Source: Desulfobacterales bacterium
GTDB lineage: Bacteria; Desulfobacterota; Desulfobacteria; Desulfobacterales; Desulfosalsimonadaceae
Length of the DNA: 64,000 nucleotides
NCBI GenBank assembly: GCA_034520365.1
Contig: JAXHNP010000006.1
Coordinates: 427,001-491,000 of the forward strand
Direction: 5' to 3'
Part shown: piece by piece, positions 1-64,000 of the stretch
Position numbering within the stretch: position 1 is the stretch's first letter
Layout of the letters: each line of letters starts with the position of its first letter
Made by a program: the position numbers and the translations under genes
Notes under the pieces: model-generated
Seen by the model: the letters and a program-made list of their open reading frames with translations, nothing else
Told to the model about the DNA's origin: nothing
Databases searched by the model: none

Positions 1-152
1 TGGTGGTGGGCAACGACCGGGTGGACCAGGTGGTGGATGCCATCCGCAATGCGGCCAATACCGGTAAGATCGGCGACGGCAAGATTTTTGTCCTGCCGGC
101 GGAGCAGGCCATTCGGGTGCGGACCGGTGAGACCGGGGATGATGCGATCTAG
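1..152 (+). CDS. Nitrogen regulatory protein PII, C-terminal end (partial)
   Basis: This is the last 49 codons of a PII (GlnB/GlnK) signal protein, cut by the window edge; the frame begins at base 3 and stops with TAG at 150-152. The residues [12 protein letters not shown] followed by [13 protein letters not shown] are the conserved PII C-terminal segment that contributes to ATP/ADP and 2-oxoglutarate binding at the trimer interface. PII proteins report nitrogen and energy status to ammonium transporters, adenylyltransferase and glutamine synthetase. It lies 78 bases upstream of glnA in the same direction, so the two are probably co-transcribed. GlnB and GlnK cannot be told apart from this fragment, because the T-loop is outside the window. 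Confidence 0.9.
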
Positions 153-215
153 AAACTGGAGACTAGAAAATATGTTAAGCAATCAGGGTTTTAGCTAAAC
201 AATAAACCAACAAGT

Positions 216-224
216 AGAGGAGGT
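216..224 (+). promoter_or_regulatory. Ribosome binding site that fixes the glnA start
   Basis: The sequence AGAGGAGGT is a near-perfect Shine-Dalgarno site. It abuts the ATG at 225 (no usable spacing) but lies six bases before the ATG at 231, so translation should start at 231 rather than at the first ATG. Confidence 0.7.
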
Positions 225-230
225 ATGACC

Positions 231-1646
231 ATGACAACCCCAAGTGACGTTGTGAAGCTCATAAAGGACAAAAACATCCGGGTGGTGGATATCCGGTTCA
301 TGGATTTCCCGGGCGTGTGGCAGCATTTTACCGTTCCGTCCACAGAATTTGAGGAATCAAGCTTTGAAGACGGATTCGGCTTTGACGGGTCAAGTATCCG
401 CGGGTGGCAGCCGATCAATGCCAGCGATATGCTGGTGGTGCCGGATGCCGGCACCATGAAAATGGATCCGTTTTTTGAGGAGCCCACCATGGTGCTGATC
501 GGAAATATCGTGGATCCGGTGACCCTGGAACCCTACTCCCGCGACCCCCGGCATATCGCCCAGAAGGCGGATGCCTATCTCAAGCAGTCCGGCATCGGGG
601 ATACGGCTTTTATCGGCCCGGAAGCGGAATTTTTTATCTTTGACGATGTACGGTTTGAATCCGCCCGGAACCATTCCTTTTATATGGTGGATTCGGAAGA
701 GGGCATCTGGAACAGCGGCCGGGATGAATTCCCGAATCTTGGCTATAAGCCGCGCCATAAAGAGGGCTATTTTCCGGTGCCGCCCATGGACAAGTTCCAG
801 GACATGCGAACCGAAATGATGCTGACGCTGCAAGATCTGGGTATTGATGTGGAGTGCCAGCATCATGAGGTGGCAACCTCCGGGCAGGCGGAGATTGATA
901 TGCGGTTCAAACCCTTGCTGGAAATGGGCGATCAGCTGGTGTGGTTCAAGTATGTGCTGAAAAACGTGGCGCGCAAGCACAACCGGACGGTCACATTCAT
1001 GCCAAAGCCCTTATTTGAAGATAACGGCACCGGCATGCATACCCATATCAGCCTCTGGCGGGACGGTGAGCCGCTTTTTGCCGGCGATAAATATGCCGGC
1101 CTCTCCCAGGAGGCCCTGTATGCCATGGGCGGGATTTTAAAGCATTGCAAGGCGCTGTGCGCATTCGCCAACCCCACCACCAATTCCTACAAGCGGCTGG
1201 TGCCCGGGTTTGAGGCGCCGGTGAATCTGGCCTATTCCAGCAGAAACCGGAGTGCTGCGCTGCGGATTCCCATGTATTCCGCATCGCCCAAGGCCAAGCG
1301 GATTGAGTTCCGGACGCCGGATCCGTCCTGCAACGGGTACCTCGCATTTTCTGCCTTGTTGATGGCAGTGATCGACGGGATTGAAAACAAGATCGATCCG
1401 GGAGATCCCCTGGACAAGAACATCTATGACCTGCCGCCTGAGGAACTGGCGGAGATCGATTCCACCCCGGGTTCCCTGGATGAAGCGCTGATTGCCCTGG
1501 ATGAGGACCATGAGTTTCTTTTGAAGGGCGATGTGTTCACGCCGGATGTGATCGAGCGCTGGATTGAATACAAGTCGGAAAAAGAGGCGGATGCGGTAAG
1601 GCTCCGGCCCCATCCGCATGAATTCTACCTCTATTTTGATATTTAA
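231..1646 (+). CDS. glnA: Glutamine synthetase, type I
   Basis: ATP-dependent ligation of ammonia to glutamate, cytoplasmic dodecamer and main ammonia assimilation enzyme. At 471 residues the length fits bacterial GSI. The N-terminal beta-grasp domain begins [19 protein letters not shown] and is followed by [11 protein letters not shown]. The catalytic domain carries the [10 protein letters not shown] metal-binding segment, HTHISLW, and the [13 protein letters not shown] glutamate-binding loop. Tyr399 in NIYDLPPEE is the usual adenylylation site of GSI-beta enzymes, so activity is probably controlled by GlnE together with the PII protein encoded just upstream. I chose ATG 231 because of the ribosome binding site. 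A strong terminator follows at about 1682-1732, closing a PII-glnA transcription unit. Confidence 0.98.
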
Positions 1647-1681
1647 ACTCAATATGTAAGTCTATTGGATGATAACGCCCG

Positions 1682-1732
1682 GACCGGGCGGGGCTGGATG
1701 GACAGCCCTCGCCCGGAGCCGGGTTTTTTTTA
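1682..1732 (+). terminator. Rho-independent terminator after glnA
   Basis: The arms CGGGCGGGGCTG and CAGCCCTCGCCCG pair with one bulge around the loop GATGGA, and a run of eight T follows a few bases later. Confidence 0.8.
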
Positions 1733-1775
1733 TTTCAGCGCCTCTGACTGCGTTTTTTTCAACCTCTGAAAATGC

Positions 1776-1803
1776 TTGACAACCGAATTTTTCTCAGTAA
1801 TGT
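1776..1803 (+). promoter_or_regulatory. Candidate sigma-70 promoter for the Asp-rich lipoprotein gene
   Basis: TTGACA at 1776-1781, a 16-base spacer and TAATGT at 1798-1803. This lies in the 417-base gap after glnA and would give a 5' leader of about 250 bases; I see no recognised riboswitch in that leader. Confidence 0.45.
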
Positions 1804-2063
1804 AAATTACAGCAACACCGTCACGATATCCACTATCTCCAACTCTTGCGCCAGGCAACCCGAATTGACAGATGAAAACCAATGTCAATAACTTTAGCAT
1901 TCCTTTCCTGTCGTTTAAAGAACGAGAGAGCCGAGAAGTCTTAACAAATTATGCAATCGTAAGATTTCTCGCTGCCGTCGCTCGATATGACAACCGAATC
2001 CATTTTCGATCTAAAGTTAACGACATTGAGATTAAAACTGCAAACCATAGGAAGGAGGCAATT

Positions 2064-3314
2064 ATGGGTACGGTTAAATCAAAAAAGGGGTGGTTTTTCA
2101 GGCTGCTGGTATGTATGGGCATTATTTTGATGTGTTTTGCATTTATCCCCGGCTGCGATGATGACGACGATGATGATGAGGATGAAAACGGCCGGATCAC
2201 AAGCAATCTGACCGAAAAAGAAAGAAGCTATCTCTCTGGCGGTGAAGCAGATGAGGCCAATGAACAAACATCCAATGAACTGGTCGCCGAAGGGTTTGGC
2301 GCCCTGGATACGCAAACGAGCCAGGGGGTGCTTAAGGCCAAAGCCTATTTTAAGCTGGCCGATATCAGGGATCCGGACGATCGTACCAAATTTCTCCGCG
2401 CAATAAGCGGTGTGGCAGCCCTGGGTTTTGATCTTGAGACGGATGACAATGCGGGGGAATTAAAGGATTTGGGGGATGTGGTCGAAGCCCTGGGCGGCAC
2501 TACGAGAACGGGCGCATGGGAGAATCTGGAGATCACCCTGCCGGATCGGCTTCCCGATACCACACCGAATGTTCGCGAGTTTCTCGATTTTTATGAAGAT
2601 GTGGTGGTTTCCGAGGCGGAGACCGCGCTTTCGCTCCTGGATGATATTACCACCTCTTTTGATTATACATGGACCGAGCCGGTTTCAGGCAGTGAGGTGG
2701 AAAGCGACTACGGGGATGTGCTGTTCGGCAAAGCTATTTTGAAGGCGAATCTGGGGTTTTACTATACTTTGAAGGCCTACAATCTGGAGCTTGAGTATAC
2801 GGACGTGGAGTCCCTGGCCAATGAGGAGACCACCATCGAGGCTTTTCTGAGTGCCAATCAGTCATTTCTAACCCTGGAGTCGCAGAACAGTATTGATTCG
2901 GCAAGAACCTATATCATTGAAGCGGCGGATGACCTGCTGGATGCGATCGAATGGATGGAAATGGAGACCGATAATCAAGAGCATGATTTGATCTGTCTGT
3001 GTGATGTGACCCGCGAGGAAATCATCGAGGCCAAAGCGGTGATCAATCAGGTTAAAGCAAGCATCCAAAACGGCCGGATCATTGACTTCGAAGATGAGGA
3101 CGAGGGGGTGGATATAAGCTCGGAAATTATCCTTCAGCCGTTTTTTGCAGGCCTTGACCTGAGAAGCCTGCTGCCGTCGTTTTCCGGCAATGAGCCGGTG
3201 GGTTTCCTGCCGGATCCGACATTCGGCGGAATTCTTGAATCCATTGAAGGCATGCCGCCGGTTTTTTTGAATGATGATGCGGATGGCTCCGGCACTGCGG
3301 ATATATTTGAATAG
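2064..3314 (+). CDS. Asp-rich lipoprotein of unknown function
   Basis: I do not recognise a named family. The protein (416 residues from ATG 2064) opens with basic residues and a hydrophobic stretch ending in the lipobox FIPG-Cys31, so it should be a lipid-anchored envelope protein. The mature N-terminus is a run of seven Asp, then acidic linker. The middle is alpha-helical and could be TPR-like (segment around DVLFGKAILKANLGFYYTLK). The last residues, DDADGSGTADIFE, look like a single calcium-binding EF-hand/dockerin-type loop. The open frame extends back to 1872, but GGAAGGAGG lies just before 2064 and the signal peptide starts there. It stands alone between a terminator and a dispersed repeat. 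Confidence 0.75.
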   Translation: MGTVKSKKGWFFRLLVCMGIILMCFAFIPGCDDDDDDDEDENGRITSNLTEKERSYLSGGEADEANEQTSNELVAEGFGALDTQTSQGVLKAKAYFKLADIRDPDDRTKFLRAISGVAALGFDLETDDNAGELKDLGDVVEALGGTTRTGAWENLEITLPDRLPDTTPNVREFLDFYEDVVVSEAETALSLLDDITTSFDYTWTEPVSGSEVESDYGDVLFGKAILKANLGFYYTLKAYNLELEYTDVESLANEETTIEAFLSANQSFLTLESQNSIDSARTYIIEAADDLLDAIEWMEMETDNQEHDLICLCDVTREEIIEAKAVINQVKASIQNGRIIDFEDEDEGVDISSEIILQPFFAGLDLRSLLPSFSGNEPVGFLPDPTFGGILESIEGMPPVFLNDDADGSGTADIFE

Positions 3315-3344
3315 GTCTGGTCCCGGGCGCAGGGCACGGGGGGG

Positions 3345-3556
3345 GTGACGGGTTTTAGGTTTTGGGTCTTAGGTATTAGGCAAATGAAATCAAGAAGTTA
3401 TGGTCGGCACGGTGGCCGACCCTACGATGAATCGGGTTTTTCCCCATTCGTAGGGCGGGCCACCGTGCCCGCCTGAAAAATAGATAGAACAAATTTACCG
3501 TGCCTCAGTGCCTTTAAAGTTATTTTTAGCTCGGCCCCGGGCGCAGGGCCCGGGGA
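3345..3556 (+). repeat. Dispersed hairpin repeat, copy A
   Basis: An intergenic repeat starting with degenerate GGTATTAGG-type units. Its core contains two facing hairpins: GGTCGGCACGGTGGCCGACC at 3402-3421 and GGCGGGCCACCGTGCCCGCC at 3454-3473. The motif AGAACAAATTTACCGTG follows, then a C/G-rich tail. Bases 3383-3526 match 11967-12110 with one mismatch, and the core also matches 52496-52601 in reverse orientation. The whole 3315-3593 gap is occupied by this repeat; I see no gene in it. Confidence 0.85.
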
Positions 3557-3593
3557 GGAATACTTCTTCTAAGGAGTTCAATAAATAGCCCTC

Positions 3594-4238
3594 ATGAAAT
3601 CTATTTTGCTTGCTTTGATCCTGGCTGCCATGGCCGCATGCGTGGCCCTGGCGGTGCAGTTTCATCCCGGCAACGCGTCGACTCCGGCCCCGGATGGGCG
3701 GCCCTCGACTGAAACCAAATATCCGCTTTACATCACGGGGATAAAAATCACCGATGTCAAGGATGGGGTGCTTCAGTCGGTTATTTCAGCCGATGAGTTA
3801 AAGATTAACAAGCGCCGGTTTTTTATTTTTCAGTTCAACCCGGTGACCGAATGCACCGCGGATCATCTGGTAATCGAAAATTATGCGGCTGATGACAGGG
3901 ATGTTTTTGAAAGCATTAAGCATGGCCTTCTCTCTGATACCGCCAATCCTTTTAATTCCCGGCAGGCAGAGGATTTCGGTCTGATCACCCGGGGGGTGGT
4001 GAACCATCTGGTTTTAAAAATTTTCCGGAAAGATCAACTGATTTTGCGCGTGGAAGCGGACAGGGCGATCATCGATTTCAAGACAGGGGCTACCGAATTG
4101 TTCAAGGTCAGGCTTGCGGATAAAATCGCCAATCAGACCCTCCACAGCCGGTTCGCTGAATTGGACAACCGGACAAAAGTCCTTCAAATCAAAGATACGG
4201 TCTATCAACTGACGGCCGGTCATTTACTCGCCCAATGA
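3594..4238 (+). CDS. LptC-like membrane-anchored envelope protein (putative)
   Basis: A 214-residue protein with an N-terminal hydrophobic segment (about residues 4-22) that would act as signal anchor. The rest is mostly beta-strand with pairs such as VLQSVISADELKINKRRF and LILRVEADRAIIDFKTGAT. This pattern, in which short strands alternate between 'increases/decreases along a sheet' motifs, resembles the LptC/LptA/OstA beta-jellyroll that shuttles lipopolysaccharide across the periplasm. No lptA or lptB gene is nearby, so a role in LPS export is only a guess from fold-like sequence features. The best Shine-Dalgarno (AAGGAG, 3571-3576) is further upstream than usual; no better in-frame start exists because of an upstream stop. 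Confidence 0.5.
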   Translation: MKSILLALILAAMAACVALAVQFHPGNASTPAPDGRPSTETKYPLYITGIKITDVKDGVLQSVISADELKINKRRFFIFQFNPVTECTADHLVIENYAADDRDVFESIKHGLLSDTANPFNSRQAEDFGLITRGVVNHLVLKIFRKDQLILRVEADRAIIDFKTGATELFKVRLADKIANQTLHSRFAELDNRTKVLQIKDTVYQLTAGHLLAQ

Positions 4239-4242
4239 TCGG

Positions 4243-4470
4243 CTATCCGGCGCCAAACAGCTCCCCTATCCGCTGGTTGGCCCAGCTATTCAGGCCCATA
4301 TCCTTTATAAATCCGCAATATCCCCCATAGGGCTGTTTTTCAATGGAAAGACAAAAGGGCTTGGTTATGTCCTTTAGATCGGCCACGGGAATAATCGGAT
4401 CATCCTGGCTGATGATTATGGTTTGGGTATGAGCATTCCGGAGGAAAGGCGCGGGCTGAAACAGCGTCAT
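4243..4470 (-). pseudogene. Remnant of a YheT-family alpha/beta hydrolase with an internal deletion
   Basis: The 75-residue frame joins the extreme N-terminus of YheT-type hydrolases (PAPFLRNAHTQTI, compare the family's LRN-H-QT signature) directly to their C-terminus. The C-terminal part holds SQDDPIIPV with the acid residue and PYGGYCGFI, where the catalytic His of the usual GGHxGF has become Tyr. About 200 residues including the nucleophile serine are missing, so the product cannot be a working hydrolase. The frame is still open, which suggests a single clean deletion that is fairly recent. Confidence 0.65.
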
Positions 4471-4575
4471 AGGATTAAGCTTTTTGTTCCGAATTCTGTT
4501 TTAACAATCTGATAGAACCTGTAAAATTGATAATGCCATGAATTGGCAGTGTCTAAAACAGATGTTTGAATCACT

Positions 4576-4603
4576 TTGTCGAAAAGGGAAGACGTGTTAT
4601 TAT
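4576..4603 (+). promoter_or_regulatory. Weak candidate promoter for the small-protein/nadE unit
   Basis: TTGTCG at 4576-4581 and TATTAT at 4598-4603 with 16 bases between. It lies 40-70 bases before the start of the small reading frame at 4647. Confidence 0.3.
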
Positions 4604-4646
4604 TACCTAGATTGGGCGTTCTAAATTCATTGGATGTGTTTGGGGT

Positions 4647-4877
4647 ATGACTGAAAACACTGAAAACAATGGGAAACAAAAATGGATCGATCGGCTGAAG
4701 GCTTTTTTTAAAAATCTCCAGAGCGCGCGGCCAAAGCCTGAAGAAACCGATTATTTTCGGTATCAGCAGACGGAAGCGGAATATCAGCAGGAGCAGGCTG
4801 AATGGCTCGAATCGGTTGAGCGGAAAAAAGTGGAAAAGCAGTGGGAGACAAAGGATGCAGACCGGAAAAGTGATTGA
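4647..4877 (+). CDS. Small charged protein of unknown function upstream of nadE
   Basis: A 76-residue, strongly hydrophilic reading frame rich in Lys, Glu and Gln, probably one long helix (segment RYQQTEAEYQQEQAEW). I do not recognise it. It overlaps the nadE start by 23 bases in another frame, which would fit translational coupling. It has no clear Shine-Dalgarno site. It could be a chance frame, but there is no competing gene on either strand here. Confidence 0.45.
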   Translation: MTENTENNGKQKWIDRLKAFFKNLQSARPKPEETDYFRYQQTEAEYQQEQAEWLESVERKKVEKQWETKDADRKSD

Positions 4878-5634
4878 TTATATTGTGAACTGGTTAAATA
4901 CCTATTGTGATGAGGCGGGCATGAACGGGTTTGTGGTGGGGCTCTCCGGCGGCATCGATTCCGCCGTTACCTCCACATTGTGCGCCGAAACCGGCAGAAC
5001 GGTCTACGGGCTGATCATGCCGATTTATACGTCGACGGATCAATTGGAACTTGCTGATGCTCATCTTAAATGGCTTAAGGCCAATTTTCCGGATGTGCAG
5101 GGCGCTTCCGTAGATCTGACGCCCGTGTTTCAATCCATTGAAAATACGTTTCCCACTGACCTGCAGGACGGCCTGACCATGGCCAATACGCGCTCCCGGC
5201 TTCGCATGGCGACCCTTTACGCCTATGCCACGCATTACCGCCTCCTGGTGACCGGCACCGGCAACAAGGTCGAGGATTTCGGGGTCGGATTTTTTACCAA
5301 GTACGGCGACGGTGGCGTGGATATCGGCCCGATCGCGGATTTGATGAAATCCGAGGTATACGAAATCGGCCGGGATCTTGGAATCATTGACGGAATTCTT
5401 AAGGCGCCGCCAACAGACGGACTGTGGGCGGATAACCGCAGTGACGAGGCCCAGATCGGGGCCACCTATGATGAATTGGAATGGGCCATGCGGTTTGAGG
5501 AAAGCGGCGGCGATGAAAGCCGGTTAACGGAGCGGCAGCATCAGGTGCTATCCATCTTTCGAAAATTTCATCAGGCCAACCGCCATAAGATGGAGCCGAT
5601 TCCGGTGGCAGAGATTCCGGAAGCCTACCGCTGA
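4855..5634 (+). CDS. nadE: NAD+ synthase (ammonia-dependent type)
   Basis: Last step of NAD biosynthesis: amidation of deamido-NAD with ATP. The 259-residue protein consists of the synthetase domain only, with the PP-loop SGGIDS at residues 31-36 and the conserved block GTGNKVEDFGVGFFTKYGDG followed by DIGPIADLMKSEVY and APPTDGLW. No glutaminase (nitrilase) domain is fused, so ammonia or a partner amidotransferase must supply nitrogen. I chose ATG 4855 (GGGAG eight bases upstream) because family members begin close to this point; the frame is open to 4816. The next gene begins 21 bases downstream, so these may be co-transcribed. Confidence 0.93.
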   Translation: MQTGKVIDYIVNWLNTYCDEAGMNGFVVGLSGGIDSAVTSTLCAETGRTVYGLIMPIYTSTDQLELADAHLKWLKANFPDVQGASVDLTPVFQSIENTFPTDLQDGLTMANTRSRLRMATLYAYATHYRLLVTGTGNKVEDFGVGFFTKYGDGGVDIGPIADLMKSEVYEIGRDLGIIDGILKAPPTDGLWADNRSDEAQIGATYDELEWAMRFEESGGDESRLTERQHQVLSIFRKFHQANRHKMEPIPVAEIPEAYR

Positions 5635-5655
5635 TATTCGAACAGGAGAAAACCC

Positions 5656-6570
5656 ATGGAGAAACGGGAAGCCCCCCAAATGCCGGAATGGATCGAAGAG
5701 ATGCTGCCGGCGGACCATTTGCGGTACAGCGTGGCGGTGGATGCCCCCCAAAGCCTTCATATAATGGAAATCGGCAGCGGATTTCCCGTTTTGATGGTCC
5801 ACGGCAACCCGACCTGGGGGTTCCTCTACCGGCAGATTATCAATCAATTGGGGATAAAGTGTTTCCGCTGCATCACGCCGGATCTCATCGGTCTGGGGTT
5901 TTCCAGCAAGCCCCGTGAGAGCAAAGCCCACACCCTGGCCAACCATGCCGAATGGCTGGGAGCTGCCATTGATGCCCTTTCGCTGGAGGGTTTGATTTTT
6001 GTGGGCCAGGACTGGGGCGGCCCTATCGGGCTTCGGGCGCTGGCGGACCGCCCGCATCTGGTCAAAGGGATGGTGATTTTAAATACCGTGGTCGCCCCGC
6101 CCCGGCCGGGGTTTAAGCCCACGGCCTTTCACCGGTTTGCCAATATGCCGATCGTCAGCCATCTGGCATTCCAATGGGCGGGTTTCCCTCAGAATATGCT
6201 CCACAAGGTTCAGGGCGACCCGAATAGCATTTCGGGAAAAATCGCTAAAGCATACCAATATCCGCTGAAAAAAAGAAAGGACCGGACGGCCCCGCTCGCG
6301 CTTGCCCGGATGGTTCCCGGTCATCAGGATCATCCGTCAATTCCTGAATTGGCCCGCTGCCGTGATTTTGCCCAAAATTTCAAAGGCCCGGTGGAAATTG
6401 TCTGGGGCAAAAAGGATCCGATTCTGGGCCGCGCTTTAAAGCGCACCAGCGAGATCCTGCCGGATGCGCCGGTAACAGAGACCCGGGCCGGCCATTTCCT
6501 TCAGGAGGAGGTGCCGGATCAGATCGCTGAAGCGATTTCACGGGTGTTTGAAAAAGTAGAAAAGGAATAG
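5656..6570 (+). CDS. Haloalkane-dehalogenase-like alpha/beta hydrolase
   Basis: A 304-residue alpha/beta-hydrolase of the haloalkane dehalogenase superfamily. The oxyanion motif HGNPTW contains Asn51 and Trp53. The nucleophile elbow GQDWGG gives Asp119 with Trp120 next to it, Asp254 (WGKKDP) is the likely acid and His280 (AGHFLQEE) the general base. An Asp nucleophile rather than Ser marks dehalogenases, epoxide-type hydrolases and OleB-like enzymes; the acid after strand 7 fits subfamily I or III rather than II. It starts 21 bases after nadE with AGGAG upstream. It ends 10 bases from a convergent second dehalogenase-family gene. Substrate cannot be read from sequence; no ole genes for olefin synthesis are nearby. 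Confidence 0.85.
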   Translation: MEKREAPQMPEWIEEMLPADHLRYSVAVDAPQSLHIMEIGSGFPVLMVHGNPTWGFLYRQIINQLGIKCFRCITPDLIGLGFSSKPRESKAHTLANHAEWLGAAIDALSLEGLIFVGQDWGGPIGLRALADRPHLVKGMVILNTVVAPPRPGFKPTAFHRFANMPIVSHLAFQWAGFPQNMLHKVQGDPNSISGKIAKAYQYPLKKRKDRTAPLALARMVPGHQDHPSIPELARCRDFAQNFKGPVEIVWGKKDPILGRALKRTSEILPDAPVTETRAGHFLQEEVPDQIAEAISRVFEKVEKE

Positions 6571-6580
6571 CAGAAGCCAC

Positions 6581-7465
6581 TCAGCGGCCGAGGTTTTCGA
6601 TAAAATCCGCGACTGACTTGCCGATATCATCCGGGGCGTCCTCCTGGATGAAATGCGCGCCCTTTACCGTCACTTCCTTTTGATTCGTCCAGGATCGGCA
6701 GTACTGGCGCTGGGCGCCGATTAAAATGGATCCCGGCTCCGCATTAATGAAGAGCTTGGGCACAGGGGCATCTTCCAGCCACTTGCCGTAAGATTTGACG
6801 ATTTCCGCCACATCCCGCGGCTCCCCATATATGGGGATTTCCCGCGGCCAGGTGAGAGTGGGCCGCCGGTCCTCGCCGGGGTTGAAAAACGGCCGCCGGT
6901 ATTCGGCCATTTCAGCTTCAGTCAGGTTTCGAAGGATGGCTGAGGGCAGGATTCTTTCAACAAACACATTGTTTTTAAGCACCAGCTCCTCGCCCTCCGG
7001 GGAGCGGAGTTTTTTAAAGATGTTCTGCGCCCCTTCCGGCCAGTCTTCCCAGTTAACTGGCTGAACAATGGCCTCCATGTAAGCGATTCCCCGCACGGCA
7101 TCGGGATTGCGAAATGCCCAGTCAAATCCCAGGGCAGATCCCCAGTCATGAATGACAAACACGATATCCTTCCGGATGCCCAACTCAGAAAGGAAGCCGT
7201 TCAAAAACTGACGATGCTCCACAAACTGGTAGGAATCAGGTCCGCTGTTTTCAAGCTTGTCGGAGTCGCCCATCCCGATCAAATCCGGGGCGATACACCG
7301 GCCGAGGCGGGTTAAGTGCGGGATGACATTTCGCCATAGATAGGAGGATGTGGGGTTTCCGTGCAGCAATAAAATTGGCGGACCTTCGCCTTCATCCACA
7401 TAGGCCATATTATAGCCCATGACTTGAACTGTTTGCTTCGGATAATTTTTTTCAGACGGCAGCAT
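6581..7465 (-). CDS. dhaA: Haloalkane dehalogenase, DhaA/LinB type (subfamily II)
   Basis: Hydrolytic removal of halide from haloalkanes giving alcohols; soluble. At 294 residues it has the usual length. It shows HGNPTSSYLWRNVIPHL, with Asn37 as halide-stabilising residue, HDWGS with nucleophile Asp107 and halide-binding Trp108, Glu131 (AYMEAI) as the acid typical of subfamily II, and His271 (KGAHFIQED). All five key residues are present, so activity is likely. AAGGGAGG precedes the ATG. It is the last gene of a three-gene unit, 20 bases after an acyl-CoA dehydrogenase, which is an unusual setting. Some DhaA-like enzymes may act on natural esters, lactones or organohalides; the true substrate is open. 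Confidence 0.9.
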   Translation of the reverse strand: MLPSEKNYPKQTVQVMGYNMAYVDEGEGPPILLLHGNPTSSYLWRNVIPHLTRLGRCIAPDLIGMGDSDKLENSGPDSYQFVEHRQFLNGFLSELGIRKDIVFVIHDWGSALGFDWAFRNPDAVRGIAYMEAIVQPVNWEDWPEGAQNIFKKLRSPEGEELVLKNNVFVERILPSAILRNLTEAEMAEYRRPFFNPGEDRRPTLTWPREIPIYGEPRDVAEIVKSYGKWLEDAPVPKLFINAEPGSILIGAQRQYCRSWTNQKEVTVKGAHFIQEDAPDDIGKSVADFIENLGR

Positions 7466-7485
7466 GATCAGCCTCCCTTGATATT

Positions 7486-8631
7486 TTACATCCCCATGAA
7501 TTTGCCGGCAATCTGTTTCATGATTTCATTGGTGCCGGCAAATATGGGCATCACGCGAACATCCCGGAATGCGCGGGCGATGGGGCAATCCTCGGTTAAG
7601 CCGAAATCGGCGTGCAGATCCAGACATCTCTGGGAGAGTCTTTTGGACAGATCGGTGCACCAGTATTTGGCCATGGAGGTCTCGATCACCACGTTTTCGC
7701 CCGCCATATGCTCGGTGATCAGCTTGTCCAGAAATGTGCGGCCGAGTTTGACCTCAGTGGTCATCTCAACAATGGCAAATTGCACGGCCTGGTTTTTGGC
7801 AATGGGTTTTCCCGAGGCGTCCGTATGATTCCGGCAGTAGTCGGTGGTCCATTCAAGGATCATCTCGGCTGCCGCCTGGCCGCCGATAGCCGTGACCAGG
7901 CGCTCCTGCTGGAGTTTTTGCATGAGCATGTAAAACCCCTGGCCCTTTTCGCCCATGAGGTTTTCTTTAGGTATCCGGCAGTTGGTGAAAAAGAGCTCTG
8001 CGGTGTCCTGGCTCCAGAAGCCCATCTTATCCAGGTGTCGTCCCCGCTTGAATCCGGGTGTGCCGTCTTCGACCAGGTAAAGCGACACGGCCTGATACGG
8101 ATTGTCCACCGCCGGGTCCTTGGCCGCCACAATGACCAGATCCGAATTGATGCCGTTTGAGATAAAGGTCTTGGAGCCGTTTAAGATGATTTCATCCCCG
8201 TCTTCCTCTGCGGTCGTGGTGAGACTGGCCAGGTCGCTGCCCGCATCCGGTTCGGTCATGGCCACTGCGGTAACAATATCGCCGGACACGCAGCCGGGGA
8301 GATATTTCTGTTTTTGTTCTTCATTGGCGAATGAGGCGATATAGGGCACCACCACATCGCTGTGAAGGGGGGCGGAAAGCCCGGTATGATTGGTCCGGGC
8401 AAGCTCCTCGGAGACGATTACCGAATAGAGAAAATCTCCGCCCATTCCCCCGTATTCGGTGGGGACCCAGGGGCAGAGGAATCCCTCCTCGCCCATGCGT
8501 TTCCAGATGGATTTGGGCACAATTCGCTCTTTTTCCCACTCGTCCACATAGGGGGTGACTTCGGCCGCCATGAAGTTTTTCAGTCGTTTCCGGTACTCGT
8601 GATGGGCGTCGGTATAGTTTAGTATCTGCAT
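7486..8631 (-). CDS. Acyl-CoA dehydrogenase (LCAD/IVD-like)
   Basis: FAD-dependent alpha,beta-dehydrogenation of an acyl-CoA, electrons passing to ETF. The 381-residue protein has the three ACAD domains: helical N-terminus, middle beta domain with MTEPDAGSD (125-133) binding FAD and substrate, and C-terminal helices. The usual MCAD base position reads IFAGTNEIM, with Ala in place of Glu. The catalytic base is therefore probably Glu243 in LQQERLVTA, the position used by long-chain and isovaleryl-CoA dehydrogenases. It lies 26 bases after a second acyl-CoA dehydrogenase and 20 bases before dhaA on the same strand. Chain length or branching preference is not predictable here. Confidence 0.9.
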   Translation of the reverse strand: MQILNYTDAHHEYRKRLKNFMAAEVTPYVDEWEKERIVPKSIWKRMGEEGFLCPWVPTEYGGMGGDFLYSVIVSEELARTNHTGLSAPLHSDVVVPYIASFANEEQKQKYLPGCVSGDIVTAVAMTEPDAGSDLASLTTTAEEDGDEIILNGSKTFISNGINSDLVIVAAKDPAVDNPYQAVSLYLVEDGTPGFKRGRHLDKMGFWSQDTAELFFTNCRIPKENLMGEKGQGFYMLMQKLQQERLVTAIGGQAAAEMILEWTTDYCRNHTDASGKPIAKNQAVQFAIVEMTTEVKLGRTFLDKLITEHMAGENVVIETSMAKYWCTDLSKRLSQRCLDLHADFGLTEDCPIARAFRDVRVMPIFAGTNEIMKQIAGKFMGM

Positions 8632-8657
8632 AAGGATGGCTCCTTCATTTCAATCCA

Positions 8658-9815
8658 TCATAGTTTTAATTTGCCAATGATGTCATCGGCAATAATATCC
8701 TTCTGCACACCGGGCGGGCCCTGGAAGATTTCCGCATGTTTGGCGTCCCGGTGAAAATGCTCTACTTCGTATTCCGTCATATAGCCGTATCCGCCCAAGA
8801 GCTGGATGGCCTCGTCGGTTACCGCCATGGCGGCCCTGGCAGCGGTTAGTTTGGCTATGGCCGCATCCCGGGGGATGTGTTTGCCCCGATCAAACCGGCT
8901 GGCCGCATAATAGGTAAGGTAGCGGGCCGCCTCGATCCGGGCGGCCATATCCGCGAGTTTGTGCCGGGTAACCTGGAACTGGGCCAGTTTTTTGCCAAAC
9001 TGCTCGCGCTCCTTCACGTAGGCAAGGGCCCGATCCAATGCTCCCTGGGCGGTGCCCAGAGCCATGGCCGCCACCTGGATGCGGTTTTCAATGAAAAATC
9101 TTTCCAGCTGGGTGTGTCCCATGCCCTCATTGCCGATCAGGTTAGAGAGGGGCACCCGCACATTTTCAAACCGAACCGGTGCAAACGGAACCATCCGGCC
9201 GCCGAGTTTTTCGGCCCGGGGCCCGGTTGATATGCCCTCCCGGTCGGCTTCCGCCAGCAGCATCGACATGCCCTTGTTTTTGGGCTCAACCGCGGTATCG
9301 GTGGCACATAGGACAATATAAATATCCGCCTGATCCCCGAACGGCACGAATGCCTTGGCACCGTTGATGATCCATTCGGCGGTATCTTTTTCCGCTGTTG
9401 TTTGCACAGTGCTCACGTCATAGCCCTGCTCGGGTTCCAGAAACGCCCCGGTGGAGATCATTTCACCGCTTGCAATGGCCGGTGTGAATTTATCGTTTAA
9501 CACACTGTCCCCGAACCGGACCAGGCATTCTGCCGCATAGGCGGAAAACTTGAGGGCGGCGCCAAGGGTGGAATCTTTCTGGCAGAATGTTTCTGTGACC
9601 AGCACATCTTCAAAAAGCCCAAGACCGCCGCCTTCATAGGCTTCGTCAAAATGGATGCCGATAAAGCCGAGTTCGCCGGCTTTTTTCAATATATCTTTTG
9701 GAAATGCCTGGGTTTTAGCCTGCTCAATGATCATTTCCTTATCAAATTTGCCCCTGGCAAATTCCCACGCGGCTTTTTTGATCTCTTTCTGGGGCTTGGA
9801 TAGTTTAAAATCCAT
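8658..9815 (-). CDS. Acyl-CoA dehydrogenase paralogue lacking the standard catalytic Glu
   Basis: A 385-residue acyl-CoA dehydrogenase family protein with all three domains, including REQFGKKLAQFQVTRHKLADM and LLGGYGYMTEYEVEHFHRDAK. At the MCAD-type base position, where most members read Y/F-E-G-T, it has IFQGPPGVQ, so the Glu is Gln365. At the alternative IVD position it has Asn244, though Glu243 is next to it. It may use another base, be a non-catalytic partner in a hetero-oligomer with the next gene, or catalyse a different reaction. First gene of the operon; GCAGGAGG precedes its ATG, and a good promoter with palindrome lies upstream. Confidence 0.88.
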   Translation of the reverse strand: MDFKLSKPQKEIKKAAWEFARGKFDKEMIIEQAKTQAFPKDILKKAGELGFIGIHFDEAYEGGGLGLFEDVLVTETFCQKDSTLGAALKFSAYAAECLVRFGDSVLNDKFTPAIASGEMISTGAFLEPEQGYDVSTVQTTAEKDTAEWIINGAKAFVPFGDQADIYIVLCATDTAVEPKNKGMSMLLAEADREGISTGPRAEKLGGRMVPFAPVRFENVRVPLSNLIGNEGMGHTQLERFFIENRIQVAAMALGTAQGALDRALAYVKEREQFGKKLAQFQVTRHKLADMAARIEAARYLTYYAASRFDRGKHIPRDAAIAKLTAARAAMAVTDEAIQLLGGYGYMTEYEVEHFHRDAKHAEIFQGPPGVQKDIIADDIIGKLKL

Positions 9816-9901
9816 GGAAAACGCCTCCTGCGGTTAAAAACTGTGACGTGGCCGTCCTGAAAAGAATGTATGATGCCTCATATGCGAGGGTTTGTCATCC
9901 C

Positions 9902-9924
9902 AGCAGTTCATACAAATAACTGCT
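9902..9924 (-). promoter_or_regulatory. Leader hairpin of the dehydrogenase-dhaA operon
   Basis: Arms AGCAGTT (9902-9908) and AACTGCT (9918-9924) form a 7-bp stem with a 9-base loop, just inside the predicted transcript. Confidence 0.35.
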
Positions 9925-9940
9925 TCCATCAATTGATGGA
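9925..9940. promoter_or_regulatory. 16-bp perfect palindrome, probable operator
   Basis: TCCATCAATTGATGGA is an exact palindrome immediately downstream of the predicted -10 box. It would cover the transcription start of the acyl-CoA dehydrogenase/dhaA operon, as a TetR- or GntR-type repressor site might. No regulator gene is adjacent. Confidence 0.5.
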
Positions 9941-9944
9941 TAAA

Positions 9945-9971
9945 ATTATAAATCTTTAAAATAAAAGTCAA
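9945..9971 (-). promoter_or_regulatory. Promoter of the acyl-CoA dehydrogenase-dhaA operon
   Basis: Read on the minus strand, TTGACT (9971-9966) is followed after 15 bases by TATAAT (9950-9945); TAATTT with 17-base spacing overlaps it. The position, about 130 bases before the ATG at 9815, and the AT-rich spacer support a sigma-70 promoter. Confidence 0.55.
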
Positions 9972-9998
9972 GAATGAAATTGGGGAATGAATCGGTCA

Positions 9999-11783
9999 CT
10001 AGTCGGGGGCGGGCAGGGCCTTCTGCTCAAAATTGTTCATCAACTCCCGCATCTGTTTGGAGATCTCCATATACCGTTTGTTCAAATCGCCCCGGAAGTC
10101 AACATGGATCTTTTTGATTTTATTCTGCATTTCTTTTAGCAGCTTGACCCGCTTTTTCCAGAGCTTGGCGGCGTAGTCGATGTTGTCTATGGAGTTGGTC
10201 ATCAGGGATTTGGAATACCGGTTCACCAACTGGACGAAATCGCGGTAATTTTCTTCCAGCATCGAGGCGATTTTTTCCTTTTTCAGGGTTTCCTGGGTGA
10301 TGGTGTGAAAGTGGTGGCCGGTGATGCTCATGGATACCGCCTCGCCAAAGATTTCCCGGTGCTTGAAGAAATTGCGGGTCAAAAATTTGAGATACTCCCA
10401 CCCATACGGGGTAAACGGCTGGCGGGCAAGGGATTTTAAAAATATTTTGACCTCTTCATACCGGATTTTGCGCTGAAAATAGCCGGTGTATTGCATATTG
10501 TCGAAAAATCGGTTGCATCGTTCAAAATACATCTTTAACCGGTAGTCATAGATGCTGGCCAGGATCTTTTTATAACCTTCCTTAATCTGCTTGCCGTCCA
10601 TCACGGTTTTAAAATTGGTGGAGAGCACATGGGTGTTGTTGCCGATGGAGGCGCCCAGCATCCGGCCTTCGGACTTGAGCCGCTCATAAAGGCGGGTTCC
10701 GGGAAGTGCGGTGAGCAAACCGATCATGGCTTTGGGGATCGCGTTCTCCTGGATAAAACGGATCTGACGATCAAAGATGTCGTTCTTGTCATGGTCAAAG
10801 CCCACGATGAATCCGGCCATGACCTCGATGCCGTGCTTCTGGATATTCTGGACCGCCTGGCCCATGTCTGTTTTCAGGTTTTGCACCTTGCCGGTTTCTT
10901 TAAGCCCCTCCTCATCCGGGGTTTCAATCCCGATGAAAACTTCGTTGAAGCCGGCTTCCCGCATGCCGGTCAAAAGGTCCTCGTCCTCGGCCATGTTGAT
11001 GCTGGCCTCGGTGAAGAAATGGAAGGGATGGCCGCGGTCTGTCTGCCACTGTTTCAATGCGGGCAAAAGTTCGGCTTTCACCCGTTTTTTGTTGCCGATG
11101 AAGTTGTCATCCACCAGAAAGACCCCGCCGCGCCAGCCCTGGCGGTAGAGGGCATCCATTTCCGCGCTCATGGCATTCGCGGACTTGAGCCGGGGCTTGT
11201 TGCCGTAAACGGTCCAGATGTCGCAGAACTCGCAATGGAAGGGGCACCCTCTGGAATACTGGACCGCCATGGAGCCGTAGGCATCCATTTTTAAAAGATC
11301 AAACCGGGGGGTGGGGGCTTTGCTGATATCCGGATGCGCAGGCTTCGGATACACATGTTTGGCGGTTCCGTTTTCCAGATCAGAGAGAAACCCATGAAGG
11401 GTTTCCTCCACCTCCCCCAGAACAAAATGGTCCACGCCTTGGATGTCTGCCTGGTTGGAATTCGCATAGGGTCCGCCCAAGACCACTTTGGTATCCATCC
11501 GGTTGCAGCGGGCAATCACGGATTCAACCGAGTCCTGCTGGACAATCATGGCGGATATAAATACGGCATCCGCCCATTCAATCGCCTCGTCCGGTAAAGG
11601 TTCGATGTTCATGTCCAGCAGTTTCAACTCATAATCCGGCGGAAACAGGGCGGCTACGGTGAGAAGCCCCAGCGGAGGCATGGCGCTTTTTTTACGGATA
11701 AACTTCAGCGCATACTTAAAACTCCAGTATGTGTTGTTCGGTACCTCCGGGTAAACCATGAGGATATTCTGATAGTTGGGCAT
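9999..11783 (-). CDS. B12-binding-domain radical SAM protein with DUF4070-like C-terminus
   Basis: A 594-residue class B radical SAM enzyme. Residues 1-150 form the Rossmann-like cobalamin-binding domain (MPPLGLLTVAALFP, VVLGGPYAN). The radical SAM core follows with Cys180, Cys184 and Cys187 in CPFHCEFC holding a 4Fe-4S cluster, VFLVDDNFIGNK and GIETPDEEGL. A DUF4070-like region (about 410-510) is as in hopanoid methylase HpnP and relatives. The last 100 residues are basic and predicted coiled coil. Such enzymes carry out methylations or ring rearrangements on lipids and secondary metabolites. The target is unknown; no hopanoid genes are nearby. Confidence 0.85.
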   Translation of the reverse strand: MPNYQNILMVYPEVPNNTYWSFKYALKFIRKKSAMPPLGLLTVAALFPPDYELKLLDMNIEPLPDEAIEWADAVFISAMIVQQDSVESVIARCNRMDTKVVLGGPYANSNQADIQGVDHFVLGEVEETLHGFLSDLENGTAKHVYPKPAHPDISKAPTPRFDLLKMDAYGSMAVQYSRGCPFHCEFCDIWTVYGNKPRLKSANAMSAEMDALYRQGWRGGVFLVDDNFIGNKKRVKAELLPALKQWQTDRGHPFHFFTEASINMAEDEDLLTGMREAGFNEVFIGIETPDEEGLKETGKVQNLKTDMGQAVQNIQKHGIEVMAGFIVGFDHDKNDIFDRQIRFIQENAIPKAMIGLLTALPGTRLYERLKSEGRMLGASIGNNTHVLSTNFKTVMDGKQIKEGYKKILASIYDYRLKMYFERCNRFFDNMQYTGYFQRKIRYEEVKIFLKSLARQPFTPYGWEYLKFLTRNFFKHREIFGEAVSMSITGHHFHTITQETLKKEKIASMLEENYRDFVQLVNRYSKSLMTNSIDNIDYAAKLWKKRVKLLKEMQNKIKKIHVDFRGDLNKRYMEISKQMRELMNNFEQKALPAPD

Positions 11784-11917
11784 CGCGTGTTTCCCCCTTT
11801 AATTTAAACTATGCTTTATATTAAAAAAATATAACCATGCGAAGCGAATTTGTCATATAATGATTGGCTTCCGAGCGGCTGCTGATGGTTACTTATTTCC
11901 GAACCTAATCCAATATC

Positions 11918-12153
11918 TTCTAAGTAACTTATCGGGTATTAGGTTTTGGGTATTAGGTATTAGGTTAATGAAATCAAGAATTTATGGTCGGCACGGTGGC
12001 CGACCCTACGATGAATCGGGTTTTTCCCCATTCGTAGGGCGGGCCACCGTGCCCGCCTGAAAAATAGATAGAACAAATTTACCGTGCCTCAGTGCCTTTA
12101 AAGTTATTTATAGGCTCGGTCCCGGGCGCACGGCCCGGGGGAATACTTTCTAA
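11918..12153 (+). repeat. Dispersed hairpin repeat, copy B
   Basis: Bases 11967-12110 match copy A (3383-3526) at 143 of 144 positions. The left border contains CTTCTAAGTAACTT and degenerate GGTATTAGG units; the right part contains AGAACAAATTTACCGTG and a CCCGGGCGCACGGCCCGGG palindromic tail. It sits in the 733-base gap between the radical SAM gene and the EEP hydrolase, which otherwise holds only a DUF488 remnant. Confidence 0.85.
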
Positions 12154-12337
12154 TTAGGTCTTTATAAAAGCTTCTTTTGACGTTAATGTTAAATTTATAA
12201 TTTTTTCAAGTAATTTTGAATTATAAACCCATCTTGTCCGGGTTTGTCAAATTAAAAAACATGGCGATTCGTGACTGCCAGATAAACCCGGCAGTCTGAA
12301 TGCCTTGTAAAAGTCCAATTGAAGCACAATGAGTCAT

Positions 12338-12457
12338 ATGACAGAACTTTATACCATCGGCCATTTGTCACATCCCTTTAACCGGTTTGTGATCTGCCTG
12401 AAGTCCTATGGGTACGATCAAGTCTCTTGCAAGCGGGGAGTTGCATTTTCTGCATAA
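12338..12457 (+). pseudogene. N-terminal remnant of a DUF488 gene
   Basis: A 39-codon frame whose start, MTELYTIGHLSHPFNRF, matches the DUF488 N-terminal signature (YTIGHSxH...F). The expected continuation into a VDVR motif has decayed and a stop follows. Too short to be functional. Confidence 0.5.
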
Positions 12458-12516
12458 GGCAAATAAATTAAAAATCAGGAAACGGGTATTTTTTGTATGG
12501 AAAGGGGTTTGCAATA

Positions 12517-13296
12517 ATGCGGGTGATGACCTTTAATCTGAGATTTGAAAATGAGCGGGACGGGGAGAACGCCTGGCTTTATAGGCGGGAAATGGTGGTT
12601 GAGCTGATAAACTATTATCAGCCGGCCATTTTGGGCACACAGGAGGGCAAATGGCCCCAGCTGATGTATCTAAAAGAGCATTTGACCGATTATGCGGCCC
12701 ATCTGCCGGGTCGGGAGCCGGATGAAAAATCCCAGTGCCCCACGCTTTTTTTCCGGAAAGAATGGTTTGCGATCGAATCCGGCCGGGACTTCTGGCTGTC
12801 CAAAACCCCGGAAGTGCATTTGAGCAAGGATTGGGACAGCGCTTTTCCGCGCATGATGAGTTACGCCGAAATTGCCGGCATTAAAAGCGGGGCGCGGCTG
12901 ATGGCCGGGGTCACCCACCTGGACCATATTGGTGTGGAGGCCAGATACCAGCAGGCCCGGATCATCTCCGAATGGGTGGCGGAGCAGACGCTGCCGGTGG
13001 TGCTGATGGGGGATTTCAATGATGACCCGTCTTCCCGGGTGCATGAAATCTTAACCGAACCCGCGCGCAATCTGCGCGATACCTGGGAAGTGCTCAAAGG
13101 CCGGGAGGATGCCGGCAGCTACACCCATCACGGGTTCAACGGGATTCCCCAGCACGCCCGGATGGACTGGATACTCGTGTCCCCGCATTTTGAGGTAATG
13201 GATGCGCAGATAATCCGGGATGCGTTTAACGGCAGCTACCCCTCGGATCATTATCCATACATGGCGGATTTAAGGATGGTTGGCATGGAGGCGTAA
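12517..13296 (+). CDS. Endonuclease/exonuclease/phosphatase-family hydrolase
   Basis: A 259-residue metal-dependent phosphoesterase-fold protein. It has MTFNLRFENERDG at the N-terminus (Asn metal-site motif), LGTQEG with the catalytic Glu, MGDFND with the Asp/Asn pair, and SDHYPYMADL with the C-terminal Asp-His. There is no signal peptide, so it is cytoplasmic. The subgroup lacks an AP-endonuclease signature and may act on small phosphoesters or lipids; no specific substrate is suggested by neighbours. I start it at ATG 12517 (AAAGGGG upstream), ignoring an in-frame TTG eight codons earlier. It is convergent with the adenine deaminase gene. Confidence 0.85.
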   Translation: MRVMTFNLRFENERDGENAWLYRREMVVELINYYQPAILGTQEGKWPQLMYLKEHLTDYAAHLPGREPDEKSQCPTLFFRKEWFAIESGRDFWLSKTPEVHLSKDWDSAFPRMMSYAEIAGIKSGARLMAGVTHLDHIGVEARYQQARIISEWVAEQTLPVVLMGDFNDDPSSRVHEILTEPARNLRDTWEVLKGREDAGSYTHHGFNGIPQHARMDWILVSPHFEVMDAQIIRDAFNGSYPSDHYPYMADLRMVGMEA

Positions 13297-13351
13297 GCTT
13301 GACGCTCTTGTAAAAAGCGATTAATGCCGTCGTCACCGTCTTAAGACGAAA

Positions 13352-15100
13352 TTAAACAAACAGCCCTAAGGTACTTCCATCCTTTAAATTCACATACCCC
13401 TCCTCGCAGATGCGGAAAAACGGGATGGCGGCCGTGGTGAGGGTGGCAAGGGTCAGGGCCGGATCCCTGAGTGAGACCCCGAGTTCGGCAAGTGCCTCGT
13501 CAATTGCCGCGGCCTGCTCTTCAACGGCTTTTGCCGGCTGATCGGATATGACCCCGAAAATCGGAAGCGGCATCTCAGCCAGGATATGGCCCTGGCTGCA
13601 TACCACGACGCCTCCGTTTAACGCCTGAATCCGGTTGACCGCAAGCGCCATGTCCGCTTCATCCGCCCCTGCCGCGATGATATCCGCGGAATCCCAGGTG
13701 GCGCTGGTGGCAAAGGCTCCGGATGCCAGGCCCAGTCCCTTTATGAGCCCCACGAACATATCGCCGGGGGTATGGGCCCGGTCAATGGCGGCGATTTTTT
13801 GAACATCATCATCAGCCGGGAGGTTGATCCGGCCGTTTTCCGCAGGCAGCTCCATCAAGCGTTCCCGGGTAACCAAGTCGGTCACCAGTTCAATGACGCG
13901 CACCGTATGAGTGCTTTTCAGAGGGTCAGCGCCAATTTCAAAATCCTTGGCCGCAAGCCGCCTTGGCAGCCGGACGGTCTGCCGGCTTTCTGATGAAAAG
14001 ACATGCGATTTTGCCGCAGTTAATGCCTTTCCGTTCCGCGCGATGATTTCGCCGCTGGAAATCACCAGTTCCGGTGAAATGGTTTCCATGTCCGGAATAA
14101 TGGCCATATCCGCGTAACGGCCGGGGGCAATCGCGCCTACAAGGTCGTCAATGCCGAAATGCTCGGCCACGTTCAAGGTGGCCATCCGGATCGCGTCAAC
14201 CGGTGCAAACCCGCAGTCGATGGCTTTCTGGACAATATGTTCCATATAGCCGTATTTTGCCAGTTCAGCGGGCGAAAGACCGTCCGAGACCAGTACCAGG
14301 CGCCGCAGGTCCACGCCGGCATCTCTGATTTCGGCTATGGCCTCAAGGTCCCGGCGAACGCTTCCTTCCCGGACCATCACGTAAAAACCCAGGCGCAGCC
14401 GGTCGATGGCTTCCGCGGCCTGAATGGGTTCGTGGCAGGAGGAAATGCCGGTTGCGGCATAGGCGTTTAGCTTTTTCTCGCCGGCACCTGCGCTGTGGCC
14501 CTCAAGGGTTTTTCGGTGCTTGCGGGTCAGCTGGAAGGCGGGTAGATAGGCCTCCGGGGATTGCAGGATGCCCTGCCAGTAGGATTCCCCGAGTCCCAGA
14601 ATTTCCGTTCTTTCCAGTAAAGATTCGAGATCGGCCTGCCTGATGGCGCGGGAGCGGCGGCTGATGGAGACCATGGCCGGTGCAGTGGCAAATATTTTGA
14701 CGGGCTGATCCGCCAGCGCGGCCAAAAGCTCGTTTACGCCGTCAATTCCGGCAACCGGGTAGGGCTCGAAGATTTCGGTGACCATCGTGGTGGTTCCGCC
14801 GGAGAGCGCATTTTTCAGAAATTCTTCCGGGGTGGTCATCCATAAGATATGGGTATGGCCGTCAATAAAGCCGGGGATTAACGGCTTGCCGCCGGCATCA
14901 ATGACGTGCGTGGCCGGCCCGATCATGTGGGCGGCGTCGGGGCCGGTGTAGGCGATCCGTTCTTCCTTGATGCCCACTGACCAATTCTCAAGGAGCTCAC
15001 CGGTAAATACATTAACCACTGTGGCATGGATGATCACCCTGTCTGCGGGTTCAGCCCCGGCTGCCACCTGCATGAGGGATTGTGTGATTTGAATGTCCAT
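13352..15100 (-). CDS. ade: Adenine deaminase family amidohydrolase
   Basis: Deamination of adenine to hypoxanthine in purine salvage. The 582-residue protein has the amidohydrolase metal motif GFIDGHTHI, a second metal region GLGESYW, EGHSAG, SCHEPIQ and LVSDG, then the C-terminal half typical of Ade, ending with a glycine-rich VVVCSQGHILAEMPLP segment. Length fits the family. I chose ATG 15100 because GGGAGAAG precedes it; the frame is open 14 codons further. HTHILWM differs from the common HxHIESS, so a relaxed or altered substrate range is possible. It stands alone, with a short repeat upstream, and has no purine riboswitch that I can see. Confidence 0.85.
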   Translation of the reverse strand: MDIQITQSLMQVAAGAEPADRVIIHATVVNVFTGELLENWSVGIKEERIAYTGPDAAHMIGPATHVIDAGGKPLIPGFIDGHTHILWMTTPEEFLKNALSGGTTTMVTEIFEPYPVAGIDGVNELLAALADQPVKIFATAPAMVSISRRSRAIRQADLESLLERTEILGLGESYWQGILQSPEAYLPAFQLTRKHRKTLEGHSAGAGEKKLNAYAATGISSCHEPIQAAEAIDRLRLGFYVMVREGSVRRDLEAIAEIRDAGVDLRRLVLVSDGLSPAELAKYGYMEHIVQKAIDCGFAPVDAIRMATLNVAEHFGIDDLVGAIAPGRYADMAIIPDMETISPELVISSGEIIARNGKALTAAKSHVFSSESRQTVRLPRRLAAKDFEIGADPLKSTHTVRVIELVTDLVTRERLMELPAENGRINLPADDDVQKIAAIDRAHTPGDMFVGLIKGLGLASGAFATSATWDSADIIAAGADEADMALAVNRIQALNGGVVVCSQGHILAEMPLPIFGVISDQPAKAVEEQAAAIDEALAELGVSLRDPALTLATLTTAAIPFFRICEEGYVNLKDGSTLGLFV

Positions 15101-15205
15101 TTTACTTCTCCCAAAAAACGTTTTATGCCGCAGCGACGGCATTTTTGCAGAAAGTAACTTTTGATTTGTACGCGCACTAGTATTCGCAGCCGGTCTTTAA
15201 ATTCC

Positions 15206-15259
15206 CGAGTACGATTACGAGTACGAGAACCGTCCCGCTTGCGCGGGACTGAGTACGAT
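15206..15259 (+). repeat. 54-bp TACGAG-type repeat, copy 1
   Basis: This block differs from 41970-42023 at one position. It contains the units CGAGTACGATTACGAGTACG and a hairpin GTCCCGC-TTGC-GCGGGAC. It lies between ade and the flavoprotein gene. Confidence 0.8.
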
Positions 15260-15277
15260 AAGATGTTCAACCCAACC

Positions 15278-16393
15278 TCAGTTTAGGTCCAACTTAACCT
15301 CCTGCTCTCCGTCATGGACCATTGCGAACCAGGGATATCGGGTCAGGCTTTTATAGATGCTTTGTTTGTTTAAGCGTAAAAAAATATAGGCCATTCTTTC
15401 ATGAACGGGCAGCCGGATGGATCTGAGCATCCAGGCGGCCAGGCGGTCAATGGGCTTTCGGCTGGTGAGTCCAAGGTTCTTTTTAAGAAGAAGCCGGTAT
15501 TTTTCCACATCGATACGCCCCTGGTCCGGATCATAGCTTTCCGCCAGGAGCCATCCGGACTGCCAGGCCGGCTCGATGCCGGCGGCTGTAATGGGATGGG
15601 CAAGCCCAAGCACGTCGCCCACGCCGATAAATTCAATGCCCTCCCTGTTAAAGGCCAACCGGTTCCGGTCGGGATGCCGGGCCACCGGGATTTTCCATAT
15701 CACGGGCCGGCCTGTTTCCCGCAGCCCCGAATCGTTGTAAATATTGAGGGCGTGTCGACGAAATCTTTCATATTCCTTATATAACCCGGGCTTGTCGAGC
15801 AGCCCGCCGGTGCCCATGGTTAAGCGGCCGTGGTTTTCGAGAAATATCCAGCCGTATCCCTGGATGCGGCTGTTAAACAATAAAAGATGGCTGCCCGGGT
15901 TGTACTGAGGACCAAACTCACCCTCGGCTTTATATATCAGCGCGTATTCCCGGTTATGCCATTCTGACTGGATGATTTTGCGGGTCAGGCCGCTGAATCC
16001 GGTGGCAAGAACCGTTTGCGGGGTCAAAAGGGCGGCATCATTTAAATTGACGCGTTTAAAGACGATATCGATATTCGGGTGGTCTTTAAGGCTTGTGATC
16101 AGGTCTTTCTGCAGGTGATACCGGGAGGTGACGACAAAAATCCCGTCCAATAAAACCGGCGGGGCTTTCTGAAATCCGCATTGCAACGGGCGGACCGGTT
16201 TGTCCGCGCCGGCGGAGCGAATGCCCAAATGATCATTCAGGTACCGGGCAAACTCCCTGCTGATCGCCCCGCCGCAGGGTTTATCCCAGAGTTTGGTTTC
16301 ATACACCGTGACTTGGCAGCCTTTGCTGGCCAGGTAAAAGGCGGCAGACAGGCCGGCAATGTTTCCGCCGATAATGGCAACAGGATGGGCCAT
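15278..16393 (-). CDS. FAD-dependent oxidoreductase of the geranylgeranyl reductase family
   Basis: A 371-residue flavoprotein. The dinucleotide-binding start is VAIIGGNIAGLSAAFYLA with an acidic residue ending the second strand (VTVYE). DKPCGGAIS follows, as in geranylgeranyl reductases and related monooxygenases. GYGWIFLENHG lies in the substrate half, and GVGDVLGLAHPITAAGI is the second FAD motif with the characteristic 'hydrophobic-GDA/V-x-P-G' arrangement. Family members reduce isoprenoid double bonds in quinone, chlorophyll or archaeal-type lipids, or hydroxylate aromatic rings. No pathway partner is nearby, so the substrate is open. Confidence 0.82.
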   Translation of the reverse strand: MAHPVAIIGGNIAGLSAAFYLASKGCQVTVYETKLWDKPCGGAISREFARYLNDHLGIRSAGADKPVRPLQCGFQKAPPVLLDGIFVVTSRYHLQKDLITSLKDHPNIDIVFKRVNLNDAALLTPQTVLATGFSGLTRKIIQSEWHNREYALIYKAEGEFGPQYNPGSHLLLFNSRIQGYGWIFLENHGRLTMGTGGLLDKPGLYKEYERFRRHALNIYNDSGLRETGRPVIWKIPVARHPDRNRLAFNREGIEFIGVGDVLGLAHPITAAGIEPAWQSGWLLAESYDPDQGRIDVEKYRLLLKKNLGLTSRKPIDRLAAWMLRSIRLPVHERMAYIFLRLNKQSIYKSLTRYPWFAMVHDGEQEVKLDLN

Positions 16394-16630
16394 CAGAAAC
16401 CGTCCGCCCCATAGCCCCCGCCGCTCAGGCGGTGAATGCGGATTCCGGTTACGGTAAAACCCCCGAGGGCTGTCCGGGCCGCTCTGTCAGAGCCTATAGG
16501 ATATATAAAATCCGTAAATATTCCGCCGGTATAAATGCCGATGATCATGGGTCGCCGATTTGTTATGTTTGAGATGGGCCGTATGGCAACAAATTATGCC
16601 CTTTCAGGATGGTTTTGTAAAGCGTTTGCC

Positions 16631-17215
16631 GTTTTCCGGACACGGCTAATTTGTTCTGTATCCAAATCGAAATCGCTATCGGGATCGGGATCGAAAAAAA
16701 TATGACCCTTGGACGTGAAAAACTGGACGTCTATCGCCTTTCAATAGGCTACGTTGCATGGGTTTACGAGAAGGCCGACAGCCTGAACGGAGTCCATCGG
16801 CCCGCCCGGGATCAATGGCTTCGGGCCATCCAGTCGATACCGCTCAATATCGCCGAAGGTAATGGCAAGACCGCGGAAGCCGACCGAAGGCGTTATTTCG
16901 AAATCGCTCGTGGCTCCCCGCTTGAGTGCGCGGCGATTCAAGATGTGCTGGTTGTCGACAAGGCGCTGGACAAGATGGAAAGCCGGAACCGCAAGGATGA
17001 ACTCGACCGTATGGCCGCGATGCTCAGCCGTCTCGGCGGAAGAGGATACCAAGTTCGAGAGGATCAGGAAGTCTACAGCATCGATTTCGATCCCGATAGC
17101 GATTTCGATCCCGATTTCGATCCCGATAGCGAAGAAAACGAATCCCAACCTTAGCTTTAACAGGACCGGGGGTATGGATTTTGCGGTTAGAACAAATTAG
17201 CCGTGGTTTTCCGGA
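16631..17215 (+). mobile_element. Small mobile element carrying a four-helix-bundle gene, with TIRs and 10-bp target duplication
   Basis: The element proper is 16641-17205 (565 bases). Its ends are an exact 17-bp inverted repeat: CACGGCTAATTTGTTCT at 16641-16657 and its reverse complement at 17189-17205. Directly outside, the 10 bases GTTTTCCGGA occur on both sides in direct orientation (16631-16640 and 17206-17215), as expected for a target-site duplication. Just inside, a second inverted repeat is built from CGATCCCGATAGCGATTTCG-type units (16664-16696 and about 17082-17134). The only gene is a four-helix-bundle protein; no transposase is present. Confidence 0.8.
16702..17154 (+). CDS. Four-helix-bundle protein (23S rRNA intervening-sequence / S23 family)
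   Basis: A 150-residue protein of the four-helix-bundle family found in 23S rRNA intervening sequences and related to the Avd accessory protein of diversity-generating retroelements. It shows LDVYRLSIGYVAWVYE, IPLNIAEGNGKTAEADRRRY and YFEIARGSPLECAA, all family signatures. The C-terminal tail is an FDPDSDFDPD low-complexity stretch created by the tandem repeat that forms the inner arm of the element's inverted repeat. I use ATG 16702, because the upstream frame to 16651 reads through the left inverted repeat. Here the gene is not inside rRNA but in a separate element between two metabolic genes. Family members are thought to bind nucleic acid; function is not established. Confidence 0.85.
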   Translation: MTLGREKLDVYRLSIGYVAWVYEKADSLNGVHRPARDQWLRAIQSIPLNIAEGNGKTAEADRRRYFEIARGSPLECAAIQDVLVVDKALDKMESRNRKDELDRMAAMLSRLGGRGYQVREDQEVYSIDFDPDSDFDPDFDPDSEENESQP

Positions 17216-17335
17216 TCGGAATCGGAAGGTGTGGCCGGATAATTGGTATTCTTTTTGCATTTCACTATACATAATTCTAAAAGATATTTGGATGTTTACT
17301 GATAATTCTTAAATGGCAAAGAAAGGAGAAGCACC

Positions 17336-18712
17336 ATGCAAAAAGGGGAAAATCTGGTCATTGTCGGTTGCGGCGGTGTTGGCGGCCCGGCTGCCATGCT
17401 CTCAAAAAAACTGATGCCGGATATCAATATCACGGTTATTCGCGAGGAAGATCGCTTTATTGTCAGGTGAGCGCTGCCGCATGTGGTGGCCGGTCTGGCC
17501 GCAGGCGAATCAATTGTGAATCCTGATAAAATGTTTGCTGACAGCGGCATTGAAATGGTTGTGGATCGGGTGGAGGATATTGATGCCGCCCAAAAACAGC
17601 TGAAAACTGCCGGCGGAAAGGCGATCCCCTATGATAAGCTGATTTTATCCCCGGGGTCGAAACCGTTTGTTCCTCCGATTCCCGGCGGTGACCTGGATGG
17701 CGTGGTGACCCTGCGCTCGCTTTCGGATGCCGAGAACATCAGGACATACCTGGATACTCACAACCCGGTAAAATTGGTATTTGTGGGTGCCGGTTTTATC
17801 AGCCTCGAGGTGGCGGCTCTTCTCAAGCAGGTGCCGGATAAGCAGTATGGGATTGAAATTATTGAATTAATGGATTGTCCGCTGCCATTAATGCTTGATC
17901 CGGAACTCGGCAAAATCATCCATGAGCATCTGGACGGCAATGGGTTCAATATGCGCATGGGGCAGAAGGTTTCCAAAATTATCGGCCAAGACGACCGGGT
18001 ATCGGCTGTGGAGCTCGATTCCGGCGAGCGGGTGGACGCGGATATGGTGTTTATGAATGTGGGGACGCGGCCCAACCTGGAGCTGGCCAAGCACATGGGC
18101 CTTGAAATGGGCCAATACGGGATAAAGGTTAATGAGTTTCTGGAGACCTCAAACCCGGATGTCTTGGCGGCAGGCGACTGTATTGAGAATTATCATTTTA
18201 TCACCCAAAAACCGGTGCCGATCCAGCTCCGCGGTCCGGCGGTGATTCAGGGCCGGCTTCTGGCCAAGCGGCTGGCCGGATATGATATCCCGTTTCCCGG
18301 GCTGCTTGGCAGCAGTGCGGTTAAACTGTTTAACAAGTATATTGCCGCCACGGGGTTTAATGAAACCCAGGCCCGAAACGAGGGGTTTGATCCGGTGTGC
18401 GCCACCGTGCAGTCCGGCAGCAAGCATGCCATGATTCCCGGCATGCAGCCATGGACGCTGAAACTGGTGTTTGACCGGGATTCCCACAGACTTATCGGCG
18501 GGCAGATTATCAGTGATAGTGAGGCGCCGGTAAAGGAGATCGATGCCGTGAATGCCTTGATCGTGGGCAGGCAGACCATATCGGATCTTGTAACGCTGAT
18601 GTGCGCCGGCAACCCGGATTGCTCCTCTGAGCCCTCCAAGGAGCCCATTACCATCGCAGCAGAGCAGGCACTCCAGCAGGTCCGGCCGGCGAGTTCAGTG
18701 AGAGGGGTTTAA
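17336..18712 (+). CDS. Probable selenoprotein: NADH oxidase / CoA-disulfide-reductase-like flavoprotein (UGA = Sec45)
   Basis: Read through the in-frame TGA at 17468-17470, the frame runs from ATG 17336 (AAAGGAG upstream) to TAA 18712, 458 residues. The N-terminus has the FAD motif IVGCGGVGGPAA. The segment FIVR-UGA-ALPHVVAG aligns with the redox-active Cys loop of class III pyridine-nucleotide disulfide oxidoreductases, where a Cys is followed by x-x-P-Y/H. The rest has the ILSPGSKPFVPPIPG hinge, a second Rossmann fold (FVGAGFISLEVAALL), AAGDCIEN and a C-terminal dimerisation domain with MCAGNPDCSSEPS. Homology continues in frame on both sides of the TGA, and a SECIS-like hairpin follows. 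A nonsense mutation is the alternative, but it is less likely. Confidence 0.82.
17468..17502 (+). promoter_or_regulatory. SECIS-like hairpin directing selenocysteine at UGA 17468
   Basis: After the UGA (17468-17470) and 21 further bases comes a 5-base loop GGUCU (17492-17496). It is closed by GUGGCC (17486-17491) pairing with GGCCGC (17497-17502), six pairs with one G-U; an outer GCC/GGC pairing may extend the stem across an internal loop. The loop sequence and the distance from the UGA resemble the E. coli fdhF SECIS, where GGU in the loop contacts SelB. Confidence 0.75.
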
Positions 18713-18769
18713 AATCGGGTTAATGGTAACGTTACATGAATGTTGCTGGACCGTTACTTCTAATAAGAA

Positions 18770-19129
18770 TTTTTGGGTATTAGGTTTTGGGTTTTAGGTA
18801 TTAGGTGTAAAATTAAAGTGTTCAGGTTTCAGTGTTCAGTGTTCAGGCTTGCAAAAAATTTGGCTCGCTCGCACAATATTTCCTGAAACCTGAAACCTAT
18901 TGTTCCTTTTTCCCCTCAGTGCCTTAGTAGGCCGGGTTTCCATACCCGGCTTCTCCGATCATATCCTATCGTTCAACCATACGATAAATTGGTTCCGTTT
19001 TTCAGGCAGGCACTGTGTCCTGCCCTACGCAAGGGGAAAAGCCGCCCGTCGTAGAGTCGGCCACCGTGCCGACTGTTCGTGCAAAAAGCCCATAATCTTT
19101 GGGTTTGCCATCAGAACAAATTTGTCCTG
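18770..19129 (+). repeat. Dispersed repeat region, divergent copy C
   Basis: The 541-base gap before the large TPR gene holds no convincing gene. It begins with GGTATTAGG-type units, then GTTCAG tandem units whose complement (CCTGAAACC) recurs 50 bases on. The hairpin core with CGGCCACCGTGCCG follows. Degenerate element ends are TACGATAAATTGGTTCC (18980-18996) and AGAACAAATTTGTCCTG (19113-19129). I found no matching flanking duplication. Confidence 0.65.
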
Positions 19130-19253
19130 AGCTTTTCATCTCAACGCTTGCATTTTTCTCAATCTATGCCGTATCGTCAGGAGTGATCAGAACGTTGGTA
19201 AAACGACTTCATGTTTCAATAAGTTTCAAACTTTTTGAAATGGACGGAGCGAC

Positions 19254-22200
19254 ATGGCGAAAAAAAAGAAAAAAAAGCATAAACCCGAAAAACATGCCGG
19301 ATATTTCATAGACCCTGAGGATGTATTGGCCAACCGGGTTTCGGTGAGCATCCATGACCTGGCCGATCTGATCCACCAGGTCAATCCAACCGGTGAAACC
19401 CTGGCCGCTGCGGAAAGCCGGGAACGCTATCAACTGAAAACCCGGTTGCAGAGCTATCTGGTACGGTGTTTTCCGGATCATTTGGAAGTCATACAACCGG
19501 ATCCACGGAACCCGGACCTGGTGAGCTTCTATATCCTGTATTCCGGAAGGGATGCCTGTCATGCGCTTATCTCCGAATTGGAAGAAGATGCCCGGTCGTG
19601 GGCCCTGCGCTACATTGATGAAGACGACGGTGCCCCGGCTGCCAATGAATCCGGCAAAATTGCCGTGGTCCCGGAAGCGCCCGGGCCGGACGACAGCAAA
19701 GCCGGTGCAGGCGATGCCGATATTTCGGAATGGTCCGTGGAAGCATTAATGGCACAGGGAAAAAATGCCCTGGATCAATTTGATTACGATACGGTGGGAA
19801 CCTGTTTCCGGCAGGCCCTGGAGAAGTCCGGCGGGGATGTGACCCCGGCCATTGCGATTACGGAATTCTATGTGGACTATGTGGCCGCCTATGATGCCGC
19901 ACTTGAGGTCACCCGCATGTTCGGCGCGCCGGCCCGCAAGAACAAGGAGATCAAAAGCCTGCTGGCCTTGGCCGCCGCCCGATCCGGCCGGATTGAACTG
20001 GCGCTCGATTATGCAGACGGCCTGACCCAGCCCCGTAACATCGAAGTCTATCTGAGCGCCGCACGACATTATCTGGAAAATCAGGACCCGGACCGGGCGG
20101 AACAAATGCTCGGCCGCGCCAGGGCATTTGATCCGGCCGGGATTCATGCGGAAATCGATTCATTGCAGGCCGAAATCCATCAACAGTATGCTCAAATGCT
20201 TGAATCGGAAGCGCAGAAGATGATGCAGGCCTGGGATGCGGGCGAAATCGATGCGGCGGTTCAGCTTGCAGACCAGATTCGCCGGGTATTGCCGCAGCAC
20301 GAAACCGCGCGCCGGATCCGCCGTGAATATGATCGTCTCCAGCGCCAAAATCGCTTCGATGAGCTGATGCAGCAGGCGGATCTGGCCCGGGACAACCGGG
20401 ACTTCAAGCGGGAAGCGGAATACATCCGGAAAGCACTCAAAATTAATAAAAACGCCGAAAATCTATACAGCCGTCTGGATCAGGCGATCAAAAACGACGA
20501 AGCACAACGCAATGCCCGGGCCGTGGCGGACGTTGAAGTCCCCTGGAAGGCGGGCGACGAAAAAACCGCTTTTCTGCGCTATCTTGAGGCCAATGCCCGG
20601 CAGCGCCAGTGCGTGCGAACGGAATTTGCGGATGGTCGATTGGAATGGCTGGAGCAGATCCGCACCGCCGGTCCGCCTGTCAAGCCCAACGAAATGGTTG
20701 ATGCCGTATTTTGTTTACAGCAGGCATTTGCGGATTTTGAAACCGGGGGCGATCCCGCCGGCATTTCCAAATCCCTTGCCGCCTATACCAAAACGCTGCA
20801 ACCGGTAGAGGCGGCCCGGAAACTGATGATCGATCTGGAAAGGCAGGCCCGGACCATTGAATGGCAGCGCAACAAAGAGCGGTTGAACCGGATCGAAAGT
20901 GCATTGCCCGCTATGGACGTGGATTCCGCCAAAGACCTTTTCAGCCGGATCCGTTCCGGGCAGCTGTCGGAAGACGATTATCACCGGTATGAAAAGATAC
21001 AAGCCCGTCTGCAGCAGATGGAAAACCATCAGATACTGGAACGGCGGTATGCCGACGCGGTATCTAAGGGCGATGATTTTCTGGCAAGAAATACCGCTGA
21101 TCAAATCGCCCGAATCGATGATCCGGAAAATGAGGGCGGCTGGCAGGACCGTATCCAATGGCATACCGCGGAAATACACCGGAAATGGAGGCTCCGTGAA
21201 GTGGACATGGAGCGCGTTCCCTTGTTTTATGCGGCTTTCGGGTTCAGTACCTCTGAAATTGACAAGCCGTTCAAAATGAGCCCTGATGGCCGTCACCTTC
21301 TGATGATAACGTTACATGGCCGATCGGGCTTTTTGAGATGGTATGATATCGCCAGCCGGAAATTTACCTCAGGATGGCTTTTTCAAACCCCTCGGCCCAT
21401 GGACTTTCCAAAAATCCAGCTCCAGGACAATACGCTGATGATCTCTGACCTTTTTGGGCGGGTACTGGAAATTGAACTCGACCCCTTTTTGATCCGGGGC
21501 TGGTATGATTTCGGGGGCATGCTTCGGTCAACGGATGTCTGTGAAGATACCTGGATATTTCCCCGGAGCCGGCGCTTCTGGATGGATGTCCGCGAGCAGT
21601 CCGATGCCCCAGCGGAGTCAATAAACATCTACGCGCTTGAGGATTTCCGAAAATGCCGCACCATAAAGTTAACCAGCACCGTTGGTGTGCAGCTTAATAC
21701 CGGCTGGGACAATTATGTCGGCATGCAGGATGAAAGACGGAAACTGATCCGGATGTATAACGAGTACGGCAAATTCAGCTTTGTCATCAACCAGCGCGTA
21801 AGCGGCCCCTGCGACCAGATGGCCATTCATCCGGACGGGCATCGGTTTATCCTGTTGTCCTTCAGAGATGAGTTTTTCGAAAGCGACCCGGATGACCCCG
21901 TGGATTTAGAAGACTATGAACTCTGTCTCGAAATTCAGTCACCTGATACGGCATCGGCTGCATGGAACCCGGTAATGCAGATTAAGGATTCCAACGGGGA
22001 AGCGCCGCACGAAATGCTGACTTCTTTGAACGAAAAGCTGGTTTTTATCTATTTCCACGATGACAGGGGCCGTCAGCTCATGTGCCTGCACCCCCGGGAA
22101 AACACCTTTGACATTCTGTATCAGATACCCCTGCCTTCAAATATATGTCTGGTCACCGATGCGTTCATTGAGCGTGTCGCCGCGGTGCAGTATACTAAGG

Positions 22201-23174
22201 AAAGGTTCGGCGTTCAGGTACTGGGAAGACAACGGCCGGTTTTTGAAACGGATAGGGAAGAGACCATTGACATAAATCGTATGCCCCGTTTCAACACCTT
22301 CGGCTTAACATGCGGCGTGCCGGGCGGAAGAATCGAAACAATGGCAGAGCAATACATCAGAGAAGTCGAAGAATCGCCGCATGGGGTTCTTATCCATCAT
22401 CTGGCAAGATTAAAGAAAAACGGTTCCCCCGATGACCTGGCGGCATATGGTCTAGCTTTGCATTATGTGCCCGGTTTATCGGGTTTTAAGCTCAGCCTGG
22501 ATTTAAGCAATTGGATGGCTGAGCATTATCCGGATTATTACCGTAGCCGGATACACAATGCGAATTCAGCGGTCAAAAATGCGGATTGGCAGCAGGTGAT
22601 GGCGTTGCTCGAGCCCATCCCCCGCTATGATCTGGATGACGAACCGAGCGCCCGGCATATTTGTCATTTGCTGGGTATCGCGTATTTGGGGGCGGAAATG
22701 CTTGAACAGGCGCTTGACGTCTGGCGTGAAGGCACGGGTTATACGGGCGATTGTGACTTGAGCGACCACATCGAATACGCGGAATTTGCGATAGACTACC
22801 GGGATAGCGCAAAACCGGTTCCCAATGGCGATGTCGCCCGGGCGGCCGGCCGCTTATTCCAGCTTTACGAAACGGTAAACCATTATCGGCGGGTGGGGGA
22901 CTGGATCGCGGTAATTGATGCCATTGAATCCGAAGGCGGGCAAGTGCAAGTGTTGAGAGATAATCGCTTAATGGCCCGGCTGGCGGAAGCTTACCTGAAC
23001 CTTCCGGATGAATCCGCTGATAATCGGATTCTCGGAAAGCCCCTGATCTTATCCGTTTTTTGCACAAAAGATCTCAAACAGGAGGGAAATGTGATCCTTC
23101 CCCCTTTTATCGAAACCCCCTCAAATGAAGAGATGGCGGAGCTGGCAAAAAGGGCGGCGGCAGCCGTCAACTGA
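19254..23174 (+). CDS. Very large TPR / beta-propeller protein of unknown function
   Basis: A 1306-residue protein I do not recognise. It begins with a Lys-rich stretch (MAKKKKKKHK) and has no signal peptide, so it is probably cytoplasmic. Residues about 160-430 are helical repeats of TPR type (ALDQFDYDTVGTCFRQALEKSG; QADLARDNRDFKREAEYIRK). About 430-670 are charged helices, possibly coiled coil. About 680-1060 look like beta-propeller blades (FKMSPDGRHLLMITLHG, MAIHPDGHRFILLSF). The last 230 residues are again TPR-like. The layout suggests a scaffold that binds several partners. It ends at a bidirectional terminator and has no co-directional neighbour, so genomic context gives no function. 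Confidence 0.75.
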   Translation: MAKKKKKKHKPEKHAGYFIDPEDVLANRVSVSIHDLADLIHQVNPTGETLAAAESRERYQLKTRLQSYLVRCFPDHLEVIQPDPRNPDLVSFYILYSGRDACHALISELEEDARSWALRYIDEDDGAPAANESGKIAVVPEAPGPDDSKAGAGDADISEWSVEALMAQGKNALDQFDYDTVGTCFRQALEKSGGDVTPAIAITEFYVDYVAAYDAALEVTRMFGAPARKNKEIKSLLALAAARSGRIELALDYADGLTQPRNIEVYLSAARHYLENQDPDRAEQMLGRARAFDPAGIHAEIDSLQAEIHQQYAQMLESEAQKMMQAWDAGEIDAAVQLADQIRRVLPQHETARRIRREYDRLQRQNRFDELMQQADLARDNRDFKREAEYIRKALKINKNAENLYSRLDQAIKNDEAQRNARAVADVEVPWKAGDEKTAFLRYLEANARQRQCVRTEFADGRLEWLEQIRTAGPPVKPNEMVDAVFCLQQAFADFETGGDPAGISKSLAAYTKTLQPVEAARKLMIDLERQARTIEWQRNKERLNRIESALPAMDVDSAKDLFSRIRSGQLSEDDYHRYEKIQARLQQMENHQILERRYADAVSKGDDFLARNTADQIARIDDPENEGGWQDRIQWHTAEIHRKWRLREVDMERVPLFYAAFGFSTSEIDKPFKMSPDGRHLLMITLHGRSGFLRWYDIASRKFTSGWLFQTPRPMDFPKIQLQDNTLMISDLFGRVLEIELDPFLIRGWYDFGGMLRSTDVCEDTWIFPRSRRFWMDVREQSDAPAESINIYALEDFRKCRTIKLTSTVGVQLNTGWDNYVGMQDERRKLIRMYNEYGKFSFVINQRVSGPCDQMAIHPDGHRFILLSFRDEFFESDPDDPVDLEDYELCLEIQSPDTASAAWNPVMQIKDSNGEAPHEMLTSLNEKLVFIYFHDDRGRQLMCLHPRENTFDILYQIPLPSNICLVTDAFIERVAAVQYTKERFGVQVLGRQRPVFETDREETIDINRMPRFNTFGLTCGVPGGRIETMAEQYIREVEESPHGVLIHHLARLKKNGSPDDLAAYGLALHYVPGLSGFKLSLDLSNWMAEHYPDYYRSRIHNANSAVKNADWQQVMALLEPIPRYDLDDEPSARHICHLLGIAYLGAEMLEQALDVWREGTGYTGDCDLSDHIEYAEFAIDYRDSAKPVPNGDVARAAGRLFQLYETVNHYRRVGDWIAVIDAIESEGGQVQVLRDNRLMARLAEAYLNLPDESADNRILGKPLILSVFCTKDLKQEGNVILPPFIETPSNEEMAELAKRAAAAVN

Positions 23175-23193
23175 CCGGCTTTGCCGGGCAAAC

Positions 23194-23228
23194 AAAAAGC
23201 GGGTTATGCCGGCATAACCCGCTTTTTT
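23194..23228. terminator. Bidirectional terminator between convergent genes
   Basis: The perfect palindrome centred at 23210/23211 has arms AAAAAGCGGGTTATGCC and its complement, with A and T tracts on both sides. It can serve both the large TPR gene and the convergent CGGC gene. Confidence 0.9.
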
Positions 23229-23260
23229 TAAAAATACCGCTTCAGCGTAAAAATCCCTTT

Positions 23261-23605
23261 TTACGCATACTGATGCGTGCCCAGCACCACCGGGATACCG
23301 AATTTGTTCTCAATATCCCTGGCCAGCTCTTCCGGGTCCATATAGGGGCAGCCCGGCTTGGCATTGACCATGCAAGAACTTAAATGGATGGCGTCGGGTT
23401 TAAATTCCAGGGATTTTAGCGTCATGCCCATATTTGACATGATTGGCCGGCCCGGACAGTCGCACATAAGAAAGGCCACAACCTGGGATTCTTCATCAAA
23501 AAACCCTTCTCCCAGTGTTGCCGCTTTTAAGCACCGCCATTCTCCGGGACAGCCGTATCCCTGATCCGCATATGAACCGCACGCGACAATTGCCACTTTT
23601 TTCAT
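23261..23605 (-). CDS. CGGC-domain (cysteine-rich, putative metal-binding) protein
   Basis: A 114-residue cytoplasmic protein of the CGGC family common in anaerobes. It has Cys at ACGSY, GCPGEWRCLKA, FLMCDCPGRP, SSCMVNAKPGCPY, the order seen in the family, and ends GIPVVLGTHQY. Members are thought to bind metal or take part in redox signalling; the function is not known. GGAGC precedes the ATG at 23605. It stands alone. The 241 bases upstream to the next gene hold no feature I can support. Confidence 0.82.
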   Translation of the reverse strand: MKKVAIVACGSYADQGYGCPGEWRCLKAATLGEGFFDEESQVVAFLMCDCPGRPIMSNMGMTLKSLEFKPDAIHLSSCMVNAKPGCPYMDPEELARDIENKFGIPVVLGTHQYA

Positions 23606-23846
23606 TTTCTGCTCCTTTCGTCTATCGTCTTGAGTTATATTTTAAATGCTTTTGAGTATATACTCACAAAGGTTTTGAATAAAACATGATAAAAAGCTCT
23701 TGTCAAGCATCTTGGTATCTTCAAAAGTTAACACTGAACGGCCGGAGATATCAATCAAACTTTAACATTGATCCATAGCCCGGTATTTGTGTAAATCCAT
23801 AGTATGCCGGAATTTTAAAACCAAAATCGAATATAGGAGAAAGGGC

Positions 23847-24314
23847 ATGCGGATTGATATCCCCGGATACGGCGAACTGGCACTAAACCATCTGGTCATG
23901 GACTACAATGGCACCCTGGCTGTTGACGGCAAGTTGATCGACGGGGTGAAAGACGCATTGATCAAACTTTCCGAAAGTTTAAGCCTTCATGTGCTGACGG
24001 CGGATACATTCGGCATAGCTAAAGAGGGCCTTGAAGGCATTCCATGCCAGCTGACCATCCTGCCGAAGGATGACCAGCAGGGGGGCAAGCTTCGGTTTGT
24101 TCAGGAACTGGGCGCCGCCCATGTGGCGGCCATCGGCAACGGCCGCAACGATCAGCTGATGCTAAGGGATTCCGCACTGGGCATTGCCGTGATATTGGGA
24201 GAGGGGGCGTCGGTGCAAGCCCTGCAATCGGCGGACGTGGTATGCCCATCCATTGTGTCCGCGCTTGAACTCACGCTGAACCCGCTTCGGCTGACCGCCA
24301 CTCTTCGCTCATAG
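23847..24314 (+). CDS. HAD-family hydrolase of the soluble P-type-ATPase-like group (COG4087)
   Basis: A 155-residue HAD-fold protein corresponding to the phosphorylation domain of P-type ATPases without membrane parts. Motif I is MDYNGTLAVDG, where Asp is the nucleophile; the second Asp of classical phosphatases is Asn here. Motif II lies near LHVLTADT, and motif III/IV is AAIGNGRND. In the absence of the second Asp the phosphatase activity may be low. I use ATG 23847 (TAGGAGAAAGG upstream). It is 11 bases before the DnaJ-domain gene and probably co-transcribed. Confidence 0.85.
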   Translation: MRIDIPGYGELALNHLVMDYNGTLAVDGKLIDGVKDALIKLSESLSLHVLTADTFGIAKEGLEGIPCQLTILPKDDQQGGKLRFVQELGAAHVAAIGNGRNDQLMLRDSALGIAVILGEGASVQALQSADVVCPSIVSALELTLNPLRLTATLRS

Positions 24315-24325
24315 GATAAGCATTC

Positions 24326-24784
24326 ATGCAAGCGGTTTGGATTATTATCGCCATTTTTCTGGTATGCATTTATGTGATCAGCCGCATTGATCTCCTGCCG
24401 GATGTCATCCCCATTATTGGCTGGCTGGATGATACGTTTCTGGTGGGGCTTCTGATCTACTTCCTGCGCTACCGAAAGCTGCCGGGGTTTATGTATTTTC
24501 TGCAGCGGCTGCTTTTTAAAAAATCGCCCGGGCGTTCCGATCAAACATCAGGCCGGGGGCAAACTGGCGGCACAAAGAATCAGGAGGGCCGGCCCCAAAA
24601 TCCCTACGCCGTGCTTGGGTTAAAGCCCGGGGCGAGCCGGGAGGAGGTCCAGGCCGCCTACCGGGAGCTGGTGCAGAAATATCATCCGGATAAGGTGTCC
24701 CACCTGGGCGAGGAGTTTCAGGAAATGGCCCAGCAGAAGTTTGTTGAAATCCAGAGCGCCTATGATCAGCTGATGGGAAAGTAA
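24326..24784 (+). CDS. Membrane-anchored J-domain protein with DUF1232 N-terminus
   Basis: A 152-residue protein. Residues 1-65 carry a transmembrane segment and the DUF1232/YkvA signature (RIDLLPDVIPIIGWLDDTFLVGL). A polar linker follows, then a J-domain (about 90-150) with NPYAVLGLKPGASREEVQAAYRELVQKYHPDKV, so the HPD tripeptide needed to stimulate Hsp70 is intact. It should recruit DnaK to the inner membrane. There is no dnaK nearby. It follows the HAD gene by 11 bases. Confidence 0.88.
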   Translation: MQAVWIIIAIFLVCIYVISRIDLLPDVIPIIGWLDDTFLVGLLIYFLRYRKLPGFMYFLQRLLFKKSPGRSDQTSGRGQTGGTKNQEGRPQNPYAVLGLKPGASREEVQAAYRELVQKYHPDKVSHLGEEFQEMAQQKFVEIQSAYDQLMGK

Positions 24785-24858
24785 TTTATCCTCAATTTGA
24801 ACCTCTCTGTTTAGATTCCAGGTTGACTTGTATGTAAATTATAACGCATTAAATATTA

Positions 24859-24901
24859 TTGACATTTTTATGTATTCGCATATATTCTTAATGAATACAT
24901 A
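24859..24901 (+). promoter_or_regulatory. Promoter and probable autoregulatory operator of the RHH antitoxin gene
   Basis: TTGACA (24859-24864) and TATATT (24881-24886) are 16 bases apart. The inverted half-sites TATGTATTC (24869-24877) and GAATACATA (24893-24901) are exact complements and bracket the -10 box, which is how ribbon-helix-helix antitoxins repress their own promoter. Confidence 0.7.
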
Positions 24902-24917
24902 AAAAAGGGGGAGCAAG

Positions 24918-25142
24918 ATGAAAGCAACTACTGTTCGGATAGATGATAAGGTCTTGGATCGGGTTGATGGTTTGGCAATAGAGCTGAGCCGATCCAGATC
25001 CTGGGTTATCAATCAAGCGATTAAACAGTTTTTGAATTATGAGGAATGGTTCGTCCAGGAGGTTAAGGACGGTCTGAAGGAAGTGGAAAACGGGGAAATC
25101 GCAAATCCTGAAGAGGCTGCCGCTCGATTCCGCTATAACTGA
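24918..25142 (+). CDS. Ribbon-helix-helix (CopG-like) antitoxin, apparently without toxin
   Basis: A 74-residue protein. Residues 1-45 form the RHH fold (ATTVRIDDKVLDRVDGLAIELSRSRSWVINQAI), and the C-terminal tail EEWFVQEVKDGLKEVENGEIANPEEAAARF is the toxin-binding type seen in ParD-like antitoxins. Such genes are normally followed directly by a RelE/ParE toxin. Here the next 135 bases hold no toxin frame, and the next gene is on the other strand. So it is either a leftover antitoxin or a stand-alone regulator. GGGGGAG precedes the ATG. Confidence 0.8.
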   Translation: MKATTVRIDDKVLDRVDGLAIELSRSRSWVINQAIKQFLNYEEWFVQEVKDGLKEVENGEIANPEEAAARFRYN

Positions 25143-25277
25143 TTTTTTATTAACAGGAATTATTACACAAACTGACAGAGCAAGATATTACACCTTCTAT
25201 TGTTGGGCACTCTGGCATATAAGCACATATGAAATAATTAAGCGTCATGAGGATTATGTTAAATAACCCTCTCAAGC

Positions 25278-26348
25278 CTACTCAAACTTTCGGATAAGCT
25301 CGTTAAAATAATTCCATTTCCCAGTCAGGTGCTGAAAACGGCCGGCAACGATTCCAGGGGGAAGATCAAGGTCTTTAGCTAGTTGGGTGATTTCAGCTTT
25401 GGAGCGAATACGTTTAATTTGCTTATCCCATTTTCTCGGAATAAGTGTTTCCGCTGCAAATTCATTGGCCCGGCGTTCTTTCGGATCATCATTTGTTCCA
25501 TCGTTGATATAAAGGTATTTTTTTTCATCATGCAGCACATGGCCGGTTTCATGGAAAAATGAAAACCAAAAAATATCTTCTCTTTTATATCGAATATTGA
25601 GCAGGATCATGGCTTTTGAGGCGGACAGCCATTTCGTTGCCCCTTGCCAGGGCACCTTTTTCATCACCGGCACGAAGGCTATTGCAACACCGGCTTCGGC
25701 ACAACGTTCGATCATTTCCCGTGTAAAATGCCCGGGTTTTTCCTTGGTCAGACCACGAATATGCGACACGACTTTTTTGAATTTGCTTTTATTAAAGGGC
25801 TGGCATTGTATTTCGTGCGCCTGTAGTTCTCCTAACCGAATCCAGGTTGCTGCAGCTTCAACGCGTGTTTCAAAACACTCGGACCGCCTTGCAGCCACGG
25901 CCGGAGATTCCCAGATACCCTTCCACGCGGAAACACTACTTACTCCATAAAATTTCAGGACTTCTTTTAAAAGCATCAACTCGTCTTTTTGGGGCTCAAT
26001 CACGCCCCTTTCAATCAACTCTTTCACCGGAATTCTTTTAAGCCAGTTAATGTCAGCTTCAAGCTGTTTTTGTTCCTGAATTTTCGCAAGCTGTTCTCGG
26101 TATTGAATTTCCAAGTTGTTCCAAAAATGAGCGGGCACATCCGTTGCAAGTTCCAGTTTATTGGCCGTTTCATATGTAATGGGCTGATCCCCTTTTAAAA
26201 TTCGATTTATGGATTGAACCGTCAAGCCAGTGCGCAAAGCAAGCTCATTCTGCTTCATACTGAGCGAATCCATCACCTCTTTTAAGGTTTCACCCGGCAG
26301 AACCGCATAATCCGGCTCAAATTTATATTGTTTTTTGGCCCGTACCAT
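25278..26348 (-). CDS. HigA-type XRE antitoxin fused to an ImmA/IrrE zinc peptidase domain
   Basis: A 356-residue protein. The N-terminus is a HigA-like helix-turn-helix (PGETLKEVMDSLSMKQNELALRTGLTVQSI) ending FWNNLEIQYRE, as in the HigA family. The C-terminal third is an ImmA/IrrE metallopeptidase with the zinc motif HETGH at residues 266-270 and the downstream Glu in RANEFAAE. The gene follows a HigB-like toxin gene by 12 bases, the toxin-first order typical of higBA. The peptidase domain may cleave a regulator, or the antitoxin itself, on stress or phage cues. Confidence 0.88.
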   Translation of the reverse strand: MVRAKKQYKFEPDYAVLPGETLKEVMDSLSMKQNELALRTGLTVQSINRILKGDQPITYETANKLELATDVPAHFWNNLEIQYREQLAKIQEQKQLEADINWLKRIPVKELIERGVIEPQKDELMLLKEVLKFYGVSSVSAWKGIWESPAVAARRSECFETRVEAAATWIRLGELQAHEIQCQPFNKSKFKKVVSHIRGLTKEKPGHFTREMIERCAEAGVAIAFVPVMKKVPWQGATKWLSASKAMILLNIRYKREDIFWFSFFHETGHVLHDEKKYLYINDGTNDDPKERRANEFAAETLIPRKWDKQIKRIRSKAEITQLAKDLDLPPGIVAGRFQHLTGKWNYFNELIRKFE

Positions 26349-26360
26349 TTGGGGTCCTCT

Positions 26361-26696
26361 TTAATGTGTATCGATAATTGCGATAATTTCGATTTCCGTA
26401 ATTTTTTCTAAATCAAAGCCACCATCTGGCAGCCGTGGCAGAGGTTCATTCGCAGGAATAAACAAAAGCCGAAAAGGATGTTCAAGGTCAACAGAGAACT
26501 GATTCTGTCGATTTCCTGATAACTGATGGCATCGTGCCGGAGGTAATCTCGAAATATCTTTTAGCGAATTGGCGGCGTTAAGTTCGAACATCCGCTGCCG
26601 TAACTTTGCTGCCATCTTAGCTCCATGAATTTTTATGGCTTCTTTTTGGTTGTTGCATATTTTTGCAAGCCGCTTTGTTTTAAAATATATTTCCAT
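26361..26696 (-). CDS. HigB/RelE-family toxin
   Basis: A 111-residue toxin-like protein with the RelE/HigB fold pattern: MEIYFKTKRLAKICNN at the start, LRQRMFELNAANSLKDI, then ARCHQLSGNRQNQFSVDLEHPFRLLFIP, the strand that carries active-site residues in ribosome-dependent mRNA interferases. I use the internal ATG at 26696, because the ten upstream residues in the open frame are not part of the family. It precedes the HigA/ImmA gene by 12 bases and forms a type II toxin-antitoxin pair with it, next to the defence operon. Confidence 0.8.
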   Translation of the reverse strand: MEIYFKTKRLAKICNNQKEAIKIHGAKMAAKLRQRMFELNAANSLKDISRLPPARCHQLSGNRQNQFSVDLEHPFRLLFIPANEPLPRLPDGGFDLEKITEIEIIAIIDTH

Positions 26697-26774
26697 GAGG
26701 CATATAATGCAAGAAAAAGTTAACATGATGTGTTAATTTTTTTTAAAAATACAAATCCCAACATATTATTCTTA

Positions 26775-29579
26775 TTAATCAAACTCCGAATCATCAAAGC
26801 CCAGTGCAGTGCTGTTCTCCCGGGCGGCCCGTTGCAGATTTTCATCAAAGCCCTCCGGGAATTCGGCGGTGATATCCAGCCGGACAGTTACTGTTACGCC
26901 GGGTTTGGCGGCAAACAGCTTTATTATTTCATCGTGGATCTGATCAAAGGCCATGCGGCCAGTATGGGGATCAAGCTTGACCGTTCCATAATATCGTGTT
27001 TTCTTTGCTGCTGCCGGCTCATCCTCAGGAATCTCGGTTTCGGTTCCAGATCCACCAGCCCCAGGTGCTGAACCGCCTTCCGCCCCTGGTTGCCCATCAG
27101 AAGCCCCAGCGGCCTCTTCCGTAGCGGCGGCCAATGCGGCTTTCGCTGTCTCCAATTCAATGATTAGCGAGCGTTCATCAATGACGGCATTGGTGCGTTT
27201 GCCCAGCTTCAAGCCTTTATAACTGTCTCCATCCTTGCCGTCGGCGTAGCCAAAATAATCTCCGCTTTCCACACCATCACAAATGGCTTGCTGCAATATA
27301 TCAGCTGATACCAATCGCGGCATATAAAGATAATCGCACATATTCTGCCACAGCGTATGGGTTTCTATGTCGCGCCGGCCTTTGTCCCAGAACCATTTTT
27401 TCAGGAGTTCATACAGATGAATCGGCGACCATTGCCTGATGATAATTTCTTCATCTGCCAGTTTATCCTCAATTCCCTGGATCATGCTTTTGCTGGAGCC
27501 GTTTAAGGGTATGCCTTCAAATGTCAGCTGATCCGGAATGCCATCTTTCTTTATGGCCTGATGCGGGCAAAGCAGCCAGCGATAGCATTCACTGACCATT
27601 CGGTTTAAACCACTTTCTGCTCCTGCCAGCTGTTTTTCAACCTGCTTAACCTGGAGTACGTCGAGGTTAAGTTTAAGGTTTTCCACATCCTCCTTCATAG
27701 ATTTCCAGGCCAGATAGGTTTTGACCTGATCCCGAAGTCGGCCAATGCTGTCTTCATCTGCTGCCAGAAAAATCAGCCGATTCTGGTGCTGTCTCGGCTG
27801 GTTGCCCCGTGTTTTAAGTATCTGCTCAGCATCCCCCCGGGCCAGACCGGCCTTCTTTGAATGAGGCTTTTCAGGTGAAATGACGCATAGCCTTAGCTCA
27901 AAATCATCAGGAATGTCTGCTGCCGGCGTAAACACATGAATGCCCCCGAAGCACCCGCGATTGAGCATTTTGGACATCCGGGAACCAATTTCGGGGTTAA
28001 CCGTATTGGCCCGGTTTTGAAACCGTCTCTTACGCTCCTCCATCTCCCTGCGGAGATTTGGGCGCACGTCAAACCAGTAGCGGCCATCCGCGCTGTTTAG
28101 ATAATGCAGGCGGTCGGCTAACCGCTTTAAGGCGTCTCCAATGGTACTCACCGGCACTTCGGGCTGCACCGCCCCCAGATTGATCCGCTGGATGTCAATG
28201 CCGCGTACCATCTGGGCACTGACACTGGGGGCACTACCCAAGAATATTGTGCGGGCCACCCGCCTGGCGGCCTGGGCGCTGCCCAGTCGGGGGTCTTTGG
28301 TGTCTATCTCTGTGGACTGGGCATTTTCCCCGTCTATATCTTTATCCATGACCGGGTCCCATCCCTGGGGCAGATAATAAATGCTTTCGTTTTTTACATT
28401 GCTGTCATAATAGGGAAGCGATCCTGGCATGATCATTAAATCCCGGTTGCCGTCCTTCCATAGCCGGTAAATCACTTTGGCCATGAGTTTCAGCACGCCG
28501 CGCGTTCGCTGAAATCCGTCCAGGGAAGACCAGTCTTCATATAGCCGTTTAAATACTTCCGGATGAATGGGGTAGGAATTGCGAAGGCGCCGCAGGTAAT
28601 CACTTTCATGGGTTTGCAGGGGAAAATCATCTGCCTGATTGGTATACATGTCAACAAAACTGCGGCAGACCGCTTCCATGCTCTGGGTGTCGGAAATGGG
28701 ATTAAACAGCCGACGACGAACAATTTCAAAGGCCTCTTCCGTGCCCACCGGCTTCCATAGGGCCTGTATCCGGCCGAAAAACTTCTCTAACGCATCAAGG
28801 GATTTTTTCCCCTGGGTGCTGCCAACTTCAGTATCTGATTCTGGGAGCGAAGCTAGCAGCGCGGCTTGGGGCACCGCGGAGACCGCCTCGGTCAGGGCGT
28901 TAATAAAAGAAATATTGGAATCAAAGGTGCCGCCGGTATAAGTCTGCCCTTCCTGAAATTGCCGGAAATAGGAAACCAGTTCATCGACCAGCAGCACGCA
29001 GGGAGCAGATTTTGACAATAATGAAATCAGAATCTCTTTGCCCGGGGATGTTCCCCTGGCATCAGAGTCCGCCACCATCTGATACCCGGCTTCACCATAA
29101 AGCTGAAAGGCCATTTCCCCCCACAGACAATTGATGGTCAGGCTGCCTTGTTTTTTGGGCTGAGAAGGCGCCAGGCGGTTACCGTCAATGACCGCGATAT
29201 TGGCTTGGGGCAATTCAGTAGCGCCGGCTTCATCTAAAATCCCGGGAACCCCCCGCAGATCAGCCGGGTTGGCCTGTCCTTGAGCCAGGTGGTATACGCC
29301 CAGCAACGTATGGGTTTTGCCCCCGCCAAAAGCTGTTTGCAGTTGTACCACTGGATCGCCGCCTTGCCCGGTCAGTCTCCGGACAACCCCATCCAGCAGC
29401 AGACGCATGCCTTCGGTGATATAGGTGCGCTCAAAAAAACGGACCGGGTCGCCGTACTCCGGGCCGGCCTTACCCTGGTGGACACGACTTAAATCCGCCG
29501 CAAACTCGGCATCCTGAAAGGTTCCCTTTAATACATCCGCATGGGGTACGGCGATTTCAGTCCATGGTTTAAGTGCCAT
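26775..29579 (-). CDS. DUF499 AAA-type ATPase of a defence operon
   Basis: A 934-residue ATPase. Walker A is AFGGGKTHT (residues 83-91) and Walker B is [12 protein letters not shown]. The large remainder is DUF499 (COG1483). Before the C-terminus there is a low-complexity Ala/Gly/Glu linker ([20 protein letters not shown]), then a small domain with beta-strand character. The gene is the last of a three-gene unit and starts 16 bases after the DUF1156 methylase. DUF499 ATPases co-occur with DUF1156 methylases in predicted antiviral loci (recalled, not searched). The role is likely an NTP-driven sensor or motor that couples to the methylase and helicase. GAGGT precedes the ATG. Confidence 0.88.
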
Positions 29580-29595
29580 AATCTGACCTCATTAA

Positions 29596-32460
29596 TTAAA
29601 ATAACTCTGTCTGTTCAGGCTTTTCACCGCCATGTTCTTCGCTGGCCCTGACAATGCCCGGCCAGGAGGAAATCAGTTCGTTATAGGCCAAAGCCTCTTC
29701 CGCCCAATTTTTACGCTCACACAGGGTAAACAGCCGATAGGCCAGCTGCCGGATGGGCTCGGTACGTTCGCGCATTTGAGCCAAGAGTTTCCCTGCTGCC
29801 GCTTCACCACCGCTTCGCAGGGCGCGGATCAAATGATGGGTGGACTCCCATACCGGGTTGCGACGGTCCTTTTGCGGGTCCCAGTCAGATGGGTAATCGG
29901 CAAAAGAAAGCAGCTGCACCTTGCCTTGGCCGGATTCCACAACACCGGCAGCAGCTACTCCGTCAACACTTGTACCCTTGGCCCGGGCTAAAACATCGGC
30001 TTCCCCAAAAGGGGCGGCTTTAAAACCATATTGCATAAACCAGTCAATGCAGAAGCGGGTGTCCGCATCCAGATCCCCTTCAGCCGCATTAAAATAGGCA
30101 TCAATCTCCCGATTGATTTGGATTAAGGCATCCCGTACGCGCATAGGGGAGCCGTCCGCCTCTAGCACACTTGCGTATTTGCTGTAAACCGCCATGCCCG
30201 GTCCAATGGCGGCCTGGGCCAAGTCTGCGGGTTGAATCGGGGATCGCCCGCCTTTGCCGCCAATCATAATCTCCAGGGCTTCGGGCATGGTTTCTTTCAA
30301 TTCACGCAGAAAATCCCTGCGGGAAATGGTGGCGGCGTTTTCAGGTCGTTTACGGCAGACAAGGATAATGCTTGATGCAAGGACATTTGTTCCGGTTTTC
30401 AATCCTTGGTCACGCTCCGTGCGCAATGGCCATGTTCCGCTAATTGCTAACCCCGCATTCATAATAGCATCGAGAAAGGATTCCCATCCAATCGATACAA
30501 TATTGGCATCCTGCTTAAATGCATAATAGATGGTTATCGGGCATGAAGCATGGGCCAATTCTTTTAGTCTCCCCATAGCTTTCTTCATTTCTTCAAGAAA
30601 AAATTTTTCCGCATTATCTTTGTTGCCATGCCTGTATGGAGAGGCGATTAATTCTTCTTCTTTAGGGGTTGTAATTACCGAAAAGATATCGTTAAAAAGT
30701 CCTTTTAACGCTTTGCGCATCCAGACATAGAAATAATCTGATAAATCCGCATAGCTTATGTTGTCATAGTACGGTGGGTCAGTTGATATGATCTTGTCTT
30801 TGCTGGTTTCTTGGTTTGTGGCATTCGCTTGGATGGCTAAGCCTTTCCCTTTTCCTGGTATTGAGCGGTCAAGGCATTTTGAAATCCATTCAATAGCTCC
30901 TGTCCAGTTCCCCGTCGACTTTGAAAAGGGATTACCTTCTGCGAAGTCCCATACCATTGGAATAGCTTGGCGTCCAAAAGTTTGGACAATAAATTCACCT
31001 CCCCAAGGTGTTAAGCTTGACCAATAATTAGCGCTTCGATCGACAGCAAACGCCAAATAAACAGCAATCGCATCACCGTAAGCTTGAGCTTCCTCTTCTT
31101 CATTGTGTAACAATCTTTTTTGATCGGTATAACTTTTTGCTTTGGCGTCTTTTATAACTTTTTCCCTGGTCTCGGCTATCAGATTGGAAAATGTATTTAG
31201 AGCAACAAGCTGGCGGGATGTAAAAAGAAGGCCAAATTTATTTAAACCATAATTTAGAGTCCAAAAATTTCGGGCATCATCAGGTAAGCTTGCTGTTGGT
31301 ATCCATTCAGGCTTTGCTGAAGTGGCAATCCTTTCTATTTCATTTGTTGCAGGAAGAAAAATTTTCTCTCGTTGTCCCTCGGCAACAACAGCCAAAAGTT
31401 TTTGCCCCATTCTTTCGGCCACGCCTTCAGCCTTAATATATTTTCCATCAATGGGCGAATCTGAAAGTATGCACTTGAAATTGGCCCCCCTGCTTAACTT
31501 GGTTCCCTCCTTGGCTTCTTTGGGAAGGTTTCGAATCTTGATTTCAAAATGGTATTCATCTCCGTTAATGACCGGCTTCAGCCACGCCTCTTTCCCTTTT
31601 TTTGCGGACAAAACAAAGGATTTGACCAATGGCACATCCACATGGGCAAAGGCCGGGTTAGGGCTTTTTACAGTACGCGCCCAGATCCAGGCAATGACCG
31701 TAAGTTTCTGTCCGACCATGTGTTTAAGATCATCACGATCTTGGGCCATTTTTTCAGTAATTTCCACCGTTGGATAGAGGTGACCGATTTTTCTAAACGC
31801 CTCATCCCGCATCCACTGGCCGTAGTAGCGCACATCTTCGGCCAAGCCCTTGGCACCTGTCCATTTCCCCTCAAAAGTGGTTTGGCCTTTTTGCGCTTCC
31901 GGGTTCACCGGCGGCCGGCCGGCAAACTTAGGCGGGATTTCAATCATGGCCTTGTTGATCATCACCGCCACAGGGTTCAAATCTGAAGCGTAAGATTCAA
32001 GCCCCAGTCGCTGGGCTTCCAAAGGGATGGCCCCGCCACCGGCAAAAGGATCGTGAAAGGCCGGCAGCATGTCCGGATCGAAGCCCTCCTTGCCCTTGTT
32101 CATATCGCAGGTTTCCTGCCAGCTTTTTCTTATCTCTTTTCGCGCCTTTTCCAGAACCGTTTCATTATTGGTGTTTTCCCATTTCACCAGTTCGCGGATA
32201 ATATCAAACAGCCGTTCCCGTTCCTTCTGGGCATCCTCTTTTGTCTGGCCTGGGTATTTACCCCAGCCACGCTCCCCTCCGGGATCATTGACCAGTTGTG
32301 CAAACAATACAGCTCGAGCCGCTGCCAATGGCCGCCTGGCCCACCATAGGTGCAGGGTTGAGGGGTGGCCATGCCGGATGGATTTTTCACGGGCGGCTGC
32401 CACATTGATGTCATCAAGAGGAAGGGCCACTTCAATCAGTTTTTTGGGTGCTTTGATCAT
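29596..32460 (-). CDS. DUF1156-containing DNA methyltransferase of a defence operon
   Basis: A 954-residue protein. It starts with the DUF1156 signature ([19 protein letters not shown], then [16 protein letters not shown]). SAM-binding motif I is [10 protein letters not shown] at residues 137-146. The catalytic motif IV is DPPYYD at 561-566, of the amino-methyltransferase type that makes N6-methyladenine or N4-methylcytosine. A long middle region of about 400 residues separates the two motifs, as in COG1743 proteins. In a restriction-like system it would mark self DNA. It lies between the helicase (12 bases upstream) and the DUF499 ATPase (16 bases downstream). Confidence 0.9.
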
Positions 32461-32472
32461 TGTTCCTCTTTT

Positions 32473-35400
32473 CTATAAAGATTCCGCCCGGCTCAGCAGG
32501 TCTGAGATTTTGTAATTAACACTGGTAACCCCCCAGTCCAGATCCATGGAAAAGGGCGAGTAGACATAATGCGGGCCGACCCAGGTATTATCCTCGTTGA
32601 CTAAGACAATAGCTAGCACGAACTTTTCCGCTTGGTTCATGGCATACAAGATTTCATTGCGTGTCACTGTAATGGTATCCGCACCCTGGATGCGGCCCTT
32701 AACCTCGATATGGCGGTCCGGGTGGCCGGGTTTATACGCGGAAATATCCCAGCCGCAGTTTTCCGCGGAAACGTCTTTGGTGACATATCCGTTTTGCTGT
32801 TCATGCACAATAACCGCCTGCATGGCTATCTGCTCAATCTCGGCCCGGCGCTGCGCATCTGTAGAAAAAGTATCTGGAACGGTTTGTTCCCCCCGTCGCT
32901 GATCCAACAGTCCCTGGGGTATGACCAGGGCTGCCCCCACCACTACTGGCGGGCTGGGAATTAGGTCCCTCCGGGTGTTTAATTCCTGGGTACGGATTTC
33001 AAGCCGATCCCGCAAATCCTCGGCTCTTCTTCGGGCATTTTCCGGCTGTATCTGGGGTTGTTTGCCTTCTGCTACGGCATCCCTTAATTGCAGATACCGG
33101 TCCTGCCAATAGTCGATTTCCTTTGCCAGCCGGTCGTGGACAGCGTTCTGGATTTTTTCAACCTCTGCTTCCCGGCGCGTCTTTACCTCCTCAAAATGTT
33201 TGGGCACGATCTTCTCATTGGCAAAGTCCAGGGCTTTTTTCTCAACATTGTCAGCAATCCAGTCGCCCTGCAAAATATCGTTTACAAGGGACAAATCATC
33301 ATCAGTGAGTGGCTCCAGGTCCAAATGCGGCGCCCAGCCGGCGTTGGACACGGAGCCGTCCGGGTTGAAGGATACAAATTGCAGCCGGCGGGAGGCAATG
33401 CGCCGGTCTTCCCGGCCATAGACCGCTTCCCGCACGGAATGATCCAGCAGAACCAGCAGTCGGGGCTCCAAGCCGGGATCAGCTGGATCGCACAGGACCG
33501 TCCCCTGCTTTAATTGTTTGCCGTACATTTCCCGCATGATATCCGTAACCGCCGACATTAAAGGATGGCCCGGATGGATGAGGCTGGCCATGGGTTTACC
33601 GTAGACGCGAATCTTTTCCCGCTCAAAACAGACCCGTTCATAGCGATCCACCACCGGATTCCGGGTAATATTGATCAGCCGGTCGCGCTCCCGGATTTTC
33701 CCTGGCACATGGGTAATTTCATAGCGGCCCTGTTCCCTCTCCCGGAGGATGCCGTGCAGGTTTTTAAAGGCTTCCATAAAAAAAGCCCGAATGAAAAGGG
33801 GTTGCAGCCTTCGGGCCTCGGCTTTTTCCATATCTTCTTTAACGGCAAATAGGCGCTCCGGCGTCATGACTTCCTGGGACAGGGCATTGCGGTCAAGAAT
33901 GGACTTTAAGCGCTCGCTGTCCAGGGCGCCCTCCACTTGCTTTTCCAGGCGGGCACGGATTTCAGGATCATCACCGTAGCGTATGGCTTCGATCAGCAGT
34001 TCTTTTAAGGATTTGTTTTCAAAAGCCTCGCCCAGAATGTCAAATACCCGGCCACCCAAGGCATTGCGTTCGACCTCCAGCTTCTCAAAAAGGCGTTCAA
34101 ATACCTGGCCTTCCCGGGTGTCGGTGGCAACCATATTCCATAGGTGACAGACTTCAGTTTGGCCGATGCGGTGGATGCGGCCAAAGCGCTGCTCAATGCG
34201 GTTGGGATTCCAGGGCAGGTCATAGTTGACCATGAGATTGGCTTTTTGCAGGTTAACGCCCTCGCCGGCAGCATCCGTGGCGACCAGCACCAGCGCCTGG
34301 GGGTCATTTAAAAAGACTTCCTGAATTTCGCGGCGCTTATCCCGATGGACACCCCCATGGATTGTCACGACAGCGTTTTGGTCCCCCAGTACACCGCCCA
34401 CCCGCTGACAAAGATAATTAAGGGTGTCTTTATGTTCCGTGAAAATGATCAGCTTGCGCCGGGCGCCATTAACATCCCGCATCAAGGGGTTGTCCTGTAA
34501 AATGGCGGAGAGCTCTTCCCATTTTCGGTCCTGCCCGGAGTGGACAACCTGCATGGCCTGGTGTTCCAGCGCTTCTAAACTTTCAATTTCCGCCTGCATT
34601 TCCGCAATGGTTTGAGATGCGGTAGCTTCGTCAACCAGTTCTTCGGCCATATTTTCATATTCGGTGCCGGTGAGTTCATCCTCGTCAAAATCATCAAAAG
34701 GGGCACTTCCAAACCCGGTCAGGGTTTCAGCAATGCTGTTACTCACATTCTGCTGTTTTTGTTCCTCGACGCGCTTCTCAAGTCGCTGGCGCCGACGTTT
34801 TAATGACTGATAAATGGCTTCCGGAGAGGAGGCCAGCCGGCGCTGAAGGATGGTTAAGGCAAAGCCGACCCGGTTTTTCCGGGAGCCGTCCATGTTCTCG
34901 GCCTTGTTCATTTCGTTTTTGACATATTCCGTGACCGCCTCATACAGCGTATATTCCTGTTCCGACAACTCATATTGCGCCGTGTATGCGCAGCGTTCCG
35001 GAAATAGAGGACAACCGTCGAACTTGACCAAGTCTTCCTTGATCATTCGGCGCATTACGTCCGTGGTGTCTACCTGATGCACACCGTCCCGGAATTTGCC
35101 CAAAAATCGATCATTATCTAAAAGCGATAAAAACAGCTGAAAGTCGGTTTCTTTGCCGTTATGCGGCGTAGCCGTCATCATCAAAAAGTGGCGGGCTTTT
35201 GAGGACAGGAGCTGGCCAAGTTGGTGTCTTTTGGTATATTTAACCTTATTGCCGAAATAACTGGCAGACATTTTATGGGCTTCATCCACAACCACCAAAT
35301 CCCATTCCACCAGGCTCAGCTTTTCCTGGATGTCTTCGGCACGGCTCAATTGATCCATGCGGGCAATCAAAAGGTTGCTGTCCATGAAAGGATTGCCGCT

Positions 35401-35970
35401 GTGGGAGGTTTCCATTTTTCCCCGGGTAAAAAGTTCAAACACTAAACCAAACTTTTCAAACAGTTCATCCTGCCACTGCTCCACCAGGCCGCCCGGCGCA
35501 GCAATCAGTATGCGCTGGGCATCACTTCGCATCATTAATTCCCGGATGTAGAGGCCAGCCATCACCGTTTTACCGGCGCCTGGATCATCGGCCAGGACAA
35601 ACCGCAGAGGATGGCGGGGCAGCATGGATTCATAGACGGCAGTGATTTGATGCGGCAAAGGAATGACATTGGATGTGTGAATTGCCATCATGGGATCAAA
35701 CAAGTGGGCCAGATGGATGCGCAGCGCTTCTACGCCCAGCTTAAAAGCGCCGCCAGGGGCATCAAACTGCCAGGGGCGGCTGTCCTCGGCCGGGGTCAAA
35801 AGATCTTCATCGTTGCGGAAGAGCATTCGTTCGCCCAGGGTGCCGTTCTGATTTTTATACACAACACTGACGGCATTCTCGCCGGCGCTATCCACAGCAA
35901 CAATCCGTACTGGTCCGGACTGCTCGATCCCGCTGATCAGGCTGTCTTTCTGTATATCTTCTATCTTCAT
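32473..35970 (-). CDS. SNF2-type helicase with C-terminal DUF3883 domain, defence operon
   Basis: A 1165-residue superfamily 2 ATPase. Walker A is [10 protein letters not shown] (128-136), the DEAH box is [10 protein letters not shown], motif [11 protein letters not shown], and motifs V-VI are [13 protein letters not shown] and [12 protein letters not shown] long coiled-coil region follows (about 900-1010). The C-terminal DUF3883 domain has GWDISAYK and later HIEVKG; the spaced Asp and E-x-K resemble a PD-(D/E)xK nuclease core, so this subunit may also cut DNA. It is the first gene of the operon. Its promoter should lie in the 512-base gap upstream, which also contains a large inverted repeat. 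Confidence 0.9.
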
Positions 35971-36482
35971 TACTGTTTCCCTGCAAACGCCTCAATTAAG
36001 GTGAAAAAGGATTGTTATACCTAAATGCGCGGGTTGTTTCCGAGGCCGATTTTGAAGAGTCATAAGGCGTCCAATGGATTCGGAGTAAATGCCCGAATTC
36101 ATTGCTACCTGATTTGCTGAGAGAAGTCAAGGAGAGGGCAGTAAAAATCGCGGTGCCGTTAAGCGTATGTGAGTATCGTGAGTCGGATTTAACCCTTGCT
36201 CGAAAAATGTCATGATGACAAAATTGGAAAAAGGGTGGTGGGCGACTCACGTGACTCACAGGGGGAGAGAGACCGGGCTCAAATTGTTGCTCAGCACCTA
36301 CGCTGAGAAGGGAGCTTTGCTTCTAATTTGGACGATCCCGGGGAGGGGCAGTTGGGGTCGGGTGTTAAAAAAAGCGGGGCATTGAAAAATAAAAAGCCAT
36401 TTTTTAACCTCGGCGTGATTGTGTCGGCGGGTTTGTGCTGATATGAATACATAGCATAAGCAAAAAACAGGAGAACAGGGCG
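35971..36482. other. 512-base intergenic region upstream of the defence operon, with a 17-bp inverted repeat
   Basis: No believable gene is present. Arms at 36169-36185 (GTGAGTATCGTGAGTCG) and 36243-36259 (CGACTCACGTGACTCAC) are complementary at 15 of 17 positions, with a 57-base spacer. The region separates the leftward helicase operon from the rightward DUF3795 gene, so promoters in both directions must lie here; I could not assign clear -35/-10 boxes. Confidence 0.5.
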
Positions 36483-37022
36483 ATGAGGGGATGGACAGAA
36501 GACGAGATCAAAAACAAGGAACTGATGGCTCCATGCGGCTTGTATTGCGGTACTTGCGCCGTTTATATCGCCACGCGGGATAATAATGAAAAGTTCAAGG
36601 CGGTTATGGGCAATCTTTATGGCTCAAAGCCTGAGGAAACCGAATGCCTGGGCTGCATGCAGTCCAAAAAGCTTTATGCCATCTGCCAGTTGTGTGAAAT
36701 CAGGAATTGCGTCAATGCCAAGGGCTATTACTCCTGCCACCAATGTGATGAATGGCCCTGCAAACTTATAGAGAACTTTCCGATATCCACAGGCCGCCGG
36801 GTCATGAAGCGGACAATTCCCATATGGCGGGAGAAAGTCGCGGAATATGGGGATGAAAAGGGCAGTGAAGAATGGGCGCGCCATGAGTGTGAAAGATATC
36901 ATTGCCCGGAATGCGGCTACCCGCTGTTCAGAGGCGCTCAGCGCTGCCGTAGCTGCAAGGTTGAGGTTGCCGATGTTTTGGATGGGACGTTTGAACTAAA
37001 GACGCCGGAATCAGATAAATAA
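36483..37022 (+). CDS. DUF3795 cysteine-rich protein with C-terminal zinc ribbon
   Basis: A 179-residue cytoplasmic protein. The DUF3795 part has MAPCGLYCGTCAVY, CLGCMQ, CQLCEIRNC and CHQCDEWPC, a set of Cys pairs likely to bind metal or an iron-sulfur cluster. Residues about 140-160 add a separate zinc-ribbon-like CPECGYPL...CRSC. Such proteins are frequent in anaerobes and have no known function. It starts with ATG at 36483 after GGAGAACAGGG, and has no operon partner. Confidence 0.85.
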   Translation: MRGWTEDEIKNKELMAPCGLYCGTCAVYIATRDNNEKFKAVMGNLYGSKPEETECLGCMQSKKLYAICQLCEIRNCVNAKGYYSCHQCDEWPCKLIENFPISTGRRVMKRTIPIWREKVAEYGDEKGSEEWARHECERYHCPECGYPLFRGAQRCRSCKVEVADVLDGTFELKTPESDK

Positions 37023-37243
37023 GCCCGGCCATTGGGCGCAGGTTTAAAGATCAGGCTTCAAGCAATATCCACAATCTTCTGAACCACCCCAGCATAAATC
37101 ATGATCCGGTAATACCAGAAATAACAAATAATTATGAATACTTAAAAAAGCGCCGAATTCTGCCTTTTGTCATTATAAATCATCAAAAATCATTATGAAT
37201 CACTGTAAAGATCCACAAAAACATCCACACAGGGGGCGAGTTG

Positions 37244-38413
37244 TTAAAATTTATCCAGCAAATCGTTGATCCTCGATTTATGCTCAAAGACAACAGTTTT
37301 TATTGAGGGTGTCCGAATTAGCTCTTCAATAAGAGCTCGACTGCTGGCTTTATATTCGGACATTATCCAGATAAACTCGACAGTATAGTCAGGCATCATT
37401 TTTAAAAGCGGTTGCCTGGCATCTTTTATTGTGGTTTTTTCATCAGGAATCCATTTGGCCCCATGCTTGGCTAATAAATGAATCATCTTCATTTTTTCCC
37501 GCGCCTTATCCGTATCGAGATTCCTAAGAGGTCCAAGACCATAAGGGTGGCGATCCCAAAGATCGGTCATTGTTCTTAAGCATCTTTGAATTAATAAGGT
37601 TCCCCCATCCTCACGGGCACTTGGGTCAAAACCATTTTCGAGTAACATTTTCAGCAGATTTGCATTTTTAGAATAACATGCATATTCCAGGAGTTCTGAA
37701 GCCTTGGGGTGCTCAGGGTTTAATTTGATTTGCTTGAGTTTGAAAATTTCATAATGATCATATAATGCTGCATATTCTAAAGCACAAAGCATTTCATCTT
37801 CTGGATCAATTTCAACTTCATCAAGTTCCGGACCCGCTGCATAGGGATCAGCCCCTGCCCATAGCATTAGCGATACCCATTTCAAATTGCCTTCTTTAGA
37901 ATGATGACGGAGGGCAATATTGGCTTGTTCTTGAAATGTTGGGAACCGTTGCTTGTGGCGCTTTAAAACTCCAAGTGCAGTCCGAATTCTATAGCATAAT
38001 GCGACGGCCAAGGGATAATCTGTTTCCACATCAGCGCCGTGTTCGATGAAATACTCCATAATTTTTGGATCCCAGGTATCGAACACTAAAACCATATCAA
38101 TTGAATGGACATCAGCCCCGTGCTCCACGAGCAGCTTTATGATATCTAATCGTCTTTCAGAAATGGCCTGGTCAAGAGCGTTGTAACGGTCATCCGAGAT
38201 CACTGCCCCGGCTTCAAGCAGAATTTGAACTAGACTATGGGAGCCCTTATCAATGGCTACCTCTAAAGGTGTCTTTCTTCTGTTGCCTTTTTCCGGTTGC
38301 TTTGGGTTTATGGGTTTTCCAGCTTTAATCCAATCCTGAACATCAAAAAGCTTGCCGGTTTTGCATAATTCATTTAGCTCTTTGATTACCTCATATGATT
38401 CAGTTGGTTTCAT
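37244..38413 (-). CDS. Ankyrin-repeat protein
   Basis: A 389-residue protein made largely of ankyrin repeats. Recognisable repeats include TPLEVAIDKGSHSLVQILLEAGA (about 48-70), NALDQAISERRLDIIKLLVE with HGADV, and LLEYACYSKNANLLKMLLENG with FDPSARED. There is no signal peptide. It follows a helix-turn-helix/coiled-coil gene by 11 bases on the same strand and is presumably its partner. Ankyrin proteins mediate protein binding and occur in some anti-phage and toxin loci, which is notable given the defence operon 1.3 kb away, but nothing here shows such a role. Confidence 0.82.
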   Translation of the reverse strand: MKPTESYEVIKELNELCKTGKLFDVQDWIKAGKPINPKQPEKGNRRKTPLEVAIDKGSHSLVQILLEAGAVISDDRYNALDQAISERRLDIIKLLVEHGADVHSIDMVLVFDTWDPKIMEYFIEHGADVETDYPLAVALCYRIRTALGVLKRHKQRFPTFQEQANIALRHHSKEGNLKWVSLMLWAGADPYAAGPELDEVEIDPEDEMLCALEYAALYDHYEIFKLKQIKLNPEHPKASELLEYACYSKNANLLKMLLENGFDPSAREDGGTLLIQRCLRTMTDLWDRHPYGLGPLRNLDTDKAREKMKMIHLLAKHGAKWIPDEKTTIKDARQPLLKMMPDYTVEFIWIMSEYKASSRALIEELIRTPSIKTVVFEHKSRINDLLDKF

Positions 38414-38424
38414 AAATGCTCCAA

Positions 38425-39636
38425 TTATCCAAGAAAAGAAAATGGATCGCGCTCATATTCAGTCTCAGACTGCAAGCTTTCAATATCTTCGTCAATAATA
38501 GAAGGTGGGCTTGGAGTTAAAGGATCAAGACGATCCGCTTGATCCTGTGCCCATTTAAACCATTCTTCCCAATCACAATCTGGGGTATAATGGCATTCCC
38601 CCCTGGATAAACTCTTTTCAACAGCGGCGATAAATTCATGCAAAAGTTTACTTTTTCGCCAGTTCTCAGCACTACCAACAAGGGCATCGATCCGGTTCTG
38701 TTCCTCGTTAATTTTGCGCTGGAGTTCCTCTCTCCTGCGTTTTTCTTCTTCACGCCGTTTAATCATTTCCTGACGTTGGCGTTCGCGTTCTTCTCTCTGG
38801 CGAGCTTTTTCTTTTTCACTAACTGCAATTTTTATGAGGCCCTTAATGAATTTTTCAAGTTCATCCTCAAGTTGTTTTCTCTTGGTATCCCGCCAATTTT
38901 TTTGCAGATTATCACCGGTATAAAAATCGAGTACGGAAAGACAAAGATTGCCGGAGGAGACTTTTACTTGATGGTATCGACTGTGGTTGAAGCGATAATA
39001 ACCATCTAACGTAGGATCGGATCGCTTTTGTTCTGTTTTAAGTTCCTCCCGTATCCCGAATTCCAATTCAATGTCATCAATATTCACAACTGTATTGCCT
39101 TTGGTAATGTATACGTCGAATTGTAAGTCATTTAAGTTTTTTATCAATGAATCCATAATCCGTAAGGCTCTTGGCAAAACTTTACTGGAAACCTTGATAT
39201 TTAGACAATTATTCGATTTTGCTTCAAGCAAGCCGTTTTCATTGGGTTCTGACTGGTTAAGCACTGCTGCTGCTTGTTCAACTAGTGGATGCGGGGAAGC
39301 GAGCCTTTTTGCAACGAGGACCGGACCTATATCGTTTTCCGGAAGATATTGTTGTATCGAATGATTTTCTTCAAATCGTTTATTATCATATAGGTTGGGG
39401 TGTATTGTGATTTCTTCATTGCGGCTTTTATTCGGCAAAGGAATTTTTTCAACCTCAATCCCTGCTGCTTTTTTAGCCCAATATCCTCGGGGCGGTCTTG
39501 GGATGTCATATTTTTTGCATATTTTAGCAAGCCCCACATCCGATAAAGAGTATTCTTTTGCCAGCTGTACAATGGGGGTTTGCCACACCTTTTTGTATAA
39601 TTGATGCCGAGTGATCGTTATCGTTTTTTCCTCCAT
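38425..39636 (-). CDS. Helix-turn-helix / coiled-coil protein of unknown function
   Basis: A 403-residue protein. The N-terminus (ITRHQLYKKVWQTPIVQLAKEY followed by SLSDVGLAKICKKYDIPRPPRGYWAK) is a recurring helix-turn-helix found in many uncharacterised bacterial proteins. The middle is a mixed alpha/beta region. Residues about 270-330 are a highly charged coiled coil rich in Arg and Glu. The C-terminus contains a WEEWFKWAQDQADRLDPLTP motif typical of this hypothetical family. Likely a DNA-binding protein. It is the first gene of a two-gene unit with the ankyrin-repeat gene. Confidence 0.72.
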   Translation of the reverse strand: MEEKTITITRHQLYKKVWQTPIVQLAKEYSLSDVGLAKICKKYDIPRPPRGYWAKKAAGIEVEKIPLPNKSRNEEITIHPNLYDNKRFEENHSIQQYLPENDIGPVLVAKRLASPHPLVEQAAAVLNQSEPNENGLLEAKSNNCLNIKVSSKVLPRALRIMDSLIKNLNDLQFDVYITKGNTVVNIDDIELEFGIREELKTEQKRSDPTLDGYYRFNHSRYHQVKVSSGNLCLSVLDFYTGDNLQKNWRDTKRKQLEDELEKFIKGLIKIAVSEKEKARQREERERQRQEMIKRREEEKRRREELQRKINEEQNRIDALVGSAENWRKSKLLHEFIAAVEKSLSRGECHYTPDCDWEEWFKWAQDQADRLDPLTPSPPSIIDEDIESLQSETEYERDPFSFLG

Positions 39637-39780
39637 AGCAGACCTCCCAGATAAATAAAATTCAACATAATAGGTTTGAGCTAATTCTATATACCGATTT
39701 AATTTCCAACTTGCGGGCGTTTCATAAATTCAGCTAAAGCGGATGGGCGAATATGAATAATATAAAGCTCTGTCCAGCTT

Positions 39781-39912
39781 TCAAGTTGGATGGCCAGCCA
39801 ATCCGCTTTTTCCTTCCCTGATGTGCGCATACCTTTCCACCAAAGAGCCGGCTGCCGCATAAACCGCCTCGTGAAGGCCTTTGGCAATGGACAGATGGGC
39901 GCCAAGGGGCAG
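39781..39912 (-). pseudogene. N-terminal remnant of endonuclease IV (nfo)
   Basis: Downstream of nth on the same strand, one frame reads PLGAHLSIAKGLHEAVYAA, the N-terminal signature of deoxyribonuclease IV with the GAHxS metal-site region. The expected LQIFTKN segment does not follow, and the frame stops at 39781. No start codon with a ribosome site is seen. I take it as a decayed fragment; it may once have formed a base-excision pair with nth. Confidence 0.5.
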
Positions 39913-39931
39913 GTTCCCGGGAGGCCATGGG

Positions 39932-40573
39932 TCAGCTCGCGGTTTTATCCGGATAGAAGCAGAGGTGATTTACGGGACAGTGCGGGCAGTCGGGCTTTCG
40001 GGCCATGCAGATTTCACGGCCGAAGTAGATCAGCCGCAGCGAAAAATCATTCCACTCAGGCTTGGGAATCGCCTTCATGAGGTCGTATTCAATCTTTGTG
40101 GCATCCGTGTTTTCAGTCAACCCAAGTCTTTGCGAAATCCTTGACACATGGGTGTCCACCACAATGCCCGGGATGCCGAAGGCCGCACCCAAAACCACGT
40201 TCGCGGTTTTGCGGCCCACGCCGGGGAGTTTGACCAAATCTTCCAAATTTTCTGGCACAATACCGTTATATTGGTCTATCAGGGCTTGGGCGCAGTTTTT
40301 CAGGTTTTTGGCCTTGTTGTGGTAGAATCCGGTGGAGCGGATATAGCTTTCGATGGTTTCGATCGGTGCATCGGCAAAATCCTTGGGGGTCTTTAAAGCC
40401 TGAAAAAGTTTTCCGGTTACCTGGTTGACCTGCCGATCCGTGCACTGGGCGGAAAGAATCGTTGCCATCAGCAGCTGAAATGCATTTTCATGCATGAGCT
40501 GTGTCTTGACATCCGGGTATCGGGTATTTAATATCTGTCGAATTTTTTGGATGCGTTGATTGGTTTTGGGCAT
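39932..40573 (-). CDS. nth: Endonuclease III
   Basis: DNA glycosylase/AP lyase that removes oxidised pyrimidines. The 213-residue protein has the helix-hairpin-helix LPGVGRKTANVVL (with catalytic Lys in the preceding helix region), VDTHVSRISQRLG with the catalytic Asp, and the four Cys of the 4Fe-4S loop spaced 6-2-5 (CMARKPDCPHCPVNHLC). Length is normal. I start it at ATG 40573 because family members begin near there. A GTG at 40615 would add 14 residues. It is divergent from the PP-loop gene. Confidence 0.93.
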   Translation of the reverse strand: MPKTNQRIQKIRQILNTRYPDVKTQLMHENAFQLLMATILSAQCTDRQVNQVTGKLFQALKTPKDFADAPIETIESYIRSTGFYHNKAKNLKNCAQALIDQYNGIVPENLEDLVKLPGVGRKTANVVLGAAFGIPGIVVDTHVSRISQRLGLTENTDATKIEYDLMKAIPKPEWNDFSLRLIYFGREICMARKPDCPHCPVNHLCFYPDKTAS

Positions 40574-40619
40574 AAGCTTTGTCCATACTTCTGTAAAATT
40601 GATTTTGGCTGACACACTC

Positions 40620-40731
40620 AGGAAGCCTGAAGGCTTCCTCTACATAGCGTATGTCATTCGCGTGAATACTTATTATGCGGGCGATAATGGCGCACCCGAT
40701 GTAGATACTATGAAAGCGACCTTTAGGTCGC
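40620..40731. repeat. Composite hairpin element between nth and the PP-loop gene
   Basis: Two perfect hairpins, AGGAAGCCTGAAGGCTTCCT (40620-40639) and GCGACCTTTAGGTCGC (40716-40731), are connected by a segment bounded by CTACAT and ATGTAG. The layout resembles a paired REP-type unit. Confidence 0.6.
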
Positions 40732-40757
40732 CGTTGCAAAGATTGCAAGAATTTAAA

Positions 40758-41756
40758 ATGAATTTCAATAAGAAGAAAGTAAAAGCCCTGGGCCTTTGTT
40801 CCGGCGGATTGGACAGCATCCTGGCCGCTTTGGTGCTGCGGGATCAGGATATTGAGGTGCAATGGGTCACATTTGAGACGCCGTTTTTTACCGCGGAAAA
40901 AGCCCGGAGAACCGCCAGTAAAAATAAAATCCCCCTGATTGTCAAGGATATTACGGATCGCTATGTCCCGATGCTTAAAAACCCGCGCTGCGGCTACGGC
41001 CAGGGCATGAATCCCTGTCTGGATTGCCACGCGCTTATGTTTCGGATCGCCGGCGAAATGATGCCGGAAACCGAAAGCGATTTTCTTTTCTCAGGCGAGG
41101 TTCTGGGGCAGCGGCCCATGTCCCAGACCAAGCCCAGCATGCGGTATGTGGAAAAGCATTCCGGGTATGACGGCTATATTCTAAGGCCCTTGAGCGCTAA
41201 GCGTCTGCCCGAAACCCGGATGGAAAAATCGGGGCTTGTAAATAGGGAGCTTTTATGCGCGATTACCGGCCGCTCCAGAAAACCCCAGATTGCCCTTGCC
41301 GAATCATTCGGGGTGACGGATTATCCGGCGCCGGCTGGCGGCTGCCTGCTGACGGATAAAGGATACGCCCGCCGGCTGCAGGATCTATTTGACCATCAGG
41401 CGGACTTCACGCGCGAGGACCTTGAGCTCTTAAAATACGGCCGCCACCTGCGCGCCAACGAGGCTGTTAAGCTCGTGGTGGGGCGTGATAAATCGGATAA
41501 TAAAAATATGGTGTCATGCTATCGGCCGGAAAGCGATGTGCTGATTCAAATGGCCGTTCATCCCGGGCCGGTGGGCCTGCTCCCGCACGGGGCGCCGGAA
41601 GAGATAGTGCATTGGGCGGCATCGGTGTGTGCGGGCTACAGCAAGGCGCCGGCCGGCGAACAAACAGCGGTGAAGATCCACATGCCGGACGGCACAAAGA
41701 CGATTGCGGTGCCCCCGATCCCGAATGAGCAGGTACAGTCTTTGATGATTCCGTAA
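40758..41756 (+). CDS. PP-loop ATP pyrophosphatase, tRNA-thiolation-like
   Basis: A 332-residue protein with the PP-loop CSGGLDSILAALVL near the N-terminus and a conserved NPCLDCHALMF Cys pair, as in the MnmA/ThiI superfamily of tRNA sulfur-transfer enzymes. It also has FLFSGEVLGQRPMSQ, APAGGCLLTD and, in the C-terminal third, a NFACT-R-like segment (LLKYGRHLRANEAVKLVVGRD). It should activate an RNA or small-molecule substrate by adenylation. It is not canonical MnmA, which is longer in its RNA-binding region. I chose ATG 40758 by family start; ATG 40710 lies inside the hairpin element. Confidence 0.78.
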   Translation: MNFNKKKVKALGLCSGGLDSILAALVLRDQDIEVQWVTFETPFFTAEKARRTASKNKIPLIVKDITDRYVPMLKNPRCGYGQGMNPCLDCHALMFRIAGEMMPETESDFLFSGEVLGQRPMSQTKPSMRYVEKHSGYDGYILRPLSAKRLPETRMEKSGLVNRELLCAITGRSRKPQIALAESFGVTDYPAPAGGCLLTDKGYARRLQDLFDHQADFTREDLELLKYGRHLRANEAVKLVVGRDKSDNKNMVSCYRPESDVLIQMAVHPGPVGLLPHGAPEEIVHWAASVCAGYSKAPAGEQTAVKIHMPDGTKTIAVPPIPNEQVQSLMIP

Positions 41757-41762
41757 ATAAAT

Positions 41763-42040
41763 GGGTATTGGGTATTGGGTATTGGGTATTAGGTGTTAAC
41801 CTAAACCTAAAACCCGATAAGTTACTTAGAAGTATGCCCCCCGGGCCGTGCGCCCGGGACCGAGCCTAAAAATAACTTAATGATATAAATTTGTTAAAAA
41901 TTCAATCTCTGCTGATTCGTACTCGTACTCGTACTCGTACTCGTGCTCGTAATCGGCTTTTGATTTTTTCGAGTACGATTACGAGTACGAGAACCGTCCC
42001 GCTCGCGCGGGACTGAGTACGATTAAGTTACTCAGAAGCT
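41763..42040 (+). repeat. Mosaic repeat region, copy D
   Basis: The gap between the PP-loop and toxin genes is filled with repeats. First come four GGGTATT units, then complementary AACCTAAACC. Then AAGTTACTTAGAAG, a CCCGGGCCGTGCGCCCGGG palindrome, about six ACTCGT units and the 54-bp block 41970-42023 shared with 15206-15259. AAGTTACTCAGAAG closes it. Confidence 0.75.
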
Positions 42041-42102
42041 GTTGGGTGGATTTTGAGATAGCGGAATTGACAACCGGTTAAGGTGTTGTTATAATCTCCA
42101 AC

Positions 42103-42399
42103 ATGAAAGCCCTTGAACTCGTTAACACGCGCATTATTTATTCTGAATCGGCATTTGCGGAGTTGGTTTTGTGGCGTCTTCCAAAGCCGCTGGGTGGGTG
42201 TTTGCATGAGTTCAAATACAGACTGGCCTATGTTGTGGGTGGCCAATGTGTTTTGCGCTACGACAACGAGGCTGGCAAAGGTGACCACCGGCATTTCAAT
42301 GGAAAAGAAAGTGCCTACAGGTTTACGACACCGGATCAATTGGTCGCTGATTTCCAAAGTGACATAAAGAGGTGGAACAATGAAAACCTTAACCCTTGA
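42103..42399 (+). CDS. TumE-like toxin (DUF6516 family)
   Basis: A 98-residue protein with the family core CVLRYDNEAGKGDHRH followed by YRFTTPDQLVADFQSDIKRW. This matches toxins annotated as TumE, paired with a DNA-binding antitoxin encoded immediately downstream. That is exactly the layout here: the next gene starts 20 bases before this one ends, so the two are translationally coupled. The start has no strong Shine-Dalgarno. Confidence 0.75.
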   Translation: MKALELVNTRIIYSESAFAELVLWRLPKPLGGCLHEFKYRLAYVVGGQCVLRYDNEAGKGDHRHFNGKESAYRFTTPDQLVADFQSDIKRWNNENLNP

Positions 42400-42727
42400 T
42401 GTAAGAGCGCCTGCCAATTCAATGGCAGATTTTACACAGGCATGGAAGACGGGCCACCCCCAGGAATCCGCGCGTATAAGTTTTTCGTCCCCGGAATTGA
42501 TTTGGCGTGTGCTAACAGCAAACCGCTGGAAACTTCTCAAGGTGCTTTGCGGGGCAGGCCCCGTATCAATCCGTGAAGCTGCACGTCTTGCCGGTCGGGA
42601 TGTTAAGGCCGTTCATGGGGATGTCACCGCACTGCTAAACGCCGGGATTCTTGATCGCACTGATACCGGGCGCATCTTTTTTCCATACGAAACTGTGAAA
42701 GTCGAATTCGCGTTACATGCAGCCTGA
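42380..42727 (+). CDS. TumA-like antitoxin, winged-helix DNA-binding protein
   Basis: A 115-residue protein with a winged helix-turn-helix (WRVLTANRWKLLKVLCGAG, SIREAARLAGRDVKAVHGDV, LLNAGILDRTDTGRIFFPYE), the HVO_A0114-type fold that accompanies TumE toxins. It presumably binds both the toxin and the operon's promoter. AGAGGTGG lies just before its ATG inside the toxin gene. No further gene follows; rlmN is convergent. Confidence 0.78.
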   Translation: MKTLTLDVRAPANSMADFTQAWKTGHPQESARISFSSPELIWRVLTANRWKLLKVLCGAGPVSIREAARLAGRDVKAVHGDVTALLNAGILDRTDTGRIFFPYETVKVEFALHAA

Positions 42728-42807
42728 TAATCCGTCGGCCTGGCGGATCACCTCCCGGTGTCCGCGAAGGACTCGCCGGGCCAGCTTAATTATTCCCAAT
42801 TTTCCGG

Positions 42808-43884
42808 TCATAGAGTGTGTCTTGCCGAAGCATGATTCTCGCCAGCCGCCTTTCCCCTCAGCTGGCCGCAGGCCGCGGATATGTCCGCCCCCTTGCTCCA
42901 GCGGATGATGGCCGTGTAGTGCTGCTTAAGGAGTTCTGACTGAAAGGCCTCGATCACGGATTGATCGGGCCGTTTGAACTCGCTTTCCGGATACTCGTTA
43001 AACGGGATCAGGTTGATTTTGGCTTTGACCGGCCGCAGGAGTTTGGCCAGGCGCCGGGCATCCTCTATCCGGTCGTTGATATCTTTGATAAGAATGTATT
43101 CAAAGGTGATCTTGTCCCGCGGTGCCAGGGAATACTCGATACATGCACCAATCAGATCCTCCAGCGGATATTTCCGGTTAATCGGCATCAGCATGTTGCG
43201 GGTCTCATTGTCGCTGGCATTTAACGAGACCGCCAGCCGGATTTTGCTATCCCGGGCCAGATCCTTTAACCGGGGGACAATGCCCGCGGTGGAGAGGGTG
43301 ACGCGGCGGTGCGAAAGCTGCAGGCCGATCCGGTTGTCAGTCATAATGTCAATGGCCTGCCGGACATTTTCATAATTGGCCAGCGGCTCGCCCATGCCCA
43401 TCAGTACGATATTGGTCAGCCGGGGGCCGTCCGGGGGGAGTTCATCCAGCACGCCCAGGACCTGATCCAGTATCTCCGCTTTGGTTAAATTGCGGGTCAG
43501 CCCGCTTTTGCCGGTCATGCAGAAACGGCAGCCCATGGCGCAGCCGACCTGGGTTGAGATGCATAGGGTGTAATGCTCGCGCTCCGGGATCAGGACGCTT
43601 TCAATGGTGTTTCCGTCTTTTAAGACGAACAGGTATTTTTGTGAGCCGTCAACAGAGGTCTCAACCCGGCTGATCATGGGCGGGATGATTGAAAAATGGG
43701 CGTCGAGCAGCTCCCGGGTGGGTTTCGAGATGTCTGTCATTTCGTCAAATGACCGGGCCCGGCGCGCATAGAGCCAGCGCCGGATCTGTTCGTTTCGGAA
43801 TTTGGGAAGCCCCTGGGCCGCAATCCAGTCGGCCAGCCGGGCTTGATCCAGATCTTTTATGTTTTGAGTCGTGTCCGCTGCCAT
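42808..43884 (-). CDS. rlmN: Dual-specificity rRNA/tRNA adenine-C2 methyltransferase
   Basis: Radical SAM methylation of A2503 of 23S rRNA and A37 of some tRNAs. The 358-residue protein has the cluster motif CAMGCRFC, GMGEPLANYENV, LAVSLNASD, FEYILI and the C-terminal AACGQL with the Cys that takes part in methyl transfer. The upstream half contains FRNEQIRRWLYARRA. Length is normal for the family. It has no clear Shine-Dalgarno site. The gene is alone, convergent with the toxin-antitoxin pair. Confidence 0.95.
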   Translation of the reverse strand: MAADTTQNIKDLDQARLADWIAAQGLPKFRNEQIRRWLYARRARSFDEMTDISKPTRELLDAHFSIIPPMISRVETSVDGSQKYLFVLKDGNTIESVLIPEREHYTLCISTQVGCAMGCRFCMTGKSGLTRNLTKAEILDQVLGVLDELPPDGPRLTNIVLMGMGEPLANYENVRQAIDIMTDNRIGLQLSHRRVTLSTAGIVPRLKDLARDSKIRLAVSLNASDNETRNMLMPINRKYPLEDLIGACIEYSLAPRDKITFEYILIKDINDRIEDARRLAKLLRPVKAKINLIPFNEYPESEFKRPDQSVIEAFQSELLKQHYTAIIRWSKGADISAACGQLRGKAAGENHASARHTL

Positions 43885-43990
43885 TTAATTTAACGTCTTA
43901 ATCTTACTCTTGCTCTAATAAAATTGATTACAAATACCTTAAAAATGCCCTTTATTCTTTTGTAATAAGGATTATAATTATATTAAGTTA

Positions 43991-44089
43991 ACGGACAATT
44001 AGTCGGCACGGTGGCCGACTCTACGATGCATGTGGCCGTAGGGCAGGCCACCGTGCCTGCCTAAGAAAAGACAGAACAAATTTGTCCTG
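43991..44089 (+). repeat. Dispersed hairpin repeat, copy E
   Basis: Compact copy with facing hairpins GTCGGCACGGTGGCCGAC and GGCAGGCCACCGTGCCTGCC, ending in AGAACAAATTTGTCCTG (44073-44089). Its left end (CGGACAATTAG) is degenerate, and I see no flanking duplication. It ends 19 bases before the ffh promoter. Confidence 0.7.
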
Positions 44090-44107
44090 GCAGAAAATAT
44101 AATCTTC

Positions 44108-44136
44108 TTGACATAGCATCGAAATAATTTTAGAAT
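44108..44136 (+). promoter_or_regulatory. Promoter of the ffh-rpsP-trmD operon
   Basis: TTGACA at 44108-44113, 17-base spacer, TAGAAT at 44131-44136. It is about 30 bases upstream of the ffh start. Confidence 0.75.
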
Positions 44137-44167
44137 CAAGAGTTTAGTTAAAATTCCGGGAAGAGTT

Positions 44168-45502
44168 ATGTTTGATAATCTAAGCGAGCGGCTGAATTCG
44201 GTTTTTAAAAAGCTAAAGGGCGAGGGCAAGCTTTCCGAGAAAAATATCGAGGACGGCCTGCGTGAAGTCCGGATGGCGCTTCTTGAGGCGGATGCCCACT
44301 ACAAGGTGGTCAAAAAGCTGATCGCGGAAATCAAGGAGCGGGCCATCGGCCAGGAAGTGCTCTCCAGCCTGACCCCGGGCCAGCAGGTAATCAAGATCGT
44401 CAATGACGAGCTGACCGCTTTAATGGGCAGCCAGCACGAGGATTTAAACCTCTCCGGCCCGTCACCGGCAACCGTGATGCTGGTGGGGTTGCAGGGTTCG
44501 GGTAAGACGACATCCGCCGGAAAGCTGGCCGTACATCTGCGAAAAACCGGCAAAAAGCCTTATATGGTGCCGGTGGATGTTTACCGGCCGGCAGCTATCG
44601 ATCAGCTGACAAAGCTTGCCGGTGAGTTGTCCGTACCGGTCTATCCGTCAACCACGGATATGGATCCGGTGGAAATCGCCCGCAAGGCCCGGGAAGCGGC
44701 CCGGCAGGAAGACTGCGATGTGATGATCCTGGATACCGCGGGCCGGCTTCATATTGATGAGACGCTGATGGCCGAGCTGGCTAATATCAAAAAGACGCTT
44801 GAGCCTTCGGATATTATGCTGGTAGCTGATGCCATGACCGGCCAGGACGCGGTCAACATCGCCCAGTCCTTTAACGAGGAACTGGATATCGACGGGGTGG
44901 TCCTCTCCAAAATGGACGGGGATGCCCGCGGCGGTGCGGCATTGTCCATCAAGGCGATTACCGGCAAACCGATCAAGTTCATCGGTGTCGGGGAAAAATC
45001 AAACGCCCTGGAGCCGTTTCATCCGGATCGGATGGCTTCCCGGATCCTGGGCATGGGGGACATGCTTTCCTTTATTGAAAAAGCCCAGAGTGCCGTTGAT
45101 GAACAAAAAGCGGCGGATCTGGAGAAAAAACTCCGCAAAAGCGAATTCACGCTGGAGGATTTCCGGGATCAGATGGCCCAGGTTCGGAAAATGGGCTCAT
45201 TAACCGACCTGATCAAGATGATACCGGGCGCGGGAAAAAGCAAGCAGCTTAAAAATATGGATGTTGATGATGGGGAACTGGTTAAGATTGAAGCCATCAT
45301 CAACTCCATGACCAGGCAAGAGCGCCGGCAGCATAACATTATCAACGGCAGCCGGCGAAAAAGGATTGCAAATGGCAGCGGGACCAGTGTACAAGATGTT
45401 AATAAGCTGCTTAAGAATTATTCTCAGGTACTTAAGATGCTCAAGAAAATGAACAAAGGCGGTATGATGAAAGGACTCGGCCGCGGGATGATGCCTTTTT
45501 AA
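44168..45502 (+). CDS. ffh: Signal recognition particle GTPase Ffh (SRP54)
   Basis: Delivers nascent membrane proteins to FtsY and the translocon. The 444-residue protein has the N domain, then the G domain with GLQGSGKTT (P-loop), DTAGRLHID, and KMDGDARGGAA. The methionine-rich M domain follows, with MTRQERRQHNIINGSRRKRIANGSG split across the SRP RNA-binding helices, and ends GMMKGLGRGMMPF. GGGAAGAG precedes the ATG. First gene of a long co-directional operon. Confidence 0.98.
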   Translation: MFDNLSERLNSVFKKLKGEGKLSEKNIEDGLREVRMALLEADAHYKVVKKLIAEIKERAIGQEVLSSLTPGQQVIKIVNDELTALMGSQHEDLNLSGPSPATVMLVGLQGSGKTTSAGKLAVHLRKTGKKPYMVPVDVYRPAAIDQLTKLAGELSVPVYPSTTDMDPVEIARKAREAARQEDCDVMILDTAGRLHIDETLMAELANIKKTLEPSDIMLVADAMTGQDAVNIAQSFNEELDIDGVVLSKMDGDARGGAALSIKAITGKPIKFIGVGEKSNALEPFHPDRMASRILGMGDMLSFIEKAQSAVDEQKAADLEKKLRKSEFTLEDFRDQMAQVRKMGSLTDLIKMIPGAGKSKQLKNMDVDDGELVKIEAIINSMTRQERRQHNIINGSRRKRIANGSGTSVQDVNKLLKNYSQVLKMLKKMNKGGMMKGLGRGMMPF

Positions 45503-45519
45503 AGGAGTGATAAGCGATT

Positions 45520-45762
45520 ATGGCAGTGAAAATCAGATTGGCTAGATTTGGCGCAAAAAAACGCCCGTTTTACCGGATTGTGGTTGCTGATGAGCGGTAT
45601 CCGCGCGACGGCAGGTTTCTGGAAACCGTGGGGACCTACAATCCGATGGTGGAACCCTCTGAAGTCTCAATGAAGCAGGATCGGGTGCAGTACTGGCTCG
45701 GCCGGGGGGCGGTTCCTACCAGCACGGTTAACAGCCTGATCAAAAAACAAGGAGCTTCCTAA
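45520..45762 (+). CDS. rpsP: 30S ribosomal protein bS16
   Basis: An 80-residue protein with the S16 N-terminus [21 protein letters not shown] followed by [13 protein letters not shown] and [15 protein letters not shown]. It is an assembly protein of the 30S body. AAGGAG precedes the ATG, 17 bases after ffh. Confidence 0.98.
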
Positions 45763-45829
45763 GCCTTGCTTTATTAGAGTTGTACCTGGAACGTCCTCAA
45801 TTCCCAGAATCGATTAAAGGAGTCGGACC

Positions 45830-46069
45830 ATGACCATGAAAGATCTGATCACGAACATTGCAAAGGCACTGGTGGACAATCCGGATGAGGTGGTGGTGAC
45901 CGAAGTTGAAGGGGACCAGACCTCGGTTTTGGAGCTGAAAGTGGCAAAGGAGGATCTGGGAAAGGTAATCGGAAAGCAGGGAAGAACCGCACGCGCCATG
46001 CGGACCTTGTTGAGCGCCGCGTCAGCAAAGAACCGAAAGCGGACCGTCCTGGAAATCGTCGAAGACTGA
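45830..46069 (+). CDS. khpA: KH-domain RNA-binding protein KhpA
   Basis: A 79-residue single KH domain protein with the [15 protein letters not shown] loop, ending RTVLEIVED. KhpA-type proteins bind RNA and often pair with KhpB/Jag; here it holds its usual place between rpsP and rimM. AAAGGAG lies upstream. Two Met codons (45830, 45836) are possible starts. Confidence 0.93.
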
Positions 46070-46073
46070 AGGG

Positions 46074-46583
46074 ATGGAAAAGGGCGGTGACCTCCACATC
46101 GGCACAGTGGTGGGGGTTCACGGGATAAACGGGTATGTGAAGATCGTATCCTTTGCGGAAAATTCAGAGCCGTTTACCCGTGGCGGACAGGTTTACGTTG
46201 AAACAGGTAAGGGCAGACAGGAAGCTTATATCGTCCGGGATTGCCGGCCGCATAAGAATCTTCTGCGCGTGGCATTTGAGGCGATTGAGACGCGGGAGGC
46301 CGCGCAAGATCTGATGGGCGCGGAGCTTTTTATCAATCGCTCGGAACTTCCCGAACTTGAGGACGACACATGGTACTGGCACGATTTGATCGGTCTCGCG
46401 GTATATGAGAATGATACCTATATCGGGCAAGTCGATCATGTTTTTGCCACCGGCGCCAACGATGTACTGGTCGTCAAGAATGAAGACGAAGCCGAACGGC
46501 TGGTACCGGTGATTGAATCCATTGTCCGGCAAATTGATCTTGAGAAAAAGACCATACAGGTGGATCTGCCGGAAGGTCTTTAG
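46074..46583 (+). CDS. rimM: Ribosome maturation factor RimM
   Basis: A 169-residue 30S maturation factor that acts with uS19. The N-terminal domain has [16 protein letters not shown]. The C-terminal PRC barrel has [32 protein letters not shown], then [18 protein letters not shown]. It starts 4 bases after khpA, so translation is likely coupled. Confidence 0.95.
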
Positions 46584-46597
46584 GCAGGGTCGGACAG

Positions 46598-47347
46598 ATG
46601 GATTATCAGGTATTGACAATTTTTCCCGAGATTTTTGATTCGTTTCTGGCCCATGGCATTATCCGGCGGGCCATGGCCGATGAGATTATTACGGTCGCGG
46701 TCACAAATATCCGGGATTTTGCCAAAGGCCGGCACCGGGAAACCGATGACAGGCCTTACGGCGGCGGGGCCGGCATGGTGATGAAGCCCGAGCCGCTGGC
46801 CGCTGCCATTGAAGCGGCAAAAAGCCGTCAGCCCACGGCGAAAACGATTTTGCTCTCCCCGCAGGGAAGGCCGTTTCAGCAGCAGATAGCCGGGGATCTG
46901 GCGCTGCACGACGGTCTGATTTTTATTTGCGGCCGCTACGAAGGCATTGACGAGCGGGTCTGCGAGGCATATGTCGACGATGAAATCTCCATCGGCGATT
47001 ATGTCTTAACCGGGGGGGAGCCCGCGGCCATGGTGGTCATTGATGCGGTCACGCGGCTGCTGCCGGGGGCTTTGGGATGCGAGGATTCGGCGGAAAGGGA
47101 CTCATTTTCGGAGAGCCTGCTGGAGCATGCCCATTACACAAGGCCGCCGGTATTTAACGGGGAGCCGGTGCCGGAAATTCTTTTGTCCGGCAATCATGCG
47201 GCCATTGAAAAGTGGCGGTTTGAGGACGCGCTTCTGCGGACTTTGATCAAACGCCCGGATCTTTTGGAAAACCGGGCGCTCTCAGAAGCGGAAAAAGAAA
47301 TTTTAAAAAGGTGGTGCCGCCGTATTGAACAATTTGTTGCCGAGTAG
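46598..47347 (+). CDS. trmD: tRNA (guanine-N1-)-methyltransferase
   Basis: Makes m1G37 in tRNA and prevents frameshifting. The 249-residue SPOUT enzyme has [31 protein letters not shown], the trefoil-knot SAM motif [12 protein letters not shown], and [20 protein letters not shown], then the C-terminal RNA-binding domain with YTRPPVFNG and [13 protein letters not shown]. It overlaps the next gene by 23 bases. Confidence 0.97.
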
Positions 47348-47906
47348 CGTATATCTGGCATTGCTGCACCATCCGGTCAAAAACAAGAACGGGGAAACCA
47401 TCGCATCGGCGGTCACCAACCTGGATTTGCATGATCTGTCCCGGCTGGCAAAAACTTATGGCGTCACCGCCGTTTATGTGATAACCCCCCTTAGGGATCA
47501 ACAGGCGCTGGTTCGAAAAATTATATCCCACTGGCAGGATGGCTGGGGGGCCTCATATAATCCCAAGCGACGGGAAGCGCTGAATCTGGTCCGGGTTGCG
47601 GACAGCCTTGAATCAGTGATCGATGAAATTACAGCGATAGAGCCTTTGCAGCCGGTTCGGACCATCGCAACGGGGGCTGCCGCAAATAAGGAAGGATTGC
47701 CGTTTCACCTGCTGCGGCAGAAACTGTCATCCGAGGCCGCGGCATATATTCTGATGCTTGGCACGGCCTGGGGCTTGACAGATGATGTAATTGCCTCAGC
47801 CGATTTCGTGCTGGCGCCTATTCGGGGCAATACCGGTTATAATCATCTGCCTGTGCGGGCGGCTGCCGCCATTATTCTGGACCGGGTGTTGGGAAGGCAA
47901 TATTAA
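47325..47906 (+). CDS. SPOUT-type RNA methyltransferase-like protein (PF09936 family)
   Basis: A 193-residue protein with [18 protein letters not shown] at its start and [17 protein letters not shown], matching a family of predicted RNA methyltransferases typically encoded between trmD and rplS in deltaproteobacteria. Near the C-terminus [23 protein letters not shown] resembles a SPOUT knot. RNA target is unknown. The start appears to be TTG at 47325 inside the trmD end (AGGTGGT upstream); TTG 47334 or 47337 would also fit. Confidence 0.85.
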
Positions 47907-47963
47907 CCAGGAATACCGATCAGACGTTTGGGTCTGATTGAATAATTAACAGGGGTTTTTGTC

Positions 47964-48308
47964 ATGGAAAAAATCAAACAGCTTGAAAAAGAACAGCTTC
48001 GGCTCGATTATCCGGAATTTTTTCCCGGAGATACCGTCCGCGTGCATGTGCGTATTCGTGAAGGGGAAAAAGAGCGGGTGCAGGTGTTTAAGGGCGTGGT
48101 GATCAGCAAGCGAAAAGGCACCACCAATGCCACATTTACCGTGCGTAAGGTCTCCTATGGGGTGGGGGTGGAACGGGTATTCCCCTTGAATTCACCGAGC
48201 ATTGACAAAATCGAAGTCGTGGCCCACGGGCGGGTGCGGCGCTCCAAGATTTACTATTTGAGAAATCTCAAGGGCAAGGCCGCCCGGATCAAAGAGCTCA
48301 GGCGATAA
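47964..48308 (+). CDS. rplS: 50S ribosomal protein bL19
   Basis: A 114-residue ribosomal protein at the 30S-50S interface. Signature segments are [58 protein letters not shown] and [23 protein letters not shown]. Length is normal. It follows the SPOUT gene by 57 bases. Confidence 0.98.
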
Positions 48309-48337
48309 CGACGGCCTTTTACGAAGCCGTCATTTTT
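48309..48337 (+). terminator. Weak terminator or attenuator after rplS
   Basis: GACGGC and GCCGTC pair around CTTTTACGAA, followed by ATTTTT. The same TTTTACGAAGCCGTCAT string recurs at about 55074-55091 beyond the operon. Confidence 0.4.
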
Positions 48338-48366
48338 GAACCCGGCAGACAAGTGGACAAATCCAA

Positions 48367-48981
48367 ATGGCGCCGGATCAATGGATGCATGAATATCAGG
48401 CCCGGCAGCGCGGTTACAATCGCATCGCCGGAATTGATGAAGTGGGCCGCGGGCCGCTGGCGGGTCCGGTGGTGGCGGCGGCTGTCATCCTGCCGGAAGC
48501 GCTGCCGGATTTGGGCATTACGGATTCCAAGCGGCTTTCCGCCAAAAAGCGGGAGGCCGTTTATGAGGCGGTTTATCAGCAAGCCAGCGCAATCGGCGTG
48601 GGGCTTGTGGATGCGGTTGAAATTGACCGGATCAATATCCTGCAGGCCGCTTTTACCGCCATGGCCATGGCGCTTTACAATCTCTCGCCGAAACCGGACT
48701 TCATTCTTGTCGACGGCAATCAGGCATTGCCGGTGGATGTGCCGCAGGAAACCATTATCAAGGGCGACCAGTTAAGCATCTCCATCGCGGCCGCCTCCAT
48801 TGTCGCCAAAGTCACCCGTGACCGGATGATGGATGTCTATGACATGGATTATCCGGAGTATGATTTTGCCGCAAACAAGGGCTATCCCACCCAGGCCCAT
48901 AAATCCGCCATCGAGGCATACGGGGCGTCGCCCATCCATCGCATGAGTTTTAAAGGGGTGGCCGCTTTCTCTTCTCAATAG
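48367..48981 (+). CDS. rnhB: Ribonuclease HII
   Basis: Removes ribonucleotides embedded in DNA. The 204-residue protein has IAGIDEVGRGPLAGPVVAAAV (catalytic Asp-Glu), DSKRLSAKKRE, VDGNQALP with another metal-binding Asp, ASIVAKVTRDRMM and YDFAANKGYPTQAHKSAI. Length is typical. It is 58 bases after rplS. Confidence 0.97.
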   Translation: MAPDQWMHEYQARQRGYNRIAGIDEVGRGPLAGPVVAAAVILPEALPDLGITDSKRLSAKKREAVYEAVYQQASAIGVGLVDAVEIDRINILQAAFTAMAMALYNLSPKPDFILVDGNQALPVDVPQETIIKGDQLSISIAAASIVAKVTRDRMMDVYDMDYPEYDFAANKGYPTQAHKSAIEAYGASPIHRMSFKGVAAFSSQ

Positions 48982-49000
48982 CTACGGGTATCCCCATCAG

Positions 49001-49372
49001 ATGTTAAACCGCAGACAAAAACTGGGCCAAACCGGGGAAGCGATGGCCGAGCGGCATCTCAGGAAAAACGGATATCAGATCCTTGAGCGCAATTACCGGA
49101 ACAAGCTGGGCGAAATCGATTTAATCGCAAAGGATGACGGCACCCTGGTTTTTGTCGAAGTAAAGACAAGGCGTTCGGATACCTACGGCAGCCCGCGGCT
49201 GGCCATAACGCCCCAAAAACAGAAAAAACTCTCCATCACCGCGCTCGCCTATCTTAAACAGACCCGGCAGCTCAACTCTAAGGCCCGGTTTGATGTGGTT
49301 TTGATCAATACCGCCGTCAATCCGCCGGAAATCGAAACCATTCAGAACGCCTTCTGGCTCTGTTATGACTGA
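49001..49372 (+). CDS. yraN: YraN family (UPF0102) nuclease-fold protein
   Basis: A 123-residue protein with GQTGEAMAERHLRKNGYQIL followed by KLGEIDLIAKDDGTLVFVEVKTR, the restriction-endonuclease-like core with Asp and E-x-K, then RFDVVLI. Function is unknown but it may process DNA junctions. It lies between rnhB and rsmI and overlaps rsmI by 8 bases. Confidence 0.93.
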   Translation: MLNRRQKLGQTGEAMAERHLRKNGYQILERNYRNKLGEIDLIAKDDGTLVFVEVKTRRSDTYGSPRLAITPQKQKKLSITALAYLKQTRQLNSKARFDVVLINTAVNPPEIETIQNAFWLCYD

Positions 49373-50267
49373 GCACCCCACAGGTACCGCCCCGGGCATT
49401 ATCTATATCGTGGCCACCCCCATCGGCAATCTGTCAGATATTACCCTGCGGGCACTGGACGTGCTAAAGACAGTGGATCTGATCGCCGCGGAGGATACCC
49501 GCCATACCCGGAAATTGCTGTCGCATTACGGAATCTCCGCAAAGCTCATCTCCTGCAATGAGCATAATGAGCGCAAACGGGCCGAGGAGCTTGTTCAAAG
49601 ATTGACTGCCGGGGCCTCAGTGGCGCTTCTGTCTGATGCCGGCACACCGGCCGTATCCGACCCGGGCTATCGGGTGCTTACGGCCGCTATCGCGGCAAAT
49701 ATCCGGATTGTTCCCATCCCGGGCCCTTCGGCGGCTGTGGCCGCATTGAGCGCCTCAGGTCTTGCCTCTGACACCTTTCTGTTTGTGGGGTTTCTGCCGC
49801 ACAAATCCGCGAAACGGCTTGCCCGGCTAAAACAGCTTGCGAATGTACATGCCACCGTTATATTCTATGAGTCCCCCAATCGGATTATTGGACTTTTGCA
49901 GGAGGTTGCGGCGGTTTGGGGCAATCGGCCGGTGGTTTTGGCCCGCGAGATGACCAAGCGTTATGAGGAGTTTATCCGGGGCCGGGTTGAGGATGTCAAG
50001 ATCGATCTGGAGAGCCGCTCAGATATCAAGGGTGAAATTACTCTCCTGGTCTCCGGTCAGGAATCAGCGGCGGAAGATTTTACGGAGGCGGTCAAAGAGG
50101 AGATCGGTGCGGCCTTAAGAGACGGTGCCACGGGCACCGCCCGTCTTTCCCGGGACCTGGCCGGCCGTTACGGCATGCCCAAAAATCAGGTTTATGAAAT
50201 GATCCTTCAAATGAAATCGGAAATGAACGAAGAAAGTGGCGAGAAAGGAGATGGAGCCAATGGATAA
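49365..50267 (+). CDS. rsmI: 16S rRNA (cytidine(1402)-2'-O)-methyltransferase
   Basis: A 300-residue tetrapyrrole-methylase-fold enzyme with IYIVATPIGNLSDITLRALDVL, AAEDTRHTRKLLSHYGI, LLSDAGTPAVSDPGY, IPGPSAAVAALSASGL and FYESPNRI. The C-terminal part ends with a helix typical of RsmI. Its ATG lies inside the end of yraN and its end overlaps the next gene by 8 bases. Confidence 0.97.
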   Translation: MTEHPTGTAPGIIYIVATPIGNLSDITLRALDVLKTVDLIAAEDTRHTRKLLSHYGISAKLISCNEHNERKRAEELVQRLTAGASVALLSDAGTPAVSDPGYRVLTAAIAANIRIVPIPGPSAAVAALSASGLASDTFLFVGFLPHKSAKRLARLKQLANVHATVIFYESPNRIIGLLQEVAAVWGNRPVVLAREMTKRYEEFIRGRVEDVKIDLESRSDIKGEITLLVSGQESAAEDFTEAVKEEIGAALRDGATGTARLSRDLAGRYGMPKNQVYEMILQMKSEMNEESGEKGDGANG

Positions 50268-52383
50268 GCTGGATGCCATATTTTCACCCGAATCGGTCGC
50301 CGTGGTGGGCGCCTCGTCAACCCCCGGCAAAGTGGGGCATGACATTTTTGCCAATGTGCTGCGCGGCGAGTATAAAGGAACCCTGTATCCGGTCAACCCC
50401 AAGGCGCGCTCCATTTTAAGCGTTCGCTGCTATCCCACGGTCAAGGATATTCCGGACCCCATTGATCTGGCCATGCTTATTCTACCCCCGAAAGTTGCGC
50501 TTCAGGCGGTGGATGACTGTATTGATAAGGGGGTTCGCGGGATTGTAATCGTCTCCGCCGGCTTCAAGGAAGTCGGCGGTGAAGGCGCTCAGATTGAGGA
50601 GCAAATTGCAGCCAAATGCCAGGCCGCCGGGGTGCCCCTCATCGGCCCCAACTGCCTGGGTGTTATCAATCCCAGCCTGGATGTCCGTTTGAATGCCAGC
50701 TTCTCCACCCGGATTCCGCATAAGGGCAATATTTCTTTTATCTCCCAGAGCGGCGCGCTTTGCACCGCGGTGCTTGATTTTGCCGCGGACCGGGGCTTCG
50801 GGTTTTCAAAGTTTGTCTCCATCGGAAACAAGGCGGATGTGGAGGAACTCGACCTCTTGAAATACTATCACAAGGATCCTGAGACCCATGTGATCATGGT
50901 CTATATGGAAGAGCTCCGCATGCGGGAGAATTTCATCGAAGAGGTAAAGGAAATTACCTCCGGCGACCGGCCCACGCCCATTCTGGTGATCAAATCCGGC
51001 AAGACCGCGGCCGGCGCCAAGGCGGCGGCATCGCACACCGGGTCCTTAGCCGGCACAGAGGCCGTATATAATGCCATTTTTAATCAGGCAGGGATCATCC
51101 GGGTAGACACTGTGGATGATCTGTTCGATTATGCCGAGGCTTTTTCCGCCCGGCGGATGCCCACCGGCAATCGGGTGGCCATTATCACCAATGCAGGCGG
51201 TCCGGGAATCATTGCAACGGATATGACCGAGGTGTCCGGACTCAGCCTGGCAAAGTTTTCCCAAAAAACCGATGAGGCCCTGCGCCAGCATCTGCCGCCC
51301 ACGGCCAATTTCAATAACCCGGTGGATGTGATTGGGGATGCCTCCAAAGACCGGTACGAGCATGCCCTGGAGGCGGTGATTAAAGACAATGGGGTGGACG
51401 GGGTGCTCATGATTTTAACGCCCCAGTCCATGACCGATGCCATCGGCACCGCAGAAGCCATCGTGAATGCCTATCAGAAGACTAAGAAGCCGATTGTCTG
51501 CAGTTTCATGGGCGTCGTGGACGTATCGGCCGGCGTCAAGCATTTGCAGGAGCACCATGTGCCCGTCTACCGCTTTCCGGAAAATGCGGCCCGGGCCATG
51601 GGAAAACTCTATGAGGCCACGCGCTGGCTGAAGCGCCGGATTCTGCCGCCCTATGATATCGACTTTGATTCGAAAAAGGCGCGCGAGATTGTGGATGATT
51701 GCCTGACATCCGGCAAAGCCATACTCGGCGAATATGACGGTGCCCCGCTTTTGGAATGCTATGGTTTTAAGACATGTTCCATGAAGCTTGCCCAGACGGC
51801 CAGGGAGGCCGGCCAGGTTGCGGATGACATGGGATATCCGGTGGTGCTCAAGGTGTTTTCCCAGCAGATTCTCCATAAATCCGATGCCGGCGGGGTCAAG
51901 GTGAATCTTAAAACAAAGGAAGCGGTGCAGAACGGGTTTACCGAAATTCTTGAAAACGCCATGACCTATGCCCCGGATGCGGAAATTGACGGGGTGCTGG
52001 TTCAGAAAATGGCGCCTCCCGGCGAGGAGGTGATCCTTGGCGTGAACCGGTATCCGGGCTTCGGTCATCTTATCATGTTCGGCTTCGGCGGGATTTATGT
52101 TGAGCTTTTCAAAAACGTGGTCTTTCGGCTGGCGCCCATCGGCCGGAACAATGCCCGCCGTATGATCCGCAGCATCAAGGGCTATGAGTTGCTGACCGGC
52201 TTTCGCGGAAAACCCCAGGCGGATATCGAGGAGATCGAACGGCTGCTGGTGGGATTGTCCCAGCTCGTGACCGATAACCCCGAGATCAAGGAGCTCGATA
52301 TCAACCCGCTGTTTGTCCATGAAGAGGGGGCCGGCGCCACCGTGGCAGACATTATCATTACCCTGGAGCCCGATGAGTCATAG
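50260..52383 (+). CDS. Acyl-CoA synthetase (NDP/ADP-forming), fused alpha-beta type
   Basis: A 707-residue protein related to ADP-forming acetyl-CoA synthetase. The CoA-binding Rossmann domain comes first (FSPESVAVVGASSTPGKVG), then two succinyl-CoA-ligase-like domains with the phospho-histidine loop ASHTGSLAGT, and an ATP-grasp domain with VLKVFSQQILHKSDAGGVKVNL and FGFGGIYVELFKDV-type end. It converts acyl-CoA, ADP and phosphate to acid, CoA and ATP or the reverse, giving substrate-level phosphorylation in anaerobes. I use ATG 50260 (AAAGGAGATGGAG upstream) over an in-frame ATG eight codons earlier. It is the last gene of the translation operon. Confidence 0.9.
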   Translation: MDKLDAIFSPESVAVVGASSTPGKVGHDIFANVLRGEYKGTLYPVNPKARSILSVRCYPTVKDIPDPIDLAMLILPPKVALQAVDDCIDKGVRGIVIVSAGFKEVGGEGAQIEEQIAAKCQAAGVPLIGPNCLGVINPSLDVRLNASFSTRIPHKGNISFISQSGALCTAVLDFAADRGFGFSKFVSIGNKADVEELDLLKYYHKDPETHVIMVYMEELRMRENFIEEVKEITSGDRPTPILVIKSGKTAAGAKAAASHTGSLAGTEAVYNAIFNQAGIIRVDTVDDLFDYAEAFSARRMPTGNRVAIITNAGGPGIIATDMTEVSGLSLAKFSQKTDEALRQHLPPTANFNNPVDVIGDASKDRYEHALEAVIKDNGVDGVLMILTPQSMTDAIGTAEAIVNAYQKTKKPIVCSFMGVVDVSAGVKHLQEHHVPVYRFPENAARAMGKLYEATRWLKRRILPPYDIDFDSKKAREIVDDCLTSGKAILGEYDGAPLLECYGFKTCSMKLAQTAREAGQVADDMGYPVVLKVFSQQILHKSDAGGVKVNLKTKEAVQNGFTEILENAMTYAPDAEIDGVLVQKMAPPGEEVILGVNRYPGFGHLIMFGFGGIYVELFKNVVFRLAPIGRNNARRMIRSIKGYELLTGFRGKPQADIEEIERLLVGLSQLVTDNPEIKELDINPLFVHEEGAGATVADIIITLEPDES

Positions 52384-52439
52384 GGCGCCCGCGCGGGATA
52401 GAAGCTAAAAGAAACTTAATGATATAAATTTGCTAAATA

Positions 52440-52650
52440 TTCAATCTCTGCTGATTCGTACTCGTGCTCGTACTCGTAATCGGCTTTTAATTTTTTCTAT
52501 CTATTTTTCAGGCGGGCACGGTGGCCCGCCCTACGAATGGGGAAAAACCCGATTCATCGTAGGGTCGGCCACCGTGCCGACCATAAATTCTTGATTTCAT
52601 TAACCTTACACCTTAAACCCTATACCTTAAACCGTGAAGTTACTTAGAAG
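52440..52650 (-). repeat. Dispersed hairpin repeat, copy F (reverse orientation)
   Basis: Bases 52496-52601 are the reverse complement of the copy B core without a mismatch that I can find. On its left the element end is replaced by ACTCGT units as in copy D; on its right there are AACCTTAAACC units and AAGTTACTTAGAAG. It fills the gap between the synthetase and the phosphopantetheinyl transferase. Confidence 0.8.
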
Positions 52651-52661
52651 AAGATGAAGAA

Positions 52662-53237
52662 GTGAAAACCCCCCGGCTTTATCCAGTGATCCGTCCGGTC
52701 CCCACCGCCGGCCGAAATCTTTCCGGAAAAGCACAGGTGGACTTTTTAAGAGGATATGCCCGGCAGGCGGTGGCCCATTCAGCCAAATTGCACGGCTTAT
52801 CCATTCGATCATTTGACACAGACCCAAGCGGTGCTCCGATACCTGTTGACGGTATCTACTGGTCGCTCAGCCATAAACCCGACTATGTCGCCGGTGTTGC
52901 CGCCAAACACCCCACAGGAATTGATGTTGAGAAAATCCGGCCGGTTGAAAACAGGCTGTTTGATCGGGTGATCAATGCATCCGAGCGAAAATTACTGGAT
53001 GCGGACCCAAACTTCCTATTTTTCCGCTTCTGGACCGCCAAAGAGGTTGTTTTAAAACGGATGGGCGTGGGTCTTGCCGGTCTTTCCAAATGCCGGGTAC
53101 GGCGGATCATCGATGACTCTCAGCTAGTTGTCGATTATCAGGCAGACAGTTTTACAGTGACCCAGACCTTTTTCGATAACCATATCGCCGCTGTTTTAAA
53201 GACGGCTCAGGATACCATCGAATGGCACCTAAATTGA
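52662..53237 (+). CDS. 4'-phosphopantetheinyl transferase superfamily protein
   Basis: A 191-residue Sfp/HetI-like transferase that attaches the CoA-derived arm to carrier proteins. Both conserved motifs are visible: GIDVEKIRP with the metal-binding Asp and Glu, and FWTAKEVVLKRMGVGL with Glu and Lys. YWSLSHKPDYVAG is the third motif. It starts with GTG at 52662. No polyketide, peptide or fatty-acid synthase gene is adjacent, so its target carrier protein is unknown. Confidence 0.88.
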   Translation: MKTPRLYPVIRPVPTAGRNLSGKAQVDFLRGYARQAVAHSAKLHGLSIRSFDTDPSGAPIPVDGIYWSLSHKPDYVAGVAAKHPTGIDVEKIRPVENRLFDRVINASERKLLDADPNFLFFRFWTAKEVVLKRMGVGLAGLSKCRVRRIIDDSQLVVDYQADSFTVTQTFFDNHIAAVLKTAQDTIEWHLN

Positions 53238-53316
53238 TTATCGAATGGCACCTAAATCGGGTTAAACCTAACCTGAATGGGTTGCGCAGGATCGTGCGTG
53301 ATAAAAGAGGTAATGT

Positions 53317-53856
53317 ATGAAAAAAGCCATAAGCGCTGCATTGACCGCCGTGTTCCTTTTTTTCGGATGCTCGGCATTTAGTCCGGGCGTAAACAGCGGG
53401 GACGGCAATAGGGTTTTGTTCGGAAATATTTACGGCACCGTTACAGACGGCCAAACCGGCAACCCTGTGCCCGATGCGCTGATTTATGTGACGGATCAGC
53501 CAGTGCGCTTTGTATCGGAAAAAACAGATGGCGCGGTGTTATCCGATCAGGGCTGGATTCGCGTGCCGCCGCCTGAACCCGCGATCCGCCGTGCCACCAG
53601 TCAGCCGGATGGCTCCTATATGGTCAACCGGATTCCGTTAAATGAAAAATATGGGCTGTATACGTTGGTGATAAAGGCAGAAGGCTTTGATAATACCGTC
53701 ATTGATCAGGCGCCGGTGCTGCCCGGGGCCTCAATGGCCTTAAATATCAACTGCCGGCTGACGCGAACCGGTAGGGCCCATTTAATCCGGGTATTCAAGG
53801 GGCATGAAAATGTGGATATCAACTACAGCGATGAATTAAAACAGCCGCCGCAATAA
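53317..53856 (+). CDS. Lipoprotein with carboxypeptidase-regulatory-like domain
   Basis: A 179-residue secreted protein with signal peptide and lipobox FFGC (Cys18). The mature part contains GNIYGTVTDGQTGNPVPDALIYV and later QPDGSYMVNRIPLN, the pattern of carboxypeptidase-regulatory-like (Ig-type) domains. It shares this layout, including VLPGASMALNI, with the next gene, so the two are paralogues for this part. Function is unknown; an envelope binding role is likely. Confidence 0.75.
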   Translation: MKKAISAALTAVFLFFGCSAFSPGVNSGDGNRVLFGNIYGTVTDGQTGNPVPDALIYVTDQPVRFVSEKTDGAVLSDQGWIRVPPPEPAIRRATSQPDGSYMVNRIPLNEKYGLYTLVIKAEGFDNTVIDQAPVLPGASMALNINCRLTRTGRAHLIRVFKGHENVDINYSDELKQPPQ

Positions 53857-53943
53857 AGCCGCATTTGAGTTGTCATGGACGGCACCAGTCAATAAAAAAT
53901 TGCCTTATCCGGGGAAGATCGTATTAACCTAAATGGGGGCTGA

Positions 53944-55053
53944 ATGAACCGCTTTTTATTACTTGCTGTTATCCCAGGCATCTTTTGCCTTTTATTGGCT
54001 GCTGCATCACCAGCATGGTCGGAAAACGATGATGGCCGGGTTTTTTATGGTAATGTTTACGGGACCATCCAATCGGCTGCATCAGATACCCCGATATCCG
54101 GGGTCGGGGTGTATATCTGCGACGTGCCCCTCACCAAAGCTGCCGAATATCATCAGGATGCGGTGCAATCAAACATCGGTCGGGTGATTCTGCCGGATTC
54201 AGCCGCGGCTGTTCGAAGCGGCCGGAGCGCATCCGACGGCACCTATCTGGTAAATAACATTCCGGTAAACGGCAATGCCCAAACCTATACCGTGCTCATT
54301 TGCCCGGAGAATGCGGCGACGGTGGCTGTGGATCGGGTACGGATCCTGCCCGGCGCCGCAATGGCTCTCCAGGTTGATGTTAAGATAGCCGGGGGCGAAA
54401 CCGCCCATGTCGTATCCGGCCTTGAAACCTCAGAATGGATAACCACCAACAATTACCGCCATCGATTAAGGGAGATCCCGCCGCCGCCTCCCATGCCGCC
54501 CGCTGCTGATCGAGTGACCGGCGTTTACCCGGAAGCCGCTTATAGCCTGACCATTTACGCCACCCGTGAAGGGCTGGTGGGCGGCACCACGGCCAACGGC
54601 CACGTGATCGAAGAGCGGGATCATTTTGTGGCGCTTCCGTCAACCCGGGTGCTTTGTTCAAAAGGCGGGTATGAGTATCAGGTCAAGCTCGAACATAACG
54701 GGTATACGGAAACCGTCCCGGTTTGGGACATCGGCCCCTGGAATATCCATGACAACTACTGGGATGCAGAAAGCGAGCGGCGGATTTATCAATACTTAAG
54801 CCACGGGGGTGAGGCCGGCGGCCTGGGCCGCGGCCTGCCGGAGGCCCAGGCCGCCTATCAGAATGATTTTAATAACGGCTATGATGAATACGGACGCAAA
54901 GTCGTCAACCCGGCCGGCATTGATCTGGCTGACGGTACTTTTTGGGATGCCCTGCGGATGCGCGATAATGCCTGGATTACAGTCACCTATCTTTGGACCG
55001 ACGATGACGATACCGCTTGGATTGCCTGTTTTATCGAGGCGTTGATGGAATAG
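53944..55053 (+). CDS. Secreted two-domain protein: regulatory-like Ig domain plus double-psi beta-barrel
   Basis: A 369-residue protein with a cleavable signal peptide (ending near SPAWS). Residues about 30-165 repeat the domain of the preceding lipoprotein (GRVFYGNVYGTIQSAA, SDGTYLVNNIPVNG, ILPGAAMAL). A proline-rich linker (PPPPPMPP) leads to a C-terminal domain with LTIYATREGLVGGTTANGH, FVALPS and VPVWDIGPWNIHDNYW. The VPVWDIGPWN motif has the Asp of RlpA/3D/expansin-type double-psi barrels, which act on or bind polysaccharide. It probably works in the envelope or outside the cell with its upstream partner, 87 bases away. Confidence 0.75.
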   Translation: MNRFLLLAVIPGIFCLLLAAASPAWSENDDGRVFYGNVYGTIQSAASDTPISGVGVYICDVPLTKAAEYHQDAVQSNIGRVILPDSAAAVRSGRSASDGTYLVNNIPVNGNAQTYTVLICPENAATVAVDRVRILPGAAMALQVDVKIAGGETAHVVSGLETSEWITTNNYRHRLREIPPPPPMPPAADRVTGVYPEAAYSLTIYATREGLVGGTTANGHVIEERDHFVALPSTRVLCSKGGYEYQVKLEHNGYTETVPVWDIGPWNIHDNYWDAESERRIYQYLSHGGEAGGLGRGLPEAQAAYQNDFNNGYDEYGRKVVNPAGIDLADGTFWDALRMRDNAWITVTYLWTDDDDTAWIACFIEALME

Positions 55054-55091
55054 GGGGGGGTGAAATTGGATTTTTTACGAAGCCGTCATCT

Positions 55092-55979
55092 TTAATGCCT
55101 ATATCCGGATTCAACCCGGGGTTTGACCCAGGCTTCATTGAACCAGAGCGAGAGAAAAATAATCCCTCCGCCGATAAGCAGGCGAAAGATGTCGATGTCC
55201 CGGTTCCAGATGACCAGATTCACCAAAAGCCCCGCCGGCACCAAGGCATTGTTCATAATGGCAAGCGCGCCGGGATCGACCCGGGTAGCGCCTTTGTTCC
55301 ATAAAAAATAGCCGAGCCCGGAGGCCGCAATGCCCAGCCAAAGTAAAACCCCCCATTGCCCGGGAGTCTGGGGGAGTTTATCCAGATCGCCCCATATGAG
55401 CAGGCCGATCGCGGAGACAATCAGCGCCCCTATATAGAAAAATCCGAAAACCGAGTGCTGCGGCAGGTTTTTATGCCCGGCTGCCGGCCGTTTTTCCATC
55501 AGGTATTTATAGCTCACCTGGCCCGTGGCAAAGCAGAAATTGGCCCCCTGAACCAGCAGAAAACCCGCCAGAAAATCCGGGCTCAGCTGGTTGTAGCGGA
55601 GTATGGCCGCGCCCAGGACCGCCAAAAGCGCTGTGGCCAGGTACCATAGGGTAAACCGCCGCTTGAGCATATCATAGAGCAGGGTGACATATACCGGCGT
55701 AAAGACCGTAAAGAGCACGACCTCAGGTACTGTTAAAAAACCAAAGGCGTTATAGAAGAACAGATACATGGCGCCCAATTGAATGCCCCCGATCAGCATC
55801 AATTGGACGGCCAGAAATAACGGGGTCTGCCGCCATTTAATGACCGGCAGAAAAAACAGGCTGGCCAGAAAAATGCGGGAGAAAACCGCAAAATAATTGT
55901 CCACCTGGCCGGCCAGGTAAACGCCGATCAGGCTGAATGAAAACGCCCACAGAATTGTAACGAGCCAGAGGTATGCCAC
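55092..55979 (-). CDS. EamA (DMT superfamily) transporter
   Basis: A 295-residue inner-membrane protein with ten hydrophobic segments in two EamA repeats (first about residues 1-120, second about 150-280). It starts LWLVTILWAFSFSLIGVYLAG, includes VPEVVLFTVFTPVYVTLLYD and ends with a short polar tail. Family members export amino acids, amines or other metabolites. It is convergent with the secreted-protein gene, 38 bases apart, and monocistronic. Confidence 0.88.
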   Translation of the reverse strand: MAYLWLVTILWAFSFSLIGVYLAGQVDNYFAVFSRIFLASLFFLPVIKWRQTPLFLAVQLMLIGGIQLGAMYLFFYNAFGFLTVPEVVLFTVFTPVYVTLLYDMLKRRFTLWYLATALLAVLGAAILRYNQLSPDFLAGFLLVQGANFCFATGQVSYKYLMEKRPAAGHKNLPQHSVFGFFYIGALIVSAIGLLIWGDLDKLPQTPGQWGVLLWLGIAASGLGYFLWNKGATRVDPGALAIMNNALVPAGLLVNLVIWNRDIDIFRLLIGGGIIFLSLWFNEAWVKPRVESGYRH

Positions 55980-56084
55980 TTGTGTCTATCCTTTGGGAAA
56001 TTCTGCTTGATATTATGGGATATTCAACAGCTTACCTGTACCGATGGCCATGACAGAAAAGCTAAAATTTGGCAATATGCATTT

Positions 56085-56256
56085 GGGCCGCGGTCAGGGT
56101 AAATTTGTTCTATCTATTTTTCAGGCGGGCACGGTGGCCCGCCCTACGCGGCAATGCCGACATTTTGTAGGGTCGGCCACCGTGCCGACCTTACATGCGA
56201 ACAACCCCATGGTTGTGGGGTTGTTCGCCAGAACAAATTCACCGTGGGGCTGCGGT
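56085..56256 (+). mobile_element. Gene-less (MITE-like) element with TIRs and 10-bp flanking duplication
   Basis: The element is 56095-56246 (152 bases). Its left end CAGGGTAAATTTGTTCT and right end AGAACAAATTCACCGTG are 17-bp inverted repeats with two mismatches. The flanks GGGCCGCGGT (56085-56094) and GGGCTGCGGT (56247-56256) are direct repeats matching at 9 of 10 bases. Inside are the facing GGCGGGCACGGTGGCCCGCC and GGTCGGCCACCGTGCCGACC hairpins and a third hairpin at 56197-56228 with 13-bp perfect arms. The ends match those of the four-helix-bundle element at 16641-17205. Confidence 0.78.
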
Positions 56257-56299
56257 TTGGGCGGCTGGCGGGAAGCCGGTTATATCCGGGTCAAGATTG

Positions 56300-57508
56300 T
56301 CATGGCTGGCTTGTCATCCAATGTCTGAGCCTTTGATAGACTGCCGGATGGCTGAGCAGATCCATGTGGTTCATATTCCGGCCGATCCATTGGCGGGATT
56401 CCGGAATGGACAGATTGAGGGCGGGGTTTTTATGGACTCCGAGCGCGCTGTTTAGTGTCACCAGGCCATCGCCGACAATTCCATCCCCCCATTTGCTTGG
56501 GGCTTTGCCGGTAGTTGCAGCAACGGCATAACAGGCTGCGCCGTCCGGCAGGGCAACGGGCATGCGCTGATCCCCTGAACAATCGAATCTGTCGCGGTGC
56601 ATCCAGTCTTGATCGGTTATGTTTCCATACCGCATGTCCGTGACGCCGGCGCTCCGGATTTTGCCCAGGCGGGCAAAAGGGGCGCTGTATGGGCTTGTGT
56701 CCATGAGTATAGTGATCCAGTTTCCGCCTTTTTCAAGCACTGCCCCGTGATGGGGCGTGCCCAGAAATATTAGTTTGCGGAGCCGGTGCAGCCAAGTATG
56801 GCCGGTTTGGTGGGCATAATGGCAGGCGCTGCGGGAGACAAGCCCGCCCATGCTGTGCGTGATGATAAAGAGTTCCAGCGTCCGGGGAGATAATTGGATA
56901 AGGCTTTCCAGTAGATCGGAAAAATTCCGGCCGTTTTCAGAAATATGAAGCCCGGTATTATAATAAAGATATATGGGCGTCACGCCGAGGTCCCGCGCCA
57001 GCATGGCGCCATGGTCATGGCCGTCTCGCTGCCACTGCCGGTCATTCATGCAGGATCCGTGGACCATGATGGCCAGTTTTCCGTTGGATTGTTCAATCGT
57101 ATCCAAAAGCGCCTGCCTGTCCAACGGGTTGCCGTCGATGCGAAACTGCATGGGGATGGCCAGCGGATTGTCGCGGGCAGCCAGATGATCGCCCAAAACC
57201 CCGTTTAATGCGGCAACAGCCGCTTCCCTCCCGTGCGACGGGGGCGTCTCTCCGATCCGGACGCTCAGCCGGTCAAGCAGGATATCCATGCCACCGCCCA
57301 CCCATTCGGTCACCGTGTGGATGTTTCGGTAAACCATGCCGGGGATGCCCCTTGTCCGCTCTCGATTGCCAGAGGATAACACGCCGCCGAAGCTTAAGAT
57401 GGTCTGGTGCAGGGATTCCACGATATCCGTGACGCCCAAGATGGCATCTATGGTCAGGTCTCCGATGCCGCGAAGTTCGGTGGTGATATTGCCGGGCGAT
57501 TTTTTCAT
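56300..57508 (-). CDS. Alpha/beta-hydrolase, lipase-like
   Basis: A 402-residue hydrolase. MVHGSCMNDRQW is the oxyanion region, THSMGGLVS holds the nucleophile Ser in a G/THSxGG elbow, and LGTPHHGAVLEKGGNW is typical of PGAP1/LipA-like lipases. The likely His lies in NHMDLLSHP near the C-terminus. No signal peptide is seen, so it may be cytoplasmic or membrane-associated; the substrate is not clear. I choose ATG 57508 (TTG 57511 is the alternative). It follows the 57-residue gene by 36 bases. Confidence 0.8.
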   Translation of the reverse strand: MKKSPGNITTELRGIGDLTIDAILGVTDIVESLHQTILSFGGVLSSGNRERTRGIPGMVYRNIHTVTEWVGGGMDILLDRLSVRIGETPPSHGREAAVAALNGVLGDHLAARDNPLAIPMQFRIDGNPLDRQALLDTIEQSNGKLAIMVHGSCMNDRQWQRDGHDHGAMLARDLGVTPIYLYYNTGLHISENGRNFSDLLESLIQLSPRTLELFIITHSMGGLVSRSACHYAHQTGHTWLHRLRKLIFLGTPHHGAVLEKGGNWITILMDTSPYSAPFARLGKIRSAGVTDMRYGNITDQDWMHRDRFDCSGDQRMPVALPDGAACYAVAATTGKAPSKWGDGIVGDGLVTLNSALGVHKNPALNLSIPESRQWIGRNMNHMDLLSHPAVYQRLRHWMTSQP

Positions 57509-57544
57509 CAATCCAGGAGGCTTTCTTTCAGTAAGGCACCCGGC

Positions 57545-57718
57545 CTACTCATCATCCGGGGTTGAAGGTTCCGACGCGTTTTCCGTCTCATCGGTTTCAA
57601 CGGACTCATCGGTTTCAACGGATTTCTTTTCCTGCTTGCGCTGCCGCTTTTCCTCTTTCTTTTTTTTCTTTTCCAGTTCCTTCTGGCGTTTTTTGAACTG
57701 GTAGTGCGATTTTGCCAT
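57545..57718 (-). CDS. Small Lys/Glu-rich basic protein
   Basis: A 57-residue protein: MAKSHYQFKKRQKELEKKKK followed by a further Lys/Arg/Glu-rich helix and an acidic tail with a repeated VETDES segment. AAGGAAAATT precedes the ATG. I recall similar short proteins near cold-shock and RNA-helicase genes in deltaproteobacteria, but no function is known. It is likely in one unit with the lipase gene downstream. Confidence 0.6.
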   Translation of the reverse strand: MAKSHYQFKKRQKELEKKKKKEEKRQRKQEKKSVETDESVETDETENASEPSTPDDE

Positions 57719-57810
57719 GGAATTTTCCTTTCTGGCGATTGGCCGGACAGAGATGCGCGATAAAAACGGGAATGGGCGTCGCGGCCCGGATCATGATCAT
57801 GGCGGCCATT

Positions 57811-57847
57811 AAAAAAGGCATCCCCCGATTTACGGAAGATGCCTTTA
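57811..57847 (-). terminator. Rho-independent terminator after the cold-shock gene
   Basis: On the minus strand AAAGGCATC and GATGCCTTT form a 9-bp stem with a G-rich loop, followed by TTTT. It is about 30 bases past the csp stop. Confidence 0.8.
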
Positions 57848-57873
57848 TCATACGAATTGCTTTAAAAAGCAGA

Positions 57874-58074
57874 TTACTCGGCCGTCACGTTGGCAGCAGC
57901 AGGGCCTTTTGCGCCCTGCTCGATGTCAAAAGTCACGTTCGCCCCTTCGTTGAGGGATTTAAAGCCGGTCGCGTTGATTGCACTGTGATGCACAAATACG
58001 TCCGGTCCGTCTTCCTGCTCAATGAAGCCAAAACCTTTGCGGTCATTAAACCACTTTACTGTTCCGTTTGCCAT
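57874..58074 (-). CDS. Cold-shock protein, CspA family
   Basis: A 66-residue single-stranded nucleic acid-binding protein and RNA chaperone. RNP1 is KGFGFI, RNP2 VFVHH, with the start [11 protein letters not shown] and conserved basic/aromatic surface. AAAGGAGGAT precedes the ATG. It is upstream of a terminator and next to two DEAD-box RNA helicase genes on the same strand, a natural cold-response grouping. The leader region upstream of the gene holds no obvious cold-box that I can identify. Confidence 0.95.
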
Positions 58075-58154
58075 GTTTACATCCTCCTTTCAGATAAATT
58101 CTCAAAATCTTAAACTGGAGGATGATACATTGGGTATGCAGCTTGGTCCTTCAG

Positions 58155-58185
58155 AAAAAAATCGACCTGCCGCTTAAAAGGCAGA
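58155..58185 (-). terminator. Weak terminator after the first DEAD-box gene
   Basis: On the minus strand CTGCC and GGCAG form a 5-bp stem around TTTTAAGC, then GTCGATTTTTTT. Short stem but a long T run. Confidence 0.4.
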
Positions 58186-58308
58186 GCCCGTGTTGATTAT
58201 TACTAAAATAACATCTTTCCGGATAAACGCAAGCGATATTTTAAAAATAAATATAAGGGGTTCCGGCTCCCCGGTCTCAATAACGCCCCGTAGCTCTGCA
58301 ATATTGAA

Positions 58309-59814
58309 TTATCTCTTTGCGTTAATGGCGGTTTTGGTTTTCTTTTTGCCCGCTGGTCTGACCGAATTCTTCTTGTTTACCGCTTTTTTGGGGTTTGGTT
58401 TGCCGCTTTTGGCCGCTTTTTTAAAAGCCCCTTTTTTAGGAAAGGGTTTTTTGGGTTTGGCGGCCTCTCGTTCGGGCGCTTTTTCCGGCATCAGCATCGG
58501 AGCCTCTCCCTGCACCATTTTTGCCAAAGCCGCGGCGATATCCAGGGCCGGCACATCATGTTCCTGGCGGAACTGATCCATCAGTCCGTGAAAGAATCCA
58601 AGATCATTGGTGGCCAAAGTGTCCAGAATGGTCTGCTTGAACTGGGCGATGCGCTGATTGTTGATCATTTCGGTGGTCGGCAGTTCAAGCTGCTCAATCT
58701 CCTGGCGGGTGACGCTCTCAATGGCCCGAAGCATCCGACGCTCCCGCGGGGTGATAAAGAGAATCGCCTCTCCGGAACGGCCCGCCCGCCCGGTCCGGCC
58801 GATCCGGTGGACATAGGCTTCCGGGTCATACGGGGCATCGTAGTTGATTACGTGGCTGATCCGGTCCACATCCAGGCCCCGGGCGGCCACGTCCGTTGCC
58901 ACCAGAATGTCCAAATGGCCTTCTTTCAGTCGGGAAAGGGTCTTCTCCCGCATGCTTTGCGATATATCCCCGTTTAATGCCGCGCACAGGTAGCCCCTGG
59001 CTTCCAGTCGCTTGGCCAGTTCCAGGGTGGCAATTTTGGTTCTCACAAAAATAAGCATCCCGTCAAAGGGTTCGGCTTCAAGGATCCGGGTCAGGGCATC
59101 CAGCTTGTGGTTTTCCCCCACGATCCGGTAGCGCTGACGGGTGGTGGCCACCGTCATGGTCTGTGACTTAATGGTGATCTGCGCGGGATGCTGCATGTAT
59201 TTTTTGGCGATATTTCTGATGGGCTGGGGCACGGTGGCGGAAAAAAGCGCAATCTGGCGCTCCGGCGGTGTCTGCCCCAGGATCCATTCCACATCATCGA
59301 TAAAGCCCATGCGGAGCATCTCATCGGCCTCGTCAAGCACCAGGGTCTGGACGGCGCCAAGCTTTAGTGATTTCCGCCGCATGTGATCCATGATGCGCCC
59401 GGGGGTGCCGACGACGACATGCACGCCCTGCTTCAGCCGGCGGAGCTGGCCGCTGTAGTCCTGGCCCCCGTATATGGGCAATACCCGGAAATTTTTCAGA
59501 TGGGCGGCGTAGCGATAAAAAGATTCGGAGACCTGGATGGCCAGCTCCCGGGTGGGGGTTAATACCAGCGCCTGGGGTTCTGGATTCTTTAAGTCGATCC
59601 GGGACAGGATGGGCAGGGCAAAGGCCGCGGTTTTGCCGGTGCCGGTCTGGGCCTGGCCGATTAAGTCTTTTCCGGCCATAAGCTCGGGTATGGTTTTGGC
59701 CTGGATGGGCGTTGGCATTTCATAGCCGGCCGCATCCAAGGCTTTTAATAAGGGGGTGAAAATCTGTAGTCCGCCAAAGCCTGTGGCTTCGGCCGCTTGA
59801 GGGGTCAATGTCAT
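58309..59814 (-). CDS. DEAD-box ATP-dependent RNA helicase (DeaD/CshA-like)
   Basis: A 501-residue helicase that unwinds RNA duplexes in ribosome assembly and mRNA decay. Q motif YEMPTPIQAKTIPELM, motif [15 protein letters not shown], motif II LDEADEMLRMG, motif III SAT, and motif [12 protein letters not shown] are intact. The C-terminus is Lys-rich (about 50 residues of KKAAKSGKPNPKK-type sequence) instead of the folded domain of E. coli DeaD. AGAGAGAAG precedes the ATG. It belongs to a cold-shock cluster with a csp gene and a second DEAD-box gene. Confidence 0.92.
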   Translation of the reverse strand: MTLTPQAAEATGFGGLQIFTPLLKALDAAGYEMPTPIQAKTIPELMAGKDLIGQAQTGTGKTAAFALPILSRIDLKNPEPQALVLTPTRELAIQVSESFYRYAAHLKNFRVLPIYGGQDYSGQLRRLKQGVHVVVGTPGRIMDHMRRKSLKLGAVQTLVLDEADEMLRMGFIDDVEWILGQTPPERQIALFSATVPQPIRNIAKKYMQHPAQITIKSQTMTVATTRQRYRIVGENHKLDALTRILEAEPFDGMLIFVRTKIATLELAKRLEARGYLCAALNGDISQSMREKTLSRLKEGHLDILVATDVAARGLDVDRISHVINYDAPYDPEAYVHRIGRTGRAGRSGEAILFITPRERRMLRAIESVTRQEIEQLELPTTEMINNQRIAQFKQTILDTLATNDLGFFHGLMDQFRQEHDVPALDIAAALAKMVQGEAPMLMPEKAPEREAAKPKKPFPKKGAFKKAAKSGKPNPKKAVNKKNSVRPAGKKKTKTAINAKR

Positions 59815-60014
59815 GATATAATTCTTCTCTCTTTCAAAATGGAGTTATCCCTGCGATAGATGTTAACGGGAAATCATTGGCCTTTTTAACAACCTGGGTT
59901 CTCTGGACTTTCCGGCTTTTGCCGGATGATCAAGGGATGCGGGAGGGAAAAGCGGATATTTTGCCGTCAGCAGGGTAGGGACTGCTTATTTGATTCGAAT
60001 GGCTTTTGCAACCT

Positions 60015-61427
<1,413 letters not shown>

Positions 61428-61564
61428 ACGTCTCCTGTCAATTAATTGTGATTTTAAAATTTATAAGTTTAGCATAAATAATTAAATCTATCATACATTT
61501 TTATAAATAGCCATGAATTATTTAAAATCAAGCCGATGATGTAAATTGCCTGACCTGAGCGACG

Positions 61565-62977
61565 CTATCCGGTGGATATTTTCTTTAATTGATCGGTGAC
61601 AGCCGCGATAAGCCCGGGCTTTAACGCTTCGACCCGCTGGGTTTGGCCTTTCCGCACCGCCCGGAAAAACTGGCGGCAGGTCTGGTTGAGGCTGCCCGGC
61701 CAGGCGGCGGTATAGCCGGATTTTTCCCCGGCTGCGCCATTTATGCCGAACTGCGGCTGGTCGCGCCGGCTGTGCGCCCAGTTGATGACATGGGAAAAAT
61801 AGATCAGTGCGCGGTCGATCAGGACAAACAGCAGTTGATCGTTTTGGGCGGGCCCCACCCGGATTTTTGCGCGTCCCAGGGGCAGCCCCCGGATTTTGGC
61901 CTTTGCCATCCGGTCCGTTCCGAATACCGCAGACCCCGCGCCGATGGCCCCGCCCAGGGCGGTAAACACGCCAAAGCTTAAACCCGCCAGCGCAAAATCA
62001 ATATTCGCCCCGATTAATCCTCCGCCGGCGCCGGCTGCCGTGGCCAGCTGCCAGCGGTTTAACCCCAGGATCTGCCAGGTGCGCGAAGAGAATAGGTCTT
62101 CATTTAAAATCGACTGCGGCGGCAGCTCCAAATTGAAGATATTATGCTTGAACCGCTTTCTGATGCGTTTGTGCGCGGTCTGCTCCATTTTTTGGATGTC
62201 CGCCTGATATTTTTCCGCCAATTCCTGACGCACTTTGCTGATATGTTCCGCATCCCGGCAGGATTTTTTAACCTTATGCCCGGCCGCAGTTTCCACAAGT
62301 CCGGTGATGATATCCGCGGTCTCTGCCATGCGCTGGGCCCAGTCCTGCTTGAATGCGTCAATCACATAGGCGAGGGCGGGCTGCCAGTCCGGATCAATCA
62401 TTTTAAGGGCCTCCAGCAGTTCGATCCGCTCGGCATAGGTGGCCCGCTGGGCGTCAAATATCCGGATGGCATTGAACTCTTTTCGGGCCGCTGCTTTCCA
62501 GTCTTCCAGGTAGGCCATATGGGTTTTGTCTTTGGGATTAATAATGGCCATTCGGGGAAGTCCGGAAAGCCTGAGGATCTCCATTTCCACCTGATCGGTC
62601 TTGCGGACCGGCCGGGAGCCGTCTGTTACAAAAATAATGCCCGCCCCGTCGGCAACCGGCGCCAGCAGCTCGCATTCATCGCTAAACTCCGGGTCATTTT
62701 GGTGGGTGCGGATGAATTCGGGGATCCGATCGGCCTCGGCGCCTTCAAAACTCTGCATCCAGGCGAGGGTGCGGCGGGGCTGTTGAAAGCCGGGTGTATC
62801 AATAAAGCGGATGATTTCCACCCCGTCAATAATTACCGGATATTCCCGGCATTTGCGGGTTTCCCCGGGCGTGGGGCTGATGCGCACGCTGTCGTCTTCA
62901 GCTAGCGTGGCCACCACCGATGATTTCCCCTCATTGGGATGACCGAGTATGGCGAAAACAGGGGTTCTATCCGTCAC
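61565..62977 (-). CDS. GTPase with DUF3482 C-terminus
   Basis: A 470-residue protein. The N-terminal Era-like G domain has FAILGHPNEGKSSVV (P-loop), PGETRKC, FIDTPGFQQPR and INPKDK in the position of the NKxD motif. The remainder is DUF3482, containing a hydrophobic Gly/Ala-rich segment (AAGAGGGLIGANIDFALAGLSFG) that may insert in the membrane. The start is likely GTG 62977, with GGAAGGAAATATA before it, not TTG 62992. It pairs with the DUF2868 gene 18 bases upstream, an association seen across proteobacteria; function unknown. Confidence 0.88.
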   Translation of the reverse strand: MTDRTPVFAILGHPNEGKSSVVATLAEDDSVRISPTPGETRKCREYPVIIDGVEIIRFIDTPGFQQPRRTLAWMQSFEGAEADRIPEFIRTHQNDPEFSDECELLAPVADGAGIIFVTDGSRPVRKTDQVEMEILRLSGLPRMAIINPKDKTHMAYLEDWKAAARKEFNAIRIFDAQRATYAERIELLEALKMIDPDWQPALAYVIDAFKQDWAQRMAETADIITGLVETAAGHKVKKSCRDAEHISKVRQELAEKYQADIQKMEQTAHKRIRKRFKHNIFNLELPPQSILNEDLFSSRTWQILGLNRWQLATAAGAGGGLIGANIDFALAGLSFGVFTALGGAIGAGSAVFGTDRMAKAKIRGLPLGRAKIRVGPAQNDQLLFVLIDRALIYFSHVINWAHSRRDQPQFGINGAAGEKSGYTAAWPGSLNQTCRQFFRAVRKGQTQRVEALKPGLIAAVTDQLKKISTG

Positions 62978-62995
62978 TATATTTCCTTCCAAAGG

Positions 62996-64000
62996 CTATT
63001 CGCCTAAAACCTCGGCTCTGACATACGGATCACCGAGTTTGGCAATGGCATGTTCCCAGATCATCCGGTCCGTGTCCGCCGGCGGCGTAAATATGGTGTG
63101 CGCCCCGGGCTTGCCGATCAGGCCGATGATCAGGCTGGTTTGGATGCCTGTTTTTTGGCGGATAGCGCCAATCCAGGAAAGCGTTTCCTGAATCGGCGGC
63201 TGCCACGCCTCCTGTATAATGACCCCCCGAATATCCGCCGGATTTAAATCGTCCGGAAGTTTCTCCTTGATCGCCCGGGCATCGGCATTCGGATCAAATC
63301 CGCAGATAATGGCGGTTTTCATGTCAAGCCCGAGCCGTATCTGAATTCGCTCCCTTAACTCATCATCCGGATATAGTCCGGCAAGGTCTTCCGGGATCAG
63401 TACGGCGGCCGGATCCAGGGCCGCCTCGGAAATTTTGGCGGATTTGGTGTCGGCTGATCTGTCATCCGACTCTGCATCGGATGGCTCGGCCCCCGGTTTT
63501 TTATAAGCCCGGCTCCGGGTGGTGATGCGCGGGGTTTTCATGGCTGAGAGCAGTTGGTCGCAGGCCGCATGTTGGAAGGATAGCCGATTTATGGCCCGGT
63601 GCTGCCGGATCATTGTAACCGTAAATATCAAAACCCGCGGGATCAAACCATAGAAGAGGACCGCAAGCAGCAGAAACGGCCACCAGGCCACAAGATCCGC
63701 ATTATTCAGGTGCTGCATGCCTTCTTTTAGTACAAACTGGCTGCCTTCGATTTGCGAAACCGTGGGATGGGAAATGGCCGCCGGAAGAAACCAGGACCAG
63801 GGCAGCGCAATGGTATCCACAATGCGGTAGACGGTTTCCGCTGCCGGCTGCAGGGTGGACTGCCAGCCGAAGGCCAGATCCGTGATGGTAACCCTTAGCA
63901 GCAATACGCCGATGATGCCGGCATTAAAGCATATGCCAAAGATCTGGCCGATGATAAAAATGGGCCGGAACAGAATCGGGCCATAGATTGTCCGGCTCTG
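62996..64000 (-). CDS. DUF2868 membrane protein (partial, cut by window end)
   Basis: The frame is open to the window edge; the true start lies outside. The visible part has several hydrophobic segments (GQIFGICFNAGIIGVLLLRV, FLLLAVLFYGLIPRVLIFTV), then a soluble domain with a Ser/Asp-rich linker (around EPSDAESDDRSADTKSAK) and QEAWQPPIQETLSWIGAIR, all typical of DUF2868. It forms an operon with the DUF3482 GTPase immediately downstream. Function unknown; the GTPase may act on or with this membrane protein. Confidence 0.85.
   Translation of the reverse strand, partial: QSRTIYGPILFRPIFIIGQIFGICFNAGIIGVLLLRVTITDLAFGWQSTLQPAAETVYRIVDTIALPWSWFLPAAISHPTVSQIEGSQFVLKEGMQHLNNADLVAWWPFLLLAVLFYGLIPRVLIFTVTMIRQHRAINRLSFQHAACDQLLSAMKTPRITTRSRAYKKPGAEPSDAESDDRSADTKSAKISEAALDPAAVLIPEDLAGLYPDDELRERIQIRLGLDMKTAIICGFDPNADARAIKEKLPDDLNPADIRGVIIQEAWQPPIQETLSWIGAIRQKTGIQTSLIIGLIGKPGAHTIFTPPADTDRMIWEHAIAKLGDPYVRAEVLGE

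Follow-up and report, generated by a model that had tools for sequence, protein, structure and literature searches.

Flavoproteins of the NADH oxidase/CoA-disulfide reductase kind that contain selenocysteine (Sec, U) have been listed since 2006. The tables of that year hold one Sec "NADH oxidase", from Geobacter metallireducens (PMC1794560), and the GOS survey gives one occurrence (PMC2398784). A 2022 review places a Sec member under COG0446 (PMC9312934). A 2026 review lists a Sec FAD-dependent oxidoreductase (CoA-disulfide reductase, NADH oxidase) under TIGR03385, with the motif UGxP and the representative WP_011365774.1, and treats differing Sec motifs as distinct subfamilies (PMC13188914). 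These entries come from the parts of the four sources covered here. An earlier note on the DNA described below had suggested that the family might not be new, and the entries bear this out.

The selenoprotein type III sulfide quinone reductase subtype NF049943 is likewise a Sec FAD/NAD(P) flavoprotein (PMC13188914, PMC12013277), and the covered part of the latter source records it in Desulfosediminicola. Among enzymes with Cys, the NADH-dependent persulfide reductase of Archaeoglobus fulgidus (NoxA-3/Npsr, PDB 6PFZ) is an FAD-dependent reductase with a catalytic Cys, a YAPP motif and a C-terminal rhodanese domain, and both subunits contribute to its active site (covered sections of PMC7969121).

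The DNA analyzed here, termed the window, is a 64,000-nt stretch from a Desulfobacterales bacterium (GCA_034520365.1, contig JAXHNP010000006.1, positions 427,001–491,000, forward strand). It contains a gene of the same superfamily as the listed Sec FAD-dependent oxidoreductase.

The open reading frame and its in-frame TGA codon

The gene is at window positions 17336–18712 on the + strand. It starts with the ATG at 17336, its final stop codon ends at 18712, and the sole interruption of the frame is a TGA at codon 45 (17468–17470). Read as Sec, this codon gives a 458 amino acid chain that is a homologue of the FAD/NAD(P)-dependent class III disulfide oxidoreductases. A Shine-Dalgarno-like AAGGAG (17323–17328) is found 7 nt 5′ of the ATG, and a run of at least four AAGGAGG bases precedes the equivalent ATG in 28/28 orthologous loci. 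Promoter and terminator scans gave match numbers no higher than those in shuffled sequences.

The table-11 listing of open reading frames, which represents the product of a standard gene caller, displays instead a 409 aa frame that starts with a GTG (17483–18712). The earlier note had predicted such a miscall, beginning after the UGA. The closest match to AAGGAGG that is 5′ of this GTG is AGG. The N-terminal FAD-binding Rossmann segment VIVGCGGVGGPAA (residues 8–20, positions 17357–17395) is encoded 5′ of the UGA, thus a start after the UGA would lose it. A standard gene caller would omit the N-terminal FAD-binding part of the enzyme as well as its catalytic residue, and in view of this truncation the orthologs are probably misannotated.

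The translated sequence matches the Pfam families Pyr_redox_2 (PF07992, residues 6–285), Pyr_redox (PF00070) and Pyr_redox_dim (PF02852). FAD, NAD and dimerization domains together with an N-terminal active Cys/Sec are the traits of a class III pyridine-nucleotide disulfide oxidoreductase, and all are present. By family analogy the protein is probably a homodimer. In a phmmer search against the PDB, U45 aligns with the active Cys of 6pfz, of 3iwa and of 6ruz. The TGA is therefore where the earlier note had placed it, at the active-site Cys position and at exactly the coordinates given.

The AlphaFold2 model has a mean pLDDT of 90.5. Its best PDB match is 6pfz (Z = 45.5, rmsd 2.3 over 440 residues), and the A. 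fulgidus persulfide reductase is the best PDB match in both sequence and structure. It differs from the window protein, which has Sec in place of Cys, lacks YAPP and shows no Pfam match to rhodanese. Comparison with CoA-disulfide reductases and NADH oxidases gives Z values of about 41–45; the CoA-disulfide reductases of B. anthracis (3cgb/3ict), P. horikoshii (4fx9) and S. aureus (1yqz) are at 40.9–45.4, with the active residue at the same alignment position.

The best NCBIfam model is TIGR03385, at 257.8 bits and below its curated cut-off of 578.8; a search of 395 genomes of the phylum with this model, in which at most four candidates per genome were scored, yielded matches in 271 and none above the cut-off. 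The earlier note had called the protein a CoA-disulfide-reductase/NADH-oxidase homologue. Its membership of that superfamily stands, but a CoA-disulfide reductase function is doubtful given this score and the missing YAPP tyrosine (see below). NF049943, which has the motif HxxU and belongs to COG1252, does not occur among the best 25 of the 49 NCBIfam matches of the window protein.

Contigs of named bacterial genomes were scanned, and the 28 orthologous loci obtained all have TGA at codon 45, in the setting FIVRU[A/S]LPH. These loci are from Desulfobacterales, Desulfobacteraceae, Desulfobulbaceae, Deltaproteobacteria and similar taxa. Desulfocicer vacuolatum DSM 3385 (L014) and Desulfosarcina widdelii PP31 (L028) are examples of cultured bacteria that carry the gene. 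Thirteen other loci (L037–L047, L073 and L079) partly duplicate organisms of this set and were excluded from the count; L074 is an additional TGA locus beyond it. In the GTDB family of the window, 11 of 36 genomes (the window's own counted) have a close ortholog with one TGA, and three others matched solely through Cys-type paralogs. Across 395 genomes of the phylum, with at most four candidates scored per genome, 13 matched at 1e-70: six with TGA (including the window's own), four with Cys orthologs and three with remoter Cys proteins.

Among the Cys orthologs, L075 is 57% identical and has TGT at codon 45. The other three are 39%–43% identical and have TGT (L076 and L077) or TGC (L078). When Sec is treated as C, column 45 is invariant among 31 aligned rows. 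An alignment of homologs at position 45, proposed in the earlier note as a check, thus displays TGA in all 28 loci and TGT/TGC in the four Cys relatives. The window gene is very probably a selenoprotein in which UGA45 is decoded as Sec.

The hairpin 3′ of the UGA and the selenocysteine machinery

A bacterial SECIS element is a stem-loop that occurs soon after the UGA and has an apical loop beginning with G. The window has such a stem-loop at positions 17486–17502 (GTGGCC-GGTCT-GGCCGC), with six pairs and the loop GGUCU (17492–17496) situated 21 nt 3′ of the TGA. RNAalifold, run without a supplied structure on an alignment of 29 sequences that each cover the TGA and the following 60 nt, yielded precisely the six pairs that the earlier note had pointed out. 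In these sequences 97.7% of 174 hairpin cells pair, compared with 17%–54% when one arm is shifted by 1–3 columns (six versions). A change from G-C to A-U on both sides is present in four sequences (L019–L022), all at one pair, thus perhaps representing a single event. Single-sequence folding of the window did not favor the hairpin energetically (z = 0.94 and –0.09), and it is not the minimum free energy structure.

Codon usage was also analyzed. For the five hairpin codons scored (51–55), the normalized synonymous entropy averages 0.18; the mean over 152 other conserved codons is 0.80 (sd 0.16). Of 100,000 random samples of five codons, taken from the 101 of these that have at least four synonyms, none reached so low a value. 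When 53 five-codon windows were scored, the five lowest began at codons 48–52, which is the strongest synonymous constraint scored in the gene. The support is comparative, and codon usage is stronger evidence for the hairpin than pairing. On these comparisons the hairpin is under selection at the RNA level. In the Cys form L075 the loop, by eye, is altered to GGCCT and one pair is mismatched; this region is a possible remnant of an older SECIS element.

The earlier note had also called for a search for selA, selB, selC and selD. In the window genome, selA (623.1 bits), selB (361.2 bits) and selD (381.7 bits) each score above their own cut-offs, and tRNA-Sec scores 78.2 bits against a cut-off of 47; ARAGORN also calls tRNA-SeC(tca). 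The selD open reading frame of this genome itself has one in-frame TGA (ASGUAAK). Among 16 related genomes selA was found in 12, i.e. in 9 of 12 that have the Sec gene and in 3 of 4 that have the Cys form. The four without a selA match are three drafts with the Sec gene that are 88%–92% complete (G022, G013 and G010) and one genome with the Cys form (G204). L075 is located in a selA-positive genome.

These data bear on the simplest alternative, that the TGA is a real stop codon, a sequencing error or a sign of gene decay, and that the protein begins after it. The GTG-started frame of 409 aa does exist 3′ of the TGA. Set against it are the FAD-binding segment encoded 5′ of the TGA, a ribosome site that is good before the ATG and poor before the GTG, and RNA-level selection 3′ of the TGA. 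Sequencing error and pseudogene formation were rejected because the identical TGA is shared by 28/28 separate records. This alternative is considered extremely improbable.

Relationship to other Sec and Cys members

The list of TIGR03385 matches contains at least 40 rows with one TGA (counted by eye), of which 20 were fetched (L113–L132). All 20 are class III reductases of the phylum that have TGA at the active Cys. Their motifs are UGIPYY, USEPYY, UETPYY, UPTPYY, UDLPYY and ULMPYY, and several are thus not of the UGxP type.

A tree of 90 rows was constructed, after the truncated L036 was dropped and 26 of 116 rows were omitted as close copies by eye. It should be noted that the search was short, that L080 and L108 have long branches and that the group tested was defined after inspection of the tree. 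The 17 window-type Sec rows form a single branch (SH-aLRT 96). The Cys form L075 is next to this clade (SH-aLRT 99), followed by the Cys forms L076–L078 (98). A branch with a support of 100 divides the tree: on one side are the window clade, L075–L078 and seven additional Cys rows, and on the other are 62 rows, among them CoA-disulfide reductases and all of the 20 remaining Sec rows.

Sec and Cys forms interleave in the tree. It requires seven Sec/Cys changes, and well-supported branches force at least five. A single clade of all 37 Sec rows is rejected (p-AU = 4.3e-56, with the group named after the tree was seen). Relative to the 20 other Sec members in the comparison, Sec in the window clade seems to be a separate gain. 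On this tree Sec and Cys have been swapped several times at one residue within one flavoenzyme superfamily, and the resulting natural Sec/Cys pairs are suited to a study of the benefit of selenium beside a flavin.

The motif of the listed Sec family is UGxP; in the window and in 28/28 loci, Ala or Ser follows Sec (U[A/S]LPH). The window clade also lacks the YAPP tyrosine and has a position in the tree apart from the 20 other Sec rows, the listed family itself being compared by motif. The separation from that family rests on L113–L132 as stand-ins for WP_011365774.1, which from its motif is inferred to belong with the UGIPYY-type rows.

U[A/S]LP in this superfamily is absent from the rows examined in the table of the 2026 review (PMC13188914). 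A U[A/S]LP clade was also not found in the covered parts of the literature searched (PMC1794560, PMC9312934, PMC13188914, PMC2398784, PMC8318568, PMC12013277 and PMC5029168). Desulfosarcina widdelii PP31, whose ortholog is L028, has already been scanned, with 38 known selenoproteins, according to the part of PMC12013277 covered; thus a gene of the window type may be counted there under a broad family name. The window clade is apparently a separately derived and undescribed subfamily of a known kind of Sec flavoenzyme.

C-terminal cysteines, gene neighborhood and possible function

In the CoA-disulfide reductase rows and in all 20 other Sec rows, a C-terminal motif of the YAPP type carries a tyrosine. 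This residue is replaced by G425 or C425 in 28/28 full-length members of the window clade. Seventeen of the 28 have CAGNPDC (G425) and 11 have [S/N]ACNPDI (C425); every full-length member has Cys either at 423 and 429 or at 425. In the window, C423-A-G-N-P-D-C429 is encoded at positions 18602–18622 (+ strand), where the CoA-disulfide reductases have YAPP(F/Y), and its cysteines are candidates for a role as partner-subunit cysteines. The model is comparatively uncertain for residues 421–440 (pLDDT blocks of 67 and 74).

The four Cys-form relatives display CAGQPE, i.e. C423 is present and the second Cys is absent, and seven further Cys rows on the same side of the tree have T at the tyrosine position. 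The YAPP tyrosine is absent in all 11 Cys rows on that side. C429 and C425 were observed in Sec forms only. The presence of C423 in Cys forms and the absence of the tyrosine in these 11 rows suggest that both features are older than Sec, thus neither arrived with it.

The YYPG tyrosines are also replaced, the window clade having MIPG. PDB titles name Y361/Y419 for the S. aureus CoA-disulfide reductase, which we take to be the YYPG and YAPP tyrosines. The active-site tyrosines of the CoA-disulfide reductases are therefore replaced in the window protein, and this comparison suggests to us that the clade has not retained the classical CoA pocket.

The window gene stands alone; its neighbors encode a 23S rRNA intervening-sequence protein on one side and a TPR protein on the other. 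Toward the 3′ end of the former gene, which is upstream at positions 16651–17154, there is a short, imperfectly repeated sequence, GATCCCGAT...GATTTC. Clustering of open reading frames around 34 loci (the 28 plus L073–L078) and the window showed no neighbor common to most loci. A conserved operon as a guide to the substrate was rejected, since neighbors are clade-specific only; the substrate is thus not named by any operon. In L026, L029 and L035 a gene of one family is next upstream of the Sec gene and on the same strand, and the L026 copy matches ArsP_2 and the arsenic efflux model.

In the mechanism that is proposed, SelB and tRNA-Sec would decode UGA45 with the aid of the hairpin. NAD(P)H would reduce FAD, which would then reduce the selenium of Sec45, and the Sec45 selenolate would attack a small sulfur substrate (persulfide, polysulfide or disulfide) or a peroxide. 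This route of reduction is inferred from the family and is somewhat favored. The Sec adduct may then be resolved by a Cys of the partner subunit as an intersubunit Sec-Cys′ bond. In analogy to the family, the segment with Cys 423 and 429, or 425, would be contributed by the partner subunit, which makes such a resolution possible; it is suggested tentatively from the alignment, with rather low confidence. The low pLDDT of this segment counts against it, as does the finding that neither C423 nor the loss of the YAPP tyrosine arrived with Sec.

Equally tentative is the wider proposal that the clade represents a hitherto unreported Sec subfamily with an independently evolved Se-S relay across the dimer, formed by Sec45 and the partner C423/C429 or C425. 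Mammalian thioredoxin reductase is an analog in spirit; in the present case Sec would be beside the flavin, with the Cys supplied by the partner. If the proposal is true, the active Cys of this superfamily is a hot spot of Sec gain or loss, at least several times.

The protein may, on the other hand, be a plain member of the listed UGxP Sec CoA-disulfide reductase family that reduces CoA disulfide or CoA persulfide. TIGR03385 is its best model, the Sec position is identical in 20/20 other Sec members checked, and persulfide and CoA-disulfide reductases head the structural matches. It nevertheless scores well below the TIGR03385 cut-off, though 0 of the 395 phylum genomes exceed this, has U[A/S]LPH instead of UGxP, and lacks the YAPP and YYPG tyrosines; the rejection of one clade of 37 Sec rows, a group named post hoc, also argues against it. 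This reading is judged unlikely. A role as a metal(loid) or organometalloid reductase, in which a soft metal or an arsenical would be bound by Sec45 together with the Cys pair of the partner subunit, would have the Cys pair of CAGNPDC and the upstream gene of L026, L029 and L035 in its favor. Mercuric reductase would be a rough analog of such binding. That neighbor is found in only 3 of 28 loci, however, all of the USLPH type, and no ArsP-like gene is present among the seven window neighbors scanned, which makes such a role quite improbable.

Cys-type paralogs of the superfamily are present in the fetched flanks of seven Sec loci: ACGMPY-type paralogs flank L022, L024, L030 and L074, and PCGIPY-type paralogs flank L027, L031 and L033. 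The window genome has at least two further superfamily members, L057 (a 577-residue frame) and L150. Next to the Sec gene of L022, at positions 1389–2804 of that locus, is a gene for an octaheme cytochrome of the tetrathionate reductase family, with its own in-frame TGA (NNFU) roughly 90 residues from the start; the covered part of the 2026 review table (PMC13188914) already includes a Sec member of TIGR04315.
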